In this document: piece by piece, positions 1 to 64,000 of the stretch
How the letters are laid out: the number at the start of each line of letters is the position of its first letter
Position numbering within the stretch: the stretch's first letter is position 1
Assembly: GCA_016788585.1 (NCBI GenBank)
Contig: JAEURP010000009.1
Location: 124,001 to 188,000, forward strand
Reading direction: 5' to 3'
DNA length: 64,000 nucleotides
From: Chthonomonas sp.
GTDB lineage: Bacteria; Armatimonadota; Fimbriimonadia; Fimbriimonadales; Fimbriimonadaceae
Program-made: the position numbers and the translations under genes
The notes under the pieces: generated by a model
Told to the model about the DNA's origin: nothing
What the model saw: only the letters and a program-made list of their open reading frames with translations
Database searches by the model: none

Positions 1-1
1 A

Positions 2-643
2 TCACTGTTCTTTCGCACTAGTCCGTTGATGGCCAAGCGCAAAGTGGTTTTGATTCAAAACGCGGACCGGCTGAATGAGCGTGCGAGTAGTGCGCTCCTG
101 AAAATGCTAGAGGAGCCGCCATCCTTTGGGAAATTCATCCTCACGACGGGCTCCGTGAGCCGGATGCCGTCGACGATCTTGTCGCGATGTACCAGTATTG
201 TTTGCTCCATGCCCAGTACCGAAGAACTGAGCGAAGAGTTTGGCGAGCTATCTGGTGCTGAGTCTCTGTTTGGCGAGGGAGCCCCAGAACGGCTAAGGCT
301 TGTCCGCGAGAATTCTGCTCTGTTTGAAGACATGTCCTTGGCATTTTCCCAGTTCAATTCTGAGCCCATTGGGGCGGCCCTACGGATCGCCGAGCAACTG
401 CGATCATTAGGCGAAGCACTGGGAGAAAAACTGGGGAGCGGAAACCGGCAGGGAAACGCAGAGGTTCTTCGCGCGTTAGGCAGATGGTGGATCACAAACG
501 GGGTGCCCCACCCAGAGGCACTGGCCTGCATTGCCGAAAGTCATCGGGCCATCCTTGGTAATGGCGGCGCCCCAGCCATTTTCGACGCTTTGGTCACCAG
601 GCTAATGCTATGCCGGGAACCAATGGAAGCGGCACGTCCGTAG
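2..643 (+). CDS. holB: DNA polymerase III clamp-loader subunit delta' (5'-truncated by window edge)
   Basis: This is the C-terminal part of a clamp-loader ATPase subunit, most likely delta-prime (HolB), which helps load the sliding clamp onto primed DNA. The frame is open from the first bases of the window, so the true start and the Walker A region lie upstream. Visible are the conserved block ending in ASSALLKMLEEPP and a sensor-1/SRC segment (FILTTGSVSRMPSTILSRC), both typical of the HolB/DnaX family. The rest is a poorly conserved helical domain. A DnaX subunit is less likely because only about 180 residues follow the ATPase motifs and no long C-terminal tail is present. The stop is 12 bases before the sigma-factor gene, so the two may be co-transcribed. 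Confidence 0.75.
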   Translation, partial: SLFFRTSPLMAKRKVVLIQNADRLNERASSALLKMLEEPPSFGKFILTTGSVSRMPSTILSRCTSIVCSMPSTEELSEEFGELSGAESLFGEGAPERLRLVRENSALFEDMSLAFSQFNSEPIGAALRIAEQLRSLGEALGEKLGSGNRQGNAEVLRALGRWWITNGVPHPEALACIAESHRAILGNGGAPAIFDALVTRLMLCREPMEAARP

Positions 644-655
644 GAATCAATTCAG

Positions 656-1252
656 GTGCAATCACTCTTCGCAAATCCAACTCAAACTCAGCGGCCGGAC
701 CCGGCTGCGTTTGAGCGTTATATGCGGGACTCACATCGGCAGGTGTACGGATTGGCTATGCGCTTGACGGGGCAATCCTCGGATGCTGAGGATTTGGTGC
801 AAGAAGCTTACATTCGGGCTTTTCGGTTCTTTTTTAGGTACGACCCAAGCTTGCCTTTCACGAGTTGGATGTACCGAATTCTCACCAATATTCACATCGA
901 TCACAATCGTCGTAAGGGGCGAGTAAAGGCGTCTAGCCTTGACCATGCGGGCAGCGACGGAGAAACAGCTTGGGAAGTCGCCGATGAATCCTCGAGCCCC
1001 GATAAGCTGGTGATGGAAGGCGAACTCGACGATGCTCTTCAATTGGGTCTGATGGCGATGTGTCCGGAGTTTCGTATGGCGGTCGTTCTGGCCGATGTGG
1101 AAGGAATGGCGTATGAGGAAATCGCGGACGTCATGCAGACTTCGATCGGTACTGTTCGTTCAAGGATTCATCGTGGGCGGAAGCAAATGAGGCGCTATTT
1201 GGAACGAGAGTTTCCAGAGCGCTTCAGGGAGGTCGCACGTGAATTGCCGTAA
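656..1252 (+). CDS. RNA polymerase sigma factor, ECF subfamily (RpoE-like)
   Basis: A 198-residue sigma-70 family factor of the extracytoplasmic-function type that directs RNA polymerase to a stress regulon. Region 2 is visible around residues 22-92 (YGLAMRLTGQSSDAEDLVQE, then FTSWMYRILTNIHID). Region 4 with its HTH is at about 135-185 (GMAYEEIADVMQTSIGTVRS). The GTG start gives a normal-length N-terminus; an ATG at 722 would remove the first 22 residues. The 3' end overlaps the anti-sigma gene by 14 bases, so translation is probably coupled. The following genes (zinc anti-sigma, RseB-like, HtrA) match the algU-mucA-mucB-mucD order of Pseudomonas, supporting an envelope-stress role. Confidence 0.9.
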   Translation: MQSLFANPTQTQRPDPAAFERYMRDSHRQVYGLAMRLTGQSSDAEDLVQEAYIRAFRFFFRYDPSLPFTSWMYRILTNIHIDHNRRKGRVKASSLDHAGSDGETAWEVADESSSPDKLVMEGELDDALQLGLMAMCPEFRMAVVLADVEGMAYEEIADVMQTSIGTVRSRIHRGRKQMRRYLEREFPERFREVARELP

Positions 1253-1682
1253 TTTTAAGGCCAAGGTGGCTCACTATGTCGATCAGGAACTCTCGGGAAG
1301 CGAGATGATCGCCATGCAACACCATTGCCGCGACTGCTCCGAATGCGCTTGCGAGTTGAAGCGAGAGCAAGAACTAAAGTCCATGCTGGCGTCCTTGCAG
1401 GCCCCTCAGCCATCGGCCGAGTTTGAATCAAAGCTCTTCGACGCGGTCCGCGCCCAGGGAAATCAGGTTCAGCCTGTCCGAATCTGGCGACCTTGGAGAA
1501 CGGCGGCTGTCGCCGCTATCGCCGGGGCGGCCATCGTTTTTGGCGCGTTGCAGACCATCGATCGAAAGCCTGCGCTGGCTCAGTCCGATCCGATCGATTT
1601 CAGCGCAGATCAGGCCGTCCAAGGCACACAAGACCCCTTTGGGGGGACTCCCGTAGTTACTGTAAGCAGTGGTCAACCGTAA
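1239..1682 (+). CDS. Zinc-binding anti-sigma factor, single-pass membrane protein
   Basis: A 147-residue anti-sigma factor predicted to hold the upstream ECF sigma at the membrane. The N-terminal cytoplasmic domain carries the ZAS signature His-x3-Cys-x2-Cys at H29, C33 and C36, with an extra Cys at position 3. One membrane segment follows at about residues 89-106 (AVAAIAGAAIVFGALQ), and a short acidic periplasmic tail. The GTG start lies inside the end of the sigma gene, and the stop lies inside the start of the RseB-like gene, so all three are tightly coupled. By analogy with RseA/MucA it would be destroyed by regulated proteolysis, but no cleavage site can be read from the sequence. Confidence 0.85.
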   Translation: MNCRNFKAKVAHYVDQELSGSEMIAMQHHCRDCSECACELKREQELKSMLASLQAPQPSAEFESKLFDAVRAQGNQVQPVRIWRPWRTAAVAAIAGAAIVFGALQTIDRKPALAQSDPIDFSADQAVQGTQDPFGGTPVVTVSSGQP

Positions 1683-2607
1683 TCGTTCTATCGCCTTTTT
1701 GCTAACCCTGGGCCTTGCGATGGCTTCTTGGGGCCAAGCCCCCATTGATATCCTGCGGGCATCCTTAGAGTCAAGAAAGACGACCATCGCGAGCCTCATT
1801 CAGGCCCAAACTATGATGATTGGCGGCGAGAAGACCGTCATGAAGATCGAGTATGACGGCAAGGGTCGGAGTCGTCGAACGATGTTGCAGCCGCTTCGAC
1901 TGCAAGGGCAAGTATTGATCGACGATGGTAAGTCGCTCGTAACTCTTTTGCCGGACTCCCAAGCCGTTAAGGTTGTAGCAAGTCGGCCGATTTCGACTGA
2001 GGTGAGGCTCGAGCTCATCTCCAAAAACTATCGTCTGAGTTCAAAGCGAGGAGAAAAGGTCGCGGGCCGCGATACGGTCGTCGTGAGTTGCTACCCGCGG
2101 TATAAAGAGATGCCGAGGCGGAAGATTACGGTAGACGCTGTGAGCCGGGTCCCGCTGCGCGTGGTTTCCAGTTACCAAGGAAAGGATTTCGTCCTTATCG
2201 ATACCCTCAGCTTCGATTTGCCCAAGGCGATGCCGGCAAGTTTGTTCCAAGCGCCAGCCGGATTCAAGCAGATTCGCGTCGCCTCGGCGGTCCGCGTACC
2301 TGACGAAAGAGAGGCAGCTGAGATGTTGCCCTTCCAGCCTTGGATTCCGAAGAGCCTGCCATTTGGCTTCGCCCTCGAGTCCCTAGAGATACTGCCCGCT
2401 GGCAAAGCGAGCGTTCTAGCTATTCGGCTTACAGATGGGTTCAATATGGCGACCGTCTACCAATGGGATGGAAGCGTGTCATCCAAGTTCCCCGATGCAA
2501 ATTCGATTGCCTCACGCAACTTGGGCTTCGTGCTCGTAGGCGACCTGCCTGAGGCGATTAGCGCGCGTTTGACCGATTACTTAACAAAAGAGGCTTTAGC
2601 CCTGTGA
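1669..2607 (+). CDS. MucB/RseB-like periplasmic sigma-E regulator
   Basis: A 312-residue exported protein with a signal peptide (IAFLLTLGLAMASWGQ) and a fold resembling MucB/RseB: a LolA-like N-terminal beta domain (about residues 25-190) and a smaller C-terminal domain (about 215-310). In Pseudomonas and E. coli this family binds the periplasmic part of the anti-sigma factor and protects it from cleavage until mislocalised outer-membrane material appears. The family call rests on position after sigma and anti-sigma, on the outer-membrane-protein-sensor style of the sequence (DGKSLVTLLPDSQAVKV), and on HtrA following. The GTG start overlaps the anti-sigma stop by 14 bases. Confidence 0.75.
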   Translation: MVNRNRSIAFLLTLGLAMASWGQAPIDILRASLESRKTTIASLIQAQTMMIGGEKTVMKIEYDGKGRSRRTMLQPLRLQGQVLIDDGKSLVTLLPDSQAVKVVASRPISTEVRLELISKNYRLSSKRGEKVAGRDTVVVSCYPRYKEMPRRKITVDAVSRVPLRVVSSYQGKDFVLIDTLSFDLPKAMPASLFQAPAGFKQIRVASAVRVPDEREAAEMLPFQPWIPKSLPFGFALESLEILPAGKASVLAIRLTDGFNMATVYQWDGSVSSKFPDANSIASRNLGFVLVGDLPEAISARLTDYLTKEALAL

Positions 2608-2612
2608 TTCCA

Positions 2613-2629
2613 GCACCGGGAACCGGTGC
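2613..2629. other. Short hairpin between rseB-like and htrA genes
   Basis: A 7-bp perfect inverted repeat (GCACCGG / CCGGTGC) with a 3-base loop sits 5 bases after the RseB-like stop. There is no T-run after it, so it is unlikely to be a strong intrinsic terminator. It could moderate read-through or mRNA decay between the regulator genes and htrA. Confidence 0.35.
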
Positions 2630-2682
2630 AATACTTCACTCGTTACGCTTAGTGTCCTTAATTCAAGGAGAATCTTGAGAAA

Positions 2683-4269
2683 ATGAACAGCAACTTCTTT
2701 CGACACCCAGCCCTTTGGGCAACAGCGGCGTTTCTTGCTGGTGGATTGGTCTTTCAAGCTGGCAGGGCCAATGCCGGCGCACCAGTGATGACTAATCCCC
2801 TTCCGGCAGTTACCGGTCGTCAAGCAAGTGTGTTTAGCGAAGGTGCGGCTGCACCGAGCGCAGTAGCGCCCTCATTGAAGCAACTTGATTCCCAGTTTGC
2901 CGAACTCGTGGAAGATGTCAGCCGATCGGTGGTTCACATTCGCACTGAGGTTGGTAATAGCGGAATGGGTCAGGGTTCTGGGGTGATCATCCGGCAAGAT
3001 GGCTGGATCGTAACCAACGACCATGTGGTCAACGGCGCAACTTCGGTGACGGTGATCCTGCCTAATGGTCGGGAATACAAAGGCAAAGTGTTTGAATCAG
3101 ATGATGATCGAAATGACCTAGCCGTGATCAAGATCGAGGCCAAGGACCTTCCAACGGCCAAGCTTGCCGACAGCTCTGCTGTGCGGCCAGGAGAGTATGC
3201 GATCGCCGTGGGGGCCCCATTTGGGCTGGAGAATACGGTAACTATTGGACACATCAGCGCCGTTGGACGCATGAACAATGCGAGCGGGGCAATGGGGGAA
3301 GTGCGGAATTACTTCAACATGATTCAAACGGATGCTCCTATTAACCCTGGAAATTCCGGCGGCCCTTTACTGAACATCGACGGAGAAGTGGTTGGAATCA
3401 ACACAAGCATCTTTTCTCCTAGTGCCGGGTTTGGCGGTGGAGCGAATGCGGGTATCGGCTTTGCCATCCCCAGCAACCAAGTATCGTTTGTCGCCGACCT
3501 ATTGATGAACAACAAGAAGCTGACACGCGGCTACTTGAACGTAGCGATGGCCACGCTTAAGCCCTACGAACTGGAAGAGGCCAAGCTCTCCGGAGGAGTT
3601 CGTATTGAGGCCGTTCAACCAGGTGGTGCTGCAGCGAAGGCTGGGTTGCAAAAGAGCGATATTATCACCAAGATCGGAAGCTATGGCATCAAGGATGACC
3701 AAGATCTTCTGAACACGATGCTACGATATGCACCGGGTGAAACCGTGGCGGTTCAGGTTGTTCGAAATGGCAAGCTAGTCACGAAAGAAGTCAAGATCGA
3801 CGGGAAGCTTATCCAGCAGGTCGCTAGTGGGCAGCGCCGACAGAATCAACCCAATCAGATTCCAAATCTGCCCGAACTGCCGGACTTCAATTTTGAAGAT
3901 TGGTTTAACCGCGACCGAAACGATGGCGACGCCGAGCGAATGCAGCCCGAGGAGTCTCGAAAGAAGGGCGATCCGGCAAAGCTAGGAGTGCAGTTTACGG
4001 AGGTCGACGCAAGCACTAGGGCCACGTTCCAACTTCCTGATAACCAGAAAGGGGCTGTCGTGGTTGCCGTTGAGCCGGGGTCCGTTGCAGCCCGTCTCGG
4101 CCTAAAGCCAGGCGACGTTGTAACTAAGCTCGGCGAGAAAGCAATCGAGAAAGGTAGCGATCTCGTCGAGGCCGTAAAAGGCTACAAGGTTGGCGATTCA
4201 ACCATGATCTCCTTCAGCCGATTCGACAAAAATGGCACGATGCAAATGGCGCAAACCGTGACGTTTTAG
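2683..4269 (+). CDS. HtrA/DegP-family periplasmic serine protease with two PDZ domains
   Basis: A 528-residue Do-like protease/chaperone that degrades misfolded envelope proteins. After an N-terminal hydrophobic anchor or signal (residues about 9-26), the chymotrypsin-like domain shows the full catalytic triad: H114 (TNDHVVNG), D145 (DDRNDLAVI) and S225 (NPGNSGGPLLN). Two PDZ domains follow at roughly 285-375 and 435-525, separated by an Asn/Asp/Glu-rich linker. A ribosome site (AAGGAG) lies about 12 bases upstream of the ATG. It closes the sigma/anti-sigma/RseB cluster, as mucD does in Pseudomonas, so it is a likely target and feedback member of the same regulon. A terminator follows. Confidence 0.93.
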   Translation: MNSNFFRHPALWATAAFLAGGLVFQAGRANAGAPVMTNPLPAVTGRQASVFSEGAAAPSAVAPSLKQLDSQFAELVEDVSRSVVHIRTEVGNSGMGQGSGVIIRQDGWIVTNDHVVNGATSVTVILPNGREYKGKVFESDDDRNDLAVIKIEAKDLPTAKLADSSAVRPGEYAIAVGAPFGLENTVTIGHISAVGRMNNASGAMGEVRNYFNMIQTDAPINPGNSGGPLLNIDGEVVGINTSIFSPSAGFGGGANAGIGFAIPSNQVSFVADLLMNNKKLTRGYLNVAMATLKPYELEEAKLSGGVRIEAVQPGGAAAKAGLQKSDIITKIGSYGIKDDQDLLNTMLRYAPGETVAVQVVRNGKLVTKEVKIDGKLIQQVASGQRRQNQPNQIPNLPELPDFNFEDWFNRDRNDGDAERMQPEESRKKGDPAKLGVQFTEVDASTRATFQLPDNQKGAVVVAVEPGSVAARLGLKPGDVVTKLGEKAIEKGSDLVEAVKGYKVGDSTMISFSRFDKNGTMQMAQTVTF

Positions 4270-4284
4270 CACGGGTCTTCCAAG

Positions 4285-4322
4285 AAATGCGCTGGCCAGA
4301 ACACCTGGCCAGCGCATTTTTT
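4285..4322 (+). terminator. Intrinsic terminator after htrA
   Basis: A long, nearly perfect GC-rich stem (arms 4285-4298 and 4306-4319, loop of 7) is followed directly by a run of T. This is a textbook Rho-independent terminator closing the envelope-stress operon. Confidence 0.9.
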
Positions 4323-4389
4323 GTACCCAATAGCCTCAAAATGTGGAAAAAGGCTGAAAAAAGTGCATGCTAAGCATCCAGATTTCCTG

Positions 4390-4432
4390 CATAATCGTCT
4401 TGGGTTACAGCAGGTTCAACTGAACTAAGCTG
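4390..4432 (+). promoter_or_regulatory. Possible promoter and 5' hairpin upstream of the 65-residue gene
   Basis: A CATAAT hexamer at 4390-4395 could be a -10 element, although no clear -35 is seen. Just downstream, at the expected mRNA 5' end, is a nested inverted repeat: GTTCA/TGAAC (4414-4418, 4421-4425) inside CAGC/GCTG (4408-4411, 4429-4432). It may be an operator or a 5'-stabilising hairpin. Confidence 0.35.
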
Positions 4433-4461
4433 AAACTGAAAACTCGGTAGGAGGGAAGACT

Positions 4462-4659
4462 ATGAAATTCTACGATCTCAAAACGCGCGAACATGTTGAC
4501 ATCCCAGAAGGGAAGATCAAGAAGAAGAAAATCGTTCGCAAAACGAAGTCTGGCGAGCAAGTTCGCCACCAGTTGATTGGCGACCACGGCGGACGCTCGG
4601 TCTATAAGTTCGTTGGTAAAGCGGACTACGACAAGCTTAACGTCGACGAAGTCAAGTAA
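4462..4659 (+). CDS. Small basic protein of unknown function, 65 residues
   Basis: I do not recognise this family. It is credible as a gene: a strong ribosome site (GGAGGG) lies 6 bases before the ATG, and it stands alone between a terminator upstream (4285-4322) and another downstream (4684-4712). The protein is soluble and strongly charged, with a lysine cluster (KIKKKKIVRKTKSGEQ, residues 18-33) and a more balanced C-terminal half (DHGGRSVYKFVGKADYDKL). It has no signal peptide, no cysteine and no membrane segment. The basic central patch suggests nucleic-acid or ribosome contact, but that is only inference. Confidence 0.7.
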   Translation: MKFYDLKTREHVDIPEGKIKKKKIVRKTKSGEQVRHQLIGDHGGRSVYKFVGKADYDKLNVDEVK

Positions 4660-4683
4660 CGAAAACTTCAATCTCGTAACTCA

Positions 4684-4712
4684 GGCTTTCCATTTCGGTG
4701 GAAAGCCCTTTT
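4684..4712 (+). terminator. Intrinsic terminator after the 65-residue gene
   Basis: An 8-bp stem (GGCTTTCC / GGAAAGCC) with an 8-base loop is followed by CTTTT. It ends 13 bases before the next start codon. Confidence 0.85.
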
Positions 4713-4725
4713 CATATCTGAACTT

Positions 4726-6171
4726 GTGCCAACCAAGAACGTCCAGTCCAATATGCAGCTAAAGTCAGATCGCGATAAGATTGCGCATTTGCTTCGCCGG
4801 TTTGGCTTAGGAGCTAGCGAGGCTGAGCTTGAATACTATGTTCCAAAGGGCCTGGCGGGCACGATAGACGCCTTGCTCCAGCCCGAGGGCGATGATGGCT
4901 TTACTGCCCAGCCAACGCGGTTCGCTCTCAACAATAACAACCTCAATATGCGGGGGGCAGAGGCTTGGTGGCTCAGCCGGATGATCATCACCCAGAAGCC
5001 CCTTCGGGAGAAACTGACCGTATTCTGGCATGACCACTTTGCGACCAGCGCAGAAAAGGTAGACGCGGCGATTCCCATGATCGCCCAGAATGAGCGCATT
5101 CGGGCCGCCGCCCTTGGGCCGTTCGAAGATCTCCTGCTATCCATGAGCCGCGATCCGGCCATGATCTACTGGTTAGATAACCAGCTCAATAAGAAGGGCA
5201 AGCCAAACGAGAACTTTGCCCGAGAAGTGATGGAGCTTTTCTCCCTTGGAATCGGCCACTATACAGAAGTTGACGTCCAGGAAGCCGCAAGGGCCTTTAC
5301 CGGATGGGGCTATGGCCGAAGGGGGCCCGGTGGACGGCAGGCGGTGCAGGAGAATCGCCTGCCTAGAGCGGGTGTTTCATTCCTGTTCGATGAGAATCAG
5401 CACGACGAAGGCATTAAGACAATCCTTGGTAACAAGGGTAATTTCAATGGCGACGATGTAGTTGGAATCCTGACAGGACACCCTCAAACTGCGACCCACA
5501 TCGCGAAAAAAATGTGGGAGTTTTTTGCATACTCGGACCCAGACGAAAAGCTGGTGGCAAGACTTGCTTCAACCTATCGAAGCAAAGGCCTGAGGACAGC
5601 CGTTTTGGTGCGCGCCATTATGGAGGCACCCGAGTTCTATTCCGATAGGTGCGTCCGCAAGCTTTACAAAAACCCAGTTGACTTCTGCATTGCTACGTTG
5701 CGCTCTCTGGGCGTTGGAACGCAGCTGAAGACTTTGCTCGACGCCGACCCCGAGTCAACCCAGGGGAGGGGCGTTCTCGCCGCCATGATCCAAGTGTCTG
5801 GAACGATGAAGTCGATGGGCATGCAGATGTTCTATCCACCGGACGTTGCCGGTTGGGAATGGGGCGAGGCATGGATCAGTACTTCGACAATGGTCGAAAG
5901 GATGAAGTGGGCAGATAAGCTCTTTGGTCCGAGAGGCTTGTTGCGGCAACCTGCCTTGCGCGCTGGGCTCGGGAATGCTCTTACTGGATCGGACACTGAG
6001 GAGGATTTTGTCAAGAGCCTCTGCTCGCTATTCGACGTGCCCATTCCGGCGAGCAAGATGCCGACATTGGTCGAGGCTTCCAAGCGAACGGATTTCAATC
6101 GCGACCCGCTCGGCGCCGCCGCCAACGTGTCGCGCCTCATATTCTGCTTGCCTGAGTTCCAATTCGCGTGA
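4726..6171 (+). CDS. DUF1800 family protein
   Basis: A 481-residue member of the DUF1800 family, recognised from the N-terminal HLLRRFGLGASEAELE block, the central LREKLTVFWHDHFATSAEKV block, and NENFAREVMELFSLGIGHYT followed by AARAFTGW. The biochemical role of the family is not established. Members are commonly found next to DUF1501 genes in Planctomycetes and Proteobacteria, but no DUF1501 gene is present here. The GTG start at 4726 is accepted; an ATG at 4753 would also leave the whole conserved region. No convincing signal peptide is seen. It lies between a terminator and tyrS and is probably expressed separately. Confidence 0.85.
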   Translation: MPTKNVQSNMQLKSDRDKIAHLLRRFGLGASEAELEYYVPKGLAGTIDALLQPEGDDGFTAQPTRFALNNNNLNMRGAEAWWLSRMIITQKPLREKLTVFWHDHFATSAEKVDAAIPMIAQNERIRAAALGPFEDLLLSMSRDPAMIYWLDNQLNKKGKPNENFAREVMELFSLGIGHYTEVDVQEAARAFTGWGYGRRGPGGRQAVQENRLPRAGVSFLFDENQHDEGIKTILGNKGNFNGDDVVGILTGHPQTATHIAKKMWEFFAYSDPDEKLVARLASTYRSKGLRTAVLVRAIMEAPEFYSDRCVRKLYKNPVDFCIATLRSLGVGTQLKTLLDADPESTQGRGVLAAMIQVSGTMKSMGMQMFYPPDVAGWEWGEAWISTSTMVERMKWADKLFGPRGLLRQPALRAGLGNALTGSDTEEDFVKSLCSLFDVPIPASKMPTLVEASKRTDFNRDPLGAAANVSRLIFCLPEFQFA

Positions 6172-6173
6172 AG

Positions 6174-6179
6174 TAAACT
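6174..6179 (+). promoter_or_regulatory. Candidate -10 element of tyrS (leaderless)
   Basis: TAAACT ends 8 bases before the tyrS ATG at 6188, and there is no ribosome-binding site. A transcript starting at the usual distance from this hexamer would have a leader of only 1-2 bases. No good -35 was found. Confidence 0.35.
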
Positions 6180-6187
6180 CCTTGTCG

Positions 6188-7384
6188 ATGACCATTGACG
6201 AGCAAATTGCCCTCATGCGACGGGCTACGGTCGAGATTATCAGCGAGGATGACCTACGCAAGAAGCTCAGCAGTGGGCGGCCCTTGCGCATAAAGCTGGG
6301 TGTCGATCCAACGGTCGCGCATGTTACTTTGGGTTGGGCGGTAGTGCTTCGCAAGCTCCGTGATTTTCAGCAGCTTGGCCACACGGCATGTCTCATCATT
6401 GGCGACTTCACCTCGATGATTGGCGACCCAAGTGGCAAATCCAAGACTCGCCCTCAACTCTCACGCGAGCAAGTGGAGGCGAATGTGGTGGAGGTGAGCA
6501 AGCAGGTTTATAAGATCCTCGATCCTGATCGAACAGAGATCTACTACAACAAGGACTGGCTCGGCAAGATGACATTTGAGGATGTGATTCGCCTGACGTC
6601 AAGGTATACGGTGGCAAGGATCCTCGAGCGCGATGACTTCAGCAAACGGCTCAGTGAGAACCGGCCCATCTCGATGCACGAGATCCTCTACCCGCTGTGC
6701 CAAGGCTACGATTCTGTTGAAATCAAGGCGGATGTCGAATTGGGCGGTAACGATCAGAAGTTTAATAACTTGGTTGGGCGCAATCTCATGCAACAGTTTG
6801 AGCTCGAGCCTCAGGTGGTTATCCTATCCCCGCTTTTGGTCGGGACGGACGGCAAAGAGAAAATGAGCCAGTCGCTCGGAAACTACATCAGCGTTATCGA
6901 CACGCCAGACGAAATGTTTGGCAAAACAATGTCGATTCCCGATGAGCTTATGGAGAATTGGTTTGAGCTTTGTACCGACGTTCCAATGGACGAAGTGCAG
7001 CAACTGCTCCAGGCGACGGAGAACCCTCGCGATGCCAAGCGACGCTTAGCCAAAGAGATCATCACGCTCTATCATTCGGCGGAAGCGGCGGTAGCTGCCG
7101 ACGAGGAGTTCTTGCGCCGGTTCAGCCAAAAGCAGCTTCCCACGGAGATCGCGGAAGTAAGTATCCCGGGAGACCTGGTTTTTGACGGTATGGTGAGCAT
7201 AGCGGCGCTCATCGCTCATTGGGGCCTAGCGAAGTCGAATGGCCAGGCCAAGGACCTAATGAAAGCAGGGGCCGTGAGTATCGACGACGAACGGGCGAAT
7301 GACCCCCAGCATCGATATGTGCCAGCAGAGCTTGTGGGCAAAGTGATTCGCGTTGGAAAGCTCAACTACCGACGGGTTGTTTGA
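6188..7384 (+). CDS. tyrS: Tyrosyl-tRNA synthetase
   Basis: A 398-residue class I aminoacyl-tRNA synthetase charging tRNA-Tyr with tyrosine. The HIGH-like signature appears as HVTLG at 45-49 after KLGVDPT. The KMSKS loop reads KMSQS at 225-229 (KEKMSQSLGN). A C-terminal S4-type RNA-binding domain covers roughly residues 335-398 (AKDLMKAGAVSIDDERA). The frame is open far upstream into the DUF1800 gene, but homology begins at MTIDEQIALMRR, so the ATG at 6188 is chosen. No Shine-Dalgarno sequence precedes it. A bidirectional terminator follows. Confidence 0.95.
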   Translation: MTIDEQIALMRRATVEIISEDDLRKKLSSGRPLRIKLGVDPTVAHVTLGWAVVLRKLRDFQQLGHTACLIIGDFTSMIGDPSGKSKTRPQLSREQVEANVVEVSKQVYKILDPDRTEIYYNKDWLGKMTFEDVIRLTSRYTVARILERDDFSKRLSENRPISMHEILYPLCQGYDSVEIKADVELGGNDQKFNNLVGRNLMQQFELEPQVVILSPLLVGTDGKEKMSQSLGNYISVIDTPDEMFGKTMSIPDELMENWFELCTDVPMDEVQQLLQATENPRDAKRRLAKEIITLYHSAEAAVAADEEFLRRFSQKQLPTEIAEVSIPGDLVFDGMVSIAALIAHWGLAKSNGQAKDLMKAGAVSIDDERANDPQHRYVPAELVGKVIRVGKLNYRRVV

Positions 7385-7390
7385 CGAAAG

Positions 7391-7420
7391 AAGACCCTGA
7401 GCGAAGCTGCTCAGGGTCTT
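7391..7420. terminator. Bidirectional terminator between tyrS and PEP-CTERM gene
   Basis: A perfect 12-bp inverted repeat (arms 7391-7402 and 7409-7420, loop GAAGCT) lies between two convergent genes. The arms end in AA/TT only, so the U-run is short. Confidence 0.75.
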
Positions 7421-7440
7421 TAGGTTTGAGAGCCCGTGAT

Positions 7441-8088
7441 TTACTTCTTGCTTCGCTTTCGGCGGAGCATCGCGGCAATGCCAAGTCCGAGAGCTGCCAT
7501 TGTGCCTGGCTCAGGAACAAGGTGCGGAGACTGATTGAGGAAGCCGACTCGAGAAATATCGAGCGCTTGCGTGTCGATTGCCACCAAGTCCATGTACTTC
7601 TTGGCCCGAATGTAGCGCACTTGTCGACCGCCAAAGGTGATTGTCGAATTCCAAGTGACGTTTGGTCCAGGATTGTTCTGAGAATTGAAGGTGACGCTCT
7701 TTGAGCCGAGTAGTTGAATCTCATTGCCCATCGAGTCGATTTCGAAAACATCTTCTCGGAAGTAGATTTCGCCACTACCAAGGATCAAACCACCGAGGTT
7801 GACGCCGACCTCATTAGCGTACATGTTGCCAGCGAGGCTCTTGGCATCGTATTGAATCGAGAGGGAACCAAATCGGAGCGATCCGGGAGGTGCGCCGGAG
7901 TTATCGCCAACGTGTGCGTTTGGCGTGCTGAAGGTAATTGCATTTGCAGTCCCACCGGACGCAACACTTGCCGTGATTCCAACACTGAGCGGTCCGCCGG
8001 AAAAAATGTAGTTGTAGAACTGCACGTTTTGTGCAGACGCAATGGAAGCCCCAACTACTAGGGCTGCGGTCAATACGATTTTATTCAT
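7441..8088 (-). CDS. PEP-CTERM sorting-domain protein
   Basis: A 215-residue exported protein. It has an N-terminal signal peptide (VLTAALVVGASIASAQ), a beta-rich middle without a recognised domain, and a C-terminal PEP-CTERM tail: VPEPGTMAALGLGIAAML followed by the basic RRKRSKK. Such tails are recognised and cleaved by exosortases, giving surface or matrix proteins; no exosortase gene is in this window. It is paralogous to the next gene upstream on the same strand, sharing layout and phrases such as EVNG/YEAxxxAG, GEIYFREDVFEIDSMGNEI and the final VPEP-MAALGLG tail. A GAGG ribosome site precedes the ATG. Confidence 0.85.
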   Translation of the reverse strand: MNKIVLTAALVVGASIASAQNVQFYNYIFSGGPLSVGITASVASGGTANAITFSTPNAHVGDNSGAPPGSLRFGSLSIQYDAKSLAGNMYANEVGVNLGGLILGSGEIYFREDVFEIDSMGNEIQLLGSKSVTFNSQNNPGPNVTWNSTITFGGRQVRYIRAKKYMDLVAIDTQALDISRVGFLNQSPHLVPEPGTMAALGLGIAAMLRRKRSKK

Positions 8089-8231
8089 GGCTCTTTACCT
8101 CTTCGATACCCGAAACCGGGTCAACAACAAACAGACAGACGCAATGCACCTACCTGAACACCCTCAGTTTAGCACATGGTATGCCAATCTCCAAGAACAA
8201 TTGCAAATTTTGACCTGGTAATTTCACCGAA

Positions 8232-8261
8232 AAATGGCTACGGTAATCACCGTAGCCATTT
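8232..8261 (-). terminator. Terminator downstream of the second PEP-CTERM gene
   Basis: A perfect 13-bp inverted repeat (arms 8232-8244 and 8249-8261, loop AATC) follows the stop of the upstream PEP-CTERM gene on the minus strand and continues into T residues on that strand. The two paralogues are therefore probably separate transcription units. Confidence 0.8.
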
Positions 8262-8284
8262 GAGTTTGAGCGAGAGAAAGCGCC

Positions 8285-8923
8285 TTAGCGTCGGTTGCGG
8301 CGGCGGAGAACCGCGGCCAAACCAAGACCAAGAGCTGCCATTGAAGTTGGTTCAGGAACGATAGCTTGGTTGATTCGACCAACGGAAGCATAGTTGGTTC
8401 CTGGTGTACTGCCAGTCACAAGGTTGAACAGCTTCTTCACGCGGAGCTTGCTGTAGTTGTGCTGTGGCAAGTTGATCGAACCGTTGAGACCGAAGCCATT
8501 GTTGACCACATTTCCGCTGTTTAGAACGCCGCTTGCCGAGTTCAAGAAGAACTCATTACCGACGCCGTCGACACCAAAGACCTGTTCTTGCCAAATTACT
8601 TGACCATCACCCAAGACTTGACCGGCCACCGAGTACATGACCTTGGTAGGCGTGCCTGCGAAGTTGCTAGCCTCGTATTCCCAGAAGATCGACCCAAACT
8701 GGTTGTTACCCAAGACGCCGCCATTGGGAGTCAATAGAGTGATAGCATTGGAGCCATTGGCCGGAACGCCCAAAGTTAGAGGGACGACGGTCATGCCAAA
8801 CGTCGTGTAAGCACTTGCGTTAACACCTTGAGGTGCTGAGGGGAACGTCAAAATGTTCCAAGTTACGGCGTGCGAAAAAGCAGCGACGCCCAAACTGGCA
8901 ACAATCAATGCAATTTTTTTCAT
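8285..8923 (-). CDS. PEP-CTERM sorting-domain protein (paralogue)
   Basis: A 212-residue exported protein with a signal peptide (KKIALIVASLGVAAFSHA) and a C-terminal VPEPTSMAALGLGLAAVL tail ending in RRRNRR, the standard PEP-CTERM sorting signal. The middle is Asn/Gly/Thr-rich and probably beta-sandwich. It resembles the 7441-8088 product in length, order of motifs (QVIWQEQVFGVDGVGNEF against GEIYFREDVFEIDSMGNEI) and tail, so the pair arose by tandem duplication. Its function beyond being a surface or matrix protein cannot be read from the sequence. The same bases (AGAGCC) precede both start codons. Confidence 0.85.
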   Translation of the reverse strand: MKKIALIVASLGVAAFSHAVTWNILTFPSAPQGVNASAYTTFGMTVVPLTLGVPANGSNAITLLTPNGGVLGNNQFGSIFWEYEASNFAGTPTKVMYSVAGQVLGDGQVIWQEQVFGVDGVGNEFFLNSASGVLNSGNVVNNGFGLNGSINLPQHNYSKLRVKKLFNLVTGSTPGTNYASVGRINQAIVPEPTSMAALGLGLAAVLRRRNRR

Positions 8924-9111
8924 GGCTCTTCTCTCTTACTGTCAACGTTCGCCGGCATAATGTTCCGACAAAATACTAATGCCTAAGGCAGTCCCTCGGC
9001 TACCAGCAGTATAGCACGGCATGCACAAATCTCAAAGAGAAATTAGAAAATAGTAGGCTTCTTTGGCCCTCCCTCAGCATAACTAGCAAAAACAACGGGT
9101 CGGATTGTCCG

Positions 9112-9117
9112 CATAAT
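9112..9117 (+). promoter_or_regulatory. Candidate -10 element 6 bases before the 833-residue gene
   Basis: CATAAT is separated from the ATG at 9124 by only 6 bases, so transcription would begin at or near the start codon. No Shine-Dalgarno and no clear -35 element are present. Confidence 0.4.
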
Positions 9118-9123
9118 ACGAAC

Positions 9124-11625
9124 ATGAAGGCGGTCGTCATGGCAGGAGGGGAAGGGTCACGGCTACGGCCAATCACTGCCAATCGCCCAAAGCCGTTAGT
9201 CCCGGTTGCTAATCGTCCGATCATGGAGCATATCATCGAGCTCCTGAAGAAGCACGGCATCACAGAGATCGTCTCCACTCTTTTCTACCTGGCAGATGAG
9301 ATCACCAGTGCCTTTGATGACGGCTCCGACCTCGGCGTCTCCATGTCTTACAGCGTCGAAGACACACCCTTAGGCACAGCTGGCAGTGTCAAGAAAGCCG
9401 AAGCCCAGTTGCGCGACGACACCTTTGTTATCGTCAGCGGCGACGCCATGACGGATTGCGATCTCACCAAAGCGATCGCATTTCATAAAGAGAAGGGGGC
9501 TGTCGCAACGCTTGTTCTCTACCGAGTTCCCACCCCTTTGGAGTTTGGCGTTGTCATTACCGATGCCGAGGGCCGGGTCGTGAGGTTCTTGGAAAAGCCC
9601 AGCTGGTCCGAGGTTTTCAGCGATACCGTAAACACGGGGATGTACATTCTAGAGCCCGAGATCTTTGATCTCATGGAGCCCGGGAAATCGTATGATTGGT
9701 CTCAAGACATTTTTCCCGAACTCTTGCGTCAGGGGCGTCCAATTTTTGGCTATGTGATGGAGGAGTACTGGTGCGATGTTGGCAATCTTGGCCAGTACCG
9801 CGAAGCGCAAGAGCATGTACTCAGCGGAAGTACCTCGCTGGAAGTGCCTGGGAATGAGGTTCAGCCCGGTGTCTGGCTTGGCGCAAACTCAACGCTAGAC
9901 GACGAAGCGTTGATCGTGCCACCGGTTTGCATCGGTCGTAACTGCAAGATAAAAAGGGGAGCTCGTATTGGCCCTTATACGGTAATCGGCGACCATGCGC
10001 TGGTCGAAGAAGGAGCCGTAATCGAACGGTCCGTTATCTGGGACTCGTGCTACGTCGGTGTTAATGTTGGGATTCACAGCGCGATTCTAGGATCTCGAGT
10101 AACGGTCAAGCGCGATTGCTCCATTCGCGAAGACGCGGTTATTGGTGATCGTTGCCTGCTAGATGCCGGATGCACGATCCGCCCCAGGATCAAACTTTGG
10201 CCAGACAAAGTGATTGAGCGAGGCTCGATCGTGACGATGTCGCTGGTTTGGGGCAATAAGTGGCGAGGTTCCTTGTTCCGAGAGCTAGGCGTAGCAGGGC
10301 TATCCAACATAGAAATCACCCCCGACTTTGCCGCCCGACTTGGCTCTGCCTTCGGGACTACGTTGCGGCCGGGTTCGACCGTTGTCACCGGGAGGGACAG
10401 CAGCCGTAGTAGTCGAATGACCAAGCGGGCGCTGATGGCTGCCTTGCTAAGCACCGGATGTGAAGTGCTCGATCTTCGTTCGACGGCTGCGCCAATCATG
10501 CGACACTTCGTTCGGGCCAGCGGTGCGGCGGGCGCCGTCTACGTTCGAAAGCTTCCTGGTAATAGCCGTGTTTCCCTAATTGAGTTCTTTGATGCACAGG
10601 GGATGTACATGGGTCGTAATCAAGAGAGAAAGCTTGAGTCTGCTTTCTTCCGAGAGGATTTCGTTCGTGTTGATCCCGATGATCTGGGCTCTATCGTGCT
10701 GGCCAGCCGGGCGGTAGAAGAGTATCAAGCCGATTTCGAACGTTTGCTAAAGAAGTCTGATGGCAGCAAACGGGTCAGGGTCGTTTGTGATTTTGGCTAT
10801 AGCTCGATCAGCGCCATCTACCCTCAGATGCTGGCTCACGGCGGCGTTGAAGCGATCAATACCCATAGCTATAATGACGCTCGGCTTGCGCCGCGCTCTA
10901 CGGAGGACATTTCACGGCATCTGGAAAATCTTCGCCAGATTGTTTCAAACCTTAGTTACGACATGGGGGTTCTCTTCATCGACGAAGGAGAGCGTCTTGC
11001 TCTCGTCGATGATAGGGGCCGAGTCTTGGATGGAGTCAAACTGCTGGCTGCCTATGCCGCTTTGGTAGCCCAGACGGTCACAAACCCGGTCATTGGAGTG
11101 CCGATCACCGCGCCTTCTCGACTCGAGGAGTATCTCGCGAGTAAGAAGGTGCGGGTCGTCCGTACCAAGGCGAATGTGAGGGCCCTGCTTGAGGCTAGCT
11201 CGGAAGAAAAGGTTACTTTTGCCGGCGACGAAAAGGGTGGGTTTTTCTTCCCTGAATTCCACGCTGGGTTCGATGCAATGTACGGGTTCTCAACCCTGCT
11301 CGCAATGCTCCAGGAAACGGGCAGTTCGATTGGGCAGGTCGTAGATGAACTTCCCGCCTTTCATATGGGCTATGAGTTGGCCCATTGCCCGTGGGAGGTC
11401 AAGGGCTCGGTGATGCGGCAATTGGCCGAAGAGTTCCAGAGTATCGAACATGTCGAACTCTTGGATGGCATCAAGATCTTTGATGGTAATGCTTGGGTGC
11501 TCGTCATTCCCGACTCGGTTGAGCCAGTTTTCCACGTTCACGCCGAAGCTGAGTCAGACAGCGAGGCCGAACGGATCGTCAAAAAGTTCGCAGGCAAGAT
11601 TCTCGAAATGCAAGAAGGCGCCTAG
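9124..11625 (+). CDS. Mannose-1-phosphate guanylyltransferase / phosphomannomutase-like fusion
   Basis: An 833-residue three-part protein. Residues about 1-235 are a nucleotidyltransferase ([20 protein letters not shown], then [10 protein letters not shown]). Residues about 250-370 form a left-handed beta-helix of hexapeptide repeats. From about 375 onward there is a phosphohexomutase-like region ([20 protein letters not shown]). Similar fusions occur in Cyanobacteria, Chloroflexi and relatives and are annotated as mannose-1-phosphate guanyltransferases. The mutase part lacks the phosphoserine motif TASHNP: the equivalent stretch at about 466-482 reads [13 protein letters not shown]. It is therefore probably regulatory or structural rather than a mutase. 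A complete phosphomannomutase is encoded at 41953-43311. Role: likely NDP-sugar supply for glycans or polysaccharide. Confidence 0.85.
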
Positions 11626-11638
11626 CTTGAAAGAATCT

Positions 11639-11724
11639 TGGTGCGCGGGACTGGACTCGAACCAGCACGCTTTGTGGGCGCTACCACCTCAAGGTAGTGC
11701 GTCTACCAATTTCGCCACCCGCGC
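11639..11724 (-). tRNA. tRNA-Leu (anticodon GAG), CCA encoded
   Basis: On the minus strand the sequence folds as a class II tRNA. A 7-bp acceptor stem (GCGCGGG with CCCGCGC) begins at 11724 with discriminator A. The anticodon stem CTACC/GGTAG encloses the loop TTGAGGT, giving anticodon GAG. A long variable arm and a T-arm with GGTTCGAGTCC follow. The 3' CCA is present in the DNA at 11639-11641. The gene converges on the 833-residue gene, whose stop lies 13 bases away. Confidence 0.95.
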
Positions 11725-11738
11725 ACGGTAGTGGCGAG

Positions 11739-11744
11739 ATTGTA
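11739..11744 (-). promoter_or_regulatory. Candidate -10 element of tRNA-Leu
   Basis: On the minus strand TACAAT lies 14 bases before the mature tRNA 5' end. Upstream TTGGCA could serve as a -35, but the spacing of 20 bases is long. An inverted repeat TGCCA-AC-TGGCA (11765-11776) overlaps that position. Confidence 0.5.
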
Positions 11745-11787
11745 CCCCTCGCCTTCAGAAATTCTGCCAACTGGCAATAATTTATGA

Positions 11788-11808
11788 CATGAGCCTATAA
11801 GACTCATG
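11788..11808. promoter_or_regulatory. Inverted repeat upstream of hsp20, possible operator
   Basis: CATGAG and CTCATG form a perfect 6-bp inverted repeat with a 9-base spacer, about 73 bases before the Hsp20 start. The geometry recalls CIRCE (inverted repeat with N9), but the sequence does not match CIRCE. A repressor-binding site for heat-shock control is plausible. Confidence 0.4.
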
Positions 11809-11880
11809 AAACTTTAGCGCGATAGCATGCGTTGAATAAGGAGAGCCTCCCTTCTGCGGGGGCCAGTAAAGGAAAACAAG

Positions 11881-12318
11881 ATGAAGACAATTGTACGTTT
11901 AGATCCATTTCAAGAACTTCGCCGAATTTCCCAGCTTTGGGAAGAGCCTTCTCTTGCGGCGAACACGACCCAATTGATTCCACTCGACGTCTTTGATGAC
12001 GGCGAGAGTTTCTTTGTCCGCGCTTCCGTTCCGGGTATCGAACCCAGTGAACTCGAAGTGACGATTGAGAAAGACATTTTGACCCTGCGAGGTGAGCACA
12101 AGACCGTGAACACCGCAGAGAACACGAAGTTCTACCGACAAGAGGTGAGCTACGGCGCATTCACTCGCTCGATTCGGCTGCCCGACACCGTAGATACCGA
12201 GCAGGCTGTAGCGACCCATGAGAACGGGGTCGTCACCGTACGCTTCCCTCACCGCGAGGAAGTCAAGCCCAAGGCTTTGACCATTCAAGTAAAGACGAAC
12301 GAAACAACTAACAACTGA
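11881..12318 (+). CDS. Hsp20/alpha-crystallin small heat-shock protein
   Basis: A 145-residue ATP-independent chaperone that holds unfolding proteins for later refolding. The alpha-crystallin domain spans about residues 36-130: it opens with PLDVFDDGESFFVRASVPGI, includes VTIEKDILTLRGEHK, and has the family signature ENGVVTVRFPHRE near its end. A short N-terminal arm (FQELRRISQLWEEP) matches the usual Hsp20 layout. An AAAGGA ribosome site precedes the ATG. It is monocistronic: an inverted repeat lies upstream and a strong terminator follows, which fits individual heat-shock regulation. Confidence 0.92.
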   Translation: MKTIVRLDPFQELRRISQLWEEPSLAANTTQLIPLDVFDDGESFFVRASVPGIEPSELEVTIEKDILTLRGEHKTVNTAENTKFYRQEVSYGAFTRSIRLPDTVDTEQAVATHENGVVTVRFPHREEVKPKALTIQVKTNETTNN

Positions 12319-12339
12319 TTCCAACCATCCAATCAATTG

Positions 12340-12366
12340 GGGCGCGAGCTAAGCTCGCGCCCTTTT
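12340..12366 (+). terminator. Intrinsic terminator after hsp20
   Basis: A GC-rich stem (GGGCGCGAG / CTCGCGCCC, loop CTAAG) is followed by TTTT. Confidence 0.9.
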
Positions 12367-12424
12367 CTCTGCCCGACCTAAAATGGTTTGAACGCATCTT
12401 GCGGTACGCGGCACTCACTCCCCA

Positions 12425-12436
12425 GGAGGCGCCTCC
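12425..12436 (+). promoter_or_regulatory. Perfect 12-bp palindrome containing the ribosome-binding sequence
   Basis: GGAGGCGCCTCC sits 6 bases before the ATG of the ECF sigma gene at 12443. The 5' half is a Shine-Dalgarno sequence and the 3' half its perfect complement. It could limit translation by pairing between mRNAs or serve as a dimeric repressor site. A hairpin in one RNA would need a smaller stem because the palindrome has no loop. Confidence 0.45.
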
Positions 12437-12442
12437 AAACAG

Positions 12443-12952
12443 ATGCTTACTCAGATGCTAAGGCGAAGTACCGCGATCCACCTGGACGTTGAATCATTGG
12501 CTGAAGCGCATTACGATGCGATTTGGCGATTTTGTTTTCGACGTGTCGGGCGTGAGCTTGCGGCCGACGCCACACAAGAAACCTTTCTCACCGCGCTCCG
12601 GCGTGCTTCTTCCTTCCGAGGCGATTCGGATGCCAAAACCTGGCTCTTTGGAATCGCGCTCAACACCTGCCGCTCTCTGAGCCGAAAGGAAAAACGTGAC
12701 CTGCCCCTCGATGAAATCGTCGAGCTTCAAGCGCAATCCGGCACGCCCAACCTTTCCGCCATGCGGCTCACCCAAGCCCTGAAGAAGATCAGCCCCGAGC
12801 ACCAAGAGGTGGTGATTCTGCACGAAATGGATGGCTTCAGCTATCTGGAAATCGCCCAAATGATCGAGATTCCCGAAGGCACCGTCAAGAGCCGTTTGCA
12901 CCACGCGTTTCTCGCCCTGCGCAAGCACCTAAACAGCGAGGAAGACCTATGA
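12443..12952 (+). CDS. RNA polymerase sigma factor, ECF subfamily (second)
   Basis: A 169-residue ECF sigma factor. Region 2 occupies about residues 18-85 (YDAIWRFCFRRVGRELAADA, then DAKTWLFGIALNTCRSLSRK). Region 4 occupies about 105-165 (SYLEIAQMIEIPEGTVKSRL). A short variable linker lies between them, as expected for the group. It differs from the sigma factor at 656-1252 and pairs with a different kind of anti-sigma: the stop overlaps the next gene by ATGA at 12949, so the two are translationally coupled. Its regulon is unknown; the partner's large periplasmic domain suggests a signal from the envelope. Confidence 0.9.
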   Translation: MLTQMLRRSTAIHLDVESLAEAHYDAIWRFCFRRVGRELAADATQETFLTALRRASSFRGDSDAKTWLFGIALNTCRSLSRKEKRDLPLDEIVELQAQSGTPNLSAMRLTQALKKISPEHQEVVILHEMDGFSYLEIAQMIEIPEGTVKSRLHHAFLALRKHLNSEEDL

Positions 12953-14214
12953 ACCTGAAAGAAGATTTGAAAGCCTATGTGGACGGCGAATTGACCGCCG
13001 ACCAAGTGAAGGAGATCGAGCGCGCCGCCGCATCGTCCGAGGAGATTCGTGACGAAATCGCCGCCCTGCGTTCGCTAAAAGAAGAGTTTGCCGCTCTCAC
13101 CGCGACTCCAGAGCCAAAGGGAAAGATTGCGTTGATACGGCGTCTACAAGTGGCGAAGCCCGCCCGTAAGCCCAACTTCATGTGGGCCTATGCAGGTGCG
13201 GCAGCAGCTCTACTGATCGGAATCGCGATCATTGAGCCCGTTCTTTCCGGTGGTGGGGGAGCTGCTGAGATGGCGACTCCTAAAACTGAAGCTGCTGTCG
13301 CAAGGGAAGAAAGCGCCAAAGCTCCTAGCTATGAGGATTCGGCTGAAAGCGGAGAAATGAAGTCCAAGGTCGAGGGGCGACCATCAAATTCTTTCGCAAA
13401 CGAAAGGGACCTTGATCCAAGGTTAGGTCGTTCCCAGGCAGGGTCGGCAATGCCCGAAGACGCCGACACAGGTGTAATTAGGTCAAACCCTCGAGATAGG
13501 GTGTCCCAAGCAACCAAGCCCGCGCCTCAACTCCCCAACCTCCCGACCAACCCAGGTCGCGACATCATCTACAACGGCTCGATCAGCCTCGAAGTCCCTG
13601 ATGTCACGAAGTCGGTAAACGAAGCGATCAGCCTCGTCCAAGGCTTGGGTGGCTATGTGGTCTCGACCGAGTCCACCCTCGACGGCGATGGAACCGCGAA
13701 CGCCTACTTGGAAGTCCGAATCCCGGCCGCCAAGTTCGACATTGCGAACAAGTCGCTCTCGAAGTACGGCAAGATTCTGAGCCAGACTTCGAGCGGTCAA
13801 GACGTGACCCAACAGATCGCCGAGCACGAGGGCCGAACCCGAGCCCTTGCCGTCGCCGAGCAGGAGTACATTCGCATGCTCAACGCGACCCGCAACACGT
13901 CGGCGCGCCTCGAAGTGCGCCGCCGCCTCGATGAAGTCCGAGCCGAACGCGAAGGCCTCCGTGCGGCCCTCAAGCGCATGAAAGACCTCGCTGCCCTCTC
14001 GACCCTCTCGATCGAGTTCACCGGCGAAGAAACCGTCAAGCCAGATGAGCCCAGCGCCAACTGGTGGGACGATAGCAACACCGGTGCCTCCAACGCCCTC
14101 GGATTTGTCGGAAGGATCCTGGGCCGCGTGGCGATCTACCTGGTCTACCTCTCGCCCATATGGATCACCGGCCTCGCGGTTTGGTGGTTTGCCCGGAAGC
14201 GGGCGGTGAAGTAG
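12949..14214 (+). CDS. Membrane anti-sigma factor with DUF4349 domain
   Basis: A 421-residue membrane protein coupled to the upstream sigma factor. Residues 1-70 are a helical, cysteine-free cytoplasmic region (MNLKEDLKAYVDGELTADQV), like non-zinc anti-sigma domains. A membrane segment lies at about 78-99. A low-complexity linker spans about 105-200. A DUF4349-type domain covers about 205-365 (IIYNGSISLEVPDVTKSVNE) and includes a predicted coiled coil (RLEVRRRLDEVRAEREGLRA). A second membrane segment at about 385-412 is followed by the basic end FARKRAVK. DUF4349 proteins are usually stand-alone lipoproteins or membrane proteins of unknown role. The fusion implies the DUF4349 region acts as sensor for the sigma factor. 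Confidence 0.8.
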   Translation: MNLKEDLKAYVDGELTADQVKEIERAAASSEEIRDEIAALRSLKEEFAALTATPEPKGKIALIRRLQVAKPARKPNFMWAYAGAAAALLIGIAIIEPVLSGGGGAAEMATPKTEAAVAREESAKAPSYEDSAESGEMKSKVEGRPSNSFANERDLDPRLGRSQAGSAMPEDADTGVIRSNPRDRVSQATKPAPQLPNLPTNPGRDIIYNGSISLEVPDVTKSVNEAISLVQGLGGYVVSTESTLDGDGTANAYLEVRIPAAKFDIANKSLSKYGKILSQTSSGQDVTQQIAEHEGRTRALAVAEQEYIRMLNATRNTSARLEVRRRLDEVRAEREGLRAALKRMKDLAALSTLSIEFTGEETVKPDEPSANWWDDSNTGASNALGFVGRILGRVAIYLVYLSPIWITGLAVWWFARKRAVK

Positions 14215-14227
14215 AGGGATAGTTGCT

Positions 14228-14291
14228 GGACATGGCGGGACATAGAGGGACATGGCTCTTAGCGATTGTCCCTCCACATCCCGCAATGTCC
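14228..14291. repeat. Long imperfect inverted repeat (26-base arms)
   Basis: Arms 14228-14253 and 14266-14291 match at 21 of 26 positions around a 12-base loop. Each arm holds repeated GGACAT or GGGACAT words (TGTCCC on the other arm). It begins 13 bases after the anti-sigma stop and could act as a terminator-like or mRNA-end structure, but there is no T-run. It may also be a small dispersed repeat. Confidence 0.6.
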
Positions 14292-14305
14292 CTCCACCGT
14301 CCCGC

Positions 14306-14328
14306 ATTAGCCATTAGCCATCGACCAT
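14306..14328. repeat. TTAGCCA heptamer repeat, short copy
   Basis: Two adjacent ATTAGCC units are followed by AGCCATCGACCAT (14316-14328). The same 13-base word recurs at 27723-27735 beside a six-copy heptamer array in the same family. The rest of this intergenic stretch to 14430 shows no gene; a GGAG ribosome site for the next gene lies near its end. Confidence 0.6.
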
Positions 14329-14430
14329 AAACCCTCGACCTAAACCCGCATTTTCCCCCGCCCACATCTCCACCAAAAGGGGGAAAGAAGTTTTTGGCAA
14401 GGGGATGCTTCCTGGGCCGTTGGAGACTAA

Positions 14431-15246
14431 ATGTACGAGGAGTATTGGGGACTAAAAGAGCAGGCGTTCGGACTAACGCCCGATCCACGATTTCTATATC
14501 GAAGCCAAGGGCACGAGGACGTCCTGACCATGCTACACCACGCGGTAACCCGCAATAAGGGCGCCGCCGTGCTTTGGGGCGATGTCGGCCTCGGCAAAAC
14601 CACGATCAGCCGCACGCTGATCCAAGGGCTGCCCGCCGATCACTATAGCGTTGTACTGATCGTCAATCCGATCCTAACGCCGACGCAAATCGTCCAAGAA
14701 ATCCTGCACCAAATCGGCGTTGAAACGACGATTAAGAATCGCCAAGCGCTGATTCAACTTCTGCACGAATCGCTGCTTGCCGAGCACGCCGCTGGGCGGC
14801 ATGTCGTCCTCATGATCGACGAGGCCCACCTCGTCCGCTCGACGGCAACTCTCGAAGAACTCCGGCTCCTCTTGAACTGGCAAATGAACGACCAGTTTTT
14901 GATTAGCCTCGTTCTCATCGGTCAAAACGAGCTCCGGCCCAAGTTGGCAAAGGCGCCAGCGCTGGAGTCTCGGTTGGCCATCAAGTGCGCCCTGAGCCCG
15001 CTCAGCGCCATCGAGACCGGCGAGATGGTGTTGCACCGAATGCGAGTCGCTGGCTACTCGGCCGAGAACAGCCCGTTCACACCCGACGCGGTCTTCCAAT
15101 TGCACAAGGCGAGCAAAGGCTATCCGCGCATCATCACGACCCTGGCCGACCAGGCGCTCATCTTTGGCATGGCCCACAAGGCTCAGCACATTGATGGCTT
15201 CATGATGCACGACACCTGGCGACAGTTCAGCGGGGAGGCTGCATGA
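14431..15246 (+). CDS. ExeA/MshM-like AAA ATPase
   Basis: A 271-residue P-loop ATPase of the ExeA type. It begins with the family hallmark YWGLKEQAFGLTPDPRFLYR. Walker A is at 50-57 (GDVGLGKT) and Walker B at 125-131 (VVLMIDE), followed by a sensor-like Q in LVLIGQNELR and an arginine-rich C-terminal lid. Full ExeA proteins carry a membrane segment and a peptidoglycan-binding domain; both are absent here. Similar stand-alone ATPases act in type IV pilus or MSHA systems, in secretion, or (TniB-like) in transposition. Start: GGAG five bases before the ATG. It overlaps the next gene by ATGA, so the pair is an operon. Which process it serves is unclear. Confidence 0.8.
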   Translation: MYEEYWGLKEQAFGLTPDPRFLYRSQGHEDVLTMLHHAVTRNKGAAVLWGDVGLGKTTISRTLIQGLPADHYSVVLIVNPILTPTQIVQEILHQIGVETTIKNRQALIQLLHESLLAEHAAGRHVVLMIDEAHLVRSTATLEELRLLLNWQMNDQFLISLVLIGQNELRPKLAKAPALESRLAIKCALSPLSAIETGEMVLHRMRVAGYSAENSPFTPDAVFQLHKASKGYPRIITTLADQALIFGMAHKAQHIDGFMMHDTWRQFSGEAA

Positions 15247-15623
15247 ACTTGGTGGACGCCATCCGCAAAACAAGCTCGCATCACCACGCACCTGCGGTGA
15301 CCGAGACAATCACTGCGGAGGCTCACGACGCCCACGCGCATCACAAGGAGGTTTCTATGTCGCACTCTCAACACTTTGTCCGGATCGAGCTGTTTCTGTC
15401 ACCAGATCAGATTCAACATCTCTTGAAAGACTCGATCGGTGCCCAGCGCACGATCATGACCTCACACGAGGTGGCCCAGCTACTTCGAACGACATCCAAA
15501 AACGTCGAGCACCTCGCCGAGGAAGGCAAACTTCCTGGCTTCTTGCTCGAAAACGCATGGCGATTCAATCGCGAAACCATCGACGAATGGCTCGCCGCTC
15601 ATAGTCAACATAAGGCCGCGTAG
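15243..15623 (+). CDS. Excisionase-type (MerR-like) helix-turn-helix protein
   Basis: A 126-residue protein if translation starts at the ATG coupled to the ATPase gene. The C-terminal half (about residues 70-117) is an excisionase-family winged helix: MTSHEVAQLLRTTSKNVEHL, then LENAWRFNRETIDEWL. The first 38 residues are His-rich and low-complexity (SSHHHAPAV, AHDAHAHHKE). Inside the frame, AAGGAGG at 15345-15351 stands 5 bases before an in-frame ATG at 15357, giving an 88-residue form that holds the entire recognisable domain. Both forms may be made, or the shorter may be the real product. Such domains bind DNA in excisionases and regulators; the partner here is the ExeA-like ATPase. Confidence 0.75.
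   Translation: MNLVDAIRKTSSHHHAPAVTETITAEAHDAHAHHKEVSMSHSQHFVRIELFLSPDQIQHLLKDSIGAQRTIMTSHEVAQLLRTTSKNVEHLAEEGKLPGFLLENAWRFNRETIDEWLAAHSQHKAA
15345..15351 (+). promoter_or_regulatory. Strong internal ribosome-binding site in the HTH gene
   Basis: AAGGAGG is spaced 5 bases from ATG 15357, in frame with the HTH protein. It is among the best Shine-Dalgarno matches in the window and favours initiation at 15357 over 15243. Confidence 0.65.
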
Positions 15624-15630
15624 CCTTACC

Positions 15631-15672
15631 GGGCACCCGTGCGTCCAACAGGGCATGGGTGCTCATTTTTTT
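15631..15672 (+). terminator. Intrinsic terminator overlapping the next start codon
   Basis: The arms 15631-15642 and 15653-15664 pair over 12 positions (with G-U pairs) around a 10-base loop. A run of seven T at 15666-15672 follows. The downstream gene's ATG (15655) lies inside the right arm, so the terminator and start site cannot work independently. Confidence 0.7.
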
Positions 15673-17412
15673 CGCACACTTGCGGCTGGTGTCGCAGTTC
15701 TCGTTTCGGCTTTTGCGCTTGGCCAAGGTAGCGCTTCGGGATATGGACAAGGAGGCATGGGCGGATTTGGTGGATCGGGGGGAGGATCGATTAGTTTCGC
15801 CGATGAATCGCCGCCCCCTAACCGGAATCTATATGCTCATCTCTTGAGTCTCCCCGAGCAGGAGCCCAACAACACTCAACTATGGACATCCAAAACAGCG
15901 ATCCTAACTGCAGGAGACAAAGTCGAATTCAAATTTGATCTTATGGCCAACGACGTTCTCATGGCCACTGCGGAGGGGGAGGCGTTTGATGCCGCGCTGT
16001 CAGTTACCGATTCGACGAATCAGATCTTGGCAAAGAACGATGACCGATTTACTGGAAATCAGGCGCCGTTTGTGCTACATCGGGCCAGAAAAGATGGCAC
16101 TTACTCCCTAAATGTAATTAGCTATCGCTCAACAGGAGGTGGGCGATTCACGGTCAAGTTTCGAACCCTAAGGTCGAGAGATGGAGCCTTTGGAAGGCAA
16201 GTTTTTCCAGCCGCAGACAAAGAACCCACCCATCGAAACACATTTCGACTGACCCTAGCAAAAGGCCAAATTGTTTCGTTGTACTCAAACTCAGGTTCAG
16301 TTGCCAAAGTTTTTGGTCCAACGGGTGTTCCCGACGCCGACTTTGAGTTGATACCCTCCGGCACCTACGGCCCGATCCTTCGAGCGAAGTCCGATGGCGA
16401 TTACTACTTCGATTACAACAGTTCACGCTCAGACGATTTCGAAACACGCATCGAAATCGTTCCTGTGGTGCCTGCAGGAACGGTCTTTGAGAAAGAACTG
16501 AAGTTCGGGCCACATCAAACCCAGATTCTAGAATTTCCTGTTACGAAGGGAGGGCTAGTTTGGACCACCCTATCGGGAACGAACTTGTTTTCAATCGTCA
16601 GCGCTCCGGAAGGTGAAGACAAGAGAACGACCGGTGACGGATCGACTTGGTTTACCAATCACTCCTTCACAGAGTGGAATGCGAGGTACGGCGATGACGA
16701 TGATGTTGTGCGGATTTTCAAGGCCGATGGTTCCGCTAGGATGGTCATACGATCGCTCAGGTCTCAAGGACAGACCATTAGAGTCCAAAACCGCGATACG
16801 ATTCCTGAGTGGAAAGATGGAATCGCGTCCCAGGAGAAGATGGGTATCGGCGAAGTTCGGCTTTTCAAGATGACCTCGGCGAAATCCCAACTCATGCGTG
16901 TCGCCGTCCAAGCCAGTGGCTTTGTGCCAAGACTCGACATCTTCAGCACTATGGGAGTCCTCGCCAACTCGCTCAGCGATCGCGACAACCTCCGCGCCGC
17001 CGACGACCTCTACTTCCCCAACGCCGGCGAGTGGATCATCCGCGTCACCTGCACCGGTTTCGGCGGCTCAGGCCCATTCACGATGCGCCGCGATGTCCCC
17101 AAGACGGTTCCCTATGCTCTGGGCTCGAACTTGCCCTTCAAGTTGGAAGGCAATAACTTCGGCCTTTTTGAGGTGAACCTAGAGAAGGGTAAGCGATACG
17201 AGTTACTGACCAATCAAGGCGATCGCCGGTTCTCCGTGGACGTTCTCAATGATGAAGGCGAGTTCCTGCGCCCCCAAACCATTCGCTTCGACGGTCTGTG
17301 TGCCGGCTACTTCGTGCCCGAACAGTCAGGCCGCCACCGCCTCTGGATTCGCGGCGAACCCGGCGACTTCATGACCCGCCTCAGCCTCCACAAGCCACCA
17401 ACCGTTCCTTAG
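15655..17412 (+). CDS. Secreted protein with pre-peptidase C-terminal (PPC)-like domains
   Basis: A 585-residue exported protein. The signal peptide (AAGVAVLVSAFALGQ) is followed by a Gly-rich stretch (about residues 25-45) and repeated beta-sandwich units of about 110-130 residues that resemble pre-peptidase C-terminal domains. The first unit contains EQEPNNTQLWTSKTAILTAG and later DGTYSLNVISYRSTGGGRFT. No protease or other catalytic domain is recognisable, so it may be a structural or binding surface protein. The ATG lies within the terminator of the preceding operon, and no alternative in-frame start is available before the signal peptide. The stop overlaps the convergent sdhA stop by 3 bases. 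Confidence 0.7.
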   Translation: MGAHFFRTLAAGVAVLVSAFALGQGSASGYGQGGMGGFGGSGGGSISFADESPPPNRNLYAHLLSLPEQEPNNTQLWTSKTAILTAGDKVEFKFDLMANDVLMATAEGEAFDAALSVTDSTNQILAKNDDRFTGNQAPFVLHRARKDGTYSLNVISYRSTGGGRFTVKFRTLRSRDGAFGRQVFPAADKEPTHRNTFRLTLAKGQIVSLYSNSGSVAKVFGPTGVPDADFELIPSGTYGPILRAKSDGDYYFDYNSSRSDDFETRIEIVPVVPAGTVFEKELKFGPHQTQILEFPVTKGGLVWTTLSGTNLFSIVSAPEGEDKRTTGDGSTWFTNHSFTEWNARYGDDDDVVRIFKADGSARMVIRSLRSQGQTIRVQNRDTIPEWKDGIASQEKMGIGEVRLFKMTSAKSQLMRVAVQASGFVPRLDIFSTMGVLANSLSDRDNLRAADDLYFPNAGEWIIRVTCTGFGGSGPFTMRRDVPKTVPYALGSNLPFKLEGNNFGLFEVNLEKGKRYELLTNQGDRRFSVDVLNDEGEFLRPQTIRFDGLCAGYFVPEQSGRHRLWIRGEPGDFMTRLSLHKPPTVP

Positions 17413-19361
17413 GAGGCGCCCGCGAGTGGCTGCCCCATCTTGGAGTCGGCCACTCCGGTCTCCAAGTACTTCTCGCCCATCACAAGGTTCACGACCTTGA
17501 TCTGGTTGATCTTGTACTTACGAGCCCGCGGCGCGAGGTAGTTGCACTCAATCTTCTCGCTAAAGTCATACTTCGGCCCTTGCGCCGTGTAGGTGCACTT
17601 GGTCGTGCATAGCCACTTGTCATCGTCCCGCTCCGGCGTGTCCATCTTGAAGTGCGCTCCGCGCGACTCTTGGCGCTCGATCGCACCGCCCACGATGGCC
17701 TCCGCCTGAATGATCATGTGCTGAAGAGTTCGAGTGAACGGTACGGCTTGGTTCGTCCAAGCGCTGTCGTCGATCAAGTTGCACTGACCCGCGCGCGCCT
17801 TCAGCTCGCCCAGCTTGACCTTGGTCATCTCAAGGTCCTTCTGTGTTCGCCAAATGCCGCAGCCATCCCAAACCACTTGGTTAAGGTCAGCCAGAACGGC
17901 ATAAGGATTCTCGCTACCGTTGGATTGGTTGAGCGTGTCGTACCGTTGCTGCTCCGCGAGTCGCGCATCTTCGACCATCGCGGGGTCAGCGTCCGCCGCG
18001 CTCGACTCCATGTCTTTCAGGTAAGCCGTAACGCCGTGGGCCGTAAGCTCGCCGCCGGTCAAACAACTGAGCAGAGCATTGGCCCCAAGCCGGTTCGCGC
18101 CGTGATACTGGTAGTCGCACTCACCCGCGGCGTAGAGGCCCGGGATGTTCGTAGACTGGTTCCGCGCGCTGTTGAGATCAAGCGGCGAGTCCGCGCCCTT
18201 CTCGTAGTCCACCCAAAGGCCGCCCATCGTGTAGTGCTGAGCCGGGTAGATCTTCATGGGCTGCTCGATCGGGTCGACGCGCATGAACTTCTCGTAGATT
18301 TCGAGCACGCCTTCGAGCTTGTCGTTGATCTGATCGCGACTCCAAGGCCCACCTCTTGAAGTGTGAAGCTGGGTGATGTCGAGATAGACCTGGTGCTTGG
18401 CGTCAATGCCCTTGCCAATTCGGCAGATGCAGTAAACGATGAAGCTGACCAGATCACGGCTTAGCAGGTTGCCGTAAACCGGGTCGAGCTCTTCGCAGAA
18501 ATACCATCGGTCTTGCTCCGGGATCGAAACCGGGTCGCGCGTATCATTCGGATTGCGCGGCGTCCAAAGCCGCCCGCCTTCCCCGCGCACGGATTCCGAC
18601 ATCAGTCGGCACTTGTCTTCGCCCGGGATCGCGGTTGGGTGGATTTGAACCATCTCTGGGTTGCCATAGAGCGCACCCTGTTGGTAGCAAATGCTCACCG
18701 GCGAGCCGGAGTTAATGATCGAATTGGTCGTGTGGCCGAAAATCACGCCATTACCGCCGGTCGCAATCACGACTGCGTCGGCCGCAAACGCTTCGACCGC
18801 CATGGTGCGTAGGTTCTGCGCCGTAATCCCGCGGCAATGCCCCTTGCCGTCCTTGATGATCCCGAGGAACTCATATCCCTCGAATTTCTCGATTACATTG
18901 CTCACCTCGTACCGGCGGACTTGCTCATCAAGGGCGTAAAGAAGCTGCTGCCCCGTGGTCGCGCCTGCGTGGGCAGTACGGTGCTTGAGCGTGCCGCCAA
19001 AGCGGCGGAATGCGAGCAGCCCTTCATTGGTGCGGTTGAAGGGGACGCCCATGCGATCGAGCAGGTAGATGATCGCCGGCGCGCGCTCGGCCATGTACAT
19101 GACCGGCGGCTGGTGGTTCAAAAAGTCGCCACCCGTGATCGTGTCTTCGAAGTGAAGATAAGGCGAATCGCCCTCGCCCCGAAGGTTCACCGCCCCATTA
19201 ATGCCACCCTGCGCGCACACGCTATGCGACCGCTTGACCGGAACGATACTAAAGAGCTGAACCTTAACGCCCGACTCGGCGAGCTTCAGCGCCGTCATCA
19301 GCCCCGCTAGCCCTCCACCAACAACAACGACCTTTCGCGGCGCACCTGCCATAGGCTTCAT
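17409..19361 (-). CDS. sdhA: Succinate dehydrogenase / fumarate reductase flavoprotein subunit
   Basis: A 650-residue FAD-containing catalytic subunit that oxidises succinate to fumarate in the TCA cycle and feeds electrons to quinone. The FAD-binding motif VVVVGGGLAGLMTALKLAES opens the protein. H46 in KRSHSVCAQGGING is the expected covalent FAD attachment site. The substrate region includes HPTAIPGEDKCRLMSESVRG. The C-terminal half contains HGANRLGANALLSC. The ATG at 19361 gives the normal start just before the Rossmann motif; the frame extends 13 codons further, toward the divergent GNAT gene. The iron-sulfur (sdhB) and membrane (sdhC) genes are not adjacent, which is unusual. Confidence 0.93.
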   Translation of the reverse strand: MKPMAGAPRKVVVVGGGLAGLMTALKLAESGVKVQLFSIVPVKRSHSVCAQGGINGAVNLRGEGDSPYLHFEDTITGGDFLNHQPPVMYMAERAPAIIYLLDRMGVPFNRTNEGLLAFRRFGGTLKHRTAHAGATTGQQLLYALDEQVRRYEVSNVIEKFEGYEFLGIIKDGKGHCRGITAQNLRTMAVEAFAADAVVIATGGNGVIFGHTTNSIINSGSPVSICYQQGALYGNPEMVQIHPTAIPGEDKCRLMSESVRGEGGRLWTPRNPNDTRDPVSIPEQDRWYFCEELDPVYGNLLSRDLVSFIVYCICRIGKGIDAKHQVYLDITQLHTSRGGPWSRDQINDKLEGVLEIYEKFMRVDPIEQPMKIYPAQHYTMGGLWVDYEKGADSPLDLNSARNQSTNIPGLYAAGECDYQYHGANRLGANALLSCLTGGELTAHGVTAYLKDMESSAADADPAMVEDARLAEQQRYDTLNQSNGSENPYAVLADLNQVVWDGCGIWRTQKDLEMTKVKLGELKARAGQCNLIDDSAWTNQAVPFTRTLQHMIIQAEAIVGGAIERQESRGAHFKMDTPERDDDKWLCTTKCTYTAQGPKYDFSEKIECNYLAPRARKYKINQIKVVNLVMGEKYLETGVADSKMGQPLAGAS

Positions 19362-19377
19362 TTTACATAGGTCGCGG

Positions 19378-19383
19378 TACGCT
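19378..19383 (+). promoter_or_regulatory. Candidate -10 element 6 bases before the GNAT gene
   Basis: TACGCT ends 6 bases before the GTG at 19390. The gap between the divergent sdhA and GNAT starts is only 28 bases, leaving little room for a leader. No Shine-Dalgarno is visible. Confidence 0.35.
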
Positions 19384-19389
19384 GTAGTT

Positions 19390-19977
19390 GTGGAACTCAA
19401 GCTGGAGCGCGTGCATCGAGCCGATCACCCGAATGTCTCGCACGTTTCGCAACTGCTAGAAGTCACGTTTCCCGAGTGCGAGCGCGAGTCCATCCCTGAC
19501 TTCCTTGCCGACCTAGAAGCCGGTCGCGGCCACACGCTTTGGGTTCTGACCGACCCGCACGACCAGTTTCTCGGGTTCGCGCGCGGCATGGTTTTTCCGA
19601 GCTTGAAGCGGGGTTGGGTTGTCCATGTGGCCCTCGATCCTCGTCATCGAGGCGGCGGATTGGGAGCAGAACTACTACAGCAAGTTCTAGGCGAAATGCG
19701 AAGATCGTTCGAAGGCTTCGAAGGCATGTATCTCGAAGTTGAACGCCTGCAGGAAGCCGCGACAGAGCAAGAACGAGCAGAACGGCAAAAGCGGCTTGCG
19801 TTCTTCGATCGCTTAGGTGCGCGGCTCGTCTCGCCGGATTACATACAGCCCCCTTCCCAGCCTGGTCAGCCTCCGGTACCGCTGAACTTGCTGTTTTGGG
19901 GCGAGACAGCGGCGTCTGACGACGAGTTATTGGCTGACTTCTATGAAGCCGCGTTTGGTGATACGATCACCTCATGA
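19390..19977 (+). CDS. GNAT family N-acetyltransferase
   Basis: A 195-residue acetyl-CoA-dependent acyltransferase. The core GNAT motif A is VHVALDPRHRGGGLGAELLQ (pyrophosphate-binding R-x-x-G-x-G). The preceding strand (FLGFARGMVFP) and following helices fit the fold, and the C-terminal part (NLLFWGETAASDDELLADFY) resembles GNATs acting on larger substrates. The substrate cannot be read from the sequence. The GTG start is 28 bases from the divergent sdhA start. The stop overlaps the M28 peptidase start as ATGA (19974-19977), so the two genes are co-translated. Confidence 0.85.
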   Translation: MELKLERVHRADHPNVSHVSQLLEVTFPECERESIPDFLADLEAGRGHTLWVLTDPHDQFLGFARGMVFPSLKRGWVVHVALDPRHRGGGLGAELLQQVLGEMRRSFEGFEGMYLEVERLQEAATEQERAERQKRLAFFDRLGARLVSPDYIQPPSQPGQPPVPLNLLFWGETAASDDELLADFYEAAFGDTITS

Positions 19978-21050
19978 CTTCGCAAGAGCTACGCGAGATC
20001 GTCGAGCATCTCTCGTCCTACCCAACCCGAAACTCGCTTTCGCCGTACCTTCGGCCGGCGATGGAGTGGGTTGCTGAGCAGTACGGCGCGATTCCGGGCA
20101 TGGAGGTCGAGCTTATGGAGTTCACCTTGCCGGTCGGCAACCGAGTGCCCGAGCCCACGCCGGTCGTGCAAGTCATCGCCACGTTGCCCGGCGAGCGGCC
20201 CGAACTCGTGATGCAGAGCGCGCATGTGGATTCGCTTTGCCTCGGCGTCGACCCCAAAACCGGTCGTGCCCCAGGCGCGAATGATGACTCAAGCGGCGTC
20301 GCGGTCGGCATCTGTGTTGCGCGCGCTCTGGCCGCGAAGCCGCGCAAGAACACGCTTAGATTTGTTGCCTACTGTGGTGAGGAGCAAGGCTTGCTCGGTG
20401 CAAAGGCACTTTCGGCAAGGGCCAAAGATGAAGACTGGCCAATTCTTGGAATCCTCAATAACGACATGGTTGGCTCATCGCGCAACCTGAATGGGCAAAG
20501 CGAGGCGAATGCGCTTCGGCTGTATAGCGACCTGCCAGCTCGAGAATTTGCTCGATTTGCCGAGTGGGTCGTGCGCCAGAACTGCGCCGATTTCCGGCTC
20601 AAGATGCACTTGCGCCCCGACCGGTTTGGTCGTGGCGGTGACCACACACCCTTCGCAAATCTTGGCTTCCCGGCGGTTCGCCTGACCGAGGTCTACGAAG
20701 AGTGGGCGCATCAGCACACGCCGGAGGACACGATCGAGAACATGGACTTCGACTTCCTCGCCCGTTCCGCTGAAGCCAATCGGGTCGTGATGGATGCTCT
20801 TTCAAAGGCTGAACCTGCTCCGACCAATGTTAGATTCGATCCCAAGGCAAGCTATCACACGATCCTAAGCTGGGAAGGCGAATCGTCAAGCTACGAAGTG
20901 TTCTGGCGCGAGACCTCGAGCGCAACGTGGCAAGGCTCCCAACCAGTTAAGGGCAACCAAGTTGAAATGAAGAACCTCAACAAGGATGAGTACATTTTCG
21001 GCGTGGCGGCCGAGAACGGCGTCCCGGTCGAGGCTCAAGTAGCGACTTAG
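19974..21050 (+). CDS. M28 family zinc aminopeptidase
   Basis: A 358-residue metallopeptidase of family M28. The two-zinc site is complete: H84 (SAHVDS), D104 (GANDDSSG), catalytic/ligand E136-E137 (CGEEQG), D164 (NNDMVG) and H248 (HQHTPED). After the peptidase domain comes a C-terminal fibronectin-III-like strand region (about residues 290-358, SWEGESSSYEVFWRETSS). No signal peptide is seen, so it is probably cytoplasmic, unlike many secreted M28 enzymes. It likely trims N-terminal residues from peptides. It is coupled to the GNAT gene and overlaps the convergent YccA-like gene by 4 bases. Confidence 0.88.
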   Translation: MTSQELREIVEHLSSYPTRNSLSPYLRPAMEWVAEQYGAIPGMEVELMEFTLPVGNRVPEPTPVVQVIATLPGERPELVMQSAHVDSLCLGVDPKTGRAPGANDDSSGVAVGICVARALAAKPRKNTLRFVAYCGEEQGLLGAKALSARAKDEDWPILGILNNDMVGSSRNLNGQSEANALRLYSDLPAREFARFAEWVVRQNCADFRLKMHLRPDRFGRGGDHTPFANLGFPAVRLTEVYEEWAHQHTPEDTIENMDFDFLARSAEANRVVMDALSKAEPAPTNVRFDPKASYHTILSWEGESSSYEVFWRETSSATWQGSQPVKGNQVEMKNLNKDEYIFGVAAENGVPVEAQVAT

Positions 21051-21811
21051 CGATTGTTGGCGAGCTTCATCAGCAACCGAAGAATCTCGATGTAGAGCCA
21101 GACCATCGTGACGAGCAGGCCGAACCCGGCATACCATTCCATGTACTTCGGTGCGCGGTTTCCTACTCCTCGTTCGATCAAGTCGAAGTCGAGTAGGAAG
21201 TTGAACGCGGCGATACCGATAACGATTACTGAGAAGACGATGCCGATTAGCCCAGACTGATAGATCGGGAACGCGGACACAAAAGCAGGGGCGAAGAGCC
21301 CGACCACAAATGAGAACAGGTAGAGAAGCGCTACGGCTGCGGTAAGGCCGATGATGACCGATCGCATGGTTTCTGTGACTCGAATAATTCGAGTGGCATA
21401 GAGGGTCAGCATGACTGCGAGCGTCACCATGGTTCCCGCTACGGCGATCGGCACAGCGCCGGCATAGGCAGTCTTCGCGAGCGAGGATGCTGCGATGAAG
21501 CTGATGACGCCGACCACGTATCCCTCGACCAGCGCATAGGCCGGAGCGAGGACGGGGGCGAGGTGAGCCTTGAAGCCAATCACAAACCCGAGAATGATCG
21601 CGACGATTACGCCGCCGATGAGCCCGGCGTAGCTTGGGAACATCCAACCGGCACCGGCTGTGGCCAGAAGCATCAACAAGAGGAAGCCGGTCTTCTGAAT
21701 CGTCCCGGCCAAGGTCATCGGGTCGGCCGATTCCATTACGGGGTGCTCGAAAACACCCTCGTTCATGGCGGGGTTGCTTGTGCGGAACATGCTGCGTTCT
21801 TGATCTCTCAT
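21047..21811 (-). CDS. Bax inhibitor-1/YccA family membrane protein
   Basis: A 254-residue inner-membrane protein with about seven hydrophobic segments starting near residue 42 (GFLLLMLLATAGAGWMFPSY). The family pattern is visible in LIGGVIVAIILGFVIGFKAH and in the C-terminal YMEWYAGFGLLVTMVWLYIE, where acidic residues lie within helices as in Bax-inhibitor proteins. The cytoplasmic N-terminus (RTSNPAMNEGVFEHP) matches the actinobacterial-type YccA subgroup. Family members modulate ion leak or FtsH activity; the precise role here is unknown. AAGGAAAG precedes the ATG. The 3' end overlaps the M28 gene by 4 bases. Confidence 0.88.
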   Translation of the reverse strand: MRDQERSMFRTSNPAMNEGVFEHPVMESADPMTLAGTIQKTGFLLLMLLATAGAGWMFPSYAGLIGGVIVAIILGFVIGFKAHLAPVLAPAYALVEGYVVGVISFIAASSLAKTAYAGAVPIAVAGTMVTLAVMLTLYATRIIRVTETMRSVIIGLTAAVALLYLFSFVVGLFAPAFVSAFPIYQSGLIGIVFSVIVIGIAAFNFLLDFDLIERGVGNRAPKYMEWYAGFGLLVTMVWLYIEILRLLMKLANNR

Positions 21812-21866
21812 AGTCGCTTTCCTTGAATAACGCTAAAGACGTTGGTTCTGTTGCAAAGGTCACGGG

Positions 21867-21872
21867 TACCTT
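21867..21872 (+). promoter_or_regulatory. Candidate -10 element 6 bases before the methyltransferase gene
   Basis: TACCTT lies 6 bases before ATG 21879; TTGGTT is present 19 bases further upstream. This suggests a leaderless transcript. Confidence 0.3.
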
Positions 21873-21878
21873 GATGGC

Positions 21879-22628
21879 ATGGATCCCGTTCAGCCGCGAA
21901 CTTGGAAGGAGTTCTTCGACAGCCACGCGCCTCACTATGACCAAAACGGGTTCACGCGGAACACGATGGTCGAGGTGCAGTTCCTGTTCGACACGATGAA
22001 GTTGCAGCCCGGGATGCGGCTCCTTGATGTCGGTTGCGGGACTGGGCGGCATGCTGTTGAACTGGCCCAGCGCGGGTTGGAGGTGACGGGTGTTGATTTG
22101 AGCGCGGGCATGCTCGATGTGGCACGGACGAAGGCGGCTGAAGCGGGCGTTTCGGTCGAGTTCATCGAGGCCGATGCGACGACTTGGCGGGCGTCGGATT
22201 TGTTTGACGCCGCGATCTGCCTTTGCGAGGGCGGTATGGGGCTGATCAATCACGACGAAGATCCAGTTGCGCATGACCTCGGCATCCTTCGCGGTATCGG
22301 CGCGAGTCTGAACCCTGGCGCGCCTTTCGTGATGACCGCGATGAACGGTTACGCCACGATCCGCCGCGCGACAGACGAGTTCGTCGAACAGGGCTCTTTT
22401 AATCCGGCGACCATGGAAATGGCCTACGCAGACGAATGGGATTTGCCGGAAGGCAAGGTGCCAATGCTGATCCGAGAGCGGTTGTTCATCCCACCGGAAC
22501 TGGCGAGCATGCTGCATCACGCTGGGTTCGCGGTCGAGCACGTCTGGGGCGGCACGGCGGGCGAATGGGGCGAGCGACCGCTGAAGCTGGATGAGATTGA
22601 GGTCATGTTTGTGGCTCGGAAGCGGTGA
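21879..22628 (+). CDS. Class I SAM-dependent methyltransferase
   Basis: A 249-residue methyltransferase. The SAM-binding loop LLDVGCGTGRHAVELAQRG (motif I) is followed by VTGVDLSAGMLDVARTKAAE (acidic residue for the ribose) and by FDAAICLCEGGMGL (motif IV region). The N-terminus (WKEFFDSHAPHYDQNGFTRN) is the usual lid of small-molecule methyltransferases. The substrate is unknown. It stands alone between the divergent YccA gene and the metal-uptake cluster, with no clear operon partner. Confidence 0.88.
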   Translation: MDPVQPRTWKEFFDSHAPHYDQNGFTRNTMVEVQFLFDTMKLQPGMRLLDVGCGTGRHAVELAQRGLEVTGVDLSAGMLDVARTKAAEAGVSVEFIEADATTWRASDLFDAAICLCEGGMGLINHDEDPVAHDLGILRGIGASLNPGAPFVMTAMNGYATIRRATDEFVEQGSFNPATMEMAYADEWDLPEGKVPMLIRERLFIPPELASMLHHAGFAVEHVWGGTAGEWGERPLKLDEIEVMFVARKR

Positions 22629-22794
22629 TGGTAAACGCGCAGAAAACAACGATGAGTCGACAACGCACTGGAGTTGCCGTTGCGTTCCTGTTTGTAACGG
22701 TTCAAGTGTCACCGACCACTGCTCTCCCGATAGCGTAGAAATGCCGATACCAATACTAGGAGGATAATCGTATAAGCTTGCAAGCGGAGCGGAG

Positions 22795-23151
22795 ATGACG
22801 AATCGGCTATTCATATGGCTGTGGATCTTTTTGGGGGCACTTGTTGCGTCCCGGTCATCGGTTCCGCCCTTGCACTCGCATGACCATGAGGAGTCGTGTC
22901 ATGTTTGCTTTCTTGCCCAGCTTCCGCGACGTGCTGAGAGAACTCCGAGCACGAATCGCACCAATGCGCCGGCGGCAAGCTCGCCTCCAGCCCTCGCGGC
23001 TCCGCGCGAGATTGCAATTGCATCGTCCCCTACAGCAATTGCAATAACTCGCTGGGTTGAAGGTTCTCTTGTTCCTGCTTGGTCTGAGGTCCGCTCAGAA
23101 TCAGTATTCGCAGCATCAAGGCCCGTTCGTGGCCCGCCGGCGATTTCTTAA
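22795..23151 (+). CDS. DUF2946-like small exported protein with metal-binding motif
   Basis: A 118-residue protein with an N-terminal membrane or signal segment (LFIWLWIFLGALVAS), then HSHDHEESCHVC, a compact His/Cys cluster suited to binding zinc or copper. An Ala/Pro/Thr-rich middle and the ending RPVRGPPAIS resemble DUF2946 proteins, which are typically found near metal transport genes. Here it opens the cluster of barrel protein, metal-binding protein and permease, so a role in metal delivery or sensing at the membrane is likely but unproven. The preceding 166-base gap (22629-22794) holds no convincing gene; a TATAAG word lies about 20 bases before the start. Confidence 0.65.
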   Translation: MTNRLFIWLWIFLGALVASRSSVPPLHSHDHEESCHVCFLAQLPRRAERTPSTNRTNAPAASSPPALAAPREIAIASSPTAIAITRWVEGSLVPAWSEVRSESVFAASRPVRGPPAIS

Positions 23152-23169
23152 ATCGAACTTCATTCCCTA

Positions 23170-23186
23170 GCGAGGCTTAGCCTCGC
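23170..23186. other. Hairpin between the DUF2946-like gene and barrel gene
   Basis: A perfect 7-bp stem (GCGAGGC / GCCTCGC) with a 3-base loop. No T-run follows, so it may be an attenuator or processing site rather than a terminator. Confidence 0.4.
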
Positions 23187-23212
23187 CTGACCACTGTTCA
23201 TTTAGGAAAATA

Positions 23213-24295
23213 ATGCCATTTACATTATCAAGTAGCCTGGCGGCTGGTGCATTTGCGGCCGCCCAACAACTCATCGTACAAGACCCACCCGCACCGGTAG
23301 AGGAGCCGCCAACACCGACGGTTCAAGCGGAGGCACCGACGCGGAGCCGCTTAAGCGACTTCAATCCTCAGATCAGCTTGGTTAGCGACTTTCGGTCGCG
23401 TTTTGCCAACTCTCAGGAAGGGGGCGAGAAGCTAAGCGAGCTTAAGGAACTCGAACTCGGCCTTGCCGCCGATGTTGACCCTTTCCTGAGAGCCGAGGCG
23501 TACATTGCCTTCGCCCGAGAGGATGGTGAGAACATCGTCGAAGTCGAAGAAGCCTTTGCGACCTATAGTCGCCTTGGGCGCGGATTGACGGCTAAGTTTG
23601 GCAAGATCGCTGGAGCTGTGGGCCGCGTTCAACGCAACCATGCCGACCAACAAAACTGGCTCGACTATCCCTATGCCATCCAAGACATCTTGGGTGAGGA
23701 AGGGCTTAAGGCGCCAGGGGCGTCACTCAGTTACCTTCTGCCGGGAGACCGGTTCCATGAGTTCACTCTTGAGGCCCTGGTTCCAGATGAGAGCCCGATC
23801 TTCATGGGGAGCGACAACGGCAAACCCGTAGTCATCGGTCACTACCGCACGTTTTTTGACTTCTCCGAGGACCTGTCGGCTCAGCTAGGGGCAACCTATG
23901 CTCAGGGTCCGAATGAATCAACGCGCTCCACGCTCTACGGCCTGGATTACACGATGAAGTTTCAGCCCGGTTCTGGTAACGCCTGGACCTTCGAAGCAGA
24001 AGCCCTTTGGGCTAAGCCGGGAAGCGGAGCCGAGACAGCCTTCGGAATGTTCGCGGCGGGAACGGTTCAACTAAGTAAGACGCTGTTTGGCACGGTGAAA
24101 TGGGACCAAAGCGAGATTCCGGGCACGGACTCTTGGCGGCGGGGTTGGACGGTTGGGCTGACGCTTCGGCCCACGGAGTTCCATCACTGGCGCTTGCAAT
24201 TCCAAGACATGCAGACCAACTTTGGCGAGTCACGCCGAACGCTTGACCTGCAATTCCAATGGATGATTGGAGCGCATCCGGCTCACAAGTATTGA
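23213..24295 (+). CDS. Outer-membrane beta-barrel protein of a metal-uptake cluster
   Basis: A 360-residue exported protein. A short signal (SSLAAGAFAAAQQ) is followed by a Pro/Glu-rich linker (about residues 20-45) and then alternating hydrophobic/polar strands typical of an outer-membrane barrel (ELELGLAADVDPFLRAEAYI, and repeated strands to the end). No plug domain is present, so it is not TonB-dependent. It lies immediately before a TroA/ZnuA-like binding protein and a matching permease. That context suggests a porin-like route for zinc or manganese across the outer membrane. An AGGA ribosome site precedes the ATG. Confidence 0.7.
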   Translation: MPFTLSSSLAAGAFAAAQQLIVQDPPAPVEEPPTPTVQAEAPTRSRLSDFNPQISLVSDFRSRFANSQEGGEKLSELKELELGLAADVDPFLRAEAYIAFAREDGENIVEVEEAFATYSRLGRGLTAKFGKIAGAVGRVQRNHADQQNWLDYPYAIQDILGEEGLKAPGASLSYLLPGDRFHEFTLEALVPDESPIFMGSDNGKPVVIGHYRTFFDFSEDLSAQLGATYAQGPNESTRSTLYGLDYTMKFQPGSGNAWTFEAEALWAKPGSGAETAFGMFAAGTVQLSKTLFGTVKWDQSEIPGTDSWRRGWTVGLTLRPTEFHHWRLQFQDMQTNFGESRRTLDLQFQWMIGAHPAHKY

Positions 24296-24303
24296 GAACG
24301 ACC

Positions 24304-25299
24304 ATGAAGAAATTGCTCTTTCTTGTCGTTATCGGACAGGCGGCGTTTGCTAGCGCGAACCTGAAGATTGTGACGACCACGGCGGACTTGGCTTCGATAG
24401 CCAAGCTCGTCGGCGGGAAGTCCGTAAGTGTTAGCAGCATCATCACGGGTTCTCGGGACGCGCACCGTATCGAGGCCAAGCCGAGCTTCATGAGCCGAGT
24501 TGCCGGGGCCGATGTGTTCATCGCGGTTGGCCTCGATCTTGAGGTTGGCTATGAGCGCGCGATCTTGGATGGCGCGCGCAATGGCAAGGTGATGCTCGGA
24601 CAGCCGGGCCACATCTATGCTGCCGACTACGCCTACATTCTGGACAAGCCGACGGGCAGTGTCACACGTGCCCACGGGGATATTCACCCAGGGGGTAACC
24701 CGCATGTCTTGCTCGACCCCTACAATGGTCGCCGCATTGGCATCGGCTTAGCCCGGAAGTTCCAGCAACTCGATCGGGCGAATGCCGCGAGTTATGAAAC
24801 CAACCTCAAGGCGTTCTTGGATCGCTTGGATTCGGCCATGTTTGGCGCGGCCCAGGTAGATAAGTTCGGTAGTGAGTCACTTTGGCAGTGGCACAATGCC
24901 GGCAACTTCAAGGCAACAATGGCATCAAAGGGCAGCACGCCTGGTGGCTGGTCGGGAAGGGTTGGAGATGTGGTCGGGAAGCCTGTGTTCTCGTACCATC
25001 GTTCATTCCCGTACTTGGCCAGGCGCTTTGGGTTCCGGGTCATGGATGAGCTAGAGCCGAAGCCGGGTCTTGAACCGACCCCAGGGCATTTGGCAACGCT
25101 GATTCGAACGGGTCAAGAGCAAGGCGTGAAGGCCATCTTTCAGGAACCATTCTTCTCAACCAAGTCGGCAAACCTCGTGGCGTCGAGAATTGGGGCGAAG
25201 GTGGTGGTTCTTCCGCAAAGTGTTGGGCAGGCACCCGGCGCGGATGACTATATCAAGCTGTTCGATGTGATCGTGCAGCGCATGGCGGAGGCGCTCTGA
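24304..25299 (+). CDS. Metal ABC transporter substrate-binding protein (TroA/ZnuA family)
   Basis: A 331-residue periplasmic binding protein that captures a divalent metal and hands it to the permease. A signal peptide (LLFLVVIGQAAFASA) leads into NLKIVTTTADLASIAKLVGG. Metal ligands expected for cluster A-I proteins are visible: His in SRDAHRIE, His in GGNPHVLLDP, His in FSYHRSF, and an acidic residue in IFQEPFF. The long His-rich loop of zinc-specific ZnuA is absent, so manganese or iron cannot be excluded. The ATG at 24304 is 8 bases after the barrel gene, and the stop abuts or overlaps the permease start. Confidence 0.88.
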   Translation: MKKLLFLVVIGQAAFASANLKIVTTTADLASIAKLVGGKSVSVSSIITGSRDAHRIEAKPSFMSRVAGADVFIAVGLDLEVGYERAILDGARNGKVMLGQPGHIYAADYAYILDKPTGSVTRAHGDIHPGGNPHVLLDPYNGRRIGIGLARKFQQLDRANAASYETNLKAFLDRLDSAMFGAAQVDKFGSESLWQWHNAGNFKATMASKGSTPGGWSGRVGDVVGKPVFSYHRSFPYLARRFGFRVMDELEPKPGLEPTPGHLATLIRTGQEQGVKAIFQEPFFSTKSANLVASRIGAKVVVLPQSVGQAPGADDYIKLFDVIVQRMAEAL

Positions 25300-25316
25300 A
25301 CGACCTCCTCCGCCTG

Positions 25317-26126
25317 ATGCAGTGGCCGGCTTTGGCATCGCTTGTGATGTCGCCGGTTCACTGTCTCTTCGGGTTGCACATCGTGCGCCGCGGCGTGATC
25401 TTTATTGATCTCGCCGTGGCGCAAATGGCGGCTTTGGGCATGGCGATTGCACATGCCCAGGGTCACGACCTGCACTCGGCTACGACCTATTGGTACTCGC
25501 TGGGGTTTGCCCTTGGCAGTGCGCTGCTCATCGCTCTATCGCGATTCCGGCTTGGCAAGGTTCCGCATGAGGCGATCATTGGCATCATGTTCGTGCTGGC
25601 TTCTGCGCTCGGCGTGGTTGTGCTCGATCGAACGGAGCATGGCGTGGAGGAACTGCGCGACATTCTCACGGGCAGCATTCTGTTTGTTCAGCAGTCCGAT
25701 GTGAGCCACACTGCGACGATCTACGGGGTGCTGCTCGCGATCATGGTCGTCATGTGGCGGGCGACTTCGGCGGTGACTTTGCATGAGGACTCGGCCCCAG
25801 TTGGATGGCGACGAGTTGCCGTGGATTTCTTGTTTTATGGACTGCTTGCTTTCGTCGTGGCATCTTCGGTCAAGATTGCGGGCGTCCTTGTCGTGTTCAC
25901 ATGGCTCGTAATGCCTCCCGTCTGCGCCTTCTTGTGGCTCGATTCGATGCGAAGGGCGGTTTGGGTTGCCATTCCGCTCTCGCTCGTAGGAACTCTAGCG
26001 GGGCTTTGGATTAGTTTTAAATGGGACTGGCCGTCTGGACCCGCCATCGTTGTCGTGTTGGGAGCTTTGGTGACCTTGTTTTACTTAGCAAAGCTGTTTG
26101 TGCCACGATCGAAGGAATTGGCTTAG
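25317..26126 (+). CDS. Metal ABC transporter permease (ZnuB/TroC family)
   Basis: A 269-residue integral membrane protein with about eight hydrophobic segments, the channel part of a zinc/manganese importer. The family block GVIFIDLAVAQMAALGMAIA near the N-terminus and HEAIIGIMFVLASALGVVVL in the middle are clear. The first ATG is at 25317, but seven more codons in frame (reading NDLLRL after a CTG at 25296) resemble the usual N-terminus of such permeases. The CTG overlaps the preceding TGA as CTGA, so initiation may occur there. No ATPase gene follows; the next gene on this side is on the opposite strand. Confidence 0.88.
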   Translation: MQWPALASLVMSPVHCLFGLHIVRRGVIFIDLAVAQMAALGMAIAHAQGHDLHSATTYWYSLGFALGSALLIALSRFRLGKVPHEAIIGIMFVLASALGVVVLDRTEHGVEELRDILTGSILFVQQSDVSHTATIYGVLLAIMVVMWRATSAVTLHEDSAPVGWRRVAVDFLFYGLLAFVVASSVKIAGVLVVFTWLVMPPVCAFLWLDSMRRAVWVAIPLSLVGTLAGLWISFKWDWPSGPAIVVVLGALVTLFYLAKLFVPRSKELA

Positions 26127-26129
26127 AAG

Positions 26130-26212
26130 TCCGCGCTCCGCGGGCGGAATAGATTCCTTGCGCCAGGTGGCGGACTGAAGTCCACCCTCCGGCATCGGCA
26201 GGGATGCCGATG
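26130..26212. repeat. Cluster of three short palindromes between convergent genes
   Basis: The gap holds three hairpin-forming units: TCCGC/GCGGA (26130-26148), GGAC-TGAA-GTCC (26172-26183) and a perfect CATCGGCA-GGGA-TGCCGATG (26193-26212). The last abuts the stop of the MobA-like gene. There are no T-runs, so they may act as bidirectional transcript ends or be dispersed repeats. Confidence 0.5.
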
Positions 26213-26959
26213 TTACGAGTAGAGCCGCAGGGCTTCGTCGTACTCGTCGGCGTTGTCGAAGTCCACGATGCTCGTTGGGTCGGAGTCAAGGTCGATGATG
26301 ACTTGGCCTTGGAGGACATGGCCGAGGCGGCGTTCGGCCTCGGCGACGGACATCAGGCGGGCGAAATAGCGGGCTAGGGCGCCGAATCCGAACTTGCGCA
26401 TCATCCCAAACTGGCTCTTGCGCGAGTGGCGGATGGCGTTGAAGAGGTCGCGGCCGAAGGTGAGACCCTCCGGGGTCGCGGCGAAGAAACCTCCGGAGAG
26501 TACGCGGCCATCGCGCAGGAAGATTGGCGAGGTCTCCCAGCTTGGGTAGGCCTCGCGAAAGGTCTTGAGGCGGCAAAGGCCGCCGGCATACCAGCGCGGC
26601 TCGGTGATGCGGCTGTCGAGTCGCTCGACAAAAGACCTGATCGCCTCGCCAGTGATGAACGGCATGTCGGCAGGCAGAATCACGAGCCGCTCGGTGTTCA
26701 GCATCGCGCTGGCGGCAATCGCGTTATCAACTGCCGATGTGGTCTCGTCGATCATGCCGCCGTAGTGAATGTAGCTTCGAAGGTCTTCGCCACCAACGGT
26801 GACGATCGGGCCGACACCAGACTCATGGGCGGCTTCAAGAACGATTTCGAGTGAAGTGCGGTCGCCAAACTTGGCGAGGGCCTTTCGGGGGGTCCCAAGG
26901 CGGACAGCGAGCTTATCGGGGCAAACCCCGCCGGCAACAATGGCGATTCCCCAACTCAT
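26213..26959 (-). CDS. MobA-like nucleotidyltransferase-fold protein
   Basis: A 248-residue Rossmann-like GT-A fold protein related to MobA/GlmU-type nucleotidyltransferases. The start IAIVAGGVCPDKLAVRLGTP followed by RKALAKFGDRT corresponds to the NTP-binding loop, but with an insertion and without the usual LAGGxSxRMGxDK spacing. VILPADMPFITGEAI matches the metal-binding PADxP motif. The C-terminal part ends with VIIDLDSDPTSIVDFDNADE, resembling the NTP-transferase end LDIDTPEDL. Its substrate is unknown. The ATG overlaps the lumazine synthase stop (26956-26959), so the two are translated together, hinting at a shared cofactor-related role. Confidence 0.7.
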   Translation of the reverse strand: MSWGIAIVAGGVCPDKLAVRLGTPRKALAKFGDRTSLEIVLEAAHESGVGPIVTVGGEDLRSYIHYGGMIDETTSAVDNAIAASAMLNTERLVILPADMPFITGEAIRSFVERLDSRITEPRWYAGGLCRLKTFREAYPSWETSPIFLRDGRVLSGGFFAATPEGLTFGRDLFNAIRHSRKSQFGMMRKFGFGALARYFARLMSVAEAERRLGHVLQGQVIIDLDSDPTSIVDFDNADEYDEALRLYS

Positions 26960-27642
26960 TTAGAAGGCTTGGACTTTAGCACGTTATAGACGTGTTGGTA
27001 CCGGACGCCAAGGGCTTTGGCGATCTCGGCTTTACTCATGCCTTCGGCGAACATCTTGCGCGCAGTGGCGGCTTTGTTGACGGTGCCGTTGGCGTTGAGG
27101 ATTTTGTCGGTGGACGGCGTGGATGAGGTGGACGGGGTGGACGAGGTGGACGGTTCTCCCCTCCCCCCGGCCCCCTCCCCTCGCGAGCGAAGGGAGGGGG
27201 AGTTTAGGAGCGAAACCATCTCGACTGCGCTCATAGCGGCTTCGCGGCCTTTGTTGCCCATCTTCATTCCGGCTCGGTCGAGGGCTTGATCTTGGTCATC
27301 CGGGGTTAGAATGCCCCAGGCGATGGGGACTCGAGACTCCAATTGCAGGTTCATTAGTGCGCCGGCTACATCGGCGGCGAGAAGCTTGGCATGAGCGGTT
27401 TGGCCTTGCAGGATGCAACCAAGGGCGACGATGCCGTCCACGCCCTTATCAATGAGCGCTCGGCAAGCGAGGGGGATTTCCCAACTGCCGGGCACGCTGA
27501 CGACGTCCACGTCTTCGGCGTCCGCACTTTCGAGGGTGTCCAGCGCGCCTTCGAGGAGCTGCTTGGTGACAAGCTCATTCCATCGCCCGACGACGATGGC
27601 GAACTTCTTGCCCTTGGCATCGGTTTTTCCGGCCAGTTTCAT
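26956..27642 (-). CDS. ribH: 6,7-dimethyl-8-ribityllumazine synthase with C-terminal HTH domain
   Basis: A 228-residue protein. Residues 1-147 are a complete lumazine synthase, the penultimate enzyme of riboflavin synthesis: the substrate loop VPGSWEIPLA (50-59), the catalytic His 84 in GQTAHAKLLA, and the end AGMKMGNKGREAAMSAVEMV. Family members normally stop near 155. Here a low-complexity linker (148-180, repeated STSSTP) leads to a helix-turn-helix domain at about 187-223 (ARKMFAEGMSKAEIAKALGV, then RYQHVYNVLK). The linker is encoded by tandem and inverted repeats. A TATAAT lies 10 bases before the ATG with no Shine-Dalgarno, suggesting a leaderless mRNA. Other rib genes are not adjacent. 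Confidence 0.9.
   Translation of the reverse strand: MKLAGKTDAKGKKFAIVVGRWNELVTKQLLEGALDTLESADAEDVDVVSVPGSWEIPLACRALIDKGVDGIVALGCILQGQTAHAKLLAADVAGALMNLQLESRVPIAWGILTPDDQDQALDRAGMKMGNKGREAAMSAVEMVSLLNSPSLRSRGEGAGGRGEPSTSSTPSTSSTPSTDKILNANGTVNKAATARKMFAEGMSKAEIAKALGVRYQHVYNVLKSKPSK
27110..27154. repeat. Five tandem 9-bp repeats inside ribH linker
   Basis: Five imperfect copies of GTGGACGRG (plus-strand reading) lie end to end. On the minus strand they encode the Ser/Thr/Pro linker between the enzyme and the HTH domain. The unit length is a multiple of 3, so copy-number change keeps the frame. Confidence 0.85.
27171..27200. repeat. GC-rich inverted repeat inside ribH linker
   Basis: Perfect 9-bp arms (CCCCCTCCC at 27171-27179, GGGAGGGGG at 27192-27200) flank a 12-base centre that is itself partly palindromic (CTCGCGAG). 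It encodes the Arg/Gly/Glu part of the linker and looks like an inserted dispersed repeat. Confidence 0.7.
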
Positions 27643-27652
27643 AGCAAGGGAG

Positions 27653-27658
27653 ATTATA
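27653..27658 (-). promoter_or_regulatory. -10 element of ribH
   Basis: On the minus strand a consensus TATAAT stands 10 bases before the ribH ATG. The expected mRNA start leaves a leader of about 3-4 bases. The -35 region falls within the TGGCTAA heptamer array and shows no TTGACA. Confidence 0.55.
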
Positions 27659-27664
27659 GTCGTT

Positions 27665-27706
27665 TGGCTAATGGCTAATGGCTAATGGCTAATGGCTAAT
27701 GGCTAA
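27665..27706. repeat. Six-copy TGGCTAA heptamer array
   Basis: Six perfect tandem copies of TGGCTAA (42 bases), followed to about 27737 by degenerate CAGCC/GACCAT units including AGCCATCGACCAT at 27723-27735, a 13-base word also found at 14316-14328. The array occupies the ribH -35 region, between divergent ribH and the rpsN operon. The rest of the gap up to 27780 shows no gene. Confidence 0.95.
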
Positions 27707-27781
27707 GCAACCATCAGCCGTCAGCCATCGACCATCAGCTTCCCCGAGACGTTCACCCCGCCCCATTCGATTCCCGCCATC

Positions 27782-27810
27782 TTGAAATCAAGCTCCTAAC
27801 CGGGTATCAT
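27782..27810 (+). promoter_or_regulatory. Sigma-70-type promoter of the ribosomal-protein operon
   Basis: TTGAAA (27782-27787) and TATCAT (27805-27810) with a 17-base spacer give the best housekeeping promoter in the window. The transcript would start near 27817, leaving a leader of about 90 bases before rpsN. The leader has a potential stem (TAGCC/GGCTA enclosing TGCG/CGCA) around 27848-27884 that could be a ribosomal-protein feedback site; that part is speculative. Confidence 0.65.
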
Positions 27811-27907
27811 TTGCGATTCGGGCCTTGTGTCCGAACTGAAAACTTAGCCACTAGTCGTGTGCGGCTGTTCGCAGACCGGCTAGAGAACGGCGGGATGATA
27901 GAAATCA

Positions 27908-28201
27908 ATGGCAAAACAGTGTCTCATTGTTAAACAACAAAAGCAGGCCCAAATGTGGGAGCAACTGCACAAGGAAGAGCAAGAAATCCTGGCTCTTCCC
28001 AAGGAAAAGCGCGATGAAGCGTTGGCTGCATTCAAGGCCAAGCGCGTCAAGAATCGCCAGTACAAGACCCGGCGCTACAACCGATGCTCCGTCACCGGTC
28101 GTGCAAGTGGTTACATCGGCTACTTTGGCGTTTGCCGCCAAGTGTTCCGAGAAATGGCGCACCAGGGTCAGCTCCCGGGGGTTACAAAGTCCAGCTGGTA
28201 A
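27908..28201 (+). CDS. rpsN: 30S ribosomal protein S14
   Basis: A 97-residue small-subunit protein of the zinc-free long S14 type. The conserved block [20 protein letters not shown], then [18 protein letters not shown], matches the C-terminal half of E. coli S14 (101 residues). The CxxC pairs of the short zinc form are absent. It assembles late in the 30S head. It is the first gene of the operon here, whereas spc operons normally have rplN, rplX and rplE before it. It follows the 27782 promoter by about 100 bases, and rpsH begins 21 bases after its stop. Confidence 0.95.
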
Positions 28202-28222
28202 TCCAGTAGGAGTAACACACTA

Positions 28223-28618
28223 ATGCATAGCGACCCCATCGCCGACCTATTGACGCGCATCCGTAACGGTGTTCACGCGCGCAAGCAAACGGTTGAAATC
28301 CCAATGAGCAAGATCAAGCTCGAGATCGTGAAGATCCTCGAGCAAGAGGGTTACCTCACTGGCCACGAGATTACGACCGAATCCAAATTTCCGAGCCTCA
28401 AGATTCACATTAAGTACGATGCACGCCGCAAGCCGGTTCTGCAGAAGCTGACGAGAGTCTCGAAGCCCGGTCTCCGAGTTTATCGCGCAAACGACGAACT
28501 GCGACCCATTCGCAGTGGCCTCGCGACGCGCATCATGACCACGAGCCAAGGCGTAATGACCGACCGCGAAGCCCGCAAGCGACGCATCGGTGGCGAAGTG
28601 CTCTGCGAGGTTTGGTAA
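28223..28618 (+). CDS. rpsH: 30S ribosomal protein S8
   Basis: A 131-residue primary 16S rRNA-binding protein of the platform. It shows the usual start MHSDPIADLLTRIRNGVHAR and the C-terminal signature TTSQGVMTDREARKRRIGGE. Length is standard. In E. coli S8 represses the spc operon by binding its mRNA near rplE; since rplE is not in this operon, that control would have to differ. The ATG is preceded by TAGGAG. rplF begins 3 bases after its stop. Confidence 0.97.
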   Translation: MHSDPIADLLTRIRNGVHARKQTVEIPMSKIKLEIVKILEQEGYLTGHEITTESKFPSLKIHIKYDARRKPVLQKLTRVSKPGLRVYRANDELRPIRSGLATRIMTTSQGVMTDREARKRRIGGEVLCEVW

Positions 28619-28621
28619 GAC

Positions 28622-29185
28622 ATGTCACGAATTGGAATGCAACCCATTACAGTCCCCTCCGGCGTCACGATTGACGTTGCGGCAGACAACCTCGTCACCG
28701 TTCGCGGTCCCAAGGGCGAGTTGAAGCAAGAGATTGCTCGCGAACTCGACATCAAGATTGAAGACGGCACGCTGACCGTAGCTCGGCCGAACAACAACTA
28801 CCGAATGCGTGGTCAGCACGGACTAGCCCGCACACTGATCAACAACATGGTGGTCGGCGTGACGGCGGGGCACAAGAAGGAACTCGATGTCATTGGCGTC
28901 GGTTTCCGTGTCGCGGCTGAAGGGTCGGGTCTAAACCTCGCCATCGGCTATTCGCACCCAGTAAAGGTGTCGCCAGTCGACGGAATCAAGTTCACCGTGA
29001 CAGCGGACGAGAAGACTCGACAGCAGCGCATCGCCGTCGAGGGAATCGATAAGGCGCTTGTCGGTCAAATCGCAGCCGACATTCGAAAGATTCGCAAGCC
29101 CGACGCCTACAAGGGCAAGGGTATTCGATATGCAGGCGAAGTGGTTCGCCTCAAGGCCGGTAAGCGAGCGGCCGCGAAGAAGTAA
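28622..29185 (+). CDS. rplF: 50S ribosomal protein L6
   Basis: A 187-residue large-subunit protein near the factor-binding centre. It has the conserved start MSRIGMQPITVPSGV and the typical C-terminal signature RKIRKPDAYKGKGIRYAGEV. Two related alpha/beta domains fill the length (about 1-82 and 83-187), as in other bacteria. It is packed 3 bases after rpsH and 18 bases before rplR. Confidence 0.97.
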   Translation: MSRIGMQPITVPSGVTIDVAADNLVTVRGPKGELKQEIARELDIKIEDGTLTVARPNNNYRMRGQHGLARTLINNMVVGVTAGHKKELDVIGVGFRVAAEGSGLNLAIGYSHPVKVSPVDGIKFTVTADEKTRQQRIAVEGIDKALVGQIAADIRKIRKPDAYKGKGIRYAGEVVRLKAGKRAAAKK

Positions 29186-29203
29186 GGAGACTGATAGAAA
29201 GAA

Positions 29204-29557
29204 ATGGCAAATCAATCACGAGCTGATCTTCGCGTAATCCGCCACCGTCGGGTACGCAAGAAGATTGCCGGTACGACGGCGCGACCGCGCCTGTCGGTTT
29301 ACCGCAGCCTAAAGCACATCAGCGCCCAAATCATCGACGACACGACCGGCGTGACCCTCGCGGCCGCCAGTAGCGTTGAGAAGGGCCTCAAGACCACTGG
29401 AAACGTCAGCGGTGCCAAGAAGGTAGGCGAAGAGCTTGCCAAGCGCGCCAAGGCCGCAGGAATCACGGAAGTGATTTTCGACCGAGCTGGCTTCAAGTAC
29501 CACGGGCGCGTTGCCGAATTGGCATCCGGCGCCCGCGACGGAGGATTGGAATTCTAA
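29204..29557 (+). CDS. rplR: 50S ribosomal protein L18
   Basis: A 117-residue 5S rRNA-binding protein. The basic N-terminus ([20 protein letters not shown]) and the C-terminal [20 protein letters not shown] block are characteristic. Normal length. It works with L5 on 5S rRNA; the L5 gene lies elsewhere. AAGGAG is 12 bases before the ATG, and rpsE starts immediately after its stop. Confidence 0.97.
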
Positions 29558-29558
29558 C

Positions 29559-30143
29559 ATGAGAATGGCGCAACGACAAACCGGACGACGCGACAACCGC
29601 GGTGGCCCCCTTCAAGAAGGCCCCCAGTACGATGTTCGCGTTATCCGAAGTAACAAGGTGTTCAAGACCCACAAGGGCGGTAAGACGGCCAGCTGGTCTG
29701 TTCTCGTCGTCGTCGGAGACAACAAGGGCAAGGTCGGAGTCGGTCTCGGAAAAGCTCGGGGTATCCCCGACGCAATCCGCAAGGCCGAAGAAACCGCTCG
29801 AAAGTCGATGATCAAAGTCAACATGATCGGCGGCACGATTCCTCACGAGGTGCGTGCTGTTTGCGGTACGAGCCAAGTCATGTTGAAGCCAGCATCGGCT
29901 GGTACTGGCGTTAAGGCCGGTAGCGCAGTTCGAGCTTGCCTCGAAGCCTGTGGCATCCACGACGTTCTCGCTAAGGCCCTCGGTAGCCGAAACCCGGTGA
30001 ACATGGCCTACGCCACATTCAACGCGTTCCAGGCTCTTCAGCAGATCGAGGCCCGAGCGGCAACGCGTGGTATGGATCACAACGAACTCACGCCTTGGCT
30101 TGCTAAGGCTCGCAAGGAGGAAGAAGAGAATGCTTCGCATTAA
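29559..30143 (+). CDS. rpsE: 30S ribosomal protein S5
   Basis: A 194-residue protein at the mRNA entry side that supports decoding accuracy. The S5 double-stranded RNA-binding motif is visible (VVVGDNKGKVGVGLGKARGI), with the C-terminal domain GVKAGSAVRACLEACGIHDV. The ATG at 29559 was chosen, one base after the rplR stop, with GGAGG 14 bases upstream; the frame continues upstream but inside rplR. The 3' end overlaps rpmD by 14 bases. Confidence 0.96.
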   Translation: MRMAQRQTGRRDNRGGPLQEGPQYDVRVIRSNKVFKTHKGGKTASWSVLVVVGDNKGKVGVGLGKARGIPDAIRKAEETARKSMIKVNMIGGTIPHEVRAVCGTSQVMLKPASAGTGVKAGSAVRACLEACGIHDVLAKALGSRNPVNMAYATFNAFQALQQIEARAATRGMDHNELTPWLAKARKEEEENASH

Positions 30144-30327
30144 GGTCGTAAAGAGCTTTATTGGCCAAAAGCCAACGAACAAGATCACCCTTCACTCGAT
30201 GGGTCTGCGCCGAGTTGGCGCGAGCCGAGTCCTGCCTGATAACCCCTGCATCCGCGGCATGATCCACAAGGTCAAGCACATGGTGACGATCGAAACCGTA
30301 GAAGAGGGAGCTAAGAAGAAGAAATGA
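30130..30327 (+). CDS. rpmD: 50S ribosomal protein L30
   Basis: A 65-residue L30 of the compact bacterial type: [20 protein letters not shown], then [20 protein letters not shown], with a lysine-rich C-terminal tail (EEGAKKKK). The ATG at 30130 lies within the last codons of rpsE (AAGGAGG is 10 bases upstream). The tail extends slightly past the usual 58-61 residues. The stop overlaps rplO as ATGA. Confidence 0.95.
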
Positions 30328-30764
30328 GTTTGCACAACTTACAACCCAATGATGGTTCGACCAAGACCCGCCGCCGCGTTTGCCGCGGTATCGGCAGTGG
30401 ACTTGGAAAAACCGGTGGACGCGGTACCAAGGGCCAAAAGGCTCGCCGGCAGATTCCGGCCTGGTTCGAAGGCGGCCAAACGCCCATCATTCGCCGACTT
30501 CCGGTGAAGAAGGGCTTCCGCAATATCAACCACAAGGAGTACGCAATCATCAACATGGATGACCTCGCCAAGTTCTTCAAGGACGGCGACGTGGTTACTC
30601 CTGAAAAGTTGATTGCCACTGGAGTCATTAGCAAGCTGCAAGACGGCGTTAAGATCCTCGCTTTCGGTGATCTCGATAAGAAGCTTAAGGTCTCGGCGCA
30701 TAAGTTCAGCGCAGCGGCCAAGGCTAAGATCGAGAAAGCCGGAGGAGAGGTCACCTCTCTGTGA
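30324..30764 (+). CDS. rplO: 50S ribosomal protein L15
   Basis: A 146-residue early-assembling 23S rRNA-binding protein. The Gly/Arg-rich N-terminal arm ([26 protein letters not shown]) is diagnostic, and the C-terminal globular part ends in [17 protein letters not shown]. Length is normal. Its start overlaps rpmD and its stop overlaps secY (GTGA), so the three are translationally coupled. Confidence 0.97.
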
Positions 30765-32131
30765 GCTCCGTATTCGGCGGCGGCGGCGACATGATGGGGC
30801 CCGGTGATAAGGGCCTTAAGTTCTCGCTTGCCGATACCTTTCGCATGGCTTGGGCCGATCCGGACCTTCGCCAGCGAATAATTTTCGTCCTCAGCGTCTT
30901 CGCTATCTTCGCCTTCTGCATCCACGTTCCCGTGCCGATGCCGGGCGTTCCTGCGGCCGACATCGAGGAAGCAGTCAAGAGCAACGGCTTCCTTGCCATG
31001 CTTGGCATGATGGGTGGTCGAGCGCTCCAGCGCGTCTCGATTCTCGCTCTTGGACTCGGTCCTTACATCACGGCTTCGATCATCATGCAAATCCTTAATG
31101 CTGCTAATCAGGCTTGGAAGAAGGAGTTGCAGGAAGGCGGCGAGTACGCTCGCCGAGCTCAAGGTAAGCGAACGCGCTACCTCACCTTAGCGCTGTGTGC
31201 CGCTCAGGGCTGGGGCTTGATTAAAACCCTCCAGACCATCCCTTCGGTTAACGCATCAGTTGCTGCGAACCCATGGATGCCTTACACGACGATTCTCTTT
31301 TGGACCGCAGGTGCCATGCTCATGCTTTGGCTAGGTGAGCAACTCAGTGAGCGCGGCATTGGTAATGGGGTTTCGCTGATGATCTTCGCCGGCATCGTTA
31401 TCTCGTTCCCGGCCACTGTACAACAGGTTTGGGCTTCGATTCAGAACGGAACGACAGCTTGGTACGCCGGAATCATTGTTGTGGTGATGTTCCTGCTGAG
31501 CACGTGGTTTATCACGTATTTCACCATCGCGCAGCGGCGAATCCCGGTTCAACATATTCGGCGGCAATTTGGTACGAAGTCGATGGGCGGCGCCACGAGT
31601 TACCTTCCATTTAGCGTGGTCATGGTCGGCGTGATTCCCATCATCTTCGCAATCGCGTTGATCCAGATTCCCTATCAATTCATGGGTTGGTTCCCGCCTG
31701 GGTCCCAAGGGCACACGATTCTGCAGAACGTTGCCGCATTTTTGAACCCCAACTTCAAAGACTGGAGAGGCTTCCTTGGAGTGTTCGTCTACGCGGGCCT
31801 GATCTTCTTCTTCAGCTACTTCTACACGGCGGTCCAATTCAACGTCGAAGATATTGCCAATAACCTGAAGCGAGCAGGGTCATTCATTCCAGGAATTCGA
31901 CCAGGGAAGCAGACCAAAGACTTCCTTGATGGTGTGATCTCTCGGATCACCATCGTCGGTGCCTTCTTCTTGGCCGCAGTTGCCTTAAGCCCTTACCTAT
32001 TGCCACTGTTTATCAATGTCGTCAATGTGCAGTTGCTCTTTGGCACGTCGCTACTGATCATGGTGAGTGTGGCCCTTGAGACCATGCGCCAGATTGAGGC
32101 GAATATCCTCATGAAGCAGTACGGTCAGTAA
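30761..32131 (+). CDS. secY: Preprotein translocase subunit SecY
   Basis: A 456-residue inner-membrane channel with ten hydrophobic segments; it forms the Sec pore with SecE and SecG. The first membrane helix begins at [20 protein letters not shown], and the conserved [12 protein letters not shown] and [20 protein letters not shown] (loop 2) blocks are present, with [20 protein letters not shown] at the end. The GTG start at 30761 overlaps the rplO stop. Its position between rplO and adk is the classic order. Confidence 0.97.
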
Positions 32132-32166
32132 GGTTTGGCACGCAGTTTGAACAACGGAGTCCTTTC

Positions 32167-32814
32167 GTGCGTATCGTATTAGTTGGCCCACCTGGCGTAG
32201 GAAAGGGGACTCAAAGCGAACTTCTTACCGAGAAGTTCGGGGCGGTTCCCCTCTCCTCCGGCGCGATCTTTAGATCTGAGATCGAGGCAAAGACCGATCT
32301 TGGAGAGATGGCTAAACGCTATATCGATCAGGGTCGATTGGTGCCCAACGGCGTTACCATTCAGATGATGGCAAAGCGAATGCGCACGCCTGAAGTGCTT
32401 AAGAATGGCTTCATTCTCGATGGCTTTCCTAGGACGGTAGACCAAGCGATCGCGCTCGACCAAATGCTTCTCGACATCGAGCAGCCGCTCGACGGAGTGG
32501 TAAGCATCGAGGTCGATGCTGAGGTAGTAGTTGCTCGTTTGAGTGGCCGCATTGGCTGCACTCGATGCGGCGCCATTTATCACAAGTTGAGCAAGCCTCC
32601 AAAGCGAGACTGGATTTGCGACCAATGCAACTCCCCCCTCTTCGTTCGAGATGATGACCAGCCGGACACCATCCGCGAGCGCCTTCGGGTGTTTGAGGAA
32701 AACACGGCGCCGGTCATTGGGCACTATGAGGCCCTCGGGTTGGTTCGCCACATTCAAGGTGACCGAGAACCAGAGGTCGTGTTTGAAGAGATCACCAAGT
32801 CGTTGGGCCTATGA
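32167..32814 (+). CDS. adk: Adenylate kinase with zinc-binding lid
   Basis: A 215-residue nucleotide kinase interconverting ATP, ADP and AMP. The P-loop is GPPGVGKGTQ at 7-16, and the AMP-binding signature reads FILDGFPRTVDQA (82-94). The lid carries four cysteines, C131, C134, C151 and C154, the structural zinc form found in Gram-positive and many other bacteria. The GTG start has GGAG 7 bases upstream. The stop overlaps map as ATGA. Confidence 0.97.
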   Translation: MRIVLVGPPGVGKGTQSELLTEKFGAVPLSSGAIFRSEIEAKTDLGEMAKRYIDQGRLVPNGVTIQMMAKRMRTPEVLKNGFILDGFPRTVDQAIALDQMLLDIEQPLDGVVSIEVDAEVVVARLSGRIGCTRCGAIYHKLSKPPKRDWICDQCNSPLFVRDDDQPDTIRERLRVFEENTAPVIGHYEALGLVRHIQGDREPEVVFEEITKSLGL

Positions 32815-33572
32815 TCATCTTAAAGACACAGGCAGAGATCGCCCTAATGCGAGAGTCAGGCAGAATTCTTGCAAAAGCGCGAAGGCTTGCAAGTGAGCAA
32901 CTGCGCCCAGGCATTACAACTGGTGAACTCGACGATATCATTCACTCGGCGCTTCTCGCGGAAGGAGCTACGCCGAGTTTTCTCAACTATCAGGGCTCGG
33001 GTCCATCTCCTTTTCCAAAGTCCAGTTGCTTGAGCGTCAATGAGGAGGTTGTTCATGGCATTCCGGGTAACCGAAAACTAAAGGAGGGTGACATCATCGG
33101 GATCGATATTGGCGTGTACAAGGATGGCTTTCATACCGATTCAGCCTGGACTTTTCCAATAGGCGAGGTCAGTGATGAGGTCAAGCTCTTGCTTCGGGTG
33201 GCTAGAGAGTCTTTGGAAAAGGGCATTGAGAGAGCCCGTGCCGGGGCGAGAATCGGCGATGTGTCAGCGGCAATCCAAAAGCACATCGACGCCTATAAGT
33301 TTGGAATCGTCCGAGAACTCGTTGGTCATGGGATTGGTCGCAGCCTACACGAGGAACCCAGCGTTCCAAACTTTGGTCGAGCAGGAACTGGGCCAAAGCT
33401 CAAGGAAGGGATGACCTTCTGTATTGAACCAATGGTCAACTTGGGAACGTGGAAGGTCAAGACCAAATCGGACGGATGGACCATGGTCTCGGCTGACGGT
33501 CGTCCCTCTGCCCATTTCGAGCACACCGTTGCGATTACGAAGAGCGGAGCCGAGATTCTGACGGTTGAGTGA
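32811..33572 (+). CDS. map: Methionine aminopeptidase, type I
   Basis: A 253-residue enzyme removing the initiator methionine from new proteins. All five metal ligands are visible: D99 (GIDIGV), D110 (FHTDSAW), H173 (VGHGIG), E206 (CIEPMV) and E237 (HFEHTV). There is no N-terminal zinc-finger extension, so it is type Ia. It overlaps adk by ATGA. The 91-base gap after it contains a CTAGCTT/AAGCTAG hairpin without T-run (33583-33600) and the infA promoter. Confidence 0.96.
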   Translation: MIILKTQAEIALMRESGRILAKARRLASEQLRPGITTGELDDIIHSALLAEGATPSFLNYQGSGPSPFPKSSCLSVNEEVVHGIPGNRKLKEGDIIGIDIGVYKDGFHTDSAWTFPIGEVSDEVKLLLRVARESLEKGIERARAGARIGDVSAAIQKHIDAYKFGIVRELVGHGIGRSLHEEPSVPNFGRAGTGPKLKEGMTFCIEPMVNLGTWKVKTKSDGWTMVSADGRPSAHFEHTVAITKSGAEILTVE

Positions 33573-33648
33573 TCGGAATGACCTAGCTTCATCAAGCTAG
33601 TCCCAGCCATACCCAGCCCAAAACTAGCTATTCCCGGCAAACCCCAGC

Positions 33649-33654
33649 TATAAT
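33649..33654 (+). promoter_or_regulatory. -10 element upstream of infA
   Basis: A consensus TATAAT lies 9 bases before the TTG at 33664. The preceding 50 bases hold three CCCAGC(C/T)-like words but no clear -35. The transcript would have a leader of about 3 bases if TTG is the start. Confidence 0.55.
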
Positions 33655-33663
33655 AACCTCAGA

Positions 33664-33927
33664 TTGAGAAGAGGAAACTTTCAGCCACGTAAGCGCAAGG
33701 ATGATCCCAACAAGGAGATGGGAATTGAGGTCGAAGGCACGGTCGTCGAGAACCTGCCAAACGCCCGTTTTCGGGTTAAGTTAGACGATAGCGACCTCGA
33801 AATCCTAGCCCACGTGAGTGGCAAGATGCGAATGCACTATATCCGCATCCTCCCTGGCGATAAGGTCAAGATCGAGATGTCGCCCTACGACCTGACTAAG
33901 GGTCGGATCATTTACCGGGCTCGGTAA
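33664..33927 (+). CDS. infA: Translation initiation factor IF-1
   Basis: An S1-fold (OB) factor that binds the 30S A site during initiation. The core [20 protein letters not shown] and [20 protein letters not shown] is unmistakable. From the TTG at 33664 the product has 87 residues, with a basic N-terminal extension of 17 ([17 protein letters not shown]) that usual 70-72-residue IF-1 lacks. An ATG at 33718 would give 69 residues but has GGAG immediately adjacent, a poor spacing. The TATAAT just upstream supports the longer form. It lies between map and rpmJ in the standard order. Confidence 0.93.
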
Positions 33928-34090
33928 GTTCGAAACTTACAAAAAAAGACGCGCTCACCCTAGCGCGAACCTGAAACGGGTCGGTATACTGCTCTTTCGC
34001 GCCAAGGCATGATGCCGTCGCGCAAAGCGACCTATTGCTTTTCCAGACGCCCCTGGATTCGGAAAAGTTGCGAAAAGAGGAAGCCGAAAG

Positions 34091-34204
34091 ATGAAGGTTC
34101 GTGCAAGCGTAAAGAAGATTTGTGACAAGTGCAAGATCATTAAGCGTGCCGGTGTGGTACGCGTGATCTGCATCAACCCCAAGCATAAGCAGCGACAGGG
34201 TTAA
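34091..34204 (+). CDS. rpmJ: 50S ribosomal protein L36
   Basis: A 37-residue ribosomal protein, [20 protein letters not shown] and onward to HKQRQG. The zinc ligands of the Cys-containing form are intact: C11, C14, C27 and H32. GAGGAAG precedes the ATG by a few bases. The 160-base gap from infA includes TATACT (33985-33990), a possible promoter for the rpmJ-rpsM part of the cluster. Confidence 0.95.
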
Positions 34205-34230
34205 GAGGAAACAGGAGAACAAACGAAAGA

Positions 34231-34608
34231 GTGGCTCGTATTGCTGGTGTAGATTTACCGCGCGACAAGGCATTGCAGTATGCCTTGCCGCTTATTTATG
34301 GCATTGGCCCCAAAACGGCTGGTGATATTATCGCCAAGACCGGTCTGGATCCCCGAAAGCGCGTTCGCGAACTCAATGAAACCGAGGTCGCGAAGTTGCG
34401 TGAAGTTATCGACGCTGAGTTCCAGGTCGAGGGAGATTTGCGCCGAGAGGTTTTTGCAAACATTCGTCGCTTGATCGAGATTGGAAGCTATCGCGGATTA
34501 CGCCACCGCCGCGGTGTTCCTACGAGAGGACAGCGAACCCGCAGTAATGCCCGAACCCGAAAGGGCAAGGCGAAGACCGTCGCCGGTAAGAAGAAGGCTA
34601 AGAAGTAA
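34231..34608 (+). CDS. rpsM: 30S ribosomal protein S13
   Basis: A 125-residue head protein contacting tRNA and the 50S subunit. Start: GTG ([20 protein letters not shown]), with AGGAG 13 bases upstream. The H2TH domain and the signature [20 protein letters not shown] are present, and a lysine-rich C-terminal tail ([11 protein letters not shown]) reaches toward the P site. The stop overlaps rpsK by one base (TAATG). Confidence 0.97.
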
Positions 34609-34997
34609 TGGCAAGAAAGCAAACTCGAGGGAAGGCAAAAGAGAAGCGGCAAGTCGCCAATGGCGTGGCTTACGTTCAATCCACCTTCAACAATACGATT
34701 GTTACGATCACCGACCCACAAGGGTCCGTGCTCTGCTGGGGCAGTGCCGGCAATGTGGGTTTCAAGGGAAGTCGAAAAGGCACCCCCTACGCCGCAACGA
34801 TGGCTGCCGAGGCGGCTGCCAAGAAGGCGCTAGAGCACGGGATGCGAAAGATCGAAGTGAAGATTACTGGTCCTGGAGGAGGGCGAGAGACAGCAATGCG
34901 CTCGCTCGCCGCTAATGGGCTCGAAATCACTAGCATCACCGACGTGACCCCGCTACCCCACAATGGTTGCCGGCCGCCAAAGAAGCGCCGAGTCTAA
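34608..34997 (+). CDS. rpsK: 30S ribosomal protein S11
   Basis: A 129-residue platform protein. Recognised from [20 protein letters not shown], the middle [20 protein letters not shown] and the conserved end [20 protein letters not shown]. Length is standard. In most bacteria rpsD follows; here rpoA begins 11 bases later. Confidence 0.97.
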
Positions 34998-35008
34998 ATC
35001 CCAACGAC

Positions 35009-36001
35009 ATGCCTCAAATTACTACCCAAGAACTATCGCAAGAACACGGCAAGTTTGTGTTTGAACCGCTTGAGCGCGGCTATGGCCAGACCATCGGAAA
35101 CGCCCTGCGCCGCGTACTGCTGAGCAGCATACAAGGTGCCGCCGTAGCCGCCGTGAAGATTGGAAAGGTCTTCCACGAATTCGCCCCCATTCCAGGAGTG
35201 AAGGAAGACACCACAGAACTCCTCCTAAACCTCAAGAATCTGGCGATTGAGATTGATTTCGATGTCATTCCTCCAGATGAGGAAGTCTTAACGATCAATG
35301 TGAAGGGTCCTGGTGTCGTGACTGGCGCCGACGTTGCTTGCCCAGAAGGGGTTACGATCATGAATCCAGAGGTCTATCTGGCCACGATCAGTGACAAAGA
35401 CGCAGTCCTAGACGTCGAGCTTTACGTGAACTGGGGAAGCGGCTACACCCTTCCCGAAAAGCAAGAGCGATACAAAGGCGTTATCGGAATCATCACTACC
35501 GGAAGCCAGTTCACTCCGGTTAAGAAGGTCAACTATGTCGTGGAGCCAACTCGTGTAGGCTCGCGAACAGACTTCGAGCGACTTGTTTTGGATGTCTGGA
35601 CTAACGGTGCCGTTCCTCCGAACGATGCAGTAACGCAAGCCAGCCAGATTCTGGTTAAGTCGCTCCAGATGTTCTTTGATCTCGGAAAGAGCCTGGCCGA
35701 TCTTGAGCTGGAAGACGATGATCTCGACCTTCCGGAGTTGGCCAATGTTCCAGAGACCAAAATCGAAGAGCTCGACTTCTCTCAACGCACCTATAATTGC
35801 TTACGCAGAGCCGGCCTCCTCACCTTGCGCCATCTCGCCGCAGTAACAGAATCTGACCTGACCAGCATTCGAGGATTTGGAAAGAAATCGTTGCATGAAG
35901 TGCGCGATAAGCTGGCCGAGCACGGACTCGTAATTAAGCCCCCGAAGGCGGGATACCGAGGCGTCGATTTGCTCGATGATGAAGAAGACGACTTCGAATA
36001 A
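35009..36001 (+). CDS. rpoA: DNA-directed RNA polymerase subunit alpha
   Basis: A 330-residue subunit that nucleates RNA polymerase assembly and contacts promoters and activators. The N-terminal domain shows EPLERGYGQTIGNALRRVLL; the C-terminal domain (about residues 255-315) has NCLRRAGLLTLRHLAAVTES and GFGKKSLHEVRDKLAEHG. An acidic tail ends the protein (DDEEDDFE). The ATG at 35009 is chosen over upstream in-frame codons inside rpsK. rplQ follows after 8 bases. Confidence 0.97.
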   Translation: MPQITTQELSQEHGKFVFEPLERGYGQTIGNALRRVLLSSIQGAAVAAVKIGKVFHEFAPIPGVKEDTTELLLNLKNLAIEIDFDVIPPDEEVLTINVKGPGVVTGADVACPEGVTIMNPEVYLATISDKDAVLDVELYVNWGSGYTLPEKQERYKGVIGIITTGSQFTPVKKVNYVVEPTRVGSRTDFERLVLDVWTNGAVPPNDAVTQASQILVKSLQMFFDLGKSLADLELEDDDLDLPELANVPETKIEELDFSQRTYNCLRRAGLLTLRHLAAVTESDLTSIRGFGKKSLHEVRDKLAEHGLVIKPPKAGYRGVDLLDDEEDDFE

Positions 36002-36009
36002 GGATTGCC

Positions 36010-36459
36010 ATGAACCACAAAGTTGACCACCGAAAACTCGGACTGCCTAGCGACCAGCGGCGGGCGCTACTGACGAACCTCGTTCGCCAGTTCATCCGCC
36101 ACGGCTATGTGCATACCACCGTTCACCGATGCAAGGAACTTCGGCGACTCGTCGAGCCACTCATTACTTTGGCTAAGACCGACACGCTGGAAGCTCGCCG
36201 CGAAGCCCGAAAGGTTCTCGTAGGTCACAGCTCGAGCACGCCAAGGCCAGAGAAGCTTCTCGCCGGCAAGACCGAACTGGAGAAGATGGTGATCTTGCAA
36301 GAACGCAGTTTGATCAATGGCGAAGATCTCGTCAAGCACCTGTTTGACGTGGTAGCGCCGCGATTCCGCGACCGACAAGGCGGCTACACCCGCATTACGA
36401 AGACGGCTCTTCGCCGCGGCGACGCCGCTGTGATGGCAGTCATCGAACTTGTCGACTAG
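36010..36459 (+). CDS. rplQ: 50S ribosomal protein L17
   Basis: A 149-residue exit-tunnel-side protein. The N-terminal signature KLGLPSDQRRALLTNLVRQF and the LRRLVEPLITLAKTDTLEAR block identify it. Compared with the 120-127-residue norm it has an insertion (about residues 75-95) before LFDVVAPRFRDRQGGYTRIT. Its stop overlaps the truA start by 11 bases. Confidence 0.96.
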   Translation: MNHKVDHRKLGLPSDQRRALLTNLVRQFIRHGYVHTTVHRCKELRRLVEPLITLAKTDTLEARREARKVLVGHSSSTPRPEKLLAGKTELEKMVILQERSLINGEDLVKHLFDVVAPRFRDRQGGYTRITKTALRRGDAAVMAVIELVD

Positions 36460-37285
36460 ACGTATAAAGCTCGTCGTCTCGTACGACGGCACTGACTACT
36501 GCGGCTGGGCCGCACAATCTGGACGGGTAACTGTTCAGGGCACATTGACAGATATCGTTCGCCAGGTCTCAGGCGAGGACATTGAGATCATAGGAGGAAG
36601 CCGAACCGATTCGGGGACTCACGCCAAGGGGCAGGTCGCGCATTTTGACGCGAAATGGCCCGCCGAGCTAGCCAAGATTCCGCGAATCCTCAACAACCTG
36701 TTGCCCTGCGACATCGCAGTCCAGCAGGCGACGGAGGTGAAACTGGATTTTCATGCGAGATTCTCGGCGATCAGCCGAAGCTATCGCTACCGAATCCGCC
36801 AAACTCCGCGCGATCCGCGGGAGTCGAGATTTGTTCACGACACCTGGAGGGAACTAGATGTGGAGTCTATGCAGCAAGCCGCGCGACACTTGAAAGGTAG
36901 CCACGATTTTCTTGCCTTCAGTGAGGAAGTGGAGCCGACCGCCAACGCAGTACGTGAACTTTTCGAAGTGACCGTGAAGCGATCGGGCCGCGAAGTTTGG
37001 ATCGACATCACGGGAAACGCCTTCATGCGAGGCATGATGCGCAGAATCAGCGGCGGACTCTATGAAGTGGGAAGAGGGAAAAGATCGGTAGAGGACTTCT
37101 GGCGACTGCTCGACCCCAAGAACCGAGACCAACTCATGTGGCCGGTGGTCCTCCCCGCAAAAGGGCTCTGTCTACAGAAAATCAAGTACGGCAGGCACCC
37201 TAAAGACTTTCGCGAACGCTATCAAACGATTTCCCAGGAGACTGGACATGAACAGAACATACAGCGCAACAAAAGAGAATATTGA
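36449..37285 (+). CDS. truA: tRNA pseudouridine synthase A
   Basis: A 278-residue enzyme converting U38-U40 of tRNA anticodon arms to pseudouridine. The catalytic aspartate lies in GGSRTDSGTHAKGQVAHF (D53). VSYDGTDYCGWAAQSGRVTV at the start and GNAFMRGMMRRISGGLYEVG near the C-terminus are diagnostic. The TTG start lies inside rplQ. The C-terminal tail (about 20 residues, ETGHEQNIQRNKREY) runs 38 bases into rplM, an unusually long overlap. The truA-rplM-rpsI order is common. Confidence 0.93.
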   Translation: MSTRRIKLVVSYDGTDYCGWAAQSGRVTVQGTLTDIVRQVSGEDIEIIGGSRTDSGTHAKGQVAHFDAKWPAELAKIPRILNNLLPCDIAVQQATEVKLDFHARFSAISRSYRYRIRQTPRDPRESRFVHDTWRELDVESMQQAARHLKGSHDFLAFSEEVEPTANAVRELFEVTVKRSGREVWIDITGNAFMRGMMRRISGGLYEVGRGKRSVEDFWRLLDPKNRDQLMWPVVLPAKGLCLQKIKYGRHPKDFRERYQTISQETGHEQNIQRNKREY

Positions 37286-37685
37286 ACGAAAGTGGTACGT
37301 CGTGGACGCCACCGGGATTCCGATCGGCCGCCTTGCGAGCCAGGTCGCCCAGGTGCTTCGCGGCAAGCACAAGCCCACTTTCACCTACAATCAGGATTGC
37401 GGTGACTTCGTCATCGTTATCAATGCTGAGCGCGCTGTTCTGACGGGCGGCAAAGCGAACGAATTGATCTACTGGCACACGGGTTGGCCAGGTGGAATCA
37501 AAAACGTGAGCAAGGGCAAGATGAAGGAAGAGACTCCTGCCAAGCTGGTTGAGAAGACCGTTTGGGGAATGACACCGAAGACCAAGCTCGGCCACCAGAT
37601 CTTCACGAAGCTGAAAGTTTACGCCGGGTCCGAGCATCCGCACGAGGCCCAAAACCCTGAACCGCTAACAATTACTAAAGACTAA
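37248..37685 (+). CDS. rplM: 50S ribosomal protein L13
   Basis: A 145-residue early-assembly 50S protein. It shows KWYVVDATGIPIGRLASQVA, the FTYNQDCGDFVIVINAERAV block, and the C-terminal KLKVYAGSEHPHEAQNPEPL. GGAG is about 7 bases before the ATG, inside truA. The stop overlaps rpsI by one base (TAATG), the usual L13-S9 pair. Confidence 0.97.
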   Translation: MNRTYSATKENIERKWYVVDATGIPIGRLASQVAQVLRGKHKPTFTYNQDCGDFVIVINAERAVLTGGKANELIYWHTGWPGGIKNVSKGKMKEETPAKLVEKTVWGMTPKTKLGHQIFTKLKVYAGSEHPHEAQNPEPLTITKD

Positions 37686-38074
37686 TGAAGAACGCGAATT
37701 ACGGAACCGGCCGCCGAAAGTGTGCCATTGCTCGAGTCTGGGTAGCACCAGGTGACGGGCAAATTGAAATCAATGGCCGACCGGCTACTGAATATCTTGG
37801 GCGACCGGTGCTCGACATTTTGGTCAACAGCCCATTTGTCGCACTAGGACTTGAAGGCAAGTACAACGTTAAGGCTAGCACCAAAGGTGGTGGGATCAGC
37901 GGTCAAGCGGGTGCCATCCGGCTTGGTATCAGTCGAGCGCTCGTGGACATGGATGAAGATCTTCGTTCTGGCCTCCGCGCTGAGGGATTTCTGACCCGAG
38001 ACGCAAGAATCAAGGAACGAAAGAAGTACGGTCGCAAGAAAGCTCGCCGTGGCTTCCAGTTCGTTAAGCGTTAA
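37685..38074 (+). CDS. rpsI: 30S ribosomal protein S9
   Basis: A 129-residue head protein whose C-terminal tail contacts P-site tRNA. Diagnostic blocks are YGTGRRKCAIARVWVAPGDG, GGGISGQAGAIRLGISRALV and RDARIKERKKYGRKKARRGF. The tail ends FVKR instead of the common FSKR, keeping the terminal Lys-Arg that touches tRNA. It closes the operon; a strong terminator follows. Confidence 0.97.
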   Translation: MKNANYGTGRRKCAIARVWVAPGDGQIEINGRPATEYLGRPVLDILVNSPFVALGLEGKYNVKASTKGGGISGQAGAIRLGISRALVDMDEDLRSGLRAEGFLTRDARIKERKKYGRKKARRGFQFVKR

Positions 38075-38096
38075 GGCTTTAGGGTTTAGCTTAAAC

Positions 38097-38133
38097 AATG
38101 AGGACCGCAGACACCACGTCTGCGGTCCTCATT
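38097..38133. terminator. Bidirectional terminator ending the ribosomal operon
   Basis: A perfect 16-bp stem (38097-38112 with 38118-38133, 5-base loop) sits between convergent rpsI and the tricorn-like gene, with T-rich sequence on the plus side. Confidence 0.9.
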
Positions 38134-38136
38134 CCT

Positions 38137-41100
38137 TTACTTGACCTTCTTGAGAAGCTCTTTGGTTGCCGCTTCAACCTGATTGTCTCGTCCAGCGATC
38201 CATGCATTGGGGTCATAGCGAACGTCTACGTCGACCTTGCGCCCGATCCGCTCCAAAGGCTCGCCGTTTACGGCTAAGATGCCGACGAACGGAATCTGGA
38301 CTTCACCGCCATCCCAGAAGCGATAGGTTCCTCCAACGGTCAATACATTCCCGCCAGTAGGTTCACCGATGACCGGCCCAATCTTCATTTGGCGGAAGCC
38401 TTCGCTAAAGATTTCCGCGTTTGAAGCGCTGTATTGGTTGGTCATAAGCGCAAGCGGCATTTCGATGGCCTCACCTCGGAACATGTCCTCGGTCATAGAC
38501 ATCTCGGGCCAGCTTCGGAACTTGCGGTAAAGCCAAGGCGTAATTCGCATCGCCGCGAGAATTCGGTTGGCCGTATTGCCGCCGCCGTTCCAGCGCACAT
38601 CGACGATGGCGCCTTCCTTGCCTTCCCCATACATGCGCATTTCTCGGAAAAACCGATCTGTGCTCGGAGCATTCATGCCTTGAATGTGGAAGTAGGTCAG
38701 TTTGCCATTGCTGGCCTTCTCGACCTGCGCGCGAACTGTGCTGACGAACTCTTCATATCGGAGCGAAGTTGCTACTCCGGGTGAGGCAGGCTTGATCGCA
38801 ACAGTGATCGGCATGCCCCCACGGGTCACGGAAAGTCTGACTCTTTGCCCCGCTTTGCCCTTCAGGAGCTCGGCGAAGGTTGTGTCCTGGCCCAGAGCAA
38901 CACCATCGACTGCCGTAACCCGGTCCCCGGGTTTGAGTTGCATCGCCGGATGGTCGGCGGGACTCTGGGGCACTATCGAGCCCACAATGTAGCGACCGGA
39001 CGCTAGCTCTGTCCAATTCCAGTTGACGCCAAGGAAGCCGGTTGGCTCGCTCGCCTGGGCTGGCGCCCCGGGAGGCGCCCCGGTAAACACGTGACTAGAG
39101 TCAAGCTCCTCGATCATCTCATACATAAGGGCATAGTAGTCCTGGCGGTCGAAAGCATAAGGAACAAGCGCCTTATACTCAGCCTTGATCGCATTCCAGT
39201 CCTTGCCGTGGTGTTTGGCATCGTAGTAGATTCGGTCGATTGCCCACCACATCTCTTCAAAGAGCGCGAGGTCTTCCTTCTTTCGATCCACCCTGATTTG
39301 GGCCGAAAATGGAGCCGGTGAGACGCTGTTGTTACCGAGGCTTAGGATCATTGGGCGGCCGCCGGCTGTAAAGTAGGCCTTGCCGTTAGCTACTTGGACT
39401 TCGCTGATGCCACCTGTCACCCCGGCAACGGGGCCGCCGCCCCGCCCATCAAGGGGAATCAGGCTGAATACTCCTGCACTGGAACCCAGGATGAACCTGC
39501 TGTCGGGTGTTGCTCCGTAAGCAGCGCCGCCACCGTTGGTGAGTCGCCGGACGCGGCTTGCGAGGCCCGCTTCGACGATCTTCACCTCGATAGGTGCAGT
39601 TGTAGGTTTGGCCGCGTCGATGGCGTCAAGGTCATCCTCGGTAAAGGTGACATCCGCCGGTACCAGGTCGACGACCATAATCTCGGCATCTTCGAACTCG
39701 GAAGTAGTGTAGTAGATCGAGCGGCCATTTGGCAGAAACCTTGGGAGATCGGCGCCGCGTGCCGCTCTTGAGATCAGTACGGTCTTTTTGGTTGCGATTT
39801 CAACGGCCGAGATGCTCGCAGCCCGCTCGGTTTGGTCGATGAACGTGATCCACTTACTATCTGGAGACCAACTAAACGCACTGACGTTCTTGTAGGCGTC
39901 CGGAAACCCGCCTTTGGCAACCGTCGTAGGTGCGCCACCTGTTGTCGAAATTACGCGAATCTCGCGGTCGTTGAAGTGATATGCAATCCACTTACCATCT
40001 GGTGAAAGTGAAGGATTGGTGAGGTCGCCCCCCTCGGCTCGAAAGACCTTTTCATTGCCATTGAGGTCTACGGTCATCAGTTGACGCTGACCGCTTCGCC
40101 CAGAGACGAAGAGCACTGTCTTGTTGTCGATCCACTCGGGAGAGATGTCTAGAGCGAGGCTAGTTGCTAGCTTTCGGGTCGTGCCGCCACGTTCTGGCAT
40201 CAAGAACAGGTCGCCGCGTACGCCGACCACCGCTCGCTTACCATCTGGTGAAGCAACGAAGTCGGTGGCACCATCGGAGAGCGTGAGATCGAGGAGGGGA
40301 TTGAGAACCGAGTCTTCCGGGACCTCAATTTCAAGCGGTTTGCTCGCTCCGGTCTTAACATCGTAGTGCCACAACTCGCTGTCGTACTCATAGACGATCG
40401 AGTCTTTCGCCAAGGTGGGCCAACGAAGCGTGCCGCCCTTGTGCTTCGTCAGCGGCTTCATCCCTTTGCCATCGGCGTTCATGCGCCAAAGGTTGGGTGA
40501 GCCTCCGCGATTGGTCATCCAAACGATCGTCCCATCGGCGGCATAGTTGGGGAAGCTATCCATGAACTCGTCGTTCGTGATTTTTCGGTTTGCCGTGACA
40601 GGGGTATCGAGGTTGCCAACCCAAATCTCACTAGTATCGGAGCCGTTCTCGTTTGGATTTCTCCAGCTTGCTGGGCTACCACCTCCACAATAGGCAACCA
40701 TTTGACCATTTGGTGAAACGGTTGGATAGAACTGAAGCTCGAAGATGTGGTTGGTGTGTTGAACGAGGTCTCCGCCTCCAGCAGCGACCGAGAAGAGGTT
40801 CACTCGCCCCCACGCATTCGTGTGTCCGAGAATACGCTTCCCGTCAGGCGTAAAGCCGTACACAGACTCGGTCGCGCTATCGAAAGTTACGCGGCGAATG
40901 TCGGAGCCGTCCGGCTTCATTGTGTAGACATCGGCGCTGCCATATCGCGTCGATGCGAATGCGATCCGAGAGCCATCAGGTGCCCATTTTGGAGTTGAGT
41001 CAGTAGCAGGGTGAACCGTGAGGCGAGTCGCCGGCCCACCCTTACTCGGTACTCGCCAAATGTCGTTTTGCCAGCAGAACAAAAGTGTCTCGCCATCTGG

Positions 41101-41190
41101 AGACAACGCAGGTTGGCTCGCTCGTTTGATAGGCGCGGCGTATGCAGATGAGACGACGATGAGCGCAGAAAGTGTAACCAATCGCTTCAT
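38137..41190 (-). CDS. Tricorn-like protease, S41 family
   Basis: A 1017-residue exported protease. A signal peptide (RLVTLSALIVVSSAYA) is followed by two WD40/TolB-type beta-propellers (about residues 20-630, with repeated SPDGK units such as QPALSPDGETLLFCWQND). Next come a helical domain, a PDZ domain (about 720-800), and the S41 core. The nucleophile serine is in TNQYSASNAEIFSEGF, preceded by DVRWNGGGNTANRI. The layout matches tricorn proteases, which process peptides in a cage; here it would act outside the inner membrane. The ATG at 41190 is preferred; the frame extends to a TTG two codons earlier. TAGATT lies 7 bases upstream of the ATG. Confidence 0.9.
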   Translation of the reverse strand: MKRLVTLSALIVVSSAYAAPIKRASQPALSPDGETLLFCWQNDIWRVPSKGGPATRLTVHPATDSTPKWAPDGSRIAFASTRYGSADVYTMKPDGSDIRRVTFDSATESVYGFTPDGKRILGHTNAWGRVNLFSVAAGGGDLVQHTNHIFELQFYPTVSPNGQMVAYCGGGSPASWRNPNENGSDTSEIWVGNLDTPVTANRKITNDEFMDSFPNYAADGTIVWMTNRGGSPNLWRMNADGKGMKPLTKHKGGTLRWPTLAKDSIVYEYDSELWHYDVKTGASKPLEIEVPEDSVLNPLLDLTLSDGATDFVASPDGKRAVVGVRGDLFLMPERGGTTRKLATSLALDISPEWIDNKTVLFVSGRSGQRQLMTVDLNGNEKVFRAEGGDLTNPSLSPDGKWIAYHFNDREIRVISTTGGAPTTVAKGGFPDAYKNVSAFSWSPDSKWITFIDQTERAASISAVEIATKKTVLISRAARGADLPRFLPNGRSIYYTTSEFEDAEIMVVDLVPADVTFTEDDLDAIDAAKPTTAPIEVKIVEAGLASRVRRLTNGGGAAYGATPDSRFILGSSAGVFSLIPLDGRGGGPVAGVTGGISEVQVANGKAYFTAGGRPMILSLGNNSVSPAPFSAQIRVDRKKEDLALFEEMWWAIDRIYYDAKHHGKDWNAIKAEYKALVPYAFDRQDYYALMYEMIEELDSSHVFTGAPPGAPAQASEPTGFLGVNWNWTELASGRYIVGSIVPQSPADHPAMQLKPGDRVTAVDGVALGQDTTFAELLKGKAGQRVRLSVTRGGMPITVAIKPASPGVATSLRYEEFVSTVRAQVEKASNGKLTYFHIQGMNAPSTDRFFREMRMYGEGKEGAIVDVRWNGGGNTANRILAAMRITPWLYRKFRSWPEMSMTEDMFRGEAIEMPLALMTNQYSASNAEIFSEGFRQMKIGPVIGEPTGGNVLTVGGTYRFWDGGEVQIPFVGILAVNGEPLERIGRKVDVDVRYDPNAWIAGRDNQVEAATKELLKKVK

Positions 41191-41197
41191 GCTCAAG

Positions 41198-41203
41198 AAT
41201 CTA
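41198..41203 (-). promoter_or_regulatory. Candidate -10 element 7 bases before the tricorn-like gene
   Basis: Minus-strand TAGATT lies 7 bases before the ATG. It also forms part of a hairpin (AAGAATC/GATTCTT, 41195-41213) over the stop of the barrel gene, so this gene may instead be read through from upstream. Confidence 0.25.
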
Positions 41204-41211
41204 CTTGATTC

Positions 41212-41871
41212 TTAGAACTTGACGCTGATCTGACCGGAGATGACGTGACCTCGATTTGCCGGCATGCTGCCGAGTGGGCCACCATTTCCGACCTCACCAT
41301 ACTGGACCAAGAGCTTGAACATGCTGCCTTGTCCCATGTCCATTCCAAAGCCGAGCGTGGCCCATTGGCGTCGGAGGAGCGACCCGCCAACACCTTCGAT
41401 GTCGAGATTGTCGAATCCGAGGATTCCCATTGCATTCCGACTGAATCGGTATTCTAACTGAGTGGACCAATTGGTGAAATCAAAGGAATCGCCAGGCAAC
41501 GATTGGCCTCGCGTGGCCCCACCAAGGAGGCGCAATTGGGGACTAACGCTGAGGTAGCCAGATACTGAAACGTCTTGGCTGTTTCGGGGCATTAGTCGAC
41601 TCACTCCAAACCAAGTGTCTTCTGGAGCAAACTCCTCACCTGTGCGCCGCACGGAGCCACGCAAACCCCATGACTGGCGGTTGTAGCCCAAATTTACGTC
41701 GTAGCGAGACGATCGGTTCGACAAAACTGGTCCAGTCAAGCTGAGGCTAGTTCCGACGGTCAAGTTGTTGCTAAAGCGAAGATTCAGCTGTTGCTCCGAC
41801 AAAGCGCTCTGCGCATGAGCGATTGCGCTCATTGCGAGAGGAATGGCGGGGGCGAGTTTAACTAGGTTCAC
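41212..41871 (-). CDS. Outer-membrane beta-barrel protein, unknown function
   Basis: A 219-residue exported protein. The signal peptide (LAPAIPLAMSAIAHAQS) precedes amphipathic strands throughout (LNLRFSNNLTVGTSLSLTG, YDVNLGYNRQSWGLRGSVRR). The last strand, RGHVISGQISVKF, ends in Phe, the classic signal for insertion by the BAM complex. About ten strands would fit a small barrel. I cannot name a family. The GTG start is used; no Shine-Dalgarno is visible. The tricorn-like gene follows 21 bases downstream on the same strand, so the two may be co-transcribed. Confidence 0.75.
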   Translation of the reverse strand: MNLVKLAPAIPLAMSAIAHAQSALSEQQLNLRFSNNLTVGTSLSLTGPVLSNRSSRYDVNLGYNRQSWGLRGSVRRTGEEFAPEDTWFGVSRLMPRNSQDVSVSGYLSVSPQLRLLGGATRGQSLPGDSFDFTNWSTQLEYRFSRNAMGILGFDNLDIEGVGGSLLRRQWATLGFGMDMGQGSMFKLLVQYGEVGNGGPLGSMPANRGHVISGQISVKF

Positions 41872-41952
41872 GGCGGGGGCAACACTTAGAGAGAATTCAG
41901 TGGCAAAAGGTTCAACAAAATTATTGGGTATCTGGTTGTCAAACTGTATCGT

Positions 41953-43311
41953 TCAGCCGCGAATAAGGGCCAGAAGTTCCTCAGTCTTTTGAACCATGAG
42001 GGAGTGGTCACCTCGGCTCTCCACATTGAGCCGAATGACCGGCTCGGTATTGGAGCCTCGAAGGTTGAATCGCCACGTGGGATATTCCACGCTGAGCCCG
42101 TCTGTCCGGTCGATTTCTCCATCGCTATAGATTCTTCCCACCTTCTCCAGCACGGCACCGACATCGGCTACTTTCGAGTTCACTTCGCCACTACATGGGA
42201 ATTTAGTCACCATGCCGCCGACGAGTTCACCCAACGATTTTCCACTTCGGCTCACTAGGTCGGCGATCATGATGAGGGGAATCATCCCGCTATCGCAATA
42301 CCAATGGCCCTTGAAGTAATGGTGGGCGCTCATCTCACCGCCGTAGATCGCGTCTTCAGCCCGCATGCGTTCCTTGATAAAGGCGTGCCCGCTCTTGCAC
42401 AGCACCGCATTGCCGCCATATTGCTGGACGATGTCGAGCGTGTTCCAAATTAGCCTTGGATCGTAAATGATGGTTTGACTTGGGTCGGCGCTGAGGATCG
42501 CCTGAGCGAGAACCCCAACAATGTAATAGCCTTCGATGAAGTTGCCCTGGCCGTCGAGGAAGAAACAACGATCATAATCACCGTCCCAAGCCACCGCAAA
42601 GTCGTATTCGCCTGGGTTCGCCCGGAGTTTTTCTTCGATCCGTGCACGAGACTCTTGCAAGATTGGGTTGGGGACCCCGTTGGGGAATTGCCCGTCGGGC
42701 TCGTAAAGCATCTCTTCGATTCGAAGGGGAAGGTGGGGGCTGAGGGCACGCATGGCCAGACCCGCAGCGCCATTGCCAGCGTCAGCGAGCACTCGAAGCG
42801 GCTTCATTTGGCTGATGTCAGCAAAGGTCAGCAAGTGGTTCACAAAGTCGTCGTAGACATCCTTGCGCTCCATCGTCGGGGCGAAGCTAGCCGGGATATC
42901 GCCTTCCAAGAGGCTGGCCGCGATCCGCTCGATCTCATTGAGACCCGTATCTCCTGAGATGGGCCGGCTCTCAGCCCGAACCATCTTCATGCCATTGTAT
43001 TCAGCCGGGTTGTGGCTAGCCGTTAGCATGACCCCGCCATCGAGCCCATAGTGGGCCGTGGCGAAGTAGACCATCTCGGTGCCGACCATTCCGAGATCGA
43101 TGACGCTAGCCCCTTCCTCAATAAGTCCCTGGGCTAGAGCTGCCTGTAGTTCTGGCCCAGAAAGTCGAATATCGTATCCAATGCAGGCCGTTCTCGGACG
43201 AATCTGTTGCGCGTAGGCCCTTCCGATCGCGTAGGCGATACGCGGGTTAAGTTCGATGGGCACAATACCGCGTACGTCGTACGCTTTGAAGCAGGGGAGA
43301 AATTGGCCCAT
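41953..43311 (-). CDS. Phosphomannomutase / phosphoglucomutase
   Basis: A 452-residue alpha-D-phosphohexomutase interconverting hexose 1- and 6-phosphates for glycan precursors. The phosphoserine is S99 in LTASHNP, the metal-binding loop is DGDYDR (D243, D245, D247), sugar recognition is GEMSAHHYF, and the phosphate-binding loop is RGSNTEPVIRLN. The architecture is complete, unlike the mutase-like half of the 833-residue fusion at 9124-11625, so this gene probably supplies mannose-1-phosphate. AAGGAAG precedes the ATG. It is divergent from the DedA gene 60 bases away. Confidence 0.93.
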   Translation of the reverse strand: MGQFLPCFKAYDVRGIVPIELNPRIAYAIGRAYAQQIRPRTACIGYDIRLSGPELQAALAQGLIEEGASVIDLGMVGTEMVYFATAHYGLDGGVMLTASHNPAEYNGMKMVRAESRPISGDTGLNEIERIAASLLEGDIPASFAPTMERKDVYDDFVNHLLTFADISQMKPLRVLADAGNGAAGLAMRALSPHLPLRIEEMLYEPDGQFPNGVPNPILQESRARIEEKLRANPGEYDFAVAWDGDYDRCFFLDGQGNFIEGYYIVGVLAQAILSADPSQTIIYDPRLIWNTLDIVQQYGGNAVLCKSGHAFIKERMRAEDAIYGGEMSAHHYFKGHWYCDSGMIPLIMIADLVSRSGKSLGELVGGMVTKFPCSGEVNSKVADVGAVLEKVGRIYSDGEIDRTDGLSVEYPTWRFNLRGSNTEPVIRLNVESRGDHSLMVQKTEELLALIRG

Positions 43312-43371
43312 GGTCTAGCTTCCTTGTTTACCCGGTTTGAGGCGGCTTTCGTAGGCCACAATAGAGCGAGA

Positions 43372-43998
43372 ATGCTTGAAGCCGTAATCGGTCCGCTGAA
43401 GTCTTGGGCCGAATCCGTCGTCCACTCGTTGGGTTATTCCGGGATCTTTCTGCTGATGTTGTTGGACTCGACCAATATCCCGATCCCAAGCGAGGTCATC
43501 ATGCCTACTGGTGGGAGCCTGGCTAAGCAAGGCAAGTTGATCTTTTGGATAGTCGGCTTTGCGGGATCGTTTGGAACGGTCATCGGAAGCTGCCTGAACT
43601 ACTGGATAGGGCATAAGCTCGGTGTCGAAGGCCTCGAGAAGTACGGCAAGTACCTTTTCATTCGTAAGAAAGAAGTTCAGCATGGCGAGGAGTGGTTCAG
43701 CCGCTATGGGCAGCATGTTACGCTTTGGGGTCGGTTTATCCCACTTGTGCGAACGTTCATCTCGCTCCCTGCAGGCATCTATGGTATGAACTTCACGCGC
43801 TTCCTAATCTATGCGATTCTTGGCGCAACCCCTTGGTGCTATGCCTGGGCCTATGTCGGTCTCAAGTTTGAAGAGCACTACCACGAGATTGAGAAGTACT
43901 GGAAGTACGTGGACATCGTGGTCGTCGTAGCGATCCTGCTGTTCTTAACCAAATGGTTCATTTCAAGGCGTAAGGAAAGATTAGCGGACATCCCGTAA
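43372..43998 (+). CDS. DedA family membrane protein
   Basis: A 208-residue integral membrane protein. Family hallmarks are LLDSTNIPIPSEVIMPTGGS, FAGSFGTVIGSCLNYWIGHK and the FSRYGQHVTLWGRFIPLVRT block with conserved Gly and Arg residues. DedA proteins recycle undecaprenyl phosphate or flip phospholipids and support membrane potential; the subgroup here is not clear. The ATG at 43372 gives a normal N-terminus, although the frame is open back to 43207 inside the divergent mutase gene. The end overlaps the convergent Maf gene by 18 bases. Confidence 0.9.
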   Translation: MLEAVIGPLKSWAESVVHSLGYSGIFLLMLLDSTNIPIPSEVIMPTGGSLAKQGKLIFWIVGFAGSFGTVIGSCLNYWIGHKLGVEGLEKYGKYLFIRKKEVQHGEEWFSRYGQHVTLWGRFIPLVRTFISLPAGIYGMNFTRFLIYAILGATPWCYAWAYVGLKFEEHYHEIEKYWKYVDIVVVVAILLFLTKWFISRRKERLADIP

Positions 43999-44568
43999 CG
44001 CCTCTTCCAAGCGCTCCGTCGGGAGCCCAATAACATTGTTGATCGACCCTTCTATCTTGGCGACAAACTGCTTTGCGCCACCTTGAATGGCGTAGGCACC
44101 GGCCTTGTCCATGGGTTCACCTGTCTGGACATAGTCCTCGATCTCAGAATCCTGAATGGCGCGAAAGGTGACCTTGGTCTCATCGGTAAAGGCCGCCATC
44201 CCGGTGGGCCAGCGCAAGGCAACGCCGGTAATGACGAGGTGTGTTCGACCGTTGAGCGCCCTCAGCATCTCTTTGGCGTGTCCCAATGACGTGGGTTTCG
44301 CCAGTTGAATCCAGGCGTCACCGTCAGGCATGGCCACGACAGTATCCCCGGCGATCACCAGTGACTCCGGATGGCGATCGAACACGGTCAGAGCCTTCTC
44401 GCGAGCTAATCGCTGGGCAGTCTGCCATGGGTCTGATACAGTCAAGGAATCTTCGTCGACATCGGCGCAAACAACGGTGAATTGATCAACCAAATGGTTA
44501 AGAAGTTCCTTCCGTCGGGGAGAGGCGCTGGCAAGGATTACGGGATAGGGATGAGGCTTAAGCCGCAT
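43981..44568 (-). CDS. maf: Maf family nucleoside triphosphate pyrophosphatase
   Basis: A 195-residue house-cleaning enzyme that hydrolyses non-canonical nucleotides such as dTTP/UTP analogues. Signatures: [17 protein letters not shown] (N-terminal phosphate-binding SxSPRR), [14 protein letters not shown] (metal-binding AGDT) and [20 protein letters not shown]. The ATG at 44568 lies 11 bases inside prfA and starts two residues before the conserved strand. It is translationally coupled to prfA. The 3' end overlaps convergent DedA by 18 bases. Confidence 0.93.
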
Positions 44569-45625
44569 TCCCGGCCTCGGCAAGCTTGCGCATCTGATCG
44601 TCTTGGATTAAGGCATCCAGCATTGCTTGAATGTCCCCATCCATAAACGTGATCATGTTGTGCATGTCCTTTCCGATCCTGTGGTCAGTGATTCGGCTCT
44701 GGTTGAAGTTGTAGGTCCGAATCTTCTCGCTGCGATCACCCGATCCAATTTGGCCTCTGCGTAGATCGCCGCGCTCTCTAGCTAATTTCTCTTGCTCGAT
44801 TTCATAGAGTTTGGCCCTAAGAACGGCCATTGCTTTGAGCTTGTTTTGTTGCTGGCTACGCTCGTCTTGGCAAGTGACAGCAATCCCGCTTGGCTTATGA
44901 ACGATCCGAATGGCGGTCTCGTTTTTCTGCATGTGCTGTCCGCCGGCGCTACTCGATCGAAACGTTGAGATCTCGATGTCGTCGTTCTTGATTTCAAGTT
45001 CGACGTCTTCGACTTCTGGAAGGACAGCAACCGTGACAGTGCTCGTATGGGTTCGTCCACTGCTTTCAGTGGCGGGGACTCGTTGAACCCGGTGGACCCC
45101 GCTCTCAAACTTCAACTGGCTAAAGGCGCCTACGCCGTCGATGCTAAAGGTCACTCGGCTTGTTGCACCCATGCCGTCTTCTTCTAAATCAATGATTTCA
45201 GTCTTCCACCGTCTTCGTTCAGCGTACCGAAGGTACATCCGAAACAGCTCGCTGGCAAACAGGCCGGCTTCGTTGCCGCCCGCCGCCGGCCGAATCTCGA
45301 CGATAACGGACTTCTGGTCATTGGGATCCTTTGGAAGGAGCATCAGGCGAAGCTCTTCGGTCAATCCCGCCAGTTTCTCGCGTAGAACGGGAATCTCATC
45401 TTGAGCAAGCTCCTTCATTTCCGGATCAGAAAGAAGAGCCTCCGACTCGGCAAGGTCTTTCTCGACCTTGTGATACTGCCGAATGATCCCCACAACATCT
45501 TCGAGTTCAGCGCGAGCTTTTCCCAACCGCTGTAGTTCGGAAGGTTGCGACGCGACAGAAGGATCCATGAGCTGCTGCTCGATAGATTCAAACTTTGCTT
45601 CTAGTTCGAGCAATTTCTCCCGCAT
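44558..45625 (-). CDS. prfA: Peptide chain release factor 1
   Basis: A 355-residue factor that terminates translation at UAA and UAG. The catalytic GGQ is at 228-230 ([19 protein letters not shown]) and the codon-recognition PAT tripeptide at 184-186, specific for RF1. The N-terminal coiled-coil domain and standard length agree. TAGACT lies 9 bases before the ATG with no Shine-Dalgarno. It is divergent from rimO, 37 bases away, and coupled to maf. hemK/prmC, the usual neighbour, is absent. Confidence 0.96.
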
Positions 45626-45634
45626 CGAACCTAA

Positions 45635-45651
45635 AGTCTACCGTTCATAAT
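45635..45651. promoter_or_regulatory. Divergent -10 elements of prfA and rimO
   Basis: On the minus strand TAGACT (45635-45640) lies 9 bases before prfA. On the plus strand CATAAT (45646-45651) lies 11 bases before rimO. Both would give leaders of only a few bases. Confidence 0.4.
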
Positions 45652-45662
45652 GGGTTTGCCGA

Positions 45663-47045
45663 ATGCCCAAAGAGCCAAACGTCCGCATCATCACCCTTGG
45701 GTGCGCCAAGAATGAGGTCGATTCAGAAGAAATCGCCGGCGTTCTCCGCGGTGCCGGGTACGCGGTGGACGGGGCGGCAAAGAACCCAGAAGTAACAGTA
45801 ATCAACACTTGTGGCTTCTTGCAGAAGGCGCAGGAGGAGTCGATTGAGGCAATTCGCAAAGCTGTTCGAAGCAAAGGTGGCGGCAAGGTCATCGTTGCCG
45901 GGTGCTTGGCTCAGCGCATGGGTCAAGAACTGGCCCGCCTCGCACCAGGGGCCGATGCCTATATCGGTGTGGGGCAAATGGGGCGATTTGATGAAATCGT
46001 CAAGACGACCCTTTCCAGCCGTGAGCAGTGGTTCGATGTCGAGCCTCCACACCACAAGTGGGCAGAGGTCGAGACACGGGTGCGCACTGGCAAGCCATGG
46101 TCGGCCTATCTTAAGATCAGTGAAGGATGCGACCACCAGTGCACGTTTTGCACGATTCCGAGCTTCCGGGGCAAACACCAAAGTAAGCCGATCGAGCGCG
46201 TGGTTGCAGAAGCTCGAAACCTTGTTCGCACAGGCGCCCTTGAACTGAATCTGATTGCCCAAGACGTCACCCAATATGGCTTTGACCTCTACAAAGAGTT
46301 CACGCTGCCAAAGCTCCTTCGAGAGCTCAACGCTATCGACGGGCTCCGATGGATACGCCTTCTGTACTTCTATCCGAATCGGCTAACCGACGAGGTGATC
46401 GAGGCGATGGCGACTCTGGAAAAGGTCCTGCCGTACATCGATATTCCCCTTCAACACGTGCATCCGGATGTTTTGCGTCGGATGAAACGGCCTTGGGACG
46501 GCGAACGCTACCTGAAGCTCTTCGAGAAGCTTCGGAAAGCGATGCCAATGGCGGCGATTCGAACGACCTTTATCGTCGGGTTCCCTGGCGAGACTGACGC
46601 TGAATTCAAGTCACTCATGGAATTCACAAGAGAGGCGAGGCTGGATCGCGTCGGCGCCTTCCACTTCAGCCGAGAGCCAGGTACCCCTAGTTACGACCTG
46701 CCCGGGCAGATTCCGCATCGAGTAAAGAAGCAACGATTTGATCAGTTGATGCGCCTGCAGCAGGGCATCAGTCACGAGATCAACCAGTCATATGTGGGTA
46801 AGCCGATTGAGGTCCTTATCGACGAGAATCGCGATGGTTGGAGCGCGGGCCGGTCGTTTCGCGATGCTCCCGAGATCGATGGTCTTGTCTTTGTGGCGGG
46901 TCAACACACCCTTGGAACGGTTGTCGATGCGGTCGTAGACCACGTGACTCCCTACGACCTGTATGGTCATGTCGAGGGCTCACCATCTGGTCAAAAACGG
47001 GTGCTCACGCCGCTGCGTCAGGTCGCGCCGAAGAGTCCTCAATAG
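45663..47045 (+). CDS. rimO: Ribosomal protein S12 methylthiotransferase
   Basis: A 460-residue radical-SAM enzyme that adds a methylthio group to an aspartate of ribosomal protein S12. The N-terminal cluster ligands are C14, C50 and C81, and the radical-SAM motif is C156-x3-C160-x2-C163 (SEGCDHQCTFCTIP). The C-terminal TRAM domain covers about residues 380-450 (GKPIEVLIDENRDGWSAGRS). The LGCAKNEVDSE start and TRAM content favour RimO over the tRNA enzyme MiaB. The nearby translation genes fit the role. It is preceded by CATAAT and no ribosome site. Confidence 0.94.
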   Translation: MPKEPNVRIITLGCAKNEVDSEEIAGVLRGAGYAVDGAAKNPEVTVINTCGFLQKAQEESIEAIRKAVRSKGGGKVIVAGCLAQRMGQELARLAPGADAYIGVGQMGRFDEIVKTTLSSREQWFDVEPPHHKWAEVETRVRTGKPWSAYLKISEGCDHQCTFCTIPSFRGKHQSKPIERVVAEARNLVRTGALELNLIAQDVTQYGFDLYKEFTLPKLLRELNAIDGLRWIRLLYFYPNRLTDEVIEAMATLEKVLPYIDIPLQHVHPDVLRRMKRPWDGERYLKLFEKLRKAMPMAAIRTTFIVGFPGETDAEFKSLMEFTREARLDRVGAFHFSREPGTPSYDLPGQIPHRVKKQRFDQLMRLQQGISHEINQSYVGKPIEVLIDENRDGWSAGRSFRDAPEIDGLVFVAGQHTLGTVVDAVVDHVTPYDLYGHVEGSPSGQKRVLTPLRQVAPKSPQ

Positions 47046-47115
47046 CTTGGGAGAAATTTTCCTGCCACGAATACCAGCCAATTTGTGTATTGTTTATCCA
47101 TAGGTGTGATCGACA

Positions 47116-48132
47116 ATGCAATGGCGCAGTGGGCAACAGTTTGGTCATCAGCTCCTTTTGGATCTGATGAAGACCCTTAACCTCGACGAGAAGTGGTGCT
47201 CTTTTGATGACGAGGGCTTTACCTGGTGGGCGGCAGATCATGGCCAACGGGTCTGGTGCGAAGATGGCGTTTTTCAGCATACAACCACGACCTATAGGAT
47301 TCACTGCGAAACCGACTTGATTCGGGGACGTGGGCATGCTGCTGATTTTGAGGTGGCATTGGAGCGTGAAATGGACCAAACCACGCTTAACGCCTTGGTG
47401 TTTGACCAGCCGAGTGACACTTATAAGCTGCACAGCAGTGTGTTTGCCACCGAAGAAAACATGACATTCCTCAAGCGAACGAGCTTTTCGGCGGTTGTCT
47501 TGCAGATTGTCGAGGCGCAAGTAATGGCGCGCAAGCTGCAGCAGTCTATGAACGCTACACCTGCCACGAGCGCCCACCCCACGATGGGAATTCGCACCCA
47601 ACACGACCCAATCCTGGGGTCGGTTCAGCAGTTTTTCGTACCGGCCGGGAGTCAGGCCAGCCGTTGGATTGGGGTGAGTGAGTGGCTCGATACCGAGAAG
47701 GCGATGGAACGGGAAGCGGAGAAATTTACCTCGGATCATCACAATCACCTGCAGGCCGAGTTCCTGTGGAGCGCGTCCCAGTCGCCGCGCGGGATTACCC
47801 TCGATGTCAATGCGAGGGAAGCTCACGTTGTGCTGGGCAACGGCCTCCATTTCACACTGACAGTCCCGCTCGTCATGAGTCCTGAGAGGGTTTCGCACAT
47901 GGCCCTTGAGTTGAACCAGTTCGAGCGAGACCATTCAAAACGATCACATATGTTGGGTTCGTGGTCCTGCCACGATGGCTCATTGGCCTACCGCTCATTC
48001 ATTCCGAACGTTGTCTATCGTAGCGAACTTTTGCCAGAGCTAACTTTGAATATGTCAATTCGTGCGCAATGGGTGAATGATTTCTTCCTGGAAAAGCGTC
48101 GTCAAGCTGAAGCGGCTCGCGCTGCTCAGTAG
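47116..48132 (+). CDS. Uncharacterised soluble protein with two chaperone-like halves
   Basis: A 338-residue protein with no signal peptide or membrane segment. I cannot assign a named family. Two alpha/beta halves are visible. The first includes DDEGFTWWAADHGQRVWCED and a TDLIRG strand (residues about 15-125). The second has HFTLTVPLVMSPERVSHMAL, then LGSWSCHDGSLAYRSFIPNV (about 210-320). The pattern of each half loosely recalls YbjN/type III-chaperone-like folds and conserved actinobacterial hypothetical proteins. A charged helix (RRQAEAARAAQ) ends the chain. It lies between rimO and an exported protein, with start codons close together, but no functional link is evident. Confidence 0.75.
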   Translation: MQWRSGQQFGHQLLLDLMKTLNLDEKWCSFDDEGFTWWAADHGQRVWCEDGVFQHTTTTYRIHCETDLIRGRGHAADFEVALEREMDQTTLNALVFDQPSDTYKLHSSVFATEENMTFLKRTSFSAVVLQIVEAQVMARKLQQSMNATPATSAHPTMGIRTQHDPILGSVQQFFVPAGSQASRWIGVSEWLDTEKAMEREAEKFTSDHHNHLQAEFLWSASQSPRGITLDVNAREAHVVLGNGLHFTLTVPLVMSPERVSHMALELNQFERDHSKRSHMLGSWSCHDGSLAYRSFIPNVVYRSELLPELTLNMSIRAQWVNDFFLEKRRQAEAARAAQ

Positions 48133-48142
48133 GGCCTAAGAG

Positions 48143-49555
48143 ATGGAATCAAGATCGCTTTCGTGGGGAAAGGCGTTGTTCGCCAGCCTTCTGTTGGTCA
48201 TCAGCACGGTGCCGGCCATTGGCCAACAGGAGCCTGACCTCAAGTCGTTCGTTGCCTTGATCGGTGACAAGGCGTACATCTTGGGTGAGGCGCGGGCCGT
48301 GTCTTCGGGTGGAATGGTTGCAGAATTCATGTGGTCAGATTCTGGCCAAACGGTGTTGTTCAATAGGCTCGATCTGAAAATCACTTCCGAGATCGCCAGG
48401 CTCACAAATCCCGAGGCGCCGCCAAGTAATACGATGGCCAGCGTGATGACTTGGAACCGACGGACCAACGCCGTCTCGCAAATCTACCGATACGACCTCC
48501 AAAAGGAGATCATTTTCGACTACGGGATCATGCCCGACGACCGGACAACCTACTTGCTTTCGATGAGCGCAGACTACAAATCCCAAACGCTGACGATCAA
48601 CGTTCCCGGCATGCGACCCGAGGTGATAAAAGCAGCAGAGAATGAGTTCTTGGGTGTCTCACGGTCGCCGAAGTCTTCGACTTTGTTTTTGATGGGCGGA
48701 ACTGAGGGAGACGGGACGACATTGCGCCTGAATCTGTTTGATTCGGTGTCGAAAAGGTGGACTCCAATCGGCTTGGACTTAAAGAAGGAGCAAACTGCCT
48801 ATCCGTTTAGCAGCGAGGATGGAAACACATATCTCGTTATTGTCACAAGAGGCTCAAAGGAACGCTCTTACTTGCGATTTGACCTCCGTCGCGGCCTACT
48901 GGTGACAGCGACTCGTGAAGAATTGAATGCCGCACTGGAGCGGGAAGAAGAGTCGAGCCTTCCAATACAATTGTACAGGCAGGAGGCGACACTTCCCGAC
49001 GGGCGGAAGACGAACACTATTATGTTGGATGCTCCGCTGTCTTCTCCGGAGCCAGCTAAGAAAAACCGCCCACTTCATTTTGCAGTAGGAGCTAATAGCC
49101 ATGAACTCGCGCCTGAGGGAGACGGAGTGCTTTACACGCTGGACGGTTTGCTGATCTATCGAGAGATCGCCACTGCTCGTCGGGAACTGTTCGACCATGA
49201 AGATGGGCCGATGACTAAGGAGAAGGCCATGTCCAATGCAAAACAGGTGGGCCTATCCCTCATCATGTATGCGTCAGATAACGATGACTTTATGCCTGTG
49301 AGCGATTTCAAGGAAGCAGTAATGCCTTACTCGAAGAACGAAGATATCTTTAGCGGCTTCATCTACACATACCAAGGCGGCAACCTGGCTGATATTAAGG
49401 ATCCATCCAACACTCCCCTTGGCTTCATCAAAGGTCCGGGCGGCACCGCAACGGTGTACGCCGATGGTAGCGTTCGTTGGAAAGAAGACCTAGAGCCCGA
49501 GTTGATCCCAGATGGAGTCAACGCGTTTCACGACGTCATCGCTCATCTTGATTAG
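48143..49555 (+). CDS. Exported protein with C-terminal pseudopilin-like module
   Basis: A 470-residue protein. A signal peptide (LFASLLLVISTVPAIGQ) leads into a region of about 310 residues with beta-propeller-like strands (LTINVPGMRPEVIKAAENEF, LRFDLRRGLLVTATREEL). The last 115 residues resemble the C-terminal part of type II/IV pseudopilins common in Armatimonadota and Planctomycetes: MSNAKQVGLSLIMYASDNDD, then GPGGTATVYADGSVRWKEDL, the H/G-X-DG style ending. The prepilin N-methylation segment is absent. It starts 10 bases after the preceding gene and its last 66 bases overlap the convergent UbiD gene. Confidence 0.7.
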   Translation: MESRSLSWGKALFASLLLVISTVPAIGQQEPDLKSFVALIGDKAYILGEARAVSSGGMVAEFMWSDSGQTVLFNRLDLKITSEIARLTNPEAPPSNTMASVMTWNRRTNAVSQIYRYDLQKEIIFDYGIMPDDRTTYLLSMSADYKSQTLTINVPGMRPEVIKAAENEFLGVSRSPKSSTLFLMGGTEGDGTTLRLNLFDSVSKRWTPIGLDLKKEQTAYPFSSEDGNTYLVIVTRGSKERSYLRFDLRRGLLVTATREELNAALEREEESSLPIQLYRQEATLPDGRKTNTIMLDAPLSSPEPAKKNRPLHFAVGANSHELAPEGDGVLYTLDGLLIYREIATARRELFDHEDGPMTKEKAMSNAKQVGLSLIMYASDNDDFMPVSDFKEAVMPYSKNEDIFSGFIYTYQGGNLADIKDPSNTPLGFIKGPGGTATVYADGSVRWKEDLEPELIPDGVNAFHDVIAHLD

Positions 49556-51043
49556 CTTCGGATAGTCACGGGAGAAGCCGTTTTCGCCGGGCCATTTATG
49601 GGTGCAGTCGAACCCGATCTTGCCGCCAAATCCTTCGGCGACGCTCGCGTGATCGAGTTGGTCAACAGGTCCGCGCGAGTGTAAGGTGTCGCGGCCCGGA
49701 TCACAGTTTGCCCCGAGCCGGAACAGCACTTCGCCAATGTCTTGCACATTGGTGTCCTCGTCGAAGATGAAAACCATCTTGGTGAAGGCGAGACCCCCCA
49801 GCCCCCAAATCGCATTCATCACTTTGTAGGCATGTCCGGGGTACTTCTTCTTGATTGAAACAAAGGCGACATTATGGAAGCAGGCATCAACGGGAAGGTT
49901 CATGTCCACGATTTCGGGCACCGTGATTTGGATCAGCGGCAGGAAGATGCGTTCGACCGCCTTGCCCATCCATCCATCTTCCATCGGCGGGATGCCAACA
50001 ATGGTCGCTGGCCAAACGGGTTGCTTGCGCATCGTGATCGCGGTCACGTGGAGGACGGGGAAGTCGCCCGCGAGCGAGTAGTAACCGGTGTGGTCGCCGA
50101 ACGGGCCCTCAAGTCTGCGCTCGGATGGATCAACGTAGCCTTCGATAACGATTTCGGCGTCCGCGGGAACCTGGACATCCACAGTTTTGGCTTTAACCAT
50201 TTGGACAGATTCCCGTCGCAGGAAGCCAGAAAACACCATCTCGTCAATCCCTGGAGGCAGCGGCGCAATGGCCGAGAAGGTGTGTGATGGATCGCCGCCA
50301 AGGACGATCGCGACTTCAAATCGTGACTTTCCGGCCGCCCCAGCATCTTCCATCTGACGCATGCCGGTCTTGTGCATCTGCCAGTGCATGCCGCAGGTGT
50401 TGCGGTCATAAGCCTGAACTCGGTACATGCCGACGTTGCGCTTGCCGGTGGTTGGGTCGTGCGTGAAGACGAGCGGAAGGGTGATGTATGGGCCGCCGTC
50501 TTCGGGCCAGCAGGTCAAGATTGGAAACTGACTCAGGTCGACTTCATCGCCTTGCATTACGATTTCTTGACATGGGGCAAACTTCGCATCTTTGGGCGGG
50601 GTCGTCTTGACCTCCTTACCCATCTCTATAGCGAACCTTAGCTTGTCGACTAGGCTTTTCGGGACATTCCCCGGAGCTTGAACTAGCTTGCGGAGACGGT
50701 CGGCGTGTTCCTCGAAGTCGTCGCAACTCAAAGCCAAGCTCATCCTCCTGCGTGAACCCATCGTATTGATTGCAACCGGGTAGTCGTACTTACGCGTGCC
50801 TGTTGGCGCACTGGCTGGATGGATCGACGCTTGATTCATTACCGCGCTCTTAGGGTTGGGGGTGCCGAACCGATGATCTGGACCAACCAAATGGTTAAAT
50901 AACAGTGCAGGGCCGTTGGATTTCATGACACGGTCCGCGATTTCGGTGATTTCTAAGTAGGGACTCACCGGCTCGCTGATCGTGGTCAGCTCCTTTTGCT
51001 CGGCGAGCACCTGCAGAAAGTGTTGAAAATCGCGGTAGGCCAT
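49490..51043 (-). CDS. UbiD family decarboxylase
   Basis: A 517-residue prenylated-FMN-dependent (de)carboxylase. Recognisable blocks are YDYPVAINTMGSRRRMSLAL, QFPILTCWPEDGGPYITLPL, EGPFGDHTGYYSLAGDFPVL (the catalytic E and metal region) and IWGLGGLAFTKMVFIFDEDT. The likely role is decarboxylation in ubiquinone or futalosine-route menaquinone synthesis; no companion mqn or ubiX gene is in the window. The ATG at 51043 is chosen because AGGA lies a few bases upstream; the frame runs on to a TTG at 51070. It is divergent from the membrane EEP gene and overlaps the convergent gene at 49490-49555. Confidence 0.9.
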   Translation of the reverse strand: MAYRDFQHFLQVLAEQKELTTISEPVSPYLEITEIADRVMKSNGPALLFNHLVGPDHRFGTPNPKSAVMNQASIHPASAPTGTRKYDYPVAINTMGSRRRMSLALSCDDFEEHADRLRKLVQAPGNVPKSLVDKLRFAIEMGKEVKTTPPKDAKFAPCQEIVMQGDEVDLSQFPILTCWPEDGGPYITLPLVFTHDPTTGKRNVGMYRVQAYDRNTCGMHWQMHKTGMRQMEDAGAAGKSRFEVAIVLGGDPSHTFSAIAPLPPGIDEMVFSGFLRRESVQMVKAKTVDVQVPADAEIVIEGYVDPSERRLEGPFGDHTGYYSLAGDFPVLHVTAITMRKQPVWPATIVGIPPMEDGWMGKAVERIFLPLIQITVPEIVDMNLPVDACFHNVAFVSIKKKYPGHAYKVMNAIWGLGGLAFTKMVFIFDEDTNVQDIGEVLFRLGANCDPGRDTLHSRGPVDQLDHASVAEGFGGKIGFDCTHKWPGENGFSRDYPKLIKMSDDVVKRVDSIWDQLGL

Positions 51044-51073
51044 GAGATTCCTGAAGTTTACAACGTCCAATGC

Positions 51074-52039
51074 ATGATGGCGGAGAGGCGAAAGGGCCGT
51101 TGGTTCGACATTGCGGTGGCTGTTCTGGCCACTGCTTTTGTTGCCTTATATCGAATACTGCCCGATTGGGCGGCCGCCCTCACGATCTGGCCCGCTTGGA
51201 TTCCCTTCGCCGCGCTTGCCCTCTCGCCCCTAACTCTGATTCGGAAGAATGCGTGGAAGAAGCCGGTCTTCCAGTCGCTTGCTATCGGAGCGATTGGGCT
51301 CGCGGTAATGGACTCTCCAGCTTCTCTCTTTCGATCACCCCAGCAAGCCGAACTCACCGTTGTGAGCTTGAACTGCGCAGGCGGGATCAGCGAAGCCATG
51401 CAAGAGGTCGCTGCCTTCCAACCTGATATCGTCCTCCTGCAGGAGCGCCCTGATGCCAAGAGTATCCAAAGCTTCGCCCTAGAACTGTTCGCTGAGGACA
51501 ACACTATCATCGGGGCTGATGCGGCCGTAATCAGCCGCTGGCCCATCCTCAAGTCGAGCGGCGCACCGACTAGGCAAAACATGAACCACGCCTGGGCCAT
51601 AGTTGCCCACCCAAAAGGCAATGTCGCGATTTGCAGCCTAAGGTTCCAGCCGCCGATTTTTCGACTAGACCTATGGTCGCCAGATGCCTGGCAGACCTTC
51701 ACCAGAAATAAGACCCAGCGTCGAAAAGAGATTGAGGAGTTCACTAATGCCCTCCCGCCGGAGTTCAAGAGTCCCGACCACTTTTCTATCATAGGAGGAG
51801 ACTTCAATACACCCCCCGACTGGACAATCACTTATCCCATCGCTGACATTGGGATGAGAGAGACCTTTGCAGTTCACGGTGCTGGGCTAGGTGGAACGGC
51901 CGTAAACGACTATCCTGCCGTGCGGATCGATCAAATTTGGGTTCGGGGACTCGAGGCTCGAGGCACTTTCTCGGTCAAGACCGTCCACTCCGACCACCGT
52001 ATGGTTGTCGCAGGGTTAAGTATTCCCGCCAGCAAGTAA
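51074..52039 (+). CDS. Membrane-anchored endonuclease/exonuclease/phosphatase-family protein
   Basis: A 321-residue protein with about three N-terminal membrane segments (FDIAVAVLATAFVALYRILP, LTIWPAWIPFAALALSPL, FQSLAIGAIGLAVM). A DNase-I-like domain from about residue 95 follows: VVSLNCAGGISEAMQEVAAF, DIVLLQERP (metal-binding E), GGDFNTPPDW and the terminal HSDHRMVVAGL (catalytic His). The active site therefore faces outside the membrane, as in related phosphodiesterases or nucleases. The substrate is unknown. Start: ATG 51074 (or 51077), 30 bases from the divergent UbiD start. Confidence 0.85.
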   Translation: MMAERRKGRWFDIAVAVLATAFVALYRILPDWAAALTIWPAWIPFAALALSPLTLIRKNAWKKPVFQSLAIGAIGLAVMDSPASLFRSPQQAELTVVSLNCAGGISEAMQEVAAFQPDIVLLQERPDAKSIQSFALELFAEDNTIIGADAAVISRWPILKSSGAPTRQNMNHAWAIVAHPKGNVAICSLRFQPPIFRLDLWSPDAWQTFTRNKTQRRKEIEEFTNALPPEFKSPDHFSIIGGDFNTPPDWTITYPIADIGMRETFAVHGAGLGGTAVNDYPAVRIDQIWVRGLEARGTFSVKTVHSDHRMVVAGLSIPASK

Positions 52040-52115
52040 AGGCCCCAGTTTGTTTTTGACTGCGGAGTTTTGCTAGTGTTTCGCGCCAATTTGGGGTGGA
52101 AAACAATCCCCGGAC

Positions 52116-53414
52116 ATGAGGAACAAGGGGAAGTTCGATCGGTTCGGTAGAGAGGTTCTTGCAAGCGTACTGCTCGCACTGACCCATGCGGCGCATGCCG
52201 GAACTGTTGCAGTTGCTGATTACAGTGGCAACCGAGTAGTGATGGTCGATGACGTTTCGGGTGTGTTCAGAGGTTCGATCGCGAACGGTGGCGGGCTTCT
52301 TCGCCCCTTTGGCTTCGCATATGGCCCCGACGGACTCCTGTATGTAAGCAGTTACGGTACGAATCAAGTCAAGCGCTACAATTCTCTCGGTATCTTTGTC
52401 GACAATTACTTGGCGACTCCAAAACCAGCCGGACTCACCTTTTATGACCGCGATTTGGTTGTCGCCAATCAATCAGCCTACACGGTCACGCGCAACGGCA
52501 TTGTTTCATGGACTAGTCCAGTCCGCCAAGGCCGTATTTATCAGTCGGTTGTAATCAAGAATGGGCATTTGTATGTCAGTTTCAATTCTACGGCCGGGGG
52601 CGGAATTGAGGAGTTTGACCCGAATAGTGGCGCCTCCATGGGCGACCTGATCCCGACTGGCAGAGGTATCTGGGATGCCCAAGGCTTTGGTTGGGGGCCG
52701 GATGGCACGCTCTACGTCACTAGCTCGAACAGTCAGAAGATCTTGCGGTTCAATTCTGGCGGGCAGTCTCTAGGATCTTTCACAACCGCCGGCCAGCCGT
52801 TGGGCCTCAGATTTAACTCAAATGGAGAACTGCTAAGCACGATTTGGTCAAACACTCAGGTAGCCCGGATCGCAGTTCCAGGCTTCAATGCGCTGGGTGG
52901 GCTGCTTCCAGAATCTGTGCAACTGGTCCAGCCTTGGTACATCGAGTTGGTAAACCCAAGCATCGAGTGTCAAATGACATTCGGGGGGCGAACGAACCCG
53001 GTACCGCCCAGCGGAACAGTTACGGTGGAAATCGGCTTCCCTGGAACGGGGACGACGATCCAGAGTCGAACGGCGACGATTCAGTCCAGCGGCAAGATCA
53101 GCATCCTTGCACCCTCATTCCTGAGCGAATACGACCTCAGAATCAAGTTCGGCACCTTTCTTACCCAGACGAGGCGCGTAGACACGAGAGACTCCAGCCG
53201 GTCTAAGGCCACATTTGATCTTGTCAATGGCGACTGCGATGGGTCCGATACGGTGGATGCCAGCGATTACCGTCTGCTTGTAGGCTCATTGGGCAAGTCC
53301 CAAGGAGAAAGTGGATACGACTCGCGCGCTGACCTGACGGGAGACAATACGGTCAATGCGGCCGACGTGGCCGTCTTCTCTGCGAGCTTTTCCAAGACTG
53401 GCTTGGGCCAATAA
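52116..53414 (+). CDS. Secreted beta-propeller protein with dockerin-like calcium-binding end
   Basis: A 432-residue exported protein. After the signal peptide (VLASVLLALTHAAHA) come NHL/SMP-30-like propeller repeats (FGFAYGPDGLLYVSSYGTNQ, WGPDGTLYVTSSNSQKILRF), roughly residues 30-290. A beta-sandwich segment (about 295-365) follows. The last 60 residues, GDCDGSDTVDASDYRLLVGS and LTGDNTVNAADVAVFSASFS, contain two EF-hand-type DxDxxxxVDxxD loops, as in dockerin domains. Such ends occur widely outside cellulosomes and may bind calcium or cohesin-like partners. Likely an extracellular binding protein of unknown ligand. Confidence 0.8.
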   Translation: MRNKGKFDRFGREVLASVLLALTHAAHAGTVAVADYSGNRVVMVDDVSGVFRGSIANGGGLLRPFGFAYGPDGLLYVSSYGTNQVKRYNSLGIFVDNYLATPKPAGLTFYDRDLVVANQSAYTVTRNGIVSWTSPVRQGRIYQSVVIKNGHLYVSFNSTAGGGIEEFDPNSGASMGDLIPTGRGIWDAQGFGWGPDGTLYVTSSNSQKILRFNSGGQSLGSFTTAGQPLGLRFNSNGELLSTIWSNTQVARIAVPGFNALGGLLPESVQLVQPWYIELVNPSIECQMTFGGRTNPVPPSGTVTVEIGFPGTGTTIQSRTATIQSSGKISILAPSFLSEYDLRIKFGTFLTQTRRVDTRDSSRSKATFDLVNGDCDGSDTVDASDYRLLVGSLGKSQGESGYDSRADLTGDNTVNAADVAVFSASFSKTGLGQ

Positions 53415-53416
53415 AG

Positions 53417-53422
53417 TAAAAT
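53417..53422 (+). promoter_or_regulatory. Candidate -10 element 7 bases before the cyclophilin lipoprotein gene
   Basis: TAAAAT lies 7 bases before GTG 53430 and directly after the preceding stop. No ribosome-binding site is visible. Confidence 0.35.
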
Positions 53423-53429
53423 CCATGGC

Positions 53430-54131
53430 GTGAAGCTAAAGTGGATTTGTTTGGCATCGATTGCTGCCCTTGCCCTTCTGGGCTGTGAGACCAAGACAAC
53501 GACCTCATCGGGTGATTCTGGCGGCGAAGTCGCCAAGAGTTCCGAAAGCGTTGAAGTTGCGCCGATTAAGAAGGAAGAGCCACCGACTCCCTCGACGGGT
53601 GATGTCGCCGAGCGTAAGCCGAAGGATGGCGAAGAGGTCGGCGTTCTTGAGACTGGTTCGGGCCGGATTGTGCTCATGTTCTTCCCAGACAAGGCGCCAA
53701 AGATGGTTGCAAGGTTTAAGGAATGCCTAACCAAGGGCGTTTATACGGGAACCTACTTTCATCGCGTGATTCCGGGGTTCATGATCCAGGGCGGCGATCC
53801 AAATACAAAGAACGATGATCGGGCCGACGATGGTCAAGGCGGCTACGGCTCAATGCTCCCAGCCGAGTTCAATGATGTTAAGCACGTACCCGGCATTCTT
53901 TCGACCGCCCGGACCCAAGACCCCAATTCGGCGCAGAGCCAGTTCTTCATCATGCATGGGGTAAGCCCAGCGCTCGATAATCAATATACGGTATTCGGTA
54001 AGGTGGTCGAGGGAATGGATGCGGTCGAGAAGATTGTCAATCAGCCTCGCGACGCTGCCGACAATCCAAACGATCACAAGCCGGTGACGATTGTGAAGGC
54101 GACTCTCGCCAAGTGGCCGGTGAAGAAGTGA
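53430..54131 (+). CDS. Peptidyl-prolyl cis-trans isomerase (cyclophilin), lipoprotein
   Basis: A 233-residue periplasmic foldase tethered to a membrane. The lipobox ALALLGC puts the acylated cysteine at residue 19. A Thr/Ser/Glu/Pro-rich linker (about 20-70) precedes a cyclophilin domain with YFHRVIPGFMIQGGDPNT (catalytic Arg/Phe/Gln), AQSQFFIMHG and DNQYTVFGKVVEGMDAVEKI. It is followed, with a stop/start overlap (TGATG), by a cytosolic homologue of high identity in the same blocks, so the two come from a tandem duplication in which only the first kept or gained an export signal. Confidence 0.9.
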   Translation: MKLKWICLASIAALALLGCETKTTTSSGDSGGEVAKSSESVEVAPIKKEEPPTPSTGDVAERKPKDGEEVGVLETGSGRIVLMFFPDKAPKMVARFKECLTKGVYTGTYFHRVIPGFMIQGGDPNTKNDDRADDGQGGYGSMLPAEFNDVKHVPGILSTARTQDPNSAQSQFFIMHGVSPALDNQYTVFGKVVEGMDAVEKIVNQPRDAADNPNDHKPVTIVKATLAKWPVKK

Positions 54132-54640
54132 TGATGCCGGAAGAGGGCGATGAGGTCGCCGTCTTGGAAACTACGCAAGGGAGGATAGTCATTCAGTTCT
54201 TCCCGCATGTCGCTCCAAACCACGTTGAGCGGTTCAAGGAGTGCTGCAACGAAGGCGTTTACACAGGTACCTACTTCCACCGGTTGATACCTGGGTTCAT
54301 GATCCAAGGAGGCGACCCAAACACCAGGACAGGCGAGGGACATCCCGGCACGGGCGGCCACGGCGGGTACCTAAACGCCGAGTTTAATGACATCAAGCAC
54401 GTTCCCGGCATTTTGTCAGCCGCCCGAACCAACAACCCCAATTCGGCTCAGAGCCAGTTCTTCTTGATGCATGGCACGTCGCCACATTTGGATCGGCAGT
54501 ACAGCGTTTACGGCCGTATTGTCGAGGGCCTCGAGGTGGTCGACAAGATCGTGAATCTGCCTAAAGACCACTCAGATCATCCGAAGGATGCCGATGCTGC
54601 GCGCATCACGAGTGCGACAATCGCCACCTGGCCGGTTTGA
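54131..54640 (+). CDS. Peptidyl-prolyl cis-trans isomerase (cyclophilin), cytoplasmic
   Basis: A 169-residue cyclophilin without signal peptide. Active-site blocks YFHRLIPGFMIQGGDPNT and AQSQFFLMHGTSPHLDRQY are intact. It parallels the lipoprotein upstream almost block for block (FKECxxxGVYTGTYFHRxIP, FNDxKHVPGILSxART). The first ATG of a tandem pair at 54131 overlaps the upstream TGA; a GTG at 54113 is possible but would lie inside the previous gene. A terminator follows. Confidence 0.9.
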   Translation: MMPEEGDEVAVLETTQGRIVIQFFPHVAPNHVERFKECCNEGVYTGTYFHRLIPGFMIQGGDPNTRTGEGHPGTGGHGGYLNAEFNDIKHVPGILSAARTNNPNSAQSQFFLMHGTSPHLDRQYSVYGRIVEGLEVVDKIVNLPKDHSDHPKDADAARITSATIATWPV

Positions 54641-54651
54641 TCCACCAGTCA

Positions 54652-54689
54652 TAAAAAAAAAGGGGGATCGCAATGGCGATCCCCCTTTT
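54652..54689. terminator. Bidirectional intrinsic terminator
   Basis: A run of A (54652-54661), a perfect 10-bp stem (54662-54671 with 54676-54685, loop AATG) and TTTT on the other side serve both the cyclophilin gene and convergent rplA. Confidence 0.93.
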
Positions 54690-54704
54690 GCTTGCAAATA
54701 GTGT

Positions 54705-55430
54705 TTACGCGCCAGCGACTTTCTGAGCGAGCGCAGGGTCGAGCGGAACGCCCGGGCCCATCGTGCTGCTCAGCGTCATGGTCACGAGGTACTTGCCCTT
54801 CGCGCTGGTCGGCTTCGCCTTCACGATTGCCGAAACAGCGGCGGTGAAGTTCTCCGTGAGTTGCGCGGTTGATAGGCTGACGCGGCCGATTGGCATGTTG
54901 ATCACGCCGCCCTTGTCCGCGCGGTACTCAACGCGGGTAGCGCCCTTGATTTCCTTCACAGCGGTGCCAATCGCATTGGTCACGGTGCCGTTTCGCTTGT
55001 TCGGAGTCTTCGCGCCGAGGGCCTTACCGATCTTTCCGATCTGGGGGGCCATTTCTTCGGTCGCAAGCACGACATCAAACTTGTTGAAACCTTCTTGAAT
55101 CTGTTTGATCAGGTCTTCATCGCCCACGTGGTCGGCGCCGGCTTCCTTGGCTTCCTTGGCGTGGTCGCCTTTGGCGAGCACAGCGACGATTTTCGTCTTA
55201 CCGGTGCCGTGGGGTAGCGAGGTCGTTCCGCGAACGTTCTGATCGCCCTTCTTGGGGTCAATTCCGAGGCGGACGGAAAGGTCCACGCCCTCTGGGAACT
55301 TGGCGGTCGCGTTCTTCTTTACGAGTTCAAGAGCCTCGGCGACTTCATACATTTTGTCGGCTTCGATGGCTTCGGCGAGCGCAGTAAAGCGCTTAGAATG
55401 GGGTGCTTTCTTCTTATCTTTCTTTGGCAC
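54705..55430 (-). CDS. rplA: 50S ribosomal protein L1
   Basis: A 241-residue stalk-base protein that moves with deacylated tRNA and represses its own mRNA in many bacteria. Recognised from SKRFTALAEAIEADKMYEVA, RGTTSLPHGTGKTKIVAVLA and KGKYLVTMTLSSTMGPGVPL. The start is set by GGAGG on the minus strand 5 bases before the GTG at 55430; the frame extends 7 codons further to another GTG. rplK, which normally precedes rplA, and rplJ/rplL are not adjacent, so the L11-L1 pair is split. Confidence 0.95.
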   Translation of the reverse strand: MPKKDKKKAPHSKRFTALAEAIEADKMYEVAEALELVKKNATAKFPEGVDLSVRLGIDPKKGDQNVRGTTSLPHGTGKTKIVAVLAKGDHAKEAKEAGADHVGDEDLIKQIQEGFNKFDVVLATEEMAPQIGKIGKALGAKTPNKRNGTVTNAIGTAVKEIKGATRVEYRADKGGVINMPIGRVSLSTAQLTENFTAAVSAIVKAKPTSAKGKYLVTMTLSSTMGPGVPLDPALAQKVAGA

Positions 55431-55435
55431 TGTGT

Positions 55436-55440
55436 CCTCC
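55436..55440 (-). promoter_or_regulatory. Ribosome-binding site that sets the rplA start
   Basis: Minus-strand GGAGG is spaced 5 bases from GTG 55430, giving a 241-residue L1 beginning PKKDKKKAPHSKRF. Confidence 0.75.
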
Positions 55441-55523
55441 GTGGTGTTCACGGCTCGGTGAAGAGCCTTCCACTGAGGAGAGATTGTACCCAGTTAGGAG
55501 TTTTTGAGTTCGGGGTTCGGATT

Positions 55524-56081
55524 TCAACCCCGCCAGATTGGGACTGTGGTCCGATCAATCGTCCACTGAGTTTCGACATGCTCGTAAGGTGTCTTCCCTT
55601 GAACTAGGATTGCGTCACCGTCTATTCCCAGAACCTCAAGGTAGTCGCCCGCAGCATGAGAGTGGTATCGCACTGCTCCTGCTTCTTCGATGATCAGCAA
55701 TTCAGTATCACTCCAAAGCACGAGCAAGCCCGGTTCCTGCCGCACGCCTTCGTAGCCGAGTGCACGACAAGGCATAGTTCGAATCTGCCCGTTCTCCTCA
55801 ATGACGTATGTGTAGCCACCCTGAATACTTACCAATCGCTCCCCAAATGGAATGTCCTCGGTGAGGATGCTTTCGCCCACCCCGAGAAAGATCCCTCCCG
55901 GGCCTTGCTCCGAGTTAAGCCGAAATGCTTTCCAAACCCGCGGTGAACTTGGAGAATAGGAACTCCACTCCGTGTCGGCCAGCCCGCCCATCGGGTAGTC
56001 AACCGGCTCAAGCATTGGTAGCAGCACGACGTTATTTTGGCTGACTGGGTCCCGAACGTAACCGCCTCGGGCGTCTGTCAC
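55524..56081 (-). CDS. Hypothetical protein, 185 residues
   Basis: I do not recognise this family. The protein is soluble with no signal peptide, is rich in beta-strands (GGIFLGVGESILTEDIPFGE, GGYTYVIEENGQIRTM, LLVLWSDTELLIIEEAGAVR), and looks like a small propeller fragment or beta-sandwich. Its acidic composition and coherent strand pattern argue for a real gene. The GTG start is uncertain. It lies between rplA and the divergent lysine-dehydrogenase-like gene, 65 bases away, with no obvious partner. Confidence 0.6.
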   Translation of the reverse strand: MTDARGGYVRDPVSQNNVVLLPMLEPVDYPMGGLADTEWSSYSPSSPRVWKAFRLNSEQGPGGIFLGVGESILTEDIPFGERLVSIQGGYTYVIEENGQIRTMPCRALGYEGVRQEPGLLVLWSDTELLIIEEAGAVRYHSHAAGDYLEVLGIDGDAILVQGKTPYEHVETQWTIDRTTVPIWRG

Positions 56082-56146
56082 GGGTACAATGAACCCGAAG
56101 ACCGGCCCTTTGCGGACGAATCAACGGAGCTTCGACCCAACCCCCT

Positions 56147-57307
56147 ATGAGTAAGACTTATGCAATTCTTGGTGCCGGCATGCAAGGCACTTGTGCGGCC
56201 TATGACCTCGCCAAATTTGGTAATCCGGCCAAGATCCTGCTTGGCGATGTGAGCCTCGAGCAGGCCAAGGCCAGCGCCGACCGAGTGAACAAGCTCGTCG
56301 GCCAAGCGATCTGCCACCCGGATCAGGTGGACGCCATGAATCCCGATAGTCTGAGCGCTTTTCTTACGGGCGTCGACGTGCTGCTCTCGTGCGTGCCCTA
56401 CTGGATGCACCCGCACATTGCCAAGGTCGCGGTTGCGAGCAAGGTCAGCATGTGCGACCTCGGCGGCAACACCGACGTTACTCTTGAGACTTTGAAACTC
56501 GATGCCGATGCCCACGAGGCCGGCGTTACTCTGGTTCCTGATTGCGGCCTCGCGCCCGGATTGGTTAACAGCCTCGGCATGTACCTCATGGAGCAGATGG
56601 ACGAAGCTGAGACCATTAAGATGTATTGCGGCGTATTGCCTCAGAACCCTAAGCCGCCGTTCAACTACAAGCTCACGTTCAACGTCGAGGGCCTGGTAAC
56701 CGAGTACGACTATGAAGCGGTTGTATTGAAGGACGGAAAAATCGGCAAGGTGGACACGTTAGCTGACCTCGAGGAGCTCGAGATTGATACGCTCGGCAAG
56801 ATGGAGGCATTCAACACCTCTGGTGGCACCTCGACCGCGCCGTACACTTTCGAGGGCAAGGTCACGAACTACGTTTACAAGACCATCCGCTTCCCCGGCC
56901 ACTGTGAGCGCATGCGCATCTTTAAGGATTTTGGCTTCTGGAACGAAGAGAAGATCGACGTGAAGGGCACCAAGATCGTGCCTAAGGATGTATTTAACGC
57001 TGTCTTTGGCCCGGCACTCTCGAAGTTCGTGGACCGCGACATGTGCGCAGTCCGCGCCGTTGGCGAAGGCAAGAAGGACGGCAAGAAGGTCCGGATGCAG
57101 ATTGACATCCTTGACAAGGAGTGCGAGAAGACCGACTTTACTTCGATGGAGCGACTCACCGGCTTCAGCCTAGCGATCTACGCGATCGAAATGGCCGAAG
57201 GTCGAGTACCGAAGGGCGCGATCCGATATGAAGAGGCCGTTACCGGAACGAAGTTCGTAGAAATGATCCAGAAGCGCGACGTCATCCTGCATTTCCAGGG
57301 CGTCTAA
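56147..57307 (+). CDS. Saccharopine dehydrogenase / lysine 6-dehydrogenase family protein
   Basis: A 386-residue NAD(P)-dependent oxidoreductase. The Rossmann motif AILGAGMQGTCAAYDLAKFG opens the protein. LLSCVPYWMHPHIAKVAVAS and VTLVPDCGLAPGLVNSLGMY are typical of the saccharopine dehydrogenase/lysine 6-dehydrogenase group. Its likely activity is oxidation of lysine or a related amino acid, but the substrate is not proven. A TACAAT at about 56090-56095 and an ACGGAG further down precede the ATG. A terminator-like inverted repeat follows the stop. Confidence 0.82.
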   Translation: MSKTYAILGAGMQGTCAAYDLAKFGNPAKILLGDVSLEQAKASADRVNKLVGQAICHPDQVDAMNPDSLSAFLTGVDVLLSCVPYWMHPHIAKVAVASKVSMCDLGGNTDVTLETLKLDADAHEAGVTLVPDCGLAPGLVNSLGMYLMEQMDEAETIKMYCGVLPQNPKPPFNYKLTFNVEGLVTEYDYEAVVLKDGKIGKVDTLADLEELEIDTLGKMEAFNTSGGTSTAPYTFEGKVTNYVYKTIRFPGHCERMRIFKDFGFWNEEKIDVKGTKIVPKDVFNAVFGPALSKFVDRDMCAVRAVGEGKKDGKKVRMQIDILDKECEKTDFTSMERLTGFSLAIYAIEMAEGRVPKGAIRYEEAVTGTKFVEMIQKRDVILHFQGV

Positions 57308-57323
57308 TTAGGTCGCCGAATCT

Positions 57324-57358
57324 TTTGGACTCCTAAGCAGCGAGCTTGGGAGTCCAAA
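57324..57358. terminator. Bidirectional terminator-like inverted repeat
   Basis: A 14-bp stem (TTTGGACTCCTAAG with CTTGGGAGTCCAAA, 7-base loop) lies between convergent genes. Its right arm encodes the last residues of the diguanylate cyclase, so it overlaps coding sequence. Confidence 0.75.
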
Positions 57359-58280
57359 TTGTTGATTGATTTCGACCATTGTGCTTTGAGCTGTACAGGG
57401 CCTGATCGGCTTGCTCGATGACCGAGTTTCGCTCGATGGTGAGGTCATCTGTCGTGGAAATCCCCAGGCTAACGGTTGCCCCATGGAGGTCTTGAGTCTG
57501 GCTTTCAATCGCGAGGCGGAGTCGCTCAGCGACCTGCAGGGCTTGGTCGGTGCTGGCCCCTGGTAGCAAGACGATAAACTCCTCCCCACCGTATCGAGCT
57601 GGTAAATATGGGTCGCGTAGGCTGGCCCCTAGAATGTCACCGATCCTTCGGAGGAGGGTGTCGCCCTCTGGATGTCCGTAGGTGTCGTTGTAGGACTTGA
57701 ATTTGTCGACATCCATGAGGATGACTGAGCAAACTTGCGATGGACTTCTGGTGCCGACAGTATTCATGGCGTCCATGAAGGACCTGCGGTTGCAGAGGCC
57801 CGTCAAGGCATCCTTGAAGGCCAAGTCCTTGAGACGATCAGCTTGTTGTACGCGCTCAGTAATGTCATTAGCAATCAGGCGGACACTAGTCACGGTGCCA
57901 TCCATACCTTGCATAGGCATGACGCTCCACTCGACCATTAATCGGTTGCCGTCTTTTGTTACGGCAGGAAGCTCAAAGGCGATTTTCTGGTCGTCGCGGA
58001 TCGCATCTTGAAGGCGTGCATTAAAGGTCTCGCGGTCTTCAGGATCAAGGAAGACCTCGGCTAGACACGACTCGAAGATTTCGAAGACCGGGTAACCAAA
58101 TTGAGCCTGGGCCGCATCATTCATCTCGTAGACTCGGCCCTGGGTATCCGTACCAATCCAAGCAATGGGCAACGAAGCCAAGATGCGATGTAGCCGCAAG
58201 TTTGACTCGGTGAGGTGCTGATTTTGCCTCTCGATGCTCTCAATGTCAGTCATTCCGCCCATAGTTACCGTATGGCTCAT
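57333..58280 (-). CDS. PAS-domain diguanylate cyclase
   Basis: A 315-residue cytoplasmic protein making cyclic di-GMP. A PAS sensor domain spans about residues 25-145 ([38 protein letters not shown]). The GGDEF domain spans about 150-310 ([34 protein letters not shown]) with the active GGEEF signature. The residues before it read RDPYLPARY, so the RxxD inhibitory site is missing. No membrane segment is seen. Start codons at 58280 and 58253 are both possible. It probably links an internal signal to adhesion or motility. It is divergent from lepA. Confidence 0.92.
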
Positions 58281-58318
58281 TCCACATTTGGGCTCAGAAG
58301 GTACTCTCCAACTTCGCG

Positions 58319-60115
58319 ATGGACCAGTCCCACATCCGCAATTTCTGCATCATCGCCCACATCGACCATGGCAAATCCACCCTCGCGGATCGGATCATTG
58401 AGAAGTGTGGGGCGATCCGTGGGACCGCTCAGGAGCAAATGCTCGATTCAATGGACATCGAGCGTGAGCGGGGGATCACCATCAAAATGGCGGCGGTTAG
58501 GCTAGATTACCGGGCAAAAAACGGTCAGGAGTACCAACTAAACCTGATCGATACGCCAGGTCACGTTGATTTCACCTACGAAGTTAGCCGCGCCCTTGCT
58601 GCTTGCGAGGGCGCGTTATTGATCGTAGACGCTAGCCAAGGTGTCGAGGCCCAAACGATCGCAAATGCTGGCATGGCGATGAACCAGAACCTTGAGATCG
58701 TGCCGGTGATCAACAAGATCGATCTGCCACACGCAGACGTGGAACGCGCCAAAGAGGAGATCGAGCATGCCATCGTCATTCCAGCACATGATGCCGTTCT
58801 CGCTTCGGCGAAGGCTGGGATTGGCATTGAGGACATCTTGGAGGCAGTCTGCATGCGCATGCCGTCACCCACAGGTAATCACGCAGCGCCGTTGAGGGCG
58901 CTGATTTATGATTCGCACTTTGATAGCTACCAAGGCGCCGTCGCTTATATCAGAGTGGTTGATGGATCGGTGCGCCCCGGCGACAAAATCAAAATGATGT
59001 CGAGCGGCGCCACTTTTGTGGTCGATGAGGTAGGGGTCTTCAAGCCGCAACTGGTCCGAACCGAAGAACTTCAGACAGGTGAAGTTGGCTTCATCACTGC
59101 CGCAATGAAGGCGATCGGTGACGCCAAAGTCGGCGACACGGTCACTTTAGCGGAGAATGCGGCTAAGGAGCCGCTCCCGGGATATCGAGACGTCAAGCCG
59201 ATGGTTTATTGCGGTCTGTATCCAACCGACGGCGATGCCTACGAAGATCTGCGTGATGCCATCGAAAAGCTCAAGCTCAATGATGCTTCCTTGACCTTTA
59301 CTCCGGAAACCTCGGCGGCCCTTGGCTTTGGGTTTCGCTGCGGCTTCTTGGGGCTCCTGCACATGGAGATCGCACGGGAGCGGCTGGAGCGCGAGTTTGG
59401 ACTCGATCTCATCTTGACTGCCCCTAGTGTGGACTTTTTGGTTCACGCGACGAACGGTAGTATCGAGCACATTAGCAACCCCAGTGAGTTTCCGTCGCCA
59501 AACGAGATCAGCATGATCGAGGAGCCAACGGTAAGCGCGACCATCATGACGCCGCAGGAATACGTTGGCGCGGTAATGACCCTTTGCCAAGAGCGCCGTG
59601 GAGTGTATCTGCGAAGCGAGTATCCATCGCCGAACCGCGTAATGCTTTACTACACTCTGCCACTGGCCGAGATTCTTCTCGACTTCTTTGACAAGCTCAA
59701 ATCCTCGACCCGTGGCTATGCTTCATTCGATTATGAGCTTGGCGACTACCAAGGTAGCGACTTGGTGAAGCTAGACATTTTGTTGAATGGCGACATTGTG
59801 GATGCTCTCTCGTTCATCGTGCACCGCTCATTCGCCTATCAACGTGGCAAGGGTGTGGTCGAGCAGCTTAGAAAGGTGGTGCCAAGGCAGCAGTACGAGG
59901 TCCGAATTCAGGCTGCGATCGGCAGCAAGATCATTTCGGCGGATTCGATCAAGCCATTCCGAAAGAACGTCATTGCCAAGTGCTATGGCGGAGACGTGAC
60001 GCGCAAACGAAAGCTCCTAGAGAAGCAGAAAGCGGGCAAAAAGCGAATGAAGCAGATTGGCAGCGTGGAGCTTCCCCAGGAGGCGTTCCTCAGCGTTCTG
60101 AAGGTGATGGAGTAG
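58319..60115 (+). CDS. lepA: Elongation factor 4
   Basis: A 598-residue ribosome-associated GTPase. GTP-binding motifs are [14 protein letters not shown] (G1), RGITIKMA (G2), DTPGHVDF (G3) and NKID (G4). The LepA-specific C-terminal domain is present ([40 protein letters not shown]). Length is standard. TACTCT lies 11 bases before the ATG with no ribosome site, suggesting a short leader. The stop directly abuts the stop of the convergent WD40 gene. Confidence 0.97.
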
Positions 60116-61063
60116 TTACTTTCCGGCTGGCTGTCCTGGCGATACTGAGTTGATTTGCAGACCGTCATTGATGTTGACGGATATGAGATAGCGGCCATCT
60201 CCCGTAAAGGCAAGCGGAGCTCCGACCGCGCACTGGTCGGCAAGGGTTGAGATCTTTTTGTAGCCAACTAGATCCCAGATCACGACATTGCGATCGTTCG
60301 CGCTCGAGGCACCCAACTTACCATTTGGTGAAATCGCGACGTACTGAACCCAGTCATCATGGCCCTTGAGAAGAGCGAGTCGCTTCTGAGCAGTGGTGTC
60401 CCAAACGGCCAGGCCATTGTCGCGCCCAGCAGAAACCATCTTGGTTCGAGACGCATTGAAGGCGAGGCCATTCAAACCCATACTAGTGTGCGGGTCCTTC
60501 TTGGACACCACTCCCTTGGCTGTGCGGAACTGAAGACCGCCGACCAGCGTCGCGATCACCATTCCGCTTTTGATTGGCGTTGCATTCGCGAAAACCACCC
60601 CATTTCCCCCAATTTTTGATTTCGGAGTCATAGAGGCAAAGTCCCAAGAAATGACAACGTCGTCCTTTCCGGTGCTAACCAAGGTTTTTCCGTCGGGAGT
60701 GAAGGAGAGTGACTGAATCCCTCGCTGGTGGTACTTCGTGCCGCGTGGAAACTCGCGAACCTTTGCCCCGGTCTTCATATTCCAAACATAGATGCGAGAT
60801 GTCTCGTCACCGGTCACAAGCCATTGGCCATTGGGTGAGAACGCCAAACCATAAGCCGGTTGAGGGTGTCCGATAAGGTTGTAAACAGGCAGTCGGGTAG
60901 CGGCATTCATCACCCTGATGTTGCCGCTCTCTTGCGATGCTGCGAAAAGTGATCCAGTGGGTGCGCCCGCAACAGCGATCGTGCGGAGCGAATCAAAAGA
61001 CTGGATTCGAGTAACTGTTGGTGGGGCCACAACGAGTGTTGCGGCAAGTGCGAGAGTAATCAT
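60116..61063 (-). CDS. Exported WD40-repeat protein
   Basis: A 315-residue exported protein with a short signal peptide (ITLALAATLVVAPP). About six to seven WD40 blades fill the rest (FSPNGQWLVTGDETSRIYVW, FTPDGKTLVSTGKDDVVISW, ISPNGKLGASSANDRNVVIW). A WD40 propeller is typically a binding platform; nothing specific to a ligand can be seen. GGAG lies about 10 bases before the ATG. It follows the lipoprotein gene on the same strand by 41 bases and abuts convergent lepA. Confidence 0.85.
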   Translation of the reverse strand: MITLALAATLVVAPPTVTRIQSFDSLRTIAVAGAPTGSLFAASQESGNIRVMNAATRLPVYNLIGHPQPAYGLAFSPNGQWLVTGDETSRIYVWNMKTGAKVREFPRGTKYHQRGIQSLSFTPDGKTLVSTGKDDVVISWDFASMTPKSKIGGNGVVFANATPIKSGMVIATLVGGLQFRTAKGVVSKKDPHTSMGLNGLAFNASRTKMVSAGRDNGLAVWDTTAQKRLALLKGHDDWVQYVAISPNGKLGASSANDRNVVIWDLVGYKKISTLADQCAVGAPLAFTGDGRYLISVNINDGLQINSVSPGQPAGK

Positions 61064-61104
61064 CCTTGTTTCTCCAAATTTAGGACGTAGGAGGCCTGTA
61101 AAGA

Positions 61105-62037
61105 TTACGGCTTCTTTGTGACGAGTCTATCCTTAACCTTTTGGTTAAAGTTCCAAATTGCACGCCACTCGGCGACAATCGGCTTATTATTAGGTTCGGT
61201 CGCATTCACCCTGATCGTGAGCGGCACGAGTCTAATTCCATCAAACCTTGCTTCAAAGGCATTGAGACCAATCCCAGGTTTTGTTGCAATCAGGCGATAA
61301 AACGGTCTCATGACGCCGCCTGACTCCATGTTCTTGGATTCCAGCGTCACCTTAAATCCGCTCTTCTTCAGGTGATCGATGACGGGCTCCCAGGTCGGCC
61401 TCCCTTCAGTAAGGGTCTCAAAGATCTGGCGAGAGAAGAGAGTGTGGAGGTGCTTGACGTCTGGCGCCTCACCCTTCTGCCCCAGGGGCATCTTCTTTAC
61501 TGGCTTACTGCCATTGTGGATCGTCCTATTGGTGCCATCGGCTCGCATCAAGTTTGGACCCGTTGGATAGTCTACGTCGACGTAGTCGATCTTGTACAAG
61601 GACTTATCCTCAATCAAGAATGTGCCGATTTGCTTGCCCTTTACCTTGGTGTTCTGCAGGGTCATTTCAAAGGAACCAGCAACCTGCTTCCAGTTCTCGG
61701 TCGCCTTGTCAAGCTTAACGGCAAAGGCCGCGACTTCGACTCCAGCGGGTACCCATCCGTTTGAACCGGGCTTGGCGACGAGGACTTGGACCGGCCTGCT
61801 TTGCTCTGCTTCTCGCTGACTTAGCTGCTTCTTAACTTCCTCGGTTGTTTTGGCGGGGTCCTGCTCGGTCTCCTTCGGCTCGGTTGTTGCTGTAGGTCCC
61901 GTTGATCCAGTTGGATCGATTGGTGTGGTAGTCGTCTCCCTTTGGACGTGCTCGTCTTTAGGTTCGACCACCGATTGTTGGGGTTGGCACCCAGCCAGGA
62001 GGATGGCGCCAATAGCAAGATAGATGAGTCGATTCAT
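61105..62037 (-). CDS. Lipoprotein of unknown function
   Basis: A 310-residue protein with a clear lipobox (AIGAILLAGCQ), so it is acylated at C17 and membrane-anchored. A Thr/Pro/Glu-rich linker (about residues 20-85) precedes a globular region (SFEMTLQNTKVKGKQIGTFL, RLIATKPGIGLNAFEARFDG) that I cannot assign to a family. Its ATG overlaps the GH57 gene stop (62034-62037), so the two are translated together, but no functional link is evident. Confidence 0.75.
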   Translation of the reverse strand: MNRLIYLAIGAILLAGCQPQQSVVEPKDEHVQRETTTTPIDPTGSTGPTATTEPKETEQDPAKTTEEVKKQLSQREAEQSRPVQVLVAKPGSNGWVPAGVEVAAFAVKLDKATENWKQVAGSFEMTLQNTKVKGKQIGTFLIEDKSLYKIDYVDVDYPTGPNLMRADGTNRTIHNGSKPVKKMPLGQKGEAPDVKHLHTLFSRQIFETLTEGRPTWEPVIDHLKKSGFKVTLESKNMESGGVMRPFYRLIATKPGIGLNAFEARFDGIRLVPLTIRVNATEPNNKPIVAEWRAIWNFNQKVKDRLVTKKP

Positions 62038-63755
62038 AACTGGTCGATCGAGGCAACCGACGGCAAGGGGAAGTCTAATTCTGCCCAGAACTTGAGGTCA
62101 ATCGTATTCTGGAAAGGTGCGTCCTTTTGCCGGCAATCTTCATAGAATGACAACTCGTCTGGGGTCATGGTTTCGCCAATGTGAACCTTGTCGGCAATTG
62201 CCGCCAGCCGCAAGAATCGGTCGACATGATCGTCGAACCGAATCTCGGCATAATCTCGCGCCGCCCACGTCGAGATCAAAAACTGCCAATCGGAGGCTTC
62301 GGAAAGGAGGAGTTCTCTAGCTGCCTGAATGACGATGTCATGGGCAGGACCGCCGTCGTATTCTGCAGCCATTTGACGCATCTTCTTCTGGCACGGATAG
62401 AGCTTTTCCCAGGTCCACAAGTTGTCATTGTTGATCCAGATGTAGTGATATCCTCCCTCCCCCCACGAGCCTTCGGGTAGGTGAATCAAGTGTCGAGCCG
62501 GCTCTTCGTCGATTACGTCTCCAGCAGAGACGCTCGCCAAATCCGGCTCGGCTGCCATGGCTCGCCCCATTTCGAAGAGGAATTCTGGGCCCTCCCACCA
62601 CCAGTGGCCAAAAAGTTCAGTATCGTACATCGCGACCAGAGTGCCAACGCGACCATGGTTGTCGCGGTATTCGTGCATCACGCCTTTCACCGTCTGCACA
62701 AAGTCCTCGGCGTGCCCTTGAATCTTTTCGAATGCATTCCAAGGGTCGTACGGTTGCTTCTGCCCAAGATCGGCTTTGTTCTCGCTAATTCGCCAATACC
62801 TCAGCCGCCCTGGCACCAAGTGCTTATGAAATTCTAGGTAAGCCGGGTCGCCTGGGTAACCGACATCACCGGACCAGACCTTGGCGGTGGTGTTGGGGTC
62901 TCGGGCAAAGCAAATCACTCCGTTTGGCAGGGCGTAATGCTCGTATTCGCTACGGTTCTCGATCAGATCTTCAAACAAGAGTTTCGAGCGTTCGAACATC
63001 TCGGCGAGCTGCGGGAATTGCATCACATAGGTGCCAAGCGGCTCGCCGCCGCGAATCATGTGCGAATCAACAAAGAAGTACTCGATGCCGTTTTCGTACA
63101 GAAAGTCCTCGACCGACTTGCGGGGCCAGATCGTTTCATCACCAACCGGGGCTTTCCAATCGTAACCGGGTCGGTATGCGCATTCTGGGAGCCAAATCCC
63201 TCTTGGGGCGCGCCCAAACCTCTGTGAATGGCTCTTGACTGCGAGCTTCACTTGCGCCTGAATCGACTCATCCGTTCCCGTCAAGGGGAAATAGCCGTGG
63301 GTTGCGCCACAAGTAATCAAGTCGATCGAACCTTCGTCTTGGAAGTAACGAAAGCCATCGTTGATGTTCCGACCCCATTGGTGCTTGAAAGAGACCAATG
63401 CACGAGTGTAGTAGCGCTGCCACATACCGGCCACTCCCTGCATCCATGTTGATCCCTCGCGCTCAAAGGTGTCGCGGTCGGCGACGGCAGCATCGATTTT
63501 CTCTTGGCAGTAGGCCTCGAATCCTGCCTTAAATGTTGGATCGTCGAGCTGCTCAGCCAAGATGGGGGTCATATTGACGGTCCAGCGAGGTCGGATACCA
63601 AGATCATTTAGCCGGCCAAGGGCATCGAGAATTGGCAGGTAGCATTCTGCGGCCGATTCATGCAACCAGTCTGTTCCATGTGGCGACTTGCCGTGCGACA
63701 AGACATACGGCATGTGTGAGTGAAGCACCAAGGTAAATCGGCCGACCACGGACAT
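62034..63755 (-). CDS. GH57 1,4-alpha-glucan branching enzyme
   Basis: A 573-residue glycoside hydrolase family 57 enzyme. It introduces alpha-1,6 branches into glycogen-like glucans. The start FTLVLHSHMPYVLSHGKSPH is typical. The nucleophile glutamate is E191 (GIWLPECAYRPG) and the acid/base aspartate D378 (MYDTELFGHWWWEG), matching the positions known for the Thermococcus enzyme type. A C-terminal helical domain follows. Minus-strand CATAAT lies 7 bases before the ATG. It is probably the first gene of a two-gene unit with the lipoprotein. No other glycogen gene is in the window. Confidence 0.92.
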   Translation of the reverse strand: MSVVGRFTLVLHSHMPYVLSHGKSPHGTDWLHESAAECYLPILDALGRLNDLGIRPRWTVNMTPILAEQLDDPTFKAGFEAYCQEKIDAAVADRDTFEREGSTWMQGVAGMWQRYYTRALVSFKHQWGRNINDGFRYFQDEGSIDLITCGATHGYFPLTGTDESIQAQVKLAVKSHSQRFGRAPRGIWLPECAYRPGYDWKAPVGDETIWPRKSVEDFLYENGIEYFFVDSHMIRGGEPLGTYVMQFPQLAEMFERSKLLFEDLIENRSEYEHYALPNGVICFARDPNTTAKVWSGDVGYPGDPAYLEFHKHLVPGRLRYWRISENKADLGQKQPYDPWNAFEKIQGHAEDFVQTVKGVMHEYRDNHGRVGTLVAMYDTELFGHWWWEGPEFLFEMGRAMAAEPDLASVSAGDVIDEEPARHLIHLPEGSWGEGGYHYIWINNDNLWTWEKLYPCQKKMRQMAAEYDGGPAHDIVIQAARELLLSEASDWQFLISTWAARDYAEIRFDDHVDRFLRLAAIADKVHIGETMTPDELSFYEDCRQKDAPFQNTIDLKFWAELDFPLPSVASIDQL

Positions 63756-63762
63756 CTGCCAG

Positions 63763-63768
63763 ATTATG
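63763..63768 (-). promoter_or_regulatory. Candidate -10 element 7 bases before the GH57 gene
   Basis: Minus-strand CATAAT is followed after 7 bases by the ATG at 63755. No ribosome site is present. This is a leaderless-type arrangement. Confidence 0.4.
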
Positions 63769-63800
63769 CCCTCTATCGGAGCTTGTGGAACGTCCCGAAC

Positions 63801-64000
63801 ATGTTGATGGTGATATCGATGAGAGTTTTCAAGTGCTTGACCGGTTTAGCCATCGCGGGACAGTGCATCGCACAACAGATGGTCGACGTTCCAGTCGGAG
63901 AGGCCGCGTATGTTCGAAGTGGCGAACCTGTAGTCCAATCCCGCCCATCGCCAGCCCCGGAGGCAAAGCCAGCAGCCAGGGAGGAAGCGAGGCGCAACCT
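63801..64000 (+). CDS. Exported protein, 3'-truncated by window edge
   Basis: An open frame runs without stop from the ATG at 63801 to the right edge. An in-frame ATG at 63819 gives a cleaner signal peptide: MRVFKCLTGLAIAGQCIAQQ. After it comes VDVPVGEAAYVRSGEPVVQS and a Pro/Ala/Arg-rich stretch, so an exported protein with a flexible linker is likely. No domain can be identified from about 60 residues. It is divergent from the GH57 gene. Confidence 0.55.
   Translation, partial: MLMVISMRVFKCLTGLAIAGQCIAQQMVDVPVGEAAYVRSGEPVVQSRPSPAPEAKPAAREEARRN

Follow-up and report, generated by a model that had tools for sequence, protein, structure and literature searches.

Results

An AAA+ ATPase gene overlaps an HTH_17 gene in the window

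The window, by which we mean the whole 64,000-nucleotide stretch of DNA analysed here, covers bases 124001-188000 of contig 16 in a genome of 2.38 Mb. The open reading frames confirm what a preliminary description of this DNA had reported, two genes at 14431-15246 and 15243-15623 that share an ATGA. The features of the locus are as follows:

14216-14303, no strand assigned: imperfect inverted repeat between the anti-sigma and ATPase genes, a probable RNA hairpin (repeat counts, folding)
14431-15246, + strand: ATPase gene, 271 aa, ExeA/MshM-like AAA+ (ORF, Pfam, NCBIfam, fold model)
14578-14601, + strand: Walker A, residues 50-57, GDVGLGKT; G50, G53, G55 and K56 invariant in 37 aligned sequences
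14803-14823, + strand: Walker B, residues 125-131, VVLMIDE; D130 and E131 invariant in 37 aligned sequences
15243-15623, + strand: HTH_17 protein gene, 126 aa, its start overlapping the ATPase stop (ORF, Pfam, NCBIfam)
15243-15272, + strand: N-terminal motif MNLVDAIRKT (order consensus MNLADAIRxA), predicted helix at residues 3-11 (alignment, model)
15273-15377, + strand: variable, mostly disordered linker (pLDDT under 50 at residues 14-20 and 24-34)
15453-15602, + strand: winged-HTH domain, residues 71-120, of BldC/excisionase fold (pLDDT block means 89-94)

On the 5' side of the ATPase gene lie an ECF sigma factor gene and a DUF4349 gene (Pfam), the latter an anti-sigma gene that adjoins the repeat region; on the 3' side of the HTH gene lies a gene whose best Pfam match, PPC, is below the PPC cut-off. 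Among the seven window proteins given to Pfam (9124-17412) we found no transposase, no integrase partner for the HTH protein and no ExeB-like protein, and within this range the earlier remark that no transposase or integrase is nearby holds. The ATPase is the only match of its kind in its own genome.

The pair heads the pilMNOPQ operon in relatives

We compared 41 loci, the window and 40 of the 53 other ATPase-positive relatives, and drew the counts from HMM searches because mechanical ORF calling hid genes (four loci lost the ATPase, and some HTH and Pil genes were hidden as well). The HTH gene directly follows the ATPase gene in 41/41 loci, the two overlapping by 4 bases in 29 of them and being spaced by -1 to 3 bases in the others. 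In 39/41 loci (window included in the count) pilM comes next, on the same strand, and 37/41 have the full pilMNOPQ set (pilM, pilN, pilO, pilP-like, pilQ) within the fetched stretch; of the 39 loci with pilM, one is without only a pilQ match and in one (G003) the contig ends within pilM. The window and its sister G004 are the only loci without an adjoining pilM. The pil genes pass family models, one relative's PilM scoring 230 bits against TIGR01175 (cut-off 133) and the window genome's own operon exceeding the Pfam cut-offs (PilM_2 187.3, PilN 49.8, PilO 48, T2SSC 29 and Secretin 114.8 bits).

A second survey of named genomes, which shares genomes with the first and is not an independent sample, kept 80 of 85 confirmed loci, most of them from records named Fimbriimonadaceae, Fimbriimonadales or Armatimonadetes. 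Both the HTH protein and PilM were present in 61/65 loci of one part (L125-L189), the exceptions being two with pilM and no HTH gene (L173, which matches G034, and L184), one with ATPase and HTH alone (L125, which matches the sister) and one cut by a contig end. Of the remaining 15 loci (L190-L204), L192 has the full set, and profiles found no HTH or pil genes in the other 14, mostly from other phyla; pilus genes stand beside close homologues of the ATPase only. One record (L158) is titled Methanoregulaceae archaeon and carries the typical ATPase-HTH-pilMNOPQ operon of this bacterial order, so that it is probably a mislabelled or mixed bin.

The pair therefore heads pilMNOPQ in nearly all relatives examined, and the separate, undescribed small system that the preliminary description had favoured is not borne out. 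Finding the orthologues consistently in pilus or secretion operons, with no HTH partner, had been named as the observation that would speak against that system; the pilus operon was indeed found, in 39/41 loci, with the HTH partner present. The pilus link of the pair in relatives is well supported.

The genes of the pair are co-inherited with few exceptions

Across 61 genomes, the window genome and 60 relatives, the ATPase was found in 54 and the HTH protein in 53; 53 genomes had both, one the ATPase only (G034) and seven neither. Conservation and co-inheritance of the pair, for which a survey had been proposed, are thus confirmed. The match is single in 51 of the 54 ATPase-positive genomes and occupies the same operon place across genera, which is not the pattern of a mobile element. 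In a phylum-wide draw of 201 genomes, both proteins occurred in 24 genomes of the order, and among those listed 11 genomes of the order were without the pair (one, G030, with a weak HTH match). Seven of these 11 were also without an orthologous pilM by our reading of the matches (matches of at most 31% identity in G108, G175, G184, G189 and G030; none in G032 and G230), and four (G002, G023, G220, G238) kept it, as did G001, a genome 78% complete in which the pair was not found. Because these five keep pilM without the pair, we regard the pair as dispensable, an accessory and not a core part. All of these states occur in genus g20, where G108, G175, G184 and G189 are without the pair and without orthologous pilM, G023, G220 and G238 have pilM without the pair, and G134 has both.

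The ATPase is not strictly dependent on the HTH protein, since G034 carries ATPase and pilMNOPQ with the HTH gene missing and the more divergent locus L184, outside the order, carries an ATPase 49% identical directly 5' of pilM, again with the HTH gene missing. Another genome outside the order (G076) has the pair, then two ORFs, then pilM and pilN. Given these loci outside the order, the ATPase-pilM link may be older than the HTH protein, or the HTH gene may have been lost in L184. A further 18 Armatimonadota loci, some of them on short contigs, encode a distant ATPase (E 1e-25 to 1e-53); none showed a pil gene, and in three (L236, L237, L238) a different type of HTH_17 protein is encoded close by. 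In one of these three, from another Armatimonadota family (L236, 3244-8073), the genes after the distant ATPase encode a MinD/ParA-like ATPase, an adenylate/guanylate cyclase-domain protein and the different HTH_17 protein; the layout of L237 is similar.

PilM was considered as the partner of the pair and dropped. At 76 conserved PilM columns, pair-lackers of the first set deviated more (G002 10, G023 13; median 2), and this signal failed with 11 further genomes; four pair-lackers deviate at 10-13 columns, G034, in which the HTH gene alone is missing, at 2, and pair-bearing genomes at up to 12 (G118 12, G216 10, G203 10, G134 7, G233 6, G169 6, G194 5, G147 0).

A sigma28-type promoter motif precedes the operon

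Upstream of the ATPase gene we found a motif near T(A/G)A(A/G)GTTT, 12 bases, (C/G)CCGATAA, which is of the FliA/WhiG (sigma28) type. Counting loci that score at least 10 of 16 within -80 to -50, 33/41 qualify, and in 32 of these 33 the motif starts 57-67 bases before the ATPase gene. The spacer is 12 in 28/33 sites; the E. coli consensus spacer for this promoter type is 11. Within 250 bases upstream, scores of at least 12 occur in 28/41 loci vs. 7/458 control upstream regions and scores of at least 13 in 14/41 vs. 0/458, and letter shuffles of the 250 bases gave 17/820 and 3/820, respectively; the 28 high scores include some at positions other than -57 to -67 (L085, L092, L097, L098). A FliA/WhiG sigma factor passes its cut-off in 58/61 genomes, the window genome included. 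The pair thus heads the pilMNOPQ operon in the order, mostly behind a sigma28-type promoter motif, and the recurrence of the motif suggests that pilus assembly of the order is wired to the FliA/WhiG sigma factor. The motif can be seen upstream of the ATPase gene in L062-L100, across the order.

WhiG control of type IV pili has been reported for Rubrobacter, whose pilus genes have a flagellar-type promoter ahead of them with -35 TAAA and -10 GCCGATAA (excerpt of PMC8325347). A flagellar-type promoter ahead of pilus genes is common to both cases; unlike the Rubrobacter promoter as described in that excerpt, the one here precedes a pilMNOPQ operon and has its 12-base spacer in most sites.

At the displaced pair of the window and its sister no sigma28-type promoter was found (best scores 9 and 10 of 16). 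Upstream of pilM these two genomes have a similar motif (scores of 11 and 12 of 16) with TACCTGG after it, in the window genome from about position 6034 of L115; scores of 11-12 upstream of pilM in the longer stretches (G000, G004, G001, G023) are weak alone.

The HTH protein has an atypical recognition helix

The HTH protein passes the cut-offs of Pfam HTH_17 (35.7 bits; cut-off 27) and of an excisionase family model (30.9; cut-off 28.8), matches phrog_66, 'excisionase and transcriptional regulator' (2e-7), and falls short of the BldC model NF033787 (16.6; cut-off 77). Residues 69-121 of its model align with BldC (6ama_A; Z 7.7, rmsd 2.2, 53 aligned), and the fold is also that of Xis and other excisionases; a PDB sequence search returned no close relative of the ATPase or of the HTH protein (best E 0.0081 and 0.12, respectively). 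Fold and HTH_17 model therefore liken the protein to BldC, RdfS, Xis and other MerR-like winged-HTH proteins, from which it differs by an acidic and variable recognition helix, a long linker whose length varies among orthologues, and an N-terminal MNLADAIR helix that is conserved (M1 and R8 do not vary in 62 aligned rows; mean pLDDT about 64). Invariant residues of the HTH domain itself are T73, R82, F108 and W116.

We compared the domain with other HTH_17 domains of these genomes (22 of 30 loci, eight being dropped as the pilus HTH itself), which represent fewer independent proteins than 22 because several are near-identical orthologues. The recognition helix is not basic as it is in those proteins; its mean charge is -0.95 (range -3 to 2, n=62) vs. 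+1.68 (0 to 3, n=22), with -0.50 vs. +3.41 for the whole domain and +1.97 vs. +3.41 for the wing. Position 89 is basic in 0/62 pilus HTH proteins vs. 9/22 others and position 101 in 19/62 vs. 21/22, and the surface columns of the recognition helix are among the most variable of the domain. Since positions 105, 107 and 110 are basic in 52, 62 and 61 of 62, the last two being residues retained in the wing, some DNA affinity is possible. Because the recognition helix is acidic on average and variable, we think that the HTH domain probably binds a protein and not DNA. The assignment to the excisionase class thus stands for the family models and the fold, and the DNA binding that went with it is doubtful. 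CbpM, contained in an entry matched at Z 5.1 (3ucs_B), illustrates that a fold of this type is able to bind protein.

The first candidate partner would be the ATPase, because distances of these two proteins agree best and the pair is nearly always lost together. In the 28 of 41 loci with all five genes in simple ORF clusters, the partial correlation of distances given PilM is 0.68 for ATPase-HTH, compared with 0.35 for ATPase-PilN, 0.44 for ATPase-PilO, 0.52 for HTH-PilN and 0.49 for HTH-PilO.

Alternatively, the two genes could form an operon-leading regulatory pair: the HTH protein would regulate the pilus operon by binding DNA, and would itself be modulated by the ATPase. The HTH_17, excisionase and phrog_66 matches, the BldC/Xis fold and the conserved basic wing residues are all consistent with this, as is an element, TAC(C/T)xGG, that recurs just after the -10 box in most operons listed; the acidic, variable recognition helix argues against it, and so does the distribution of the element: three pair-lacking genomes have it ahead of pilM (TACTGGG; L292, L293, L294), a like element (TACCTGG) still precedes pilM in the window genome, where the pair lies elsewhere, and none is evident in G002, another genome lacking the pair. 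We have set TAC(C/T)xGG aside as an HTH operator because of its presence in the three pair-lacking genomes, and consider the regulatory reading rather unlikely.

The repeats upstream of the ATPase gene, proposed in the preliminary description as a binding site to be tried, are real and bear on the same reading. GGGACAT has four matches in the window vs. 0.13 expected, three of them upstream of the ATPase gene and the copies mainly laid out as one imperfect inverted repeat; 14205-14330 folds into a strong hairpin (z -4.2). The longer pattern occurs once in the window and, with at most two mismatches, at six places in the genome vs. one for the reversed control, which makes it a sparse dispersed element. 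Of the 41 loci, the window alone has at least two GGGACA/TGTCCC within 250 bp upstream of the ATPase gene, so that conserved binding of the HTH protein to these repeats is unlikely; being a dispersed element not found in the other 40 loci, the repeat was rejected as a conserved HTH operator.

The pair is displaced from the operon in the window genome and its sister

No pil genes follow the pair in the window itself; the window genome's pilMNOPQ is about 177 kb away, in the region of about 316.2-321.5 kb of contig 16. The sister G004 has the same order of ECF sigma, DUF4349, ATPase and HTH genes at 76% DNA identity, which makes an assembly error unlikely. Between the two genomes the displaced ATPase has an omega of 0.03 with a dS of 1.6 (near saturation). 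At 110 order-conserved columns it departs at 12 positions in the window and 13 in the sister (median 1), so that a changed role is conceivable; the in-operon ATPase of L098 has 59 departures at the same columns. The HTH protein departs at only 2/21 order-conserved columns (A10T, A77V).

The HTH protein is 99% identical between window and sister, and we have not counted this as constraint because it falls in a near-identical tract that reaches the end of the sister contig (L061). From about 15151 to that end (window 15151-15620), a stretch that covers the 3' end of the ATPase gene and all of the HTH gene (97% DNA identity), identity per 60 bases is 87-100%, compared with 76% for the contig as a whole; the tract may reflect recombination or a chimeric contig end.

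In the place that the ATPase-HTH pair takes in relatives, between promoter motif and pilM, the window genome has a small ORF of 71 residues (L115, about 6099-6314), and by eye a similar one precedes pilM in the sister (L117).

One possibility is that in this lineage the displaced pair has acquired a function that has nothing to do with pili and might involve the ECF sigma and anti-sigma genes that it adjoins in both genomes. Absence of the sigma28-type promoter and the departures of the ATPase are in keeping with such a change, and we nevertheless judge it improbable, for the window genome has all five pil genes, the ATPase is under purifying selection and the HTH protein has hardly departed from the order. 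Since it is still under strong purifying selection, the displaced ATPase probably serves the intact pilus in trans, and this is the least certain step of our interpretation.

The ATPase resembles ExeA-type proteins without the ExeA appendages

We found that the ATPase passes Pfam AAA_22 (5.3e-24, 85.4 bits; cut-off 27). Residues 50-57 and 125-131 are what we take to be the Walker A and Walker B motifs, and their residues are unchanged across 37 ATPase sequences with identity down to 32%; it thus has the P-loop AAA core of ExeA/GspA. There was no peptidoglycan-binding domain among its Pfam matches. The predicted structure (mean pLDDT 91.9) aligns as an AAA+ fold over residues 1-271 with no segment outside the fold, which leaves no periplasmic domain of the ExeA/GspA kind. 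The highest 19-residue Kyte-Doolittle mean is 1.45 vs. 1.71-2.25 in eight PilN controls; because 13/41 orthologous ATPases exceed 1.6 (maximum 1.72, overlapping the lowest PilN control at 1.71), hydropathy alone is not clear-cut. Together with the model, these values suggest that there is no clear membrane helix of the ExeA type, a conclusion weak by hydropathy alone, and the description of the protein as an ATPase without the membrane and peptidoglycan-binding parts of ExeA agrees with them.

The fold is that of Cdc6/ORC, TnsC and MuB (Cdc6 1fnn_A, Z 20.4, rmsd 4.2, 255 aligned; TnsC 7plh_A, Z 20.4, rmsd 4.0, 248 aligned; MuB 8xvc_A, Z 18.5, rmsd 3.8, 229 aligned); no ExeA/GspA ATPase structure was among the Foldseek / VIA-align matches listed, which excludes nothing. 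Comparison with the MADS defence system gave only 44.1 bits for MAD1 (NF047737; cut-off 80) and E 0.0039 for PADLOC mad1.

The best NCBIfam match, TIGR03015 (8.3e-56), aligns near full-length over residues 1-264 and likens the protein to the XrtA/PEP-CTERM ATPases, which raises the possibility of an ATPase of polysaccharide or exosortase loci that came to lie in a pilus operon by chance. Among distant homologues (32-42% identity, mostly other phyla), one stands beside glycosyltransferase and WbqC genes (L195) and another beside a polysaccharide-export gene (L199). The score of 189.4 bits is below the cut-off of 324.5, however, as are those of all seven ATPases scanned, L195 and L199 included; of the other distant homologues, L204 has an ABC transporter as its neighbour, L194 a SPOR protein, L193 and L198 HD or c-di-GMP phosphodiesterase-like proteins and L202 nothing recognised, and close homologues have the pilus operon, so that this origin seems very improbable.

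That the pair is an independent transposition- or partition-like DNA-handling system is less probable still: Pfam TniB (28.4 bits; cut-off 22.4), phrog_296 'DNA transposition protein' (2.4e-28) and the TnsC and MuB fold favour it, but Cdc6 matches the fold equally, TIGR03015 scores far better, the conserved neighbours are pilus genes, and the single copy in a fixed operon place is not a mobile pattern. Of the likeness to transposition or partition systems drawn earlier, the fold and the weaker sequence similarity to TnsC/TniB and MuB remain, without a transposase partner among the genes examined and with pilus assembly as the context.

Discussion

In the reading that we favour as probable, the two proteins form an accessory module, in the cytoplasm, of the machinery that assembles type IV pili, with the HTH protein as the adaptor of the ATPase. 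The adaptor role is one that we infer, and the mechanism that follows is a reasoned proposal. The ATPase would act like MshM/ExeA, its ATP-driven oligomerisation aiding assembly, placement or tuning of the PilM-PilQ complex; the HTH protein would dock on the ATPase through its conserved N-terminal MNLADAIR helix and present, on a flexible linker, a winged-HTH domain turned protein-binding; and in the window genome and one sister the displaced pair would still serve the intact pilus in trans.

Pairing of a TnsC/MuB-type ATPase with an HTH protein is otherwise known from DNA transposition (TnsC with TniQ). It is possible, and we suggest this only tentatively, that a TnsC/MuB-fold ATPase and an excisionase-type HTH protein were domesticated for pili across the order, the HTH protein serving as an adaptor without DNA recognition and one sub-lineage working in trans.

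For its function, the ATPase may best be compared with MshM of the MSHA pilus, V. cholerae VC0403, which is 43% identical to ExeA and is encoded in the msh pilus operon together with PilN-, PilO- and PilQ-like genes (excerpt of PMC4624765). By published description and gene context, both would be ExeA-like ATPases without extra domains in a pilus operon, in our case in the relatives and not in the window. The present operon differs in being of the pilMNOPQ type with the ATPase gene first, and in its HTH partner, of which the excerpt of PMC4624765 makes no mention for MshM. MshM is a mandatory gene in the MSH system model (excerpt of PMC6668835). Deletion of mshM in V. cholerae left surface pili the same as in wild type, so that one would not necessarily expect the pair to have a large effect on piliation, and loss of mshM suppresses the motility defect of a cdgJ mutant (excerpt of PMC4624765). 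ExeA/GspA of type II secretion is likewise an ATPase tied to a secretin machine, ExeAB being needed for assembly of the ExeD secretin, and unlike the ATPase here ExeA carries a periplasmic peptidoglycan-binding domain (excerpt of PMC6532946).

No title or abstract opening in the literature found describes a pilus ATPase with an HTH partner, or the present operon in Fimbriimonadales. The pair is of interest because MshM is a pilus component whose function is described as unknown (excerpt of PMC9815625), and a second setting of an MshM-type ATPase, at the head of pilMNOPQ and with a dedicated small partner, offers a handle on what such ATPases do.

The C-terminus of the HTH protein (window 15615-15620) is a further peculiarity. 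It ends in -VA or -AA in 50/62 sequences vs. 83/697 other ORFs, which were picked mechanically and include some that are not genes. We liken this end to ssrA, a protease tag, and it may be a tag of that kind.

Follow-up and report, generated by a model that had tools for sequence, protein, structure and literature searches.

Lumazine synthase (LS) is a textbook example of a cage that assembles itself, and engineers commonly use it as a display scaffold by fusing domains to its outward termini. The native enzyme, 6,7-dimethyl-8-ribityllumazine synthase (RibH), e.g. that of Aquifex aeolicus (1HQK), ends near residue 150-155 and carries no helix-turn-helix (HTH) domain. A riboflavin-pathway enzyme with such a domain has been described in archaea, where the riboflavin kinase RbkR has an N-terminal HTH and is a bifunctional regulator and enzyme (PMC8305020). 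In engineered LS display particles, a foreign domain is tethered to an outward terminus of the enzyme (PMC7369331). HTH domains are also found in Cbp1, which comprises three of them in tandem and no enzyme, and in AbrB/MazE-like antitoxins.

The gene described here lies in a window of 64,000 nucleotides, the whole stretch of DNA that was analysed, and all its coordinates are positions in this window. It encodes an LS followed by a linker and a C-terminal HTH tail (Table 1). The genome to which the window belongs is referred to as G000, and G001 and G004 are the public metagenome-assembled genomes (MAGs) Fimbriimonadaceae SJ46 and SJ800 of the same genus. The fusion shares with RibH the whole enzyme domain, the catalytic-site residues and the fold, and differs from it in the HTH tail. 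Within the riboflavin pathway the closest precedent is RbkR, likewise an enzyme fused to an HTH, although the enzyme is another one and the HTH stands at the opposite end of the chain. RbkR is not known to belong to a cage-forming family, and no homology of its enzyme part to LS is expected. The tail of the fusion is tethered to LS as in the display particles, but these are man-made whereas the fusion is natural and carries a DNA-binding-type domain.

Cbp1 (NF040595) is a recurrent weak NCBIfam match to the HTH module; its score of 18.3 bits against a cut-off of 140 leaves the fusion, which has a single HTH, outside the Cbp1 family. The antitoxins carry the same module, roughly 45-60% identical, but at the N-terminus, with an AbrB partner and with promoters rich in ACCTAT-type sites. 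Such sites are absent from the LS-fusion promoter, and an AbrB/MazE domain is present in the antitoxin loci L049 and L064 but not in the fusion. In the same order as the fusion, one HTH-PdxS protein has the module on another vitamin-making enzyme, differing in its N-terminal HTH, its vitamin B6 enzyme and its occurrence in one genome only. A full-text search of open-licence papers found no described natural LS-HTH protein, in line with the sequence-only reading, which knew of none.

The fusion gene and its two domains

Table 1. Features of the fusion locus (positions in the 64,000-nt window).
Feature	Position	Strand	Basis or remark
Fusion gene, 228 aa (LS + linker + HTH)	26956..27642	-	ATG start, no internal stop
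LS domain, residues 1-147; H84/R123/K131 invariant	27202..27642	-	PF00885, alignment, Foldseek
Flexible linker, residues 148-183; repeat-derived stretch and PST-type low complexity	27094..27201	-	Low pLDDT, repeats, in-frame indels
Inverted repeat within linker	27171..27200	.	Near-identical, apparently intergenic copy at G000:C6:14108-14130
HTH domain and basic tail, residues 184-228	26959..27093	-	AlphaFold2, omega, relatives
ATGA overlap of fusion stop and start of next gene	26956..26959	-	Same in G001 and G004
Downstream MobA-like NTP transferase gene	26213..26959	-	PF12804, 44.8 bits; synteny
TATAAT -10-like box, 11-16 bases before ATG	27653..27658	-	Conserved in G000, G001 and G004
Six tandem TTAGCCA units upstream of -10 box	27665..27706	-	Possible operator, but a generic array in G000; G001/G004 carry the palindrome GCTAGCTAtTAGCTAGC here

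Every sequence test made places the protein in the LS family. Residues 12-146 score 165 bits against PF00885 (DMRL_synthase; cut-off 26.7) and 137 bits against TIGR00114 (cut-off 84.6). H84, R123 and K131, which are conserved catalytic-site residues of LS, do not vary across an 18-sequence alignment. AlphaFold2 gives the residues of the enzyme part the LS fold, and the best solved-structure matches of this model are plant, Aquifex and other LSs (Foldseek, 1C2Y/1HQK). The sequence-only reading had proposed a full LS in residues 1-147 with H84, and an HTH at residues 187-223; both assignments are borne out, the second by AlphaFold2 helices at 190-199, 204-211 and 215-223 (pLDDT about 93). Most of residues 159-175 in the linker have a pLDDT below 50.

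One LS gene was found per genome. Since the fusion is the sole LS found in G000, which is 95% complete and also encodes ribBA and riboflavin synthase, LS activity would be expected and the fusion presumably serves riboflavin synthesis. For the same reason, every subunit should carry an HTH. LS termini point outward, and the pentamer contact residues of LS are also available from the literature (PMC7369331). By sequence alignment with icosahedral Aquifex LS (AaLS), the loop of the fusion is without an IDEA-like insertion, i.e. of icosahedral length, and the hydrophobic contact position Leu121 of AaLS corresponds to the polar Gln117. The proposal that each particle would display many DNA-binding units gains from the outward termini, the single LS gene and the basic HTH, whereas assembly into pentamers or a 60-mer, the HTHs facing out, is what we infer.

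Predicting the HTH separately, with 35 relatives, again gave the three helices of the full-length model. In Pfam, CENP-B_N lies just above its cut-off when the tail is scanned alone, and HTH_29, HTH_23 and HTH_7 match below their cut-offs. The HTH has a net charge of +7 to +8 and a pI above 10, and the enzyme domain a charge of -5 against +7 for the HTH. Among solved structures, the closest sequence relative of the module is 2LVS (module profile, E 3e-7), a protein described as binding CRISPR repeats, and the structural matches, with weak E-values, are mostly DNA-binding HTHs. The tail thus combines, in sequence and predicted structure, the three-helix fold, basic surface and HTH-family similarity of a DNA-binding-type HTH. 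Relatives keep the recognition-helix residues RYQH..N without exception, though for RYQH the search pattern accounts for part of this conservation. Given the basic charge, the kinship with 2LVS and the mostly DNA-binding structural matches, DNA binding is most likely the role of the tail. In-frame start codons lie inside the last LS helix, G001 and G004 also having GTG codons at 143 and 149, and an additional short HTH product might conceivably arise from these internal starts.

The downstream NTP transferase gene adjoins the LS gene in all genus genomes with a match (4/4, synteny). In G002, another genome of the genus, a short gap separates the two genes, in contrast to the ATGA overlap at the fusion, where the NTP transferase is probably co-translated with the LS fusion.

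Conservation and selection of the fused frame

The fusion is a genuine, selected natural protein whose fused frame is kept in three species. Four other genus genomes were searched, and two of them, G001 and G004, have this fusion as well; the sequence is 87% identical over the full length, with a linker 13 residues shorter and all indels in frame. The LS of G002 stops at residue 154 and has no HTH; G003, a genome only 70% complete, gave no LS match. Among 30 loci read out, all non-fusion LSs end near residue 150-164, which agrees with the earlier statement that LSs normally stop near residue 155. A search of the phylum for the same domain pairing, as had been suggested, was made with an HTH profile over 291 genomes and returned only the three fusions, all in members of the genus, together with two relatives encoded by other genes and two borderline matches.

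Of the changes between G000 and G004 in the last 42 codons, 16 are synonymous and 2 nonsynonymous, and dN/dS (omega) is about 0.02 for the HTH and about 0.03 for the enzyme domain. Neutrality of the HTH changes has a binomial P of about 1e-8. The low omega and the ratio of 2 to 16 changes imply that the tail is translated in the fusion frame and selected. The sequence-only reading had named two grounds for doubt, that all close relatives might stop near residue 150 and that the tail might be a frameshift or assembly error. Two sister species carry the fusion, and the in-frame linker indels and purifying selection on the HTH speak for a real protein. Evolution has attached a DNA-binding-type module to LS as engineers do, and has kept it under strong selection.

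A portable HTH module

By its sequence, the HTH represents a portable module ('RYQHVYNVL'), one that recurs on unrelated proteins. Antitoxin-like proteins of the AbrB/MazE type in Alphaproteobacteria and Chloroflexota carry it at the N-terminus, as do DUF6884 proteins and GIY-YIG proteins, the latter annotated as such on Rhizobium plasmids. In the Armatimonadetes MAG Centralia_MAG_520 (G064), the module is N-terminal on PdxS (L090:2468-3520, the same place as L040), the lyase subunit of vitamin B6 synthase (PRK04180, 513 bits). A related HTH is N-terminal on a PfkB-family sugar kinase in the Bacillota MAG Cu122P5bin39 (L061:1917-3146); the kinase closely resembles the KDG kinase portion of a trifunctional aldolase/kinase family. 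About 50 viral contigs (L136-L185) encode the module, mostly on small proteins of 60-180 aa. In these it typically stands at or near the C-terminus, often followed by an ITPIKK-type basic tail, which is the layout of the LS fusion; the viral HTH proteins tested as examples had no good PHROGs match. A mobile HTH is attached to several unrelated metabolic enzymes, and in a bolder, doubtful reading this one HTH would repeatedly make such enzymes (LS, PdxS, sugar kinase) DNA-binding.

A scan for the HTH subtype across about 85,000 species found 63 relatives, with the LS fusion in only the G001 and G004 MAGs. The HTH is not one of many genomic copies, as a single copy was found in G000. Part of the inverted-repeat element is common to all three fusion linkers. 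A simple history would be that a repeat landed between the LS and NTP transferase genes along with a small HTH gene, and that the LS stop codon was lost.

The promoters of the HTH-AbrB genes (34 upstream regions, e.g. L080, L086 and L102) are rich in ACCTAT, ACCTAC and AACCTA. Counted over all loci regardless of their relatedness, 31 ACCTAT-type sites were found against 3.8 expected, with a maximum of 9 in 200 shuffles, and none was found in 21 relatives of other architecture. These sites are probably the operator of the HTH-AbrB genes. An operator shared by the LS fusion and the HTH-antitoxins was considered and rejected, as the motif is confined to the antitoxin group and cannot be transferred.

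Candidate roles of the HTH tail

The reading favoured here, with somewhat less than even confidence, is that the fusion would act like a trigger enzyme, an LS that also binds DNA, with its own promoter region as the most likely site, as in trigger enzymes such as archaeal RbkR. The only LS found in G000 bears a basic HTH on a flexible C-terminal tether; it would be active and assemble into pentamers or a 60-mer whose HTHs face outward. Through these outer HTHs the particle would bind DNA multivalently, and the level or assembly state of the enzyme would be tied to transcription of the fusion gene and the adjoining NTP transferase gene. As in a trigger enzyme, enzyme and HTH are joined in one conserved chain, in three species and under selection. 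If the fusion binds DNA, it would offer a new means of linking the making of a vitamin to gene control, and its symmetric particle would serve as a natural model for multivalent DNA binding. A bolder form, which must be regarded as doubtful, is that the LS shell would show up to 60 sequence-specific HTHs, with assembly as the switch: once assembled, the particles would hold on to promoters, or bridge DNA, through avidity.

An FMN riboswitch (RF00050) was found in none of the 61 genomes of the order that were searched (G000 and 60 relatives), with 7 of 14 controls positive, so that another control of riboflavin synthesis would be needed. Loss of the riboswitch as the cause of the fusion is uninformative, since non-fusion species lack it too. 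Near the -35 region, 7 bases upstream of the TATAAT box, G004 has a perfect 8-1-8 palindrome of 17 bp, and G001 has a 17-bp palindrome with one mismatch at the same place. Even when two mismatches are allowed, G001 and G004 each have it at a single site, the LS promoter; a comparable palindrome is found in 0.4% of shuffled upstream regions. Its presence in both genomes is weak evidence because they are close sisters (dS about 0.25). The sequence-only suggestion of a riboflavin-pathway autoregulator is plausible: the palindrome at the promoter, present in two species out of three, is a circumstantial hint at autoregulation, and against it stand the absence of the palindrome from G000, the lack of the riboswitch throughout the order irrespective of the fusion, and HTH Pfam scores that are mostly below cut-off.

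In G000, the LS promoter has the TTAGCCA array in place of the palindrome. Tandem arrays of this heptamer also occur at 14307-14320 of the window and on the G000 contigs C4, C11 and C21. Because of these several other loci the array was rejected as a dedicated operator, and the contigs with arrays differ from those with ribBA or ribE.

The arrays at several G000 loci would fit with HTHs that bind DNA with little sequence preference or at many sites, the LS particle then being a nucleoid-tethered or DNA-bridging assembly and not a dedicated regulator. Such tethering, which is unlikely yet the best of the alternatives, would also agree with the basic HTH, with its expected multivalent outward display and with the Cbp1-type HTH relatives, which coat repeats and shape chromatin (PMC10883916). 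The strictly kept RYQH..N, biased as its conservation is by the search pattern, suggests a specific site instead. For the DNA-organising shell that had been proposed from the sequence, specific support was not found.

Small HTH folds are also reused for protein contacts, and the third HTH of Cbp1 recruits Cren7 (PMC10883916). The three-helix tail could thus have lost DNA binding and serve as a protein-contact or assembly module (docking, cargo or assembly control), but the strong basic charge and the retained recognition-helix residues make this rather improbable. Control of other genes, e.g. other riboflavin or phage-related genes, in place of its own promoter is judged slightly more improbable. 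The ribBA and riboflavin synthase genes do lie elsewhere in G000, without an FMN riboswitch, and the module is also found on phage and antitoxin-like proteins; however, the palindrome of G001 and G004 is at the LS gene only, and inspection by eye revealed no shared motif upstream of ribBA or ribE. A neutral, functionless read-through tail from a repeat insertion, to which the repeat-derived linker and narrow distribution would point, is very improbable and effectively refuted by the HTH omega and its P value, and an assembly error or frameshift, conceivable for low-complexity linker repeats that could misassemble, has a negligible probability and is ruled out by two other assemblies that share the fusion with a different linker, by the in-frame indels and by selection.

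Elsewhere in the window, at 7441-8923, two neighbouring proteins end in PEP-CTERM-like tails, VPEPGTMAALGLGIAAMLRRKR and VPEPTSMAALGLGLAAVLRRR.
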